Below, one piece after another: positions 1 through 10,314 of a stretch of DNA of 10,314 bases (positions are counted from its first letter, which is position 1; each line of letters begins with the position of its first letter). A program made the translations under genes and the position numbers. The DNA comes from Candidatus Schekmanbacteria bacterium RIFCSPLOWO2_02_FULL_38_14 (GTDB lineage Bacteria > Schekmanbacteria > GWA2-38-11). The stretch is taken from assembly GCA_001790855.1 (NCBI GenBank), contig MGDH01000003.1, positions 618 through 10,931 of the forward strand, read 5' to 3'. Under the pieces are notes generated by a model. The model saw nothing but the letters and a program-made list of their open reading frames with translations. It did no database searches and was not told the origin of the DNA.

Positions 1-77
1 AAACAAATTCAAAATGTTAATTTTCAAAAGTGAATTACCCATCAGCAATCTAGAGGGTATCCTGACAAAAACCAAAT

Positions 78-125
78 CAAATCCCCCCTCGCCCCCCTTT
101 AGAAAAGGGGGGTTGGGGGGATTTG
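78..125. repeat. C-run/G-run palindromic repeat, copy 1
   Basis: An imperfect inverted repeat lies 35 bases past the nuoC stop. The left arm starts CAAATCCCCCC, continues through a second C run and ends CTTT (78-100). The right arm is an A, two G runs split by TT, then GATTTG (106-125). The outer 11 bases of the two arms pair perfectly and the loop is about 5 bases. It would fold into a strong hairpin in RNA from either strand and could end or stabilise nuo transcripts. A related copy at 5349-5393 lies inside rimO, so this is better called a dispersed palindromic element than a simple terminator. An open frame across it is only a translation of the repeat. Confidence 0.8.
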
Positions 126-160
126 AAAATTATTTGTCATTTGGAATTTTATTTCATTTA

Positions 161-640
161 TCACTTTACCTCAGGCTCTGCATCCTTGCTTCTGTAAGGA
201 TAATCCTTTCTCAAAGGATGTCCTGTCCAGTCATCAGGAAGAAGGATTCTTTTTAAGTTTGGATGTCCCTCAAAAACGATTCCAAGAAGGTCAAAAGCCT
301 CCCTTTCGTGCCAGTCAGCTGTCCCCCAGACTGATGTAACAGTGTTAACCTTTTCACCTTCTTTCAGCCCTGCCTTTAATCTCAGTCTCTCCTTTGCATC
401 TACTGAAAAGATATGATACACAACCTCAAACTTCTCATCCCTGTCAGGGTAATGAACCCCGCACAGGTCTGACAGTAAATTGAACTTAAATTCTTTTTTA
501 AGGTATGAACAGATATCAACTATGTTCTCTTTTTTCACCCTGACAGTAAGCTCATCCTTTAAATCTCTGAGTGTTGTCACTTCAAGCACTGAATCAGGAA
601 ATTTCTCCTTTAATGCCTTAACAACCCTGCTATCTTCCAT
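161..640 (-). CDS. nuoC: NADH-quinone oxidoreductase subunit C (30 kDa)
   Basis: This is a peripheral-arm subunit of respiratory complex I on the cytoplasmic side, which helps NuoB and NuoD form the quinone-reducing module. At 159 residues it is a normal stand-alone NuoC, not a NuoCD fusion. The family signature covers residues 110-148: WHEREAFDLLGI, then EGHPNLKRIL, then DDWTGHPLRKDYP. An AGGAG lies about 13 bases before the ATG, which is long, and an AAGAAG is closer. It follows nuoB after 84 bases holding a palindromic repeat, where nuo genes usually abut or overlap. The usual next gene, nuoD, is not seen in the 160 bases left in the window. The identification is secure; the operon gap is the odd part. 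Confidence 0.96.
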   Translation of the reverse strand: MEDSRVVKALKEKFPDSVLEVTTLRDLKDELTVRVKKENIVDICSYLKKEFKFNLLSDLCGVHYPDRDEKFEVVYHIFSVDAKERLRLKAGLKEGEKVNTVTSVWGTADWHEREAFDLLGIVFEGHPNLKRILLPDDWTGHPLRKDYPYRSKDAEPEVK

Positions 641-679
641 AATTTACTTCTTACTCCTGACTTCGCGCTCTTCTTTTAA

Positions 680-717
680 GCAGAGCTACGCTCTGCCTGC
701 CTACCGCAGGCAGGCAG
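680..717. repeat. double palindrome between nuoB and nuoC
   Basis: Two overlapping inverted repeats lie here. GCAGAGC-TAC-GCTCTGC (680-696) pairs perfectly around a 3-base loop. CTGCCTGC-ctacc-GCAGGCAG (693-713) pairs perfectly around a 5-base loop, and GCAG at 714-717 partly repeats its right arm. The two hairpins share bases 693-696, so both cannot form fully at once. The element sits just past the nuoB stop and accounts for much of the unusual nuoB-nuoC gap. It looks like a dispersed intergenic repeat. An effect on nuoC expression is possible but cannot be seen from sequence. Confidence 0.8.
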
Positions 718-724
718 CTACTTT

Positions 725-1219
725 TCACTTGCTCCCCACTGCCTTCTTTGCTATTGTCATTTTACCTATCTTTTCCTGAAGGAGCAGGAGACCGTGGCAG
801 AGAGCCTCAGGCCTTGGAGGGCAACCCGGAATATAAATATCAACAGGAATTAATTTATCAACACCCTGCACAACGCTGTATGTTGGAAAAATCCCTCCTG
901 TATTTGCGCAGGCTCCCATTGAAACAACCCATTTTGGCTCAGGCATCTGTTCATAAAGCCTTTTTATTATTGGAGCCATTTTTATTGTTACTGTGCCTGC
1001 AATTATCATCATATCAGACTGCCGTGGTGACGCACGAAAAACCATTCCTGACCTCTCAAAAAAATCATATCTTGAAGCGCCTGCTGCCATCATTTCAATA
1101 GCGCAGCAGGCAAGACCAAAAGTCATTCCCCACAGCGCAGACCTTCTTGCCCAGTTAAAAACAAAATCTGTTGAGGTTATCAAAACGTTAGGCCCAAATC
1201 TTCCTTCAATTAAACCCAT
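725..1219 (-). CDS. nuoB: NADH-quinone oxidoreductase subunit B
   Basis: NuoB carries the terminal 4Fe-4S cluster N2 of complex I, which hands electrons to quinone at the NuoB-NuoD interface. All four cluster ligands are visible: the tandem Cys38-Cys39 in [10 protein letters not shown], Cys104 in MGACANTGG, and Cys133 in [12 protein letters not shown]. The 164-residue length fits the family. Its start overlaps the last codons of nuoA by 10 bases, which points to translational coupling. The last few residues (KKAVGSK) are poorly conserved in the family and lie just before the palindromic repeat, so the tail may have been altered by that insertion. The call is secure. Confidence 0.97.
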
Positions 1220-1605
1220 TCAAGCGCTCCTTTTCTCCAAGCATAAAAATAACCCACAAAGAGGATTATTATGAAAATCAGCATCTCAATAAAACCAAAA
1301 AGTCCTATCTTTTTAAAAACCACAGCCCATGGAAAGAGGAAAATTGTTTCAACGTCAAAGATTATGAAAAGCACTCCTATCAGAAAATAGCGGACATTAT
1401 ATGAACCACGTGTATCAGGAGTTGCAGGCTCAAGCCCGCATTCGTAAGGCTCAAGCTTTACTTTATTAGGTTTGCTTGGACGGACAATGATGGCTATAAT
1501 AAATGTTCCAAATCCGAATGCAAGAGCTGCAAGCAGGAGAATCAGAATCGGAATGTACGGACCTATCTGTTTGTAGGTATTAAAATCAGAAAAAAAATCT
1601 GCCAT
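1210..1605 (-). CDS. nuoA: NADH-quinone oxidoreductase subunit A
   Basis: NuoA is a small membrane subunit of complex I near the quinone entry site. The 131 residues carry three hydrophobic helices at about 16-41, 72-94 and 104-121. Two conserved motifs are present: YECGLEP (54-60) in the loop after helix 1, and [12 protein letters not shown] (83-94) in helix 2. The ATG at 1605 has an AAGGAA about 6 bases upstream. It is the first gene of the nuo run and is followed by nuoB with a 10-base overlap. The 314 bases upstream hold no gene, so the operon promoter should lie there. I did not find a convincing -35/-10 pair, only weak candidates and a Fur-box-like site. Confidence 0.96.
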
Positions 1606-1749
1606 TTAATTTCCTTTTTTAACTTTTAAGCAGTGTTTTTAGCTCCTTAAAATTAGTGGCAAAAGTTCAAAAAAATCAAATCTAACACTCTTAATTTATT
1701 GAATTAACGAAGAATATCCTCACATCAATTCTCTCCCAAACTGATAATG

Positions 1750-1768
1750 AATAATGAAAATCATTTTT
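1750..1768. promoter_or_regulatory. Fur-box-like site upstream of nuoA
   Basis: Comparing this 19-base stretch by eye with the classic Fur consensus GATAATGATAATCATTATC gives 15 of 19 matches. An extra GATAATGA directly precedes it at 1743-1750. It is about 145 bases upstream of nuoA. Complex I uses much iron, so Fur control of nuo would make sense, but the region is AT-rich and chance matches are likely. No regulator gene is in the window. Confidence 0.3.
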
Positions 1769-1855
1769 TTGAAAAAGCGCTTTCAGTTACCATGTAGGTA
1801 AAAAGTTTGCAAGGGTTTTTTAAGAATATTAAAATATGGCAGAAATGCAGGAAAT

Positions 1856-1892
1856 AAAATCCCCCTGTTTATAAAAAAAAGGGGGAATTTTT
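1856..1892. repeat. short C-run/G-run palindrome
   Basis: The arms AAAATCCCCCT and AGGGGGAATTTT pair around an A-rich loop of about 13 bases. On the plus strand a run of T follows the stem. On the minus strand it lies just past the OmpA terminator and may act as a second one. It resembles a shortened form of the elements at 78-125 and 5349-5393, with single rather than double C and G runs. Confidence 0.6.
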
Positions 1893-1896
1893 CTGG

Positions 1897-1930
1897 AAAA
1901 ATAAAAAAGCCCGGGAATATTATCCCTGCT
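1897..1930 (-). terminator. Rho-independent terminator of the OmpA-like gene
   Basis: Read on the minus strand, a stem AGC-A-GGGA, loop TAATAT, and TCCC-GG-GCT is followed at once by TTTTTATTTTT. The stem overlaps the TAA stop codon of the lipoprotein gene at 1920-1922. The stem is short and has an internal mismatch, but the T tract is good. Confidence 0.55.
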
Positions 1931-2642
1931 GCTTAGGTTTTATCTCCATTTCAACTCTGCGGTTAATCTGTCTTCCTTCAGGTGTATCATTGGAAGCAAC
2001 TGGAAATGTAGCTCCATATCCGATGGTTGTTATTCTCTCATGAGCTACTCCTTCTACAAGCAAAGCTGATTTCACTGCCTCTGCCCTCTGCTCTGAAAGC
2101 TTTTTATTGTAATCAGCATTCCCTATGCTGTCAGTATGCCCTTTTACAGTAACATTTGTGTCAGGATAACGTTTAAGAACTGAGGCAATTTCTTTTAAAT
2201 TATTTATAGCCCCGGCCTGAAGAACAGTTGAATTTGTGGCAAACAGAGTATCACCCTTAAGGTTTACTATTATATCATCACCCTTTCTCTGAAGCTCTGC
2301 AACCTTAGCCTTTTCTGCTTCCAGTTGCCCCTGAGTTTGCTGGAGTTGTGCCTGCTGTGCATTCTGCTGGTCAATAATCGCCTGCAGTTCTTTCTGCTGG
2401 TTATCCATATAATGACCTATCACTCCGCCTGCCAGAGCGCCAACACCTGCGCCGATTGCTGCGCCAAGACCGGCATTTCCTGACTTGGAACCTATAATAG
2501 CTCCTGCACCTGCGCCGATTGCTGCGCCAATCAGACCGCCCTGGGCAGTCTTGGTGCTGAGGGCTTCTTTTGTTGATTCACACCCAAAAGATAAAAAAAC
2601 CATAATGGCAACAATCAAAATTGAACTAGTCAATTTCCTCAT
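1920..2642 (-). CDS. OmpA-family lipoprotein, YiaD-like
   Basis: This is probably an outer-membrane lipoprotein that anchors the envelope to peptidoglycan. Of 240 residues, 1-20 form a lipoprotein signal peptide with lipobox LSFGC and lipidated Cys21. The next residue is Glu, not Asp, consistent with outer-membrane sorting. Residues 36-76 are a glycine-zipper region with repeated GAAIGAG units, 80-120 are a Gln-rich coiled coil, and 123-236 are an OmpA C-terminal domain. That domain carries GHTDSIGNADYN (168-179), LSEQRAEAV (182-190) and NRRVE (227-231); Asp171 and Arg186 match the usual diaminopimelate-binding residues. The order resembles E. coli YiaD. AAGGAGG lies 6-7 bases before the ATG, with a good promoter upstream and a terminator at the stop. 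A 24-base direct repeat doubles part of the zipper. Confidence 0.92.
   Translation of the reverse strand: MRKLTSSILIVAIMVFLSFGCESTKEALSTKTAQGGLIGAAIGAGAGAIIGSKSGNAGLGAAIGAGVGALAGGVIGHYMDNQQKELQAIIDQQNAQQAQLQQTQGQLEAEKAKVAELQRKGDDIIVNLKGDTLFATNSTVLQAGAINNLKEIASVLKRYPDTNVTVKGHTDSIGNADYNKKLSEQRAEAVKSALLVEGVAHERITTIGYGATFPVASNDTPEGRQINRRVEMEIKPKQQG
2444..2530. repeat. 24-base in-frame direct repeat in the glycine zipper
   Basis: A perfect 24-base repeat occurs at 2444-2467 and 2507-2530. The copies are offset by 63 bases (21 codons), so the reading frame is kept. Each copy encodes GAAIGAG plus flanking residues of the lipoprotein's glycine-rich segment. This indicates a recent internal duplication or gene conversion. 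Confidence 0.8.
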
Positions 2643-2687
2643 AAATAACCTCCTTTTCGAGTTAATGTCCTATATAGATTGACTAAT

Positions 2688-2715
2688 ATTTTATTATATA
2701 ATATTCAAATGTCAA
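2688..2715 (-). promoter_or_regulatory. promoter of the OmpA-like lipoprotein
   Basis: On the minus strand, TTGACA (2715-2710) and TAAAAT (2693-2688) are 16 bases apart, close to the sigma-70 consensus. A second TTGACA lies 15 bases further upstream (2730-2725). The region is shared with the divergent gene at 2749, for which I see only a weak pair (TTGACT at 2679-2684 with TATTCA at 2702-2707). Confidence 0.55.
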
Positions 2716-2748
2716 CAAATTTTATGTCAATTTAAGGAGGAAAAAATT

Positions 2749-3687
2749 ATGGCATTAAATTATGATGAAAATTCCCGTGCAATGCTGGATAAAATATTAA
2801 TGGCATGGCCTCTTGTTACAAGAGAGAGGTGGAAGGAAAGAATCCTTTATAACTGCGAAAAGATTGCTGCCCTTAAAAATCTGGAGATAATTACAAGCGA
2901 AACTCTTCTCCAAGCTGCCCAAGAAGTTGCTCCAAAATCCTATGAGCCGCTTTTCTTGAAGCTCAGGGAACCTGATGTCTTTGCAAAAGTAATACAGGAA
3001 ACACGCCAACAGGAAACTCTGGCTCCGAAGGACCTGCCTGTCAGGATAAAACGATGGGAAACTCCATATAGCGGGAAGAAAGAGGTTTTAAACAAGAACC
3101 CTGAAGAAATGAAAGTTATAGCCTTTTGCGGAAGCCCAAGGGTTGGAGGCAATACTGACGTCCTGATTGAGCAGTTATTAAATGGGGCTCAGAGCAGGGG
3201 TGCAAAAACTGAAAAAGTAATGCTGCATAAAAAGAAAATCGGTTATTGTACGGGTTGCCGCATGTGCAGAAAGGGAGATGTTTCTACAATTTGCGTAATC
3301 AAAGATGACATGACACCTCTCTATGACAAGATATACGGGAGTGATTGCATCGTGGTTGGATTCCCAATATATACAGCAAGGGAATCAGCCCAGACCTCTG
3401 TATTCTTTGACAGGCTTGATTGCTTAGCAAACCCGTATCTGACCAGAAAAGTTCCGGATGGAAAAAGAGCTGCTGTAATCGGAACATGGCAATGGCCCGG
3501 TGAAGAAACCTATGCCTTTATATTAGAAGGACATGCGACACTCCTGAAACTCCATTATATGGAGCCGGTGGAAATAATCTCAGCCTCAGGATGTAAAGGG
3601 AAAAATTATGGCCGCGGCGCTGTAGCAAATGACCTTAAAGGGATGGAAGATGTGTTTCAGGCAGGAGAGAAGCTGGTGTGTGGATAG
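2749..3687 (+). CDS. flavodoxin-fold NAD(P)H-dependent reductase with PCP_red-like N-terminus
   Basis: The 312-residue protein has two parts. Residues 1-75 are helical and resemble the small PCP_red domain (named after protochlorophyllide reductase subunits and found fused to other redox proteins). Residues 121-312 are an NADPH-dependent FMN reductase / iron-sulfur flavoprotein-type domain. Its start VIAFCGSPRVGGNTD holds the FMN phosphate loop GSPRVGGNT (128-136). Next come Cys167 and a CxxC (170, 173) in YCTGCRMC, Cys182, the family-typical DDM, and GFPIYTA. The cysteines could bind an Fe-S cluster or serve in redox chemistry; this is inference. A perfect AAGGAGG is 8 bases before the ATG. 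mnmA follows after 46 bases holding a hairpin. The substrate is unknown. The second domain is clear; the first is a weaker match from recall. Confidence 0.85.
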   Translation: MALNYDENSRAMLDKILMAWPLVTRERWKERILYNCEKIAALKNLEIITSETLLQAAQEVAPKSYEPLFLKLREPDVFAKVIQETRQQETLAPKDLPVRIKRWETPYSGKKEVLNKNPEEMKVIAFCGSPRVGGNTDVLIEQLLNGAQSRGAKTEKVMLHKKKIGYCTGCRMCRKGDVSTICVIKDDMTPLYDKIYGSDCIVVGFPIYTARESAQTSVFFDRLDCLANPYLTRKVPDGKRAAVIGTWQWPGEETYAFILEGHATLLKLHYMEPVEIISASGCKGKNYGRGAVANDLKGMEDVFQAGEKLVCG

Positions 3688-3707
3688 GACAGGCGTCCTG
3701 CCTGTCC
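3687..3707. repeat. hairpin at the reductase stop codon
   Basis: The arms GGACAGGC and GCCTGTCC pair perfectly around GTCCT. The first base is the last base of the TAG stop codon. No T run follows, so it is not a classic terminator. It could stabilise the mRNA end or weaken readthrough into mnmA, or simply be a small dispersed repeat. Confidence 0.7.
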
Positions 3708-3733
3708 AAGAAAGTATTTTCAGATAAACAACT

Positions 3734-4837
3734 ATGAACACTAAAAAGAGAGTAGTCGTTGCAATGAGCGGCGGAGTTGACAGCTCAACTGCTGCTGCCA
3801 TTCTCGTTTCTCAAGGGTATGATGTGATTGGTGTATCTCTTCACCTTTTCGACTACTCGCCCTATACATCCACCGGTTTTGGCACATGCTGTTCAATTGC
3901 TGACATAGAGGATGCAAGAAGGGTATCTGAAAAACTTAATATTCCTTTTTATGTAATAAATTTTGAAAAAGAGTTTAAGAACGAGGTAATAGACTATTTT
4001 GTTTCCCAGTATCTCTCTGCAAGGACACCAAATCCCTGCATACTCTGCAACCAGAAAATTAAATTCCGGCATCTTTTAAGAAAGGCAAAGGAAATTGGCG
4101 CAGAATATCTGGCAACAGGGCATTATGCAAGGATAGGGTTTGATGAAAAAACCGGGACATACTATGTAAAAAGAGGAATAGATTCAGCCAAAGACCAGTC
4201 TTATTTCCTTTTTAACCTGACACAGAAAGAACTTCCCTCCGTCCTCTTTCCTGTCGGAGAGTATACAAAAAAGGAAGTCAGAAGCATTGCAAAAAAGTTT
4301 GGATTAAAAATATCAGAAAAAAAAGAAAGCCAGGAGATATGTTTTATTCCTGACAAAGACTATCCTTCGTTTATTAAAAAAGAATCAGCATTGCAGGGTT
4401 TTGATGCAGGAAATATTGTGAATCTCAAAGGAGAAGTTTTAGGGAAACATAAGGGAATGCCATTTTTCACAGTAGGACAGAGAAGGGGGCTTGGTGTTGC
4501 AGCTAAAAACCCTATGTATGTACTCGAGTTAAAACCTGAAACAAATGAAGTTGTGGTAGGAAGCAAAGCAGAGCTCAGGGCTGAATCCTGCGTTGTAGAG
4601 GATATCATCATTAATGGAATGCCTGAGGATTTTAAAAACACAAGATGCACTGTAAAATACCGTTACCGCACAAGGGAAGCAGATGCTGTTCTTACAAAAC
4701 TATGCGGTAATAAAATAATGTGCAGATTTCTAAAACCCCAGCATGCAATCACTCCGGGACAGGCTGCAGTTTTTTATGACGGAGACAGGGTTTTGGGAGG
4801 AGGATGGATTGCCAAGTATGAGAAGTGTAAAGTGTAA
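3734..4837 (+). CDS. mnmA: tRNA-specific 2-thiouridylase
   Basis: MnmA thiolates C2 of the wobble uridine U34 in Lys, Glu and Gln tRNAs, using ATP to adenylate the base and sulfur delivered as a persulfide. The 367-residue length is normal. The PP-loop ATP motif SGGVDSS is at 12-18. The catalytic cysteine pair is present: Cys102 in TPNPCILCN and Cys203 in ESQEICFIPD. KDQSYFL (153-159), GHYARI (129-134) and GQRRGLGV are also typical. No good ribosome binding site precedes the ATG, but the N-terminus matches the family. The end of the gene (AAGTGTAAAGTGTAA) runs into AT-rich repeat-like sequence, so the last residues may have been replaced by spacer sequence. Very secure call. Confidence 0.97.
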   Translation: MNTKKRVVVAMSGGVDSSTAAAILVSQGYDVIGVSLHLFDYSPYTSTGFGTCCSIADIEDARRVSEKLNIPFYVINFEKEFKNEVIDYFVSQYLSARTPNPCILCNQKIKFRHLLRKAKEIGAEYLATGHYARIGFDEKTGTYYVKRGIDSAKDQSYFLFNLTQKELPSVLFPVGEYTKKEVRSIAKKFGLKISEKKESQEICFIPDKDYPSFIKKESALQGFDAGNIVNLKGEVLGKHKGMPFFTVGQRRGLGVAAKNPMYVLELKPETNEVVVGSKAELRAESCVVEDIIINGMPEDFKNTRCTVKYRYRTREADAVLTKLCGNKIMCRFLKPQHAITPGQAAVFYDGDRVLGGGWIAKYEKCKV

Positions 4838-4963
4838 AATTATAATTTAAAATTAAAAGTTTTAAGTTTTGAGCTTTAGTTTTCAGTTTTGCGCTTTAAG
4901 TTTTTAGCTTTCGTACTCTCTACTTGCTACTCACTACTTATTTAGCTGAATAATTATTTGCTC
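4838..4963. other. AT-rich degenerate spacer between mnmA and rimO
   Basis: The spacer holds repeated AAGTTTT-, AGCTTT- and GCGCTTTAAG-like words and then a CTACTTGCTACTCACTAC-like stretch. It shows no coding signal, no stable hairpin and no clear promoter. Similar low-complexity filler lies at 1-35, 126-160, 6385-6445 and 9826-9980. Confidence 0.5.
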
Positions 4964-4977
4964 AGGAGATTTAAATC

Positions 4978-6384
4978 TTGAACGTAAAAGTCGGAATGAT
5001 AAGCCTTGGCTGCCCGAAAAACTCCGTTGATTCTGAAATAATGCTTGGGCTTTTGGAAAAAGAAGGGTTTAGGCTGACCACCAACAAAGAAGAAGCCCGG
5101 ATAATTATAATCAATACCTGCTCATTCATAGAGTCAGCCAAGAGCGAATCCATAGAAGCAATCCTGGAAATTACAGAGCTTAAGAAAAAAAACAGCCCGC
5201 TTAAATCAATCATTGTAACAGGATGCCTTCCTCAACGATATCAGGATAAACTAAAAAAAGAGATTCCTGAAATTGATTTCATGCTTGGTCTTAACCATGT
5301 CACAGATATTGTAAAAATCTGCAAGAAAAGTATTAGGAGAAATTCATCAATTCCCCCATCTCCCCTTTTGCAAAGGGGGGTAAGGGGGGATTTAACAAAT
5401 CTGCAACTATTTAAAAATTCTTCATGGAATTTAAAACAAAAAACAGGTCTATATAAATCTAATCTGCCGAGAAAACTCCTTACTCCAAAGGCAACAGCAT
5501 ATGTTAAAATCACTGACGGATGTGATAACTGGTGCTCATACTGCACCATACCTTCTATCCGCGGGAGTTTTAGAAGCCGGAGCATTGCATCAATAGTTGA
5601 TGAAGCCGCCATTCTTGCAGAAAATGGCGTCAAGGAAATCAACCTCATAGGGCAGGACACAACAAGCTACGGAAGAGATTTTAAGAAAAATATCAGTTTC
5701 ATAAATCTTTTAAAAAAGCTGATTGATGTAAAAGGCATTGAGTGGATAAGAATCCTCTACACTTATCCCTCTGAGATTAATCCGGAATTGATTAGCCTCA
5801 TACGCAGTGAAAAAAAAATCTGCAAATATCTTGATGTTCCGCTCCAGCATATTGATAACAGCATATTAAAAAATATGAGGCGAAGATACACCGGCAGGGA
5901 CATCCATTGCCTTATTGATAAAATAAGAAAATCCATACCTGATATTTCTTTAAGAACATCTATCATTACGGGATTTCCAGGGGAAACTGACAAGCAGTTT
6001 AAAAAACTCTGTTCCTTTATTAAAGAAATCGGATTTGATAATCTTGGAGCCTTTTCTTACTCAAGAGAAGAGGGAACAAAGGCTTATGCGTTAAAGAACC
6101 AGATTCCTGAAAAAGTTAAGATTAAACGCTTAAAGGAAATTATGAGGATTCAGAAAAACATTTCTTTTAGGAAAAACAAAAAACTGATTGGAAGCTGTCA
6201 GAAAGTCCTCATAGAAGGTTACTCACAAGAAACAGATTTGCTCCTTGCAGGAAGGATTCAGGGTCAGGCGCCGGATGTGGATGGAATAACATATGTAAAT
6301 GAAGGAAATCCGGCAACTGGAGAAATTTCTGATATCTTAATCACTAATGCCATAGGGTATGATTTGGTTGGAAAGGTAATCTGA
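4978..6384 (+). CDS. rimO: ribosomal protein S12 methylthiotransferase
   Basis: RimO is a radical-SAM enzyme that methylthiolates a conserved Asp of ribosomal protein S12, using two 4Fe-4S clusters. The N-terminal UPF0004 domain (1-115) has cluster cysteines Cys12 (SLGCPKNSVDSE), Cys48 and Cys83. The radical-SAM core has Cys182, 186 and 189 in GCDNWCSYC. A TRAM domain ends the protein at about 400-468. SLGCPKN and LPRKLLTP favour RimO over MiaB. The start is TTG, with AGGAG 9 bases upstream; the next in-frame ATG (4996) would cut into the conserved start. At 468 residues it is longer than the usual 430-445, because residues 124-139 are the translation of a palindromic repeat in the linker before the radical-SAM domain. 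All catalytic residues remain, so it is probably active. Confidence 0.95.
   Translation: MNVKVGMISLGCPKNSVDSEIMLGLLEKEGFRLTTNKEEARIIIINTCSFIESAKSESIEAILEITELKKKNSPLKSIIVTGCLPQRYQDKLKKEIPEIDFMLGLNHVTDIVKICKKSIRRNSSIPPSPLLQRGVRGDLTNLQLFKNSSWNLKQKTGLYKSNLPRKLLTPKATAYVKITDGCDNWCSYCTIPSIRGSFRSRSIASIVDEAAILAENGVKEINLIGQDTTSYGRDFKKNISFINLLKKLIDVKGIEWIRILYTYPSEINPELISLIRSEKKICKYLDVPLQHIDNSILKNMRRRYTGRDIHCLIDKIRKSIPDISLRTSIITGFPGETDKQFKKLCSFIKEIGFDNLGAFSYSREEGTKAYALKNQIPEKVKIKRLKEIMRIQKNISFRKNKKLIGSCQKVLIEGYSQETDLLLAGRIQGQAPDVDGITYVNEGNPATGEISDILITNAIGYDLVGKVI
5349..5393. repeat. C-run/G-run palindromic repeat, copy 2, inside rimO
   Basis: Within rimO, AATTCCCCC-atc-TCCCCTTTT faces CAAAGGGGGG-ta-AGGGGGGATTT, the same layout as the intergenic element at 78-125: two C runs, a short A/T-rich centre, two G runs and an ATTT end. 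The span is 45 bases, or 15 codons, and the frame stays open. It encodes roughly IPPSPLLQRGVRGD, a peptide I recognise as a common translation of this type of repeat in other genomes. Confidence 0.85.
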
Positions 6385-6461
6385 AATTTCAAATAACAAA
6401 TTACAAACAATATCAAAATTTAAAATTCCAAAACAGTTTCAAACACACTCTATCCTACAAA

Positions 6462-6848
6462 TCAGTCCTTTGTTGCGTGAATCAAAACCTGGCTGTCATT
6501 TAATGTCCACACATCAAGAACTGGGTCATTGTCTATGTTTGCAGATGCCCTTGCAGTAAATCCTGTCTGGCTGCTCTCCGTTATTTCATATTCATAGTAC
6601 TTATTACTCTGCGGGAAAAAACCTAAAGCAGAAAGGTCTGAAGCAAACTCGTCGTGTTCAGCAAAATAATTGATTTCATACCTGTAAAGTGCAATTAAGT
6701 TAGTACTAGCTTCAATGGTTATAGCTTTTTTCCTGTATCCAAGATAGAGCGGTATTGAAATTGAGGCTATGATTCCAGTTATAAGGACAATAATTGCCAG
6801 CTCAACCAAACTAAAACCTTTTGTTTCCCTGATAAAAGGTTTGCTCAT
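6462..6848 (-). CDS. type IV pilin-like protein (prepilin N-terminus)
   Basis: The 128-residue protein starts with a short positive leader ending in Gly11, then FSLVELAIIVLITGIIASISIP. This is a type III (prepilin) signal cut by PilD-type peptidase before Phe12, with the conserved Glu at mature position 5 (Glu16). A hydrophobic helix follows at 12-36 and then a small globular domain of about 90 residues. The end, near DVWTLND, resembles minor pilins of deltaproteobacteria. It may be a major or minor pilin, or a type II secretion pseudopilin; sequence alone does not decide. AAGGAGG lies 4 bases before the ATG. It follows the HAMP gene on the same strand after 98 bases, and no other pilus gene is in the window. 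Confidence 0.88.
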   Translation of the reverse strand: MSKPFIRETKGFSLVELAIIVLITGIIASISIPLYLGYRKKAITIEASTNLIALYRYEINYFAEHDEFASDLSALGFFPQSNKYYEYEITESSQTGFTARASANIDNDPVLDVWTLNDSQVLIHATKD

Positions 6849-6918
6849 AATTCCTCCTTATATTACAGAACGACCCATCCAGCCAATTTAAATAATTAAC
6901 TTGTCAAATCCAAGAGAA

Positions 6919-6952
6919 CCCTCAGAGGTTTTTACAAAAACTCCTCTTAAGG
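6919..6952 (-). other. hairpin between the HAMP gene and the pilin-like gene
   Basis: Read on the minus strand, an interrupted stem starts at the TAA stop of the HAMP gene: CCTTAAGAGG, then GTTTTT facing AAAAAC, then CTCTGAGGG, with a tiny GT loop and one wobble and one mismatch. No T tract follows directly. It could be a processing or mRNA-stability element, or a partial terminator that sets the ratio of pilin-like to HAMP protein. Confidence 0.5.
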
Positions 6953-7546
6953 TAACGGATCAGTAGGTTCTGTCAATGAGGCAAGTTTTTTCATCCTGCC
7001 CAATGCTTCATTTGTTTTGTTTCCAACTTCTGCAGCCGATAGCGTTCCTTTTTCCATATCATTTAAAAGCTCTGTCAGCACAAGTGAGCCTTTTGTGCTA
7101 ATAAGATTTATTTCCTTTCTCCGGTTCTCAATGGAATCGAGCATCTGATTAAATTCATCCTGAAAATCTTTTAGAAAATCATGCTTGCGCAGTTTAATTC
7201 TTTTAGAAAAATCTCCTGAAATTACATTTTTCGTAACAGATTTAAAACGCTGAATAGGACCAAAAAATCTGTGAGTTACAATCACGCTGTGCAAGCCCAT
7301 TATAAACATTGTTAAAACAAGAGCCGGCAAATAATGCTTCTCAAGGAAAAAAAATTCCCTTGCAGCCTGTACCTGTGCATCAAGAAGATAATTTTCTGAG
7401 CCAAGAATCCATAGAGTTGGCATGTAAATAAAAAACGTGAGAAACATAGTATAAACCATCAAATAGACCACAACCATTATGGCGTATTTTGACTGGGCAA
7501 ACCGGTCCACAACATATTTTTTTCTTTTATCTTTTTCTAATGCCAT
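6947..7546 (-). CDS. two-helix membrane protein with HAMP domain, no output domain
   Basis: The 199-residue protein has a basic N-terminus, membrane helices at about 21-48 and 72-92, and only about 23 residues between them, too few for a usual periplasmic sensor domain. A HAMP-type segment follows (about 93-143; FFGPIQRF, SGDFSKRIKLR, DEFNQML), then a coiled-coil stretch to about 165 and a tail. No kinase, GGDEF or chemoreceptor signalling domain is present. It may pass a membrane signal to a partner, but its function is unknown. AAGGAGG lies 7 bases before the ATG, with a strong promoter upstream. The pilin-like gene follows on the same strand, which suggests a link to pilus assembly or signalling. 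It could instead be the shortened remains of a sensor, but the clean ends argue for a real small protein. Confidence 0.8.
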   Translation of the reverse strand: MALEKDKRKKYVVDRFAQSKYAIMVVVYLMVYTMFLTFFIYMPTLWILGSENYLLDAQVQAAREFFFLEKHYLPALVLTMFIMGLHSVIVTHRFFGPIQRFKSVTKNVISGDFSKRIKLRKHDFLKDFQDEFNQMLDSIENRRKEINLISTKGSLVLTELLNDMEKGTLSAAEVGNKTNEALGRMKKLASLTEPTDPLP

Positions 7547-7614
7547 TAATTTTCCTCCTTATGACTTAATCTTTTCTAATTTGTTTTCATAAAACTTGAG
7601 CCAACTTGTTGATT

Positions 7615-7644
7615 ATTTTAAATTTTGAGTACTGCTATTGTCAA
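7615..7644 (-). promoter_or_regulatory. promoter of the HAMP/pilin-like gene pair
   Basis: On the minus strand, TTGACA (7644-7639) and TAAAAT (7620-7615) are 18 bases apart, a near-consensus sigma-70 promoter. It leaves a leader of about 60 bases before the HAMP gene at 7546. No similar pair was seen directly before the pilin-like gene. Confidence 0.6.
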
Positions 7645-7663
7645 TCAAATTCTGCTTTTATGC

Positions 7664-7692
7664 TTGATTAGAATATCATTTGAAGTTAAAAT
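7664..7692 (+). promoter_or_regulatory. promoter of ald
   Basis: TTGATT (7664-7669) and TAAAAT (7687-7692) are exactly 17 bases apart. A start about 7 bases on would give a leader of roughly 33 bases before the ald ATG at 7732. The promoter lies back to back with the HAMP-gene promoter, so a shared regulator is possible. Confidence 0.55.
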
Positions 7693-7731
7693 GAATTTAG
7701 GTAATTTGAAATTATTACAGGAGAGTTTATA

Positions 7732-8844
7732 ATGCGAATCGGTGTACCAAGGGAAATCAAAGACCATGAATACCGTGTTGGAATCACACCAGCAGGAGTA
7801 AAGGCTCTGGTAAATGCCAGGCATAAAGTATACATTGAAAAAGGAGCCGGGATTGGAAGCAGTATAAGCGACTCTACTTTCAAGTTTGCAGGCGCCAATA
7901 TCATCAAGTCTGCAAAGGAGGTATATTCAGTTGCAGATATGATAATGAAGGTAAAAGAGCCGCTTCCTGAAGAATACCCGCTACTCAGAGAAAACCAGAT
8001 ACTCTATACATTCCTCCATTTAGCTTCTAACAGAAAGCTCACTCAGGCTCTGATTAACAGAAAAGTAATTGCAATAGGTTATGAAACCATTCAGATAAAA
8101 AACGGAACACTTCCTCTTCTTACTCCAATGAGCGAGATTGCAGGCAAGATGTCAATTCAGATTGGCGCTTCATATCTCCAGAAGGATAAGGGGGGAAGAG
8201 GAATATTGCTTGGAGGAGTCCCGGGAGTAAAGCCCGGAACAATTGTGATTCTTGGCGGCGGTGTCTCAGGAATAAATGCCGCGAAGATAGCTGCAGGATT
8301 GGGAGCCGGAGTTATAATACTTGATATAAACCTTGAAAGGCTTGCCTATCTTGATGACATCTTTCAGGGAAGAATCATAACCCTTATGTCAAACTCGGAA
8401 AATATTGAAAATTTTGTTGTCAATGCTGATTTGTTAGTCGGGGCAGTCCTTATTCCGGGTGCAAGGGCGCCTGTGCTTGTAAAAAAAGAACTCGTCTCAA
8501 GAATGAAGCCCGGTTCAGTGATTGTTGATATTTCTGTTGATCAGGGAGGCTGCATTGAAACCTGCAAGCCGACAACCCACAGCAATCCCATATTTACCGT
8601 CAAAGATGTAATACATTACTGTGTAACCAATATACCTGCTGCAGTTTCACGCACATCAACCTTTGCGCTTACAAATACAACTCTTCCCTATGCGCTGAAA
8701 ATAGCAAACAATGGCTTTCTTAAGGCTGTTACCTCAGATGAGGCTTTAGGCAGGGGAATAAATGTATTTAAAGGCAGAATTACTCATCCGGCAGTTGCAG
8801 AATCATTTGGAATGAAATATACACCGCCGAAAGAGTTGATTTAA
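7732..8844 (+). CDS. ald: alanine dehydrogenase (NAD+)
   Basis: This enzyme interconverts L-alanine with pyruvate plus ammonia using NAD+/NADH, linking amino-acid use to central carbon and nitrogen flow. The 370 residues match the family length. Visible key residues are the start MRIGVPREIKDHEYRVG with Arg15, Lys75 in MKVKEPLPEEY, His96 in FLHLAS, and Asp270 in SVDQGG. The Rossmann loop GGGVSG (175-180) and Asp198 at the end of the second strand indicate NAD rather than NADP. THSNPIFTV, HYCVTNIPAAVSRTST and GRITHPAVAE are also typical. AGGAG lies 8 bases before the ATG. The gene stands alone and converges on the peroxiredoxin gene with a 9-base gap. Very secure call. Confidence 0.97.
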   Translation: MRIGVPREIKDHEYRVGITPAGVKALVNARHKVYIEKGAGIGSSISDSTFKFAGANIIKSAKEVYSVADMIMKVKEPLPEEYPLLRENQILYTFLHLASNRKLTQALINRKVIAIGYETIQIKNGTLPLLTPMSEIAGKMSIQIGASYLQKDKGGRGILLGGVPGVKPGTIVILGGGVSGINAAKIAAGLGAGVIILDINLERLAYLDDIFQGRIITLMSNSENIENFVVNADLLVGAVLIPGARAPVLVKKELVSRMKPGSVIVDISVDQGGCIETCKPTTHSNPIFTVKDVIHYCVTNIPAAVSRTSTFALTNTTLPYALKIANNGFLKAVTSDEALGRGINVFKGRITHPAVAESFGMKYTPPKELI

Positions 8845-8853
8845 GCAAAAATA

Positions 8854-9375
8854 TTATGCCTTTCCCAAAGTCTTCTTTCCGGGCTTCCATTCAACAGGAC
8901 ATAGTTCCCCGGTCTGAAGAGCTTTAAGAACCCTTAACACTTCTTCAACGCTTCTCCCAATACCAAGGTCGTGGACAAGCTGGTATTTAAGTGTTCCTTC
9001 AGGGTCAATTATAAAGGTTCCTCTCAAGGCAATACCTTTATCCTCAAGAAGGACACCATAGTTCCTGCTCACATCTTTTGTGATGTCTGAAAGCAATGGA
9101 TACTTAAGCTGTCCCAGTTCTTTAAGCCATGCCTTATGAGAGAACTTGCTGTCAATACTCATACCAAGAACCTGAGATTTAAGTTCCTTGAACTCATCAT
9201 TCCTTTTGGAAAACTCTGTGATTTCTGTTGGGCATATAAATGTAAAATCCAGAGGATAGAAAAACAGCACAACCCATTTACCTCTGTATTTGCTCAGACT
9301 TTCTGAAATGAACTGATCTTCCAGAACCCCTTCAACCTCAAAATTCGGTGCTTTTTGTCCCACTTGTACGCTCAT
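8854..9375 (-). CDS. typical 2-Cys peroxiredoxin (AhpC/Prx1 type)
   Basis: This cytoplasmic thiol peroxidase reduces hydrogen peroxide and organic hydroperoxides. The 173 residues carry the peroxidatic Cys48 in the motif FYPLDFTFICPTE, with Thr45, and the resolving Cys159 in GELCPVEWKPG. Arg118 in RGTFIIDPEG fits the conserved active-site Arg. The C-terminal YF tail seen in overoxidation-sensitive eukaryotic enzymes is absent, so this is the robust bacterial kind. The reductase partner (AhpF, thioredoxin or similar) is not in the window. AAGGAGG lies about 9 bases before the ATG. It follows the DUF169 gene after 41 bases, so the two may be cotranscribed. Family call secure; subfamily symbol not assigned. 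Confidence 0.95.
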   Translation of the reverse strand: MSVQVGQKAPNFEVEGVLEDQFISESLSKYRGKWVVLFFYPLDFTFICPTEITEFSKRNDEFKELKSQVLGMSIDSKFSHKAWLKELGQLKYPLLSDITKDVSRNYGVLLEDKGIALRGTFIIDPEGTLKYQLVHDLGIGRSVEEVLRVLKALQTGELCPVEWKPGKKTLGKA

Positions 9376-9416
9376 TTCTAAAACCTCCTTTAAAATATTT
9401 GGGATTCTAAATTTTA

Positions 9417-9785
9417 CTACTCTTTCCAGTCTTCCTCAATTATCCTGTATTTCTCAGGGAACTTTCCTTCGTAGCGCAAAAATGATGGTACAGGATATCT
9501 TATTCCTCCCTTTTGTGTTCCTTCCAAGCCTTCAAGAACTTCGGAAATCCTGCTATAGGGAATTGTAAATGCCATTTCATAATCCTCAGTCTGGGCAAAA
9601 ATTCTGTCGCCGTAACATGGGAAAATGACCTGGCATATGGCGATTCTGTGCCCGAAATCTTTTAAAGGGACTTTTGCCTTCTCAGGCAAAACATCTCCTT
9701 CCCTCATCATTTTAATTCCAAGTGGAAATGACTGTGCGCGGATGTAGAATTCAAGCCTGTCATTTATTTTTTTTAAATCATCCAT
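9417..9785 (-). CDS. DUF169 family protein, internally shortened
   Basis: From the ATG at 9785 the protein has 122 residues. The first part (INDRLEFYIRAQSFPLGIKM to RIAICQ, 1-52) matches my recall of the N-terminus of DUF169 proteins. The rest (VIFPCYGDRIFAQTEDYE, then IPYSRI, GLEGTQKGGIRYPVPS and FPEKY) matches their C-terminal quarter. Full members have about 210-250 residues, so roughly 110-120 middle residues seem missing, with the join at Cys51-Gln52 (9630-9635). The frame is open across the join. An in-frame TTG at 9830 would add 15 poorly matching residues from repeat sequence; the ATG gives the family-like start, but no good ribosome binding site precedes it. The family function is unknown. 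This may be a decaying gene, or less likely a stable short form. Confidence 0.75.
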   Translation of the reverse strand: MDDLKKINDRLEFYIRAQSFPLGIKMMREGDVLPEKAKVPLKDFGHRIAICQVIFPCYGDRIFAQTEDYEMAFTIPYSRISEVLEGLEGTQKGGIRYPVPSFLRYEGKFPEKYRIIEEDWKE

Positions 9786-9829
9786 ATTGCAACCACATAA
9801 AACTGAGGAAACAAATTTCTCAACAAACA

Positions 9830-9975
9830 AAATTCTAAATCCTAATTTCTAAACAATGCTTCGACTTCGCCCAGTATGGTGAGCCTGTCGAACCATAAAA
9901 TTCAAATTCTCAAAACTGTTTTGGATTTAGATCATTAGGATTTTAACTTTGTTTAGAATTTAGGATTTAGAATTT
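9830..9975. repeat. 25-base inverted repeat around a nested palindrome
   Basis: The arms at 9830-9854 and 9951-9975 are reverse complements over 25 bases with one mismatch; the right arm starts GTTTAGAATTTAGGATTTAG. Between them lie a GC-rich palindrome (9856-9896), the near-palindrome CAAAACTGTTTTG (9911-9923) and AT-rich filler. The 146-base unit separates the DUF169 gene from the nuoD remnant. It could be a small non-autonomous insertion (MITE-like) or chance pairing of common filler. No target-site duplication is obvious. Confidence 0.6.
9856..9896. repeat. TTCGAC...GTCGAA palindromic repeat
   Basis: The arms ATGCTTCGAC and GTCGAACCAT pair at 9 of 10 positions around about 21 bases that hold a weaker inner stem (TCGCC with GGTGA). 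I recognise the core TTCGACTTCGCCCAG/GAGCCTGTCGAA as a type of palindromic intergenic repeat found in many bacterial genomes. It has no visible coding role. Confidence 0.7.
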
Positions 9976-9990
9976 AGAATTTTTTACTCC

Positions 9991-10314
9991 TCACCTTTCA
10001 ATCTCCCCAACAATTATATTCAAACTCCCTAAAATCTCAATTGCGTCTGAGATTATTCCACCTTTAAGCATATATGGAAAGTCCTGATATAAAGGGAAAC
10101 ACAGCGGTCTGACTTTTATCCTGTAAGGATTTTTGTCTCCATACTTATTATATAAAAACCAAGCTCATCATTGGCAACCTTAGTGTATGAATATATCTCT
10201 CCTTCAGGTGAAAAAATCCCATGCATAATTAATTTTGGTTACTCTTATATTTCTATAATTTCAAGGCTTATTTTCAAAGCCTCATTTACTTCTTGTATTT
10301 TCTCAGAAGAAACT
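9991..10314 (-). pseudogene. nuoD: decayed 3' end of nuoD (complex I 49 kDa subunit)
   Basis: On the minus strand the last 50 codons (10140-9991) read GDKNPYRIKVRPLC, QDFPYMLKGGIISDAIE and NIIVGEIER-stop, a clear NuoD C-terminus. One base upstream the frame shifts: the matching EIYSYTKVANDELGFYIIS lies in another frame, as if one G were lost from AGTGATGGAGAC near 10141-10145. That frame continues upstream through LIMHGIFSPEGE but meets two TAA stops (about 10234-10245). Beyond them EKIQEVNEALKISLEIIE resembles the helix that precedes this region in NuoD; the residues usually between the two pieces seem deleted. The visible lesions are thus a frameshift, two stops and a likely internal deletion, and the gene runs off the window. 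It may be a spare copy from a second nuo cluster; nuoABC lies 8 kb away on the same strand. Sequencing error could explain the single frameshift but not all of it. Confidence 0.85.

Follow-up and report, generated by a model that had tools for sequence, protein, structure and literature searches.

Most reports of palindromic repeats read in frame within coding sequence concern Rickettsia, Wolbachia and a number of species rich in REPs. The Rickettsia palindromic elements (RPEs; Ogata 2000, 2002) are approximately 100-150 bp long and, as far as the reviewing accounts go (PMC10969869, PMC2229807), are described from Rickettsia; an RPE-bearing guanylate kinase is both translated and active (PMC2229807). 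GTAG/CGTC REPs lie mostly between genes, but some occur in frame in open reading frames of known proteins, where they are probably tolerated in loops or linkers (PMC3733652). The palindromic elements of Wolbachia are likewise protein-coding, though in a different organism, and are likened here by their description as cited in PMC2229807.

The element presented here resembles RPEs in that its copies are hairpin palindromes that lie between genes as well as, in frame, within conserved genes unrelated to one another, and that encode a peptide which recurs from gene to gene. Unlike RPEs it measures only about 45-50 bp, is based on runs of C and G, and is found in some 30 sampled bacterial families. 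The initial annotation regarded it as analogous to RPEs: this holds for the mode of working, whereas neither in length nor in host range does it qualify as an RPE. With the GTAG/CGTC REPs it has in common that the palindromes are short, mostly intergenic and sometimes in frame inside open reading frames; it differs from them by having no consistent end tag (GTAG or CGTC lies within 8 nt of the end in a handful of 70 copies) and no clear RAYT flanking. Since neither the length of RPEs nor the end tags of REPs are found, we classify the element as a new family of protein-coding palindromic repeats, which represents the same phenomenon as RPEs and intragenic REPs and is set apart by length, host range and end tags. 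A search of the open literature (subscription papers being outside its scope) yielded no paper printing the peptides of the element, and none describing its DNA motifs by title or abstract.

The window (the whole stretch of DNA analyzed, 10,314 nucleotides) contains two copies. One is located in rimO, the gene for ribosomal protein S12 methylthiotransferase (4978-6384, forward strand; 468 residues; TIGR01125, 501.6 bits), which is a full-length, uninterrupted open reading frame that stays intact through the palindrome. The covariance model R1 matches 50 nt at 5346-5395 on the forward strand (C3:5963-6012 of the host genome G000) with 60.4 bits and E 6.4e-17, the rimO copy being one of the 26 copies from which this model was built; independently of the model, the same copy is found by BLAST with the intergenic copy as query (E 7.8e-8). 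The core palindrome spans 5349-5393 and consists of a left, C-rich arm plus loop (5349-5371, AATTCCCCCATCTCCCCTTTTGC) and a right, G-rich arm (5372-5393, AAAGGGGGGTAAGGGGGGATTT), both on the forward strand. As RNA it folds into a hairpin of -27.3 kcal/mol (z -3.8). The second copy (77-126 by the model, 67.9 bits, no strand assigned; approximately 80-129 in the pairwise match) lies in the nuo gene cluster just 3' of a nuoC-like open reading frame, flanked by the NADH dehydrogenase 30-kDa subunit, and forms a hairpin of -41.4 kcal/mol (z -5.9). The shared layout that had been noticed between both copies is borne out by an identity of 72% over 50 nt in direct and 84% over 45 nt in inverted orientation. 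No Rfam family matches the window up to E 0.1.

Within RimO the element encodes residues ~125-139 (IPPSPLLQRGVRGDL, with NSSIPPSPLLQR as the junction peptide), in the linker between the UPF0004 (residues 4-104) and Radical_SAM (177-348) domains that were located by a family scan, together with TRAM_2. The closest available RimO, from a genome of the same family and a different genus (G001), is 69% identical and can be aligned over its whole length; precisely where the element lies, it is 13 residues shorter. In more distant homologues the linkers are shorter still, and the solved RimO 4jc0 aligns on either side of the element stretch and not across it. The alignment with relatives that the initial annotation had proposed as a check therefore reveals no homologous segment at this position. 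An in-frame insertion in the linker, as claimed, is thereby upheld; the claimed size of 45 nt (about 15 residues) calls for a refinement, as the net difference with G001 amounts to 39 nt (13 residues), which means that either a few bases of the host went missing or the linkers have drifted. The AlphaFold model of RimO (mean pLDDT 81.6) superposes on the T. maritima structure 4jc0 over 416 residues (Z 42.5, 2.2 A), with residues 124-158 below pLDDT 50. The suggestion that a flexible linker accounts for the tolerance fits this low-confidence stretch in an otherwise well-folded model, but a second stretch (184-197, near the Fe-S loop) scores low as well. The element lengthens a flexible linker of RimO, probably without loss of activity.

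A search for further copies, likewise proposed earlier, shows that the two in the window belong to a large family. With the covariance model built from 26 copies (E below 0.01) we find approximately 70 distinct sites in the 2.68-Mb host genome (an assembly of 43 contigs), leaving out a weak match of 25 bits inside a TPR protein (C37:5120). BLAST with the intergenic copy also gives many matches in this genome. A first, strict sequence pattern gave no copies in the host genome; a looser one gives 61 matches per strand (overlapping matches included), against none genome-wide for the reversed control pattern. Copies are ~45-50 nt long, or up to ~74 nt when they hold a nested palindrome. This second palindrome, of the CCTGCCTGCCG..GGCAGGCAGG type, is nested in the loop of the first at four places in the host genome (C5:25472-25541, C42:151541-151613, C27:2932-3004 and C18:18718-18791); it is also seen in the window at 690-720, between the nuoB and nuoC open reading frames, and is translated in G001 (PACRQAG in L206).

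Two forms of the element can be distinguished. Type I is near-symmetric; type II reads CCCCTTAGTCCCCCTTTnnnAAAGGGGGATTYAGGGG, with the fixed spacers TTAGT and ATTYA. Six of the seven type II copies in the host genome are in long open reading frames and the seventh is in one of 91 residues, against 10 of 63 genic copies for type I (Fisher p 0.0004, a post hoc comparison). The hosts of type II are unrelated enzymes, and related forms are present in other bacterial families. All seven copies have the same orientation and frame, encoding IPLSPPLxKGDxGGFS, which is suggestive and not proof given that a type II copy is open in only two frames, one on each strand. It might be argued, rather speculatively, that type II is a selfish repeat adapted to the reading frame, whose DNA has been under selection to do no harm once translated, allowing the repeat to spread through coding sequence. 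Near the seventh copy (L173 ~1800-1850; C42:86144-86194 in the host genome) the upstream part of the open reading frame reads VIASDSEAISAE, apparently a further translated repeat.

Could the element chiefly be a functional RNA or DNA hairpin (marking transcript ends, stabilizing mRNA or acting on supercoiling), with the genic copies as incidental? Such roles have been proposed for REPs (PMC3733652). The hairpin is indeed stable and flanked by AAA/TTT, and the copies are located at a median of 49 nt from gene 3' ends. However, 42 of the 51 scored non-genic copies lie between same-strand genes, some of them inside nuo operons, and only 5 between convergent genes. Given this same-strand setting, nuo operons included, the copies are not simple terminators, and a bidirectional terminator as the main role was rejected on the same count. 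The function of a hairpin also leaves the almost entirely genic type II unexplained, so that we consider this explanation unlikely, although it survives better than the other alternatives discussed below. Covariation among the copies shows no excess over shuffles, hence we make no claim of selected RNA pairing.

Insertion in frame is not confined to rimO, as had been anticipated. Inspection of the fetched flanks shows that 16 of the 70 sites in the host genome are inside long open reading frames, where the element is read through in frame and free of stops. In half of these 16 the sequence of the protein family continues on both sides of the element (RimO, HemW, Ppx/GppA, a GT4 glycosyltransferase, an RND adaptor, PgeF, LolC/E and HisF); six others lie outside the first or last recognized domain (an LpxL-like acyltransferase, a PIG-L protein, a PorU-like peptidase, MiaA, NuoM and a GT2 enzyme) and two are in open reading frames without a family. 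The terminal copies in MiaA, the LpxL-like protein, NuoM and the GT2 enzyme could fall beyond the actual coding region or be harmless extensions, and N-terminal copies may be upstream of the true start. The encoded peptide has ~13-17 residues and is rich in proline, then in glycine and lysine, for example IPPSPLLQRGVRGD or the type II peptide given above. We infer that the in-frame copies are translated in the cell and are neutral.

These counts also bear on whether the hairpin is skipped, either by ribosomes that bypass it or through removal from the RNA or protein in the manner of byp elements, introns or inteins. With its strong, GC-rich hairpin placed inside a conserved gene, the element looks like a bypass element, such as the GC-rich byp elements of yeast mitochondria. 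Nonetheless, each of the 16 genic copies keeps the frame and lacks a stop, against ~44% of stop-free frames in the non-genic copies, even though this frame-keeping count is partly ascertained, the genic copies having been found via open frames. For the same reason it is only a partial test for purging of out-of-frame copies. Moreover, among same-strand genes on either side of an intergenic copy, the ten closest pairs include no split gene. As keeping the frame would be unnecessary under bypass or splicing, we regard both as very improbable.

Comparison with homologues shows empty sites in several of these proteins, with clean ones for HisF and PgeF. HisF has 39 extra residues (138-176, NNPPIPHLEKGDKGGF included), and solved HisF proteins align with residues 1-136/137 and 177/178-290, that is, without the insert (4evz: 1-136 and 177-290). 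In Ppx the gap of the solved homologue falls on the element (QIPPRPPLAKGGWGDL). PgeF aligns with its solved relatives over 16-195 and 247-310, and with G001 over 2-207 and 250-310, where the DNA of the empty site is directly adjoining; the insert of 42 residues contains one full element plus one partial element. Shared sites are found as well: LolC/E and the GT4 glycosyltransferase have an insertion at the same place in G001, with related peptides and the frame kept, while LolC of G002 is without insertion. Taken together, the empty and shared sites imply that some insertions are lineage-specific, whereas others predate the split of the two genera or recurred at the same spot. In RimO and PgeF no target-site duplication could be demonstrated, as the linkers are too diverged and the PgeF insert exceeds one element.

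With 43 contigs, and repeats being able to cause misjoins, the pattern might also be thought to arise from contigs joined wrongly at a repeat. In rimO, however, both flanks belong to a single RimO that aligns end to end, and an insertion of this kind is also seen in HisF, PgeF, Ppx and LolC, as well as in assemblies independent of this one, which makes such an artefact highly implausible. Finally, a Pro/Gly-rich linker with a mere chance likeness to the intergenic repeat can practically be discarded: linkers are often low in complexity, but the score of the covariance model, the independent BLAST match, the empty result for the reversed pattern and the lack of the segment in G001 all oppose it.

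Similar tendencies are observed in other genomes, where the element has close copies in many unrelated bacteria and so is not unique to its host. The same covariance model finds ~75 copies in G001, a small number in G002 and hardly any in G003. Under stricter filtering, matches at E below 1e-8, some with 68 bits, occur in 37 of the 386 genomes sampled (~30 families). The genic fraction differs among the examined sites: 5 of 32 in G001, 2 of 2 in G088 (one of them in a Sua5/YrdC protein) and 7 of 8 in G173, where the long open reading frames concerned include GMP synthase, RNase J, an AcrB-type pump and peptidases. The G173 GMP synthase has an inserted segment in comparison to E. coli GuaA. In addition, the exact type I core is present in 64 stretches of viral or proviral contigs from IMG/VR (L307-L370). 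A plasmid search with the element returned no matches.

In our view the element is very probably a short, non-autonomous palindromic mobile repeat, REP- or MITE-like, whose genic copies survive when they fit the host gene and are then translated. The element would have multiplied within the host genome and its relatives, with most copies ending up between genes. A copy landing in a gene would survive only if it keeps the frame, brings no in-frame stop and is located in a loop, a linker or at a terminus, after which it would be translated as the Pro-rich, then Gly/Lys-rich peptide. How the repeat moves can be put forward only tentatively: the element as a whole is an inverted repeat, and a Y1/HUH transposase recognizing the hairpin is a possible candidate. 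Y1 transposases act on hairpins in the IS200/IS605 and RAYT systems. Five of the six genomes tested encode them, the host included; G173 does not, despite its many copies. Of the 12 transposase loci searched, two (in G001 and G002) contain copies of the element, and none of the three in the host genome does.

The family points to short mobile repeats as a general source of novel protein segments, and the many natural pairs of orthologs with and without insertion provide material for testing tolerance. It also accounts for unusual P/G-rich inserts of a kind that might lead annotation and structural work astray.

Some further irregularities were seen. At 9830-9975 of the window a pair of 27-nt inverted repeats (96% complementary, 92 nt apart) flanks the segment TGCTTCGACTTCGCCCAGTATGGTGAGCCTGTCGAAC, which itself looks like a dispersed repeat. 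The NuoF-like protein and NuoH (L162 and L134; contigs C10 and C36 of the host genome) exceed the lengths of their profiles, with 172 residues in the Nuo51 domain stretch of the former against 149 profile positions and 326 residues against 296 positions in the latter; both may carry other in-frame inserts.
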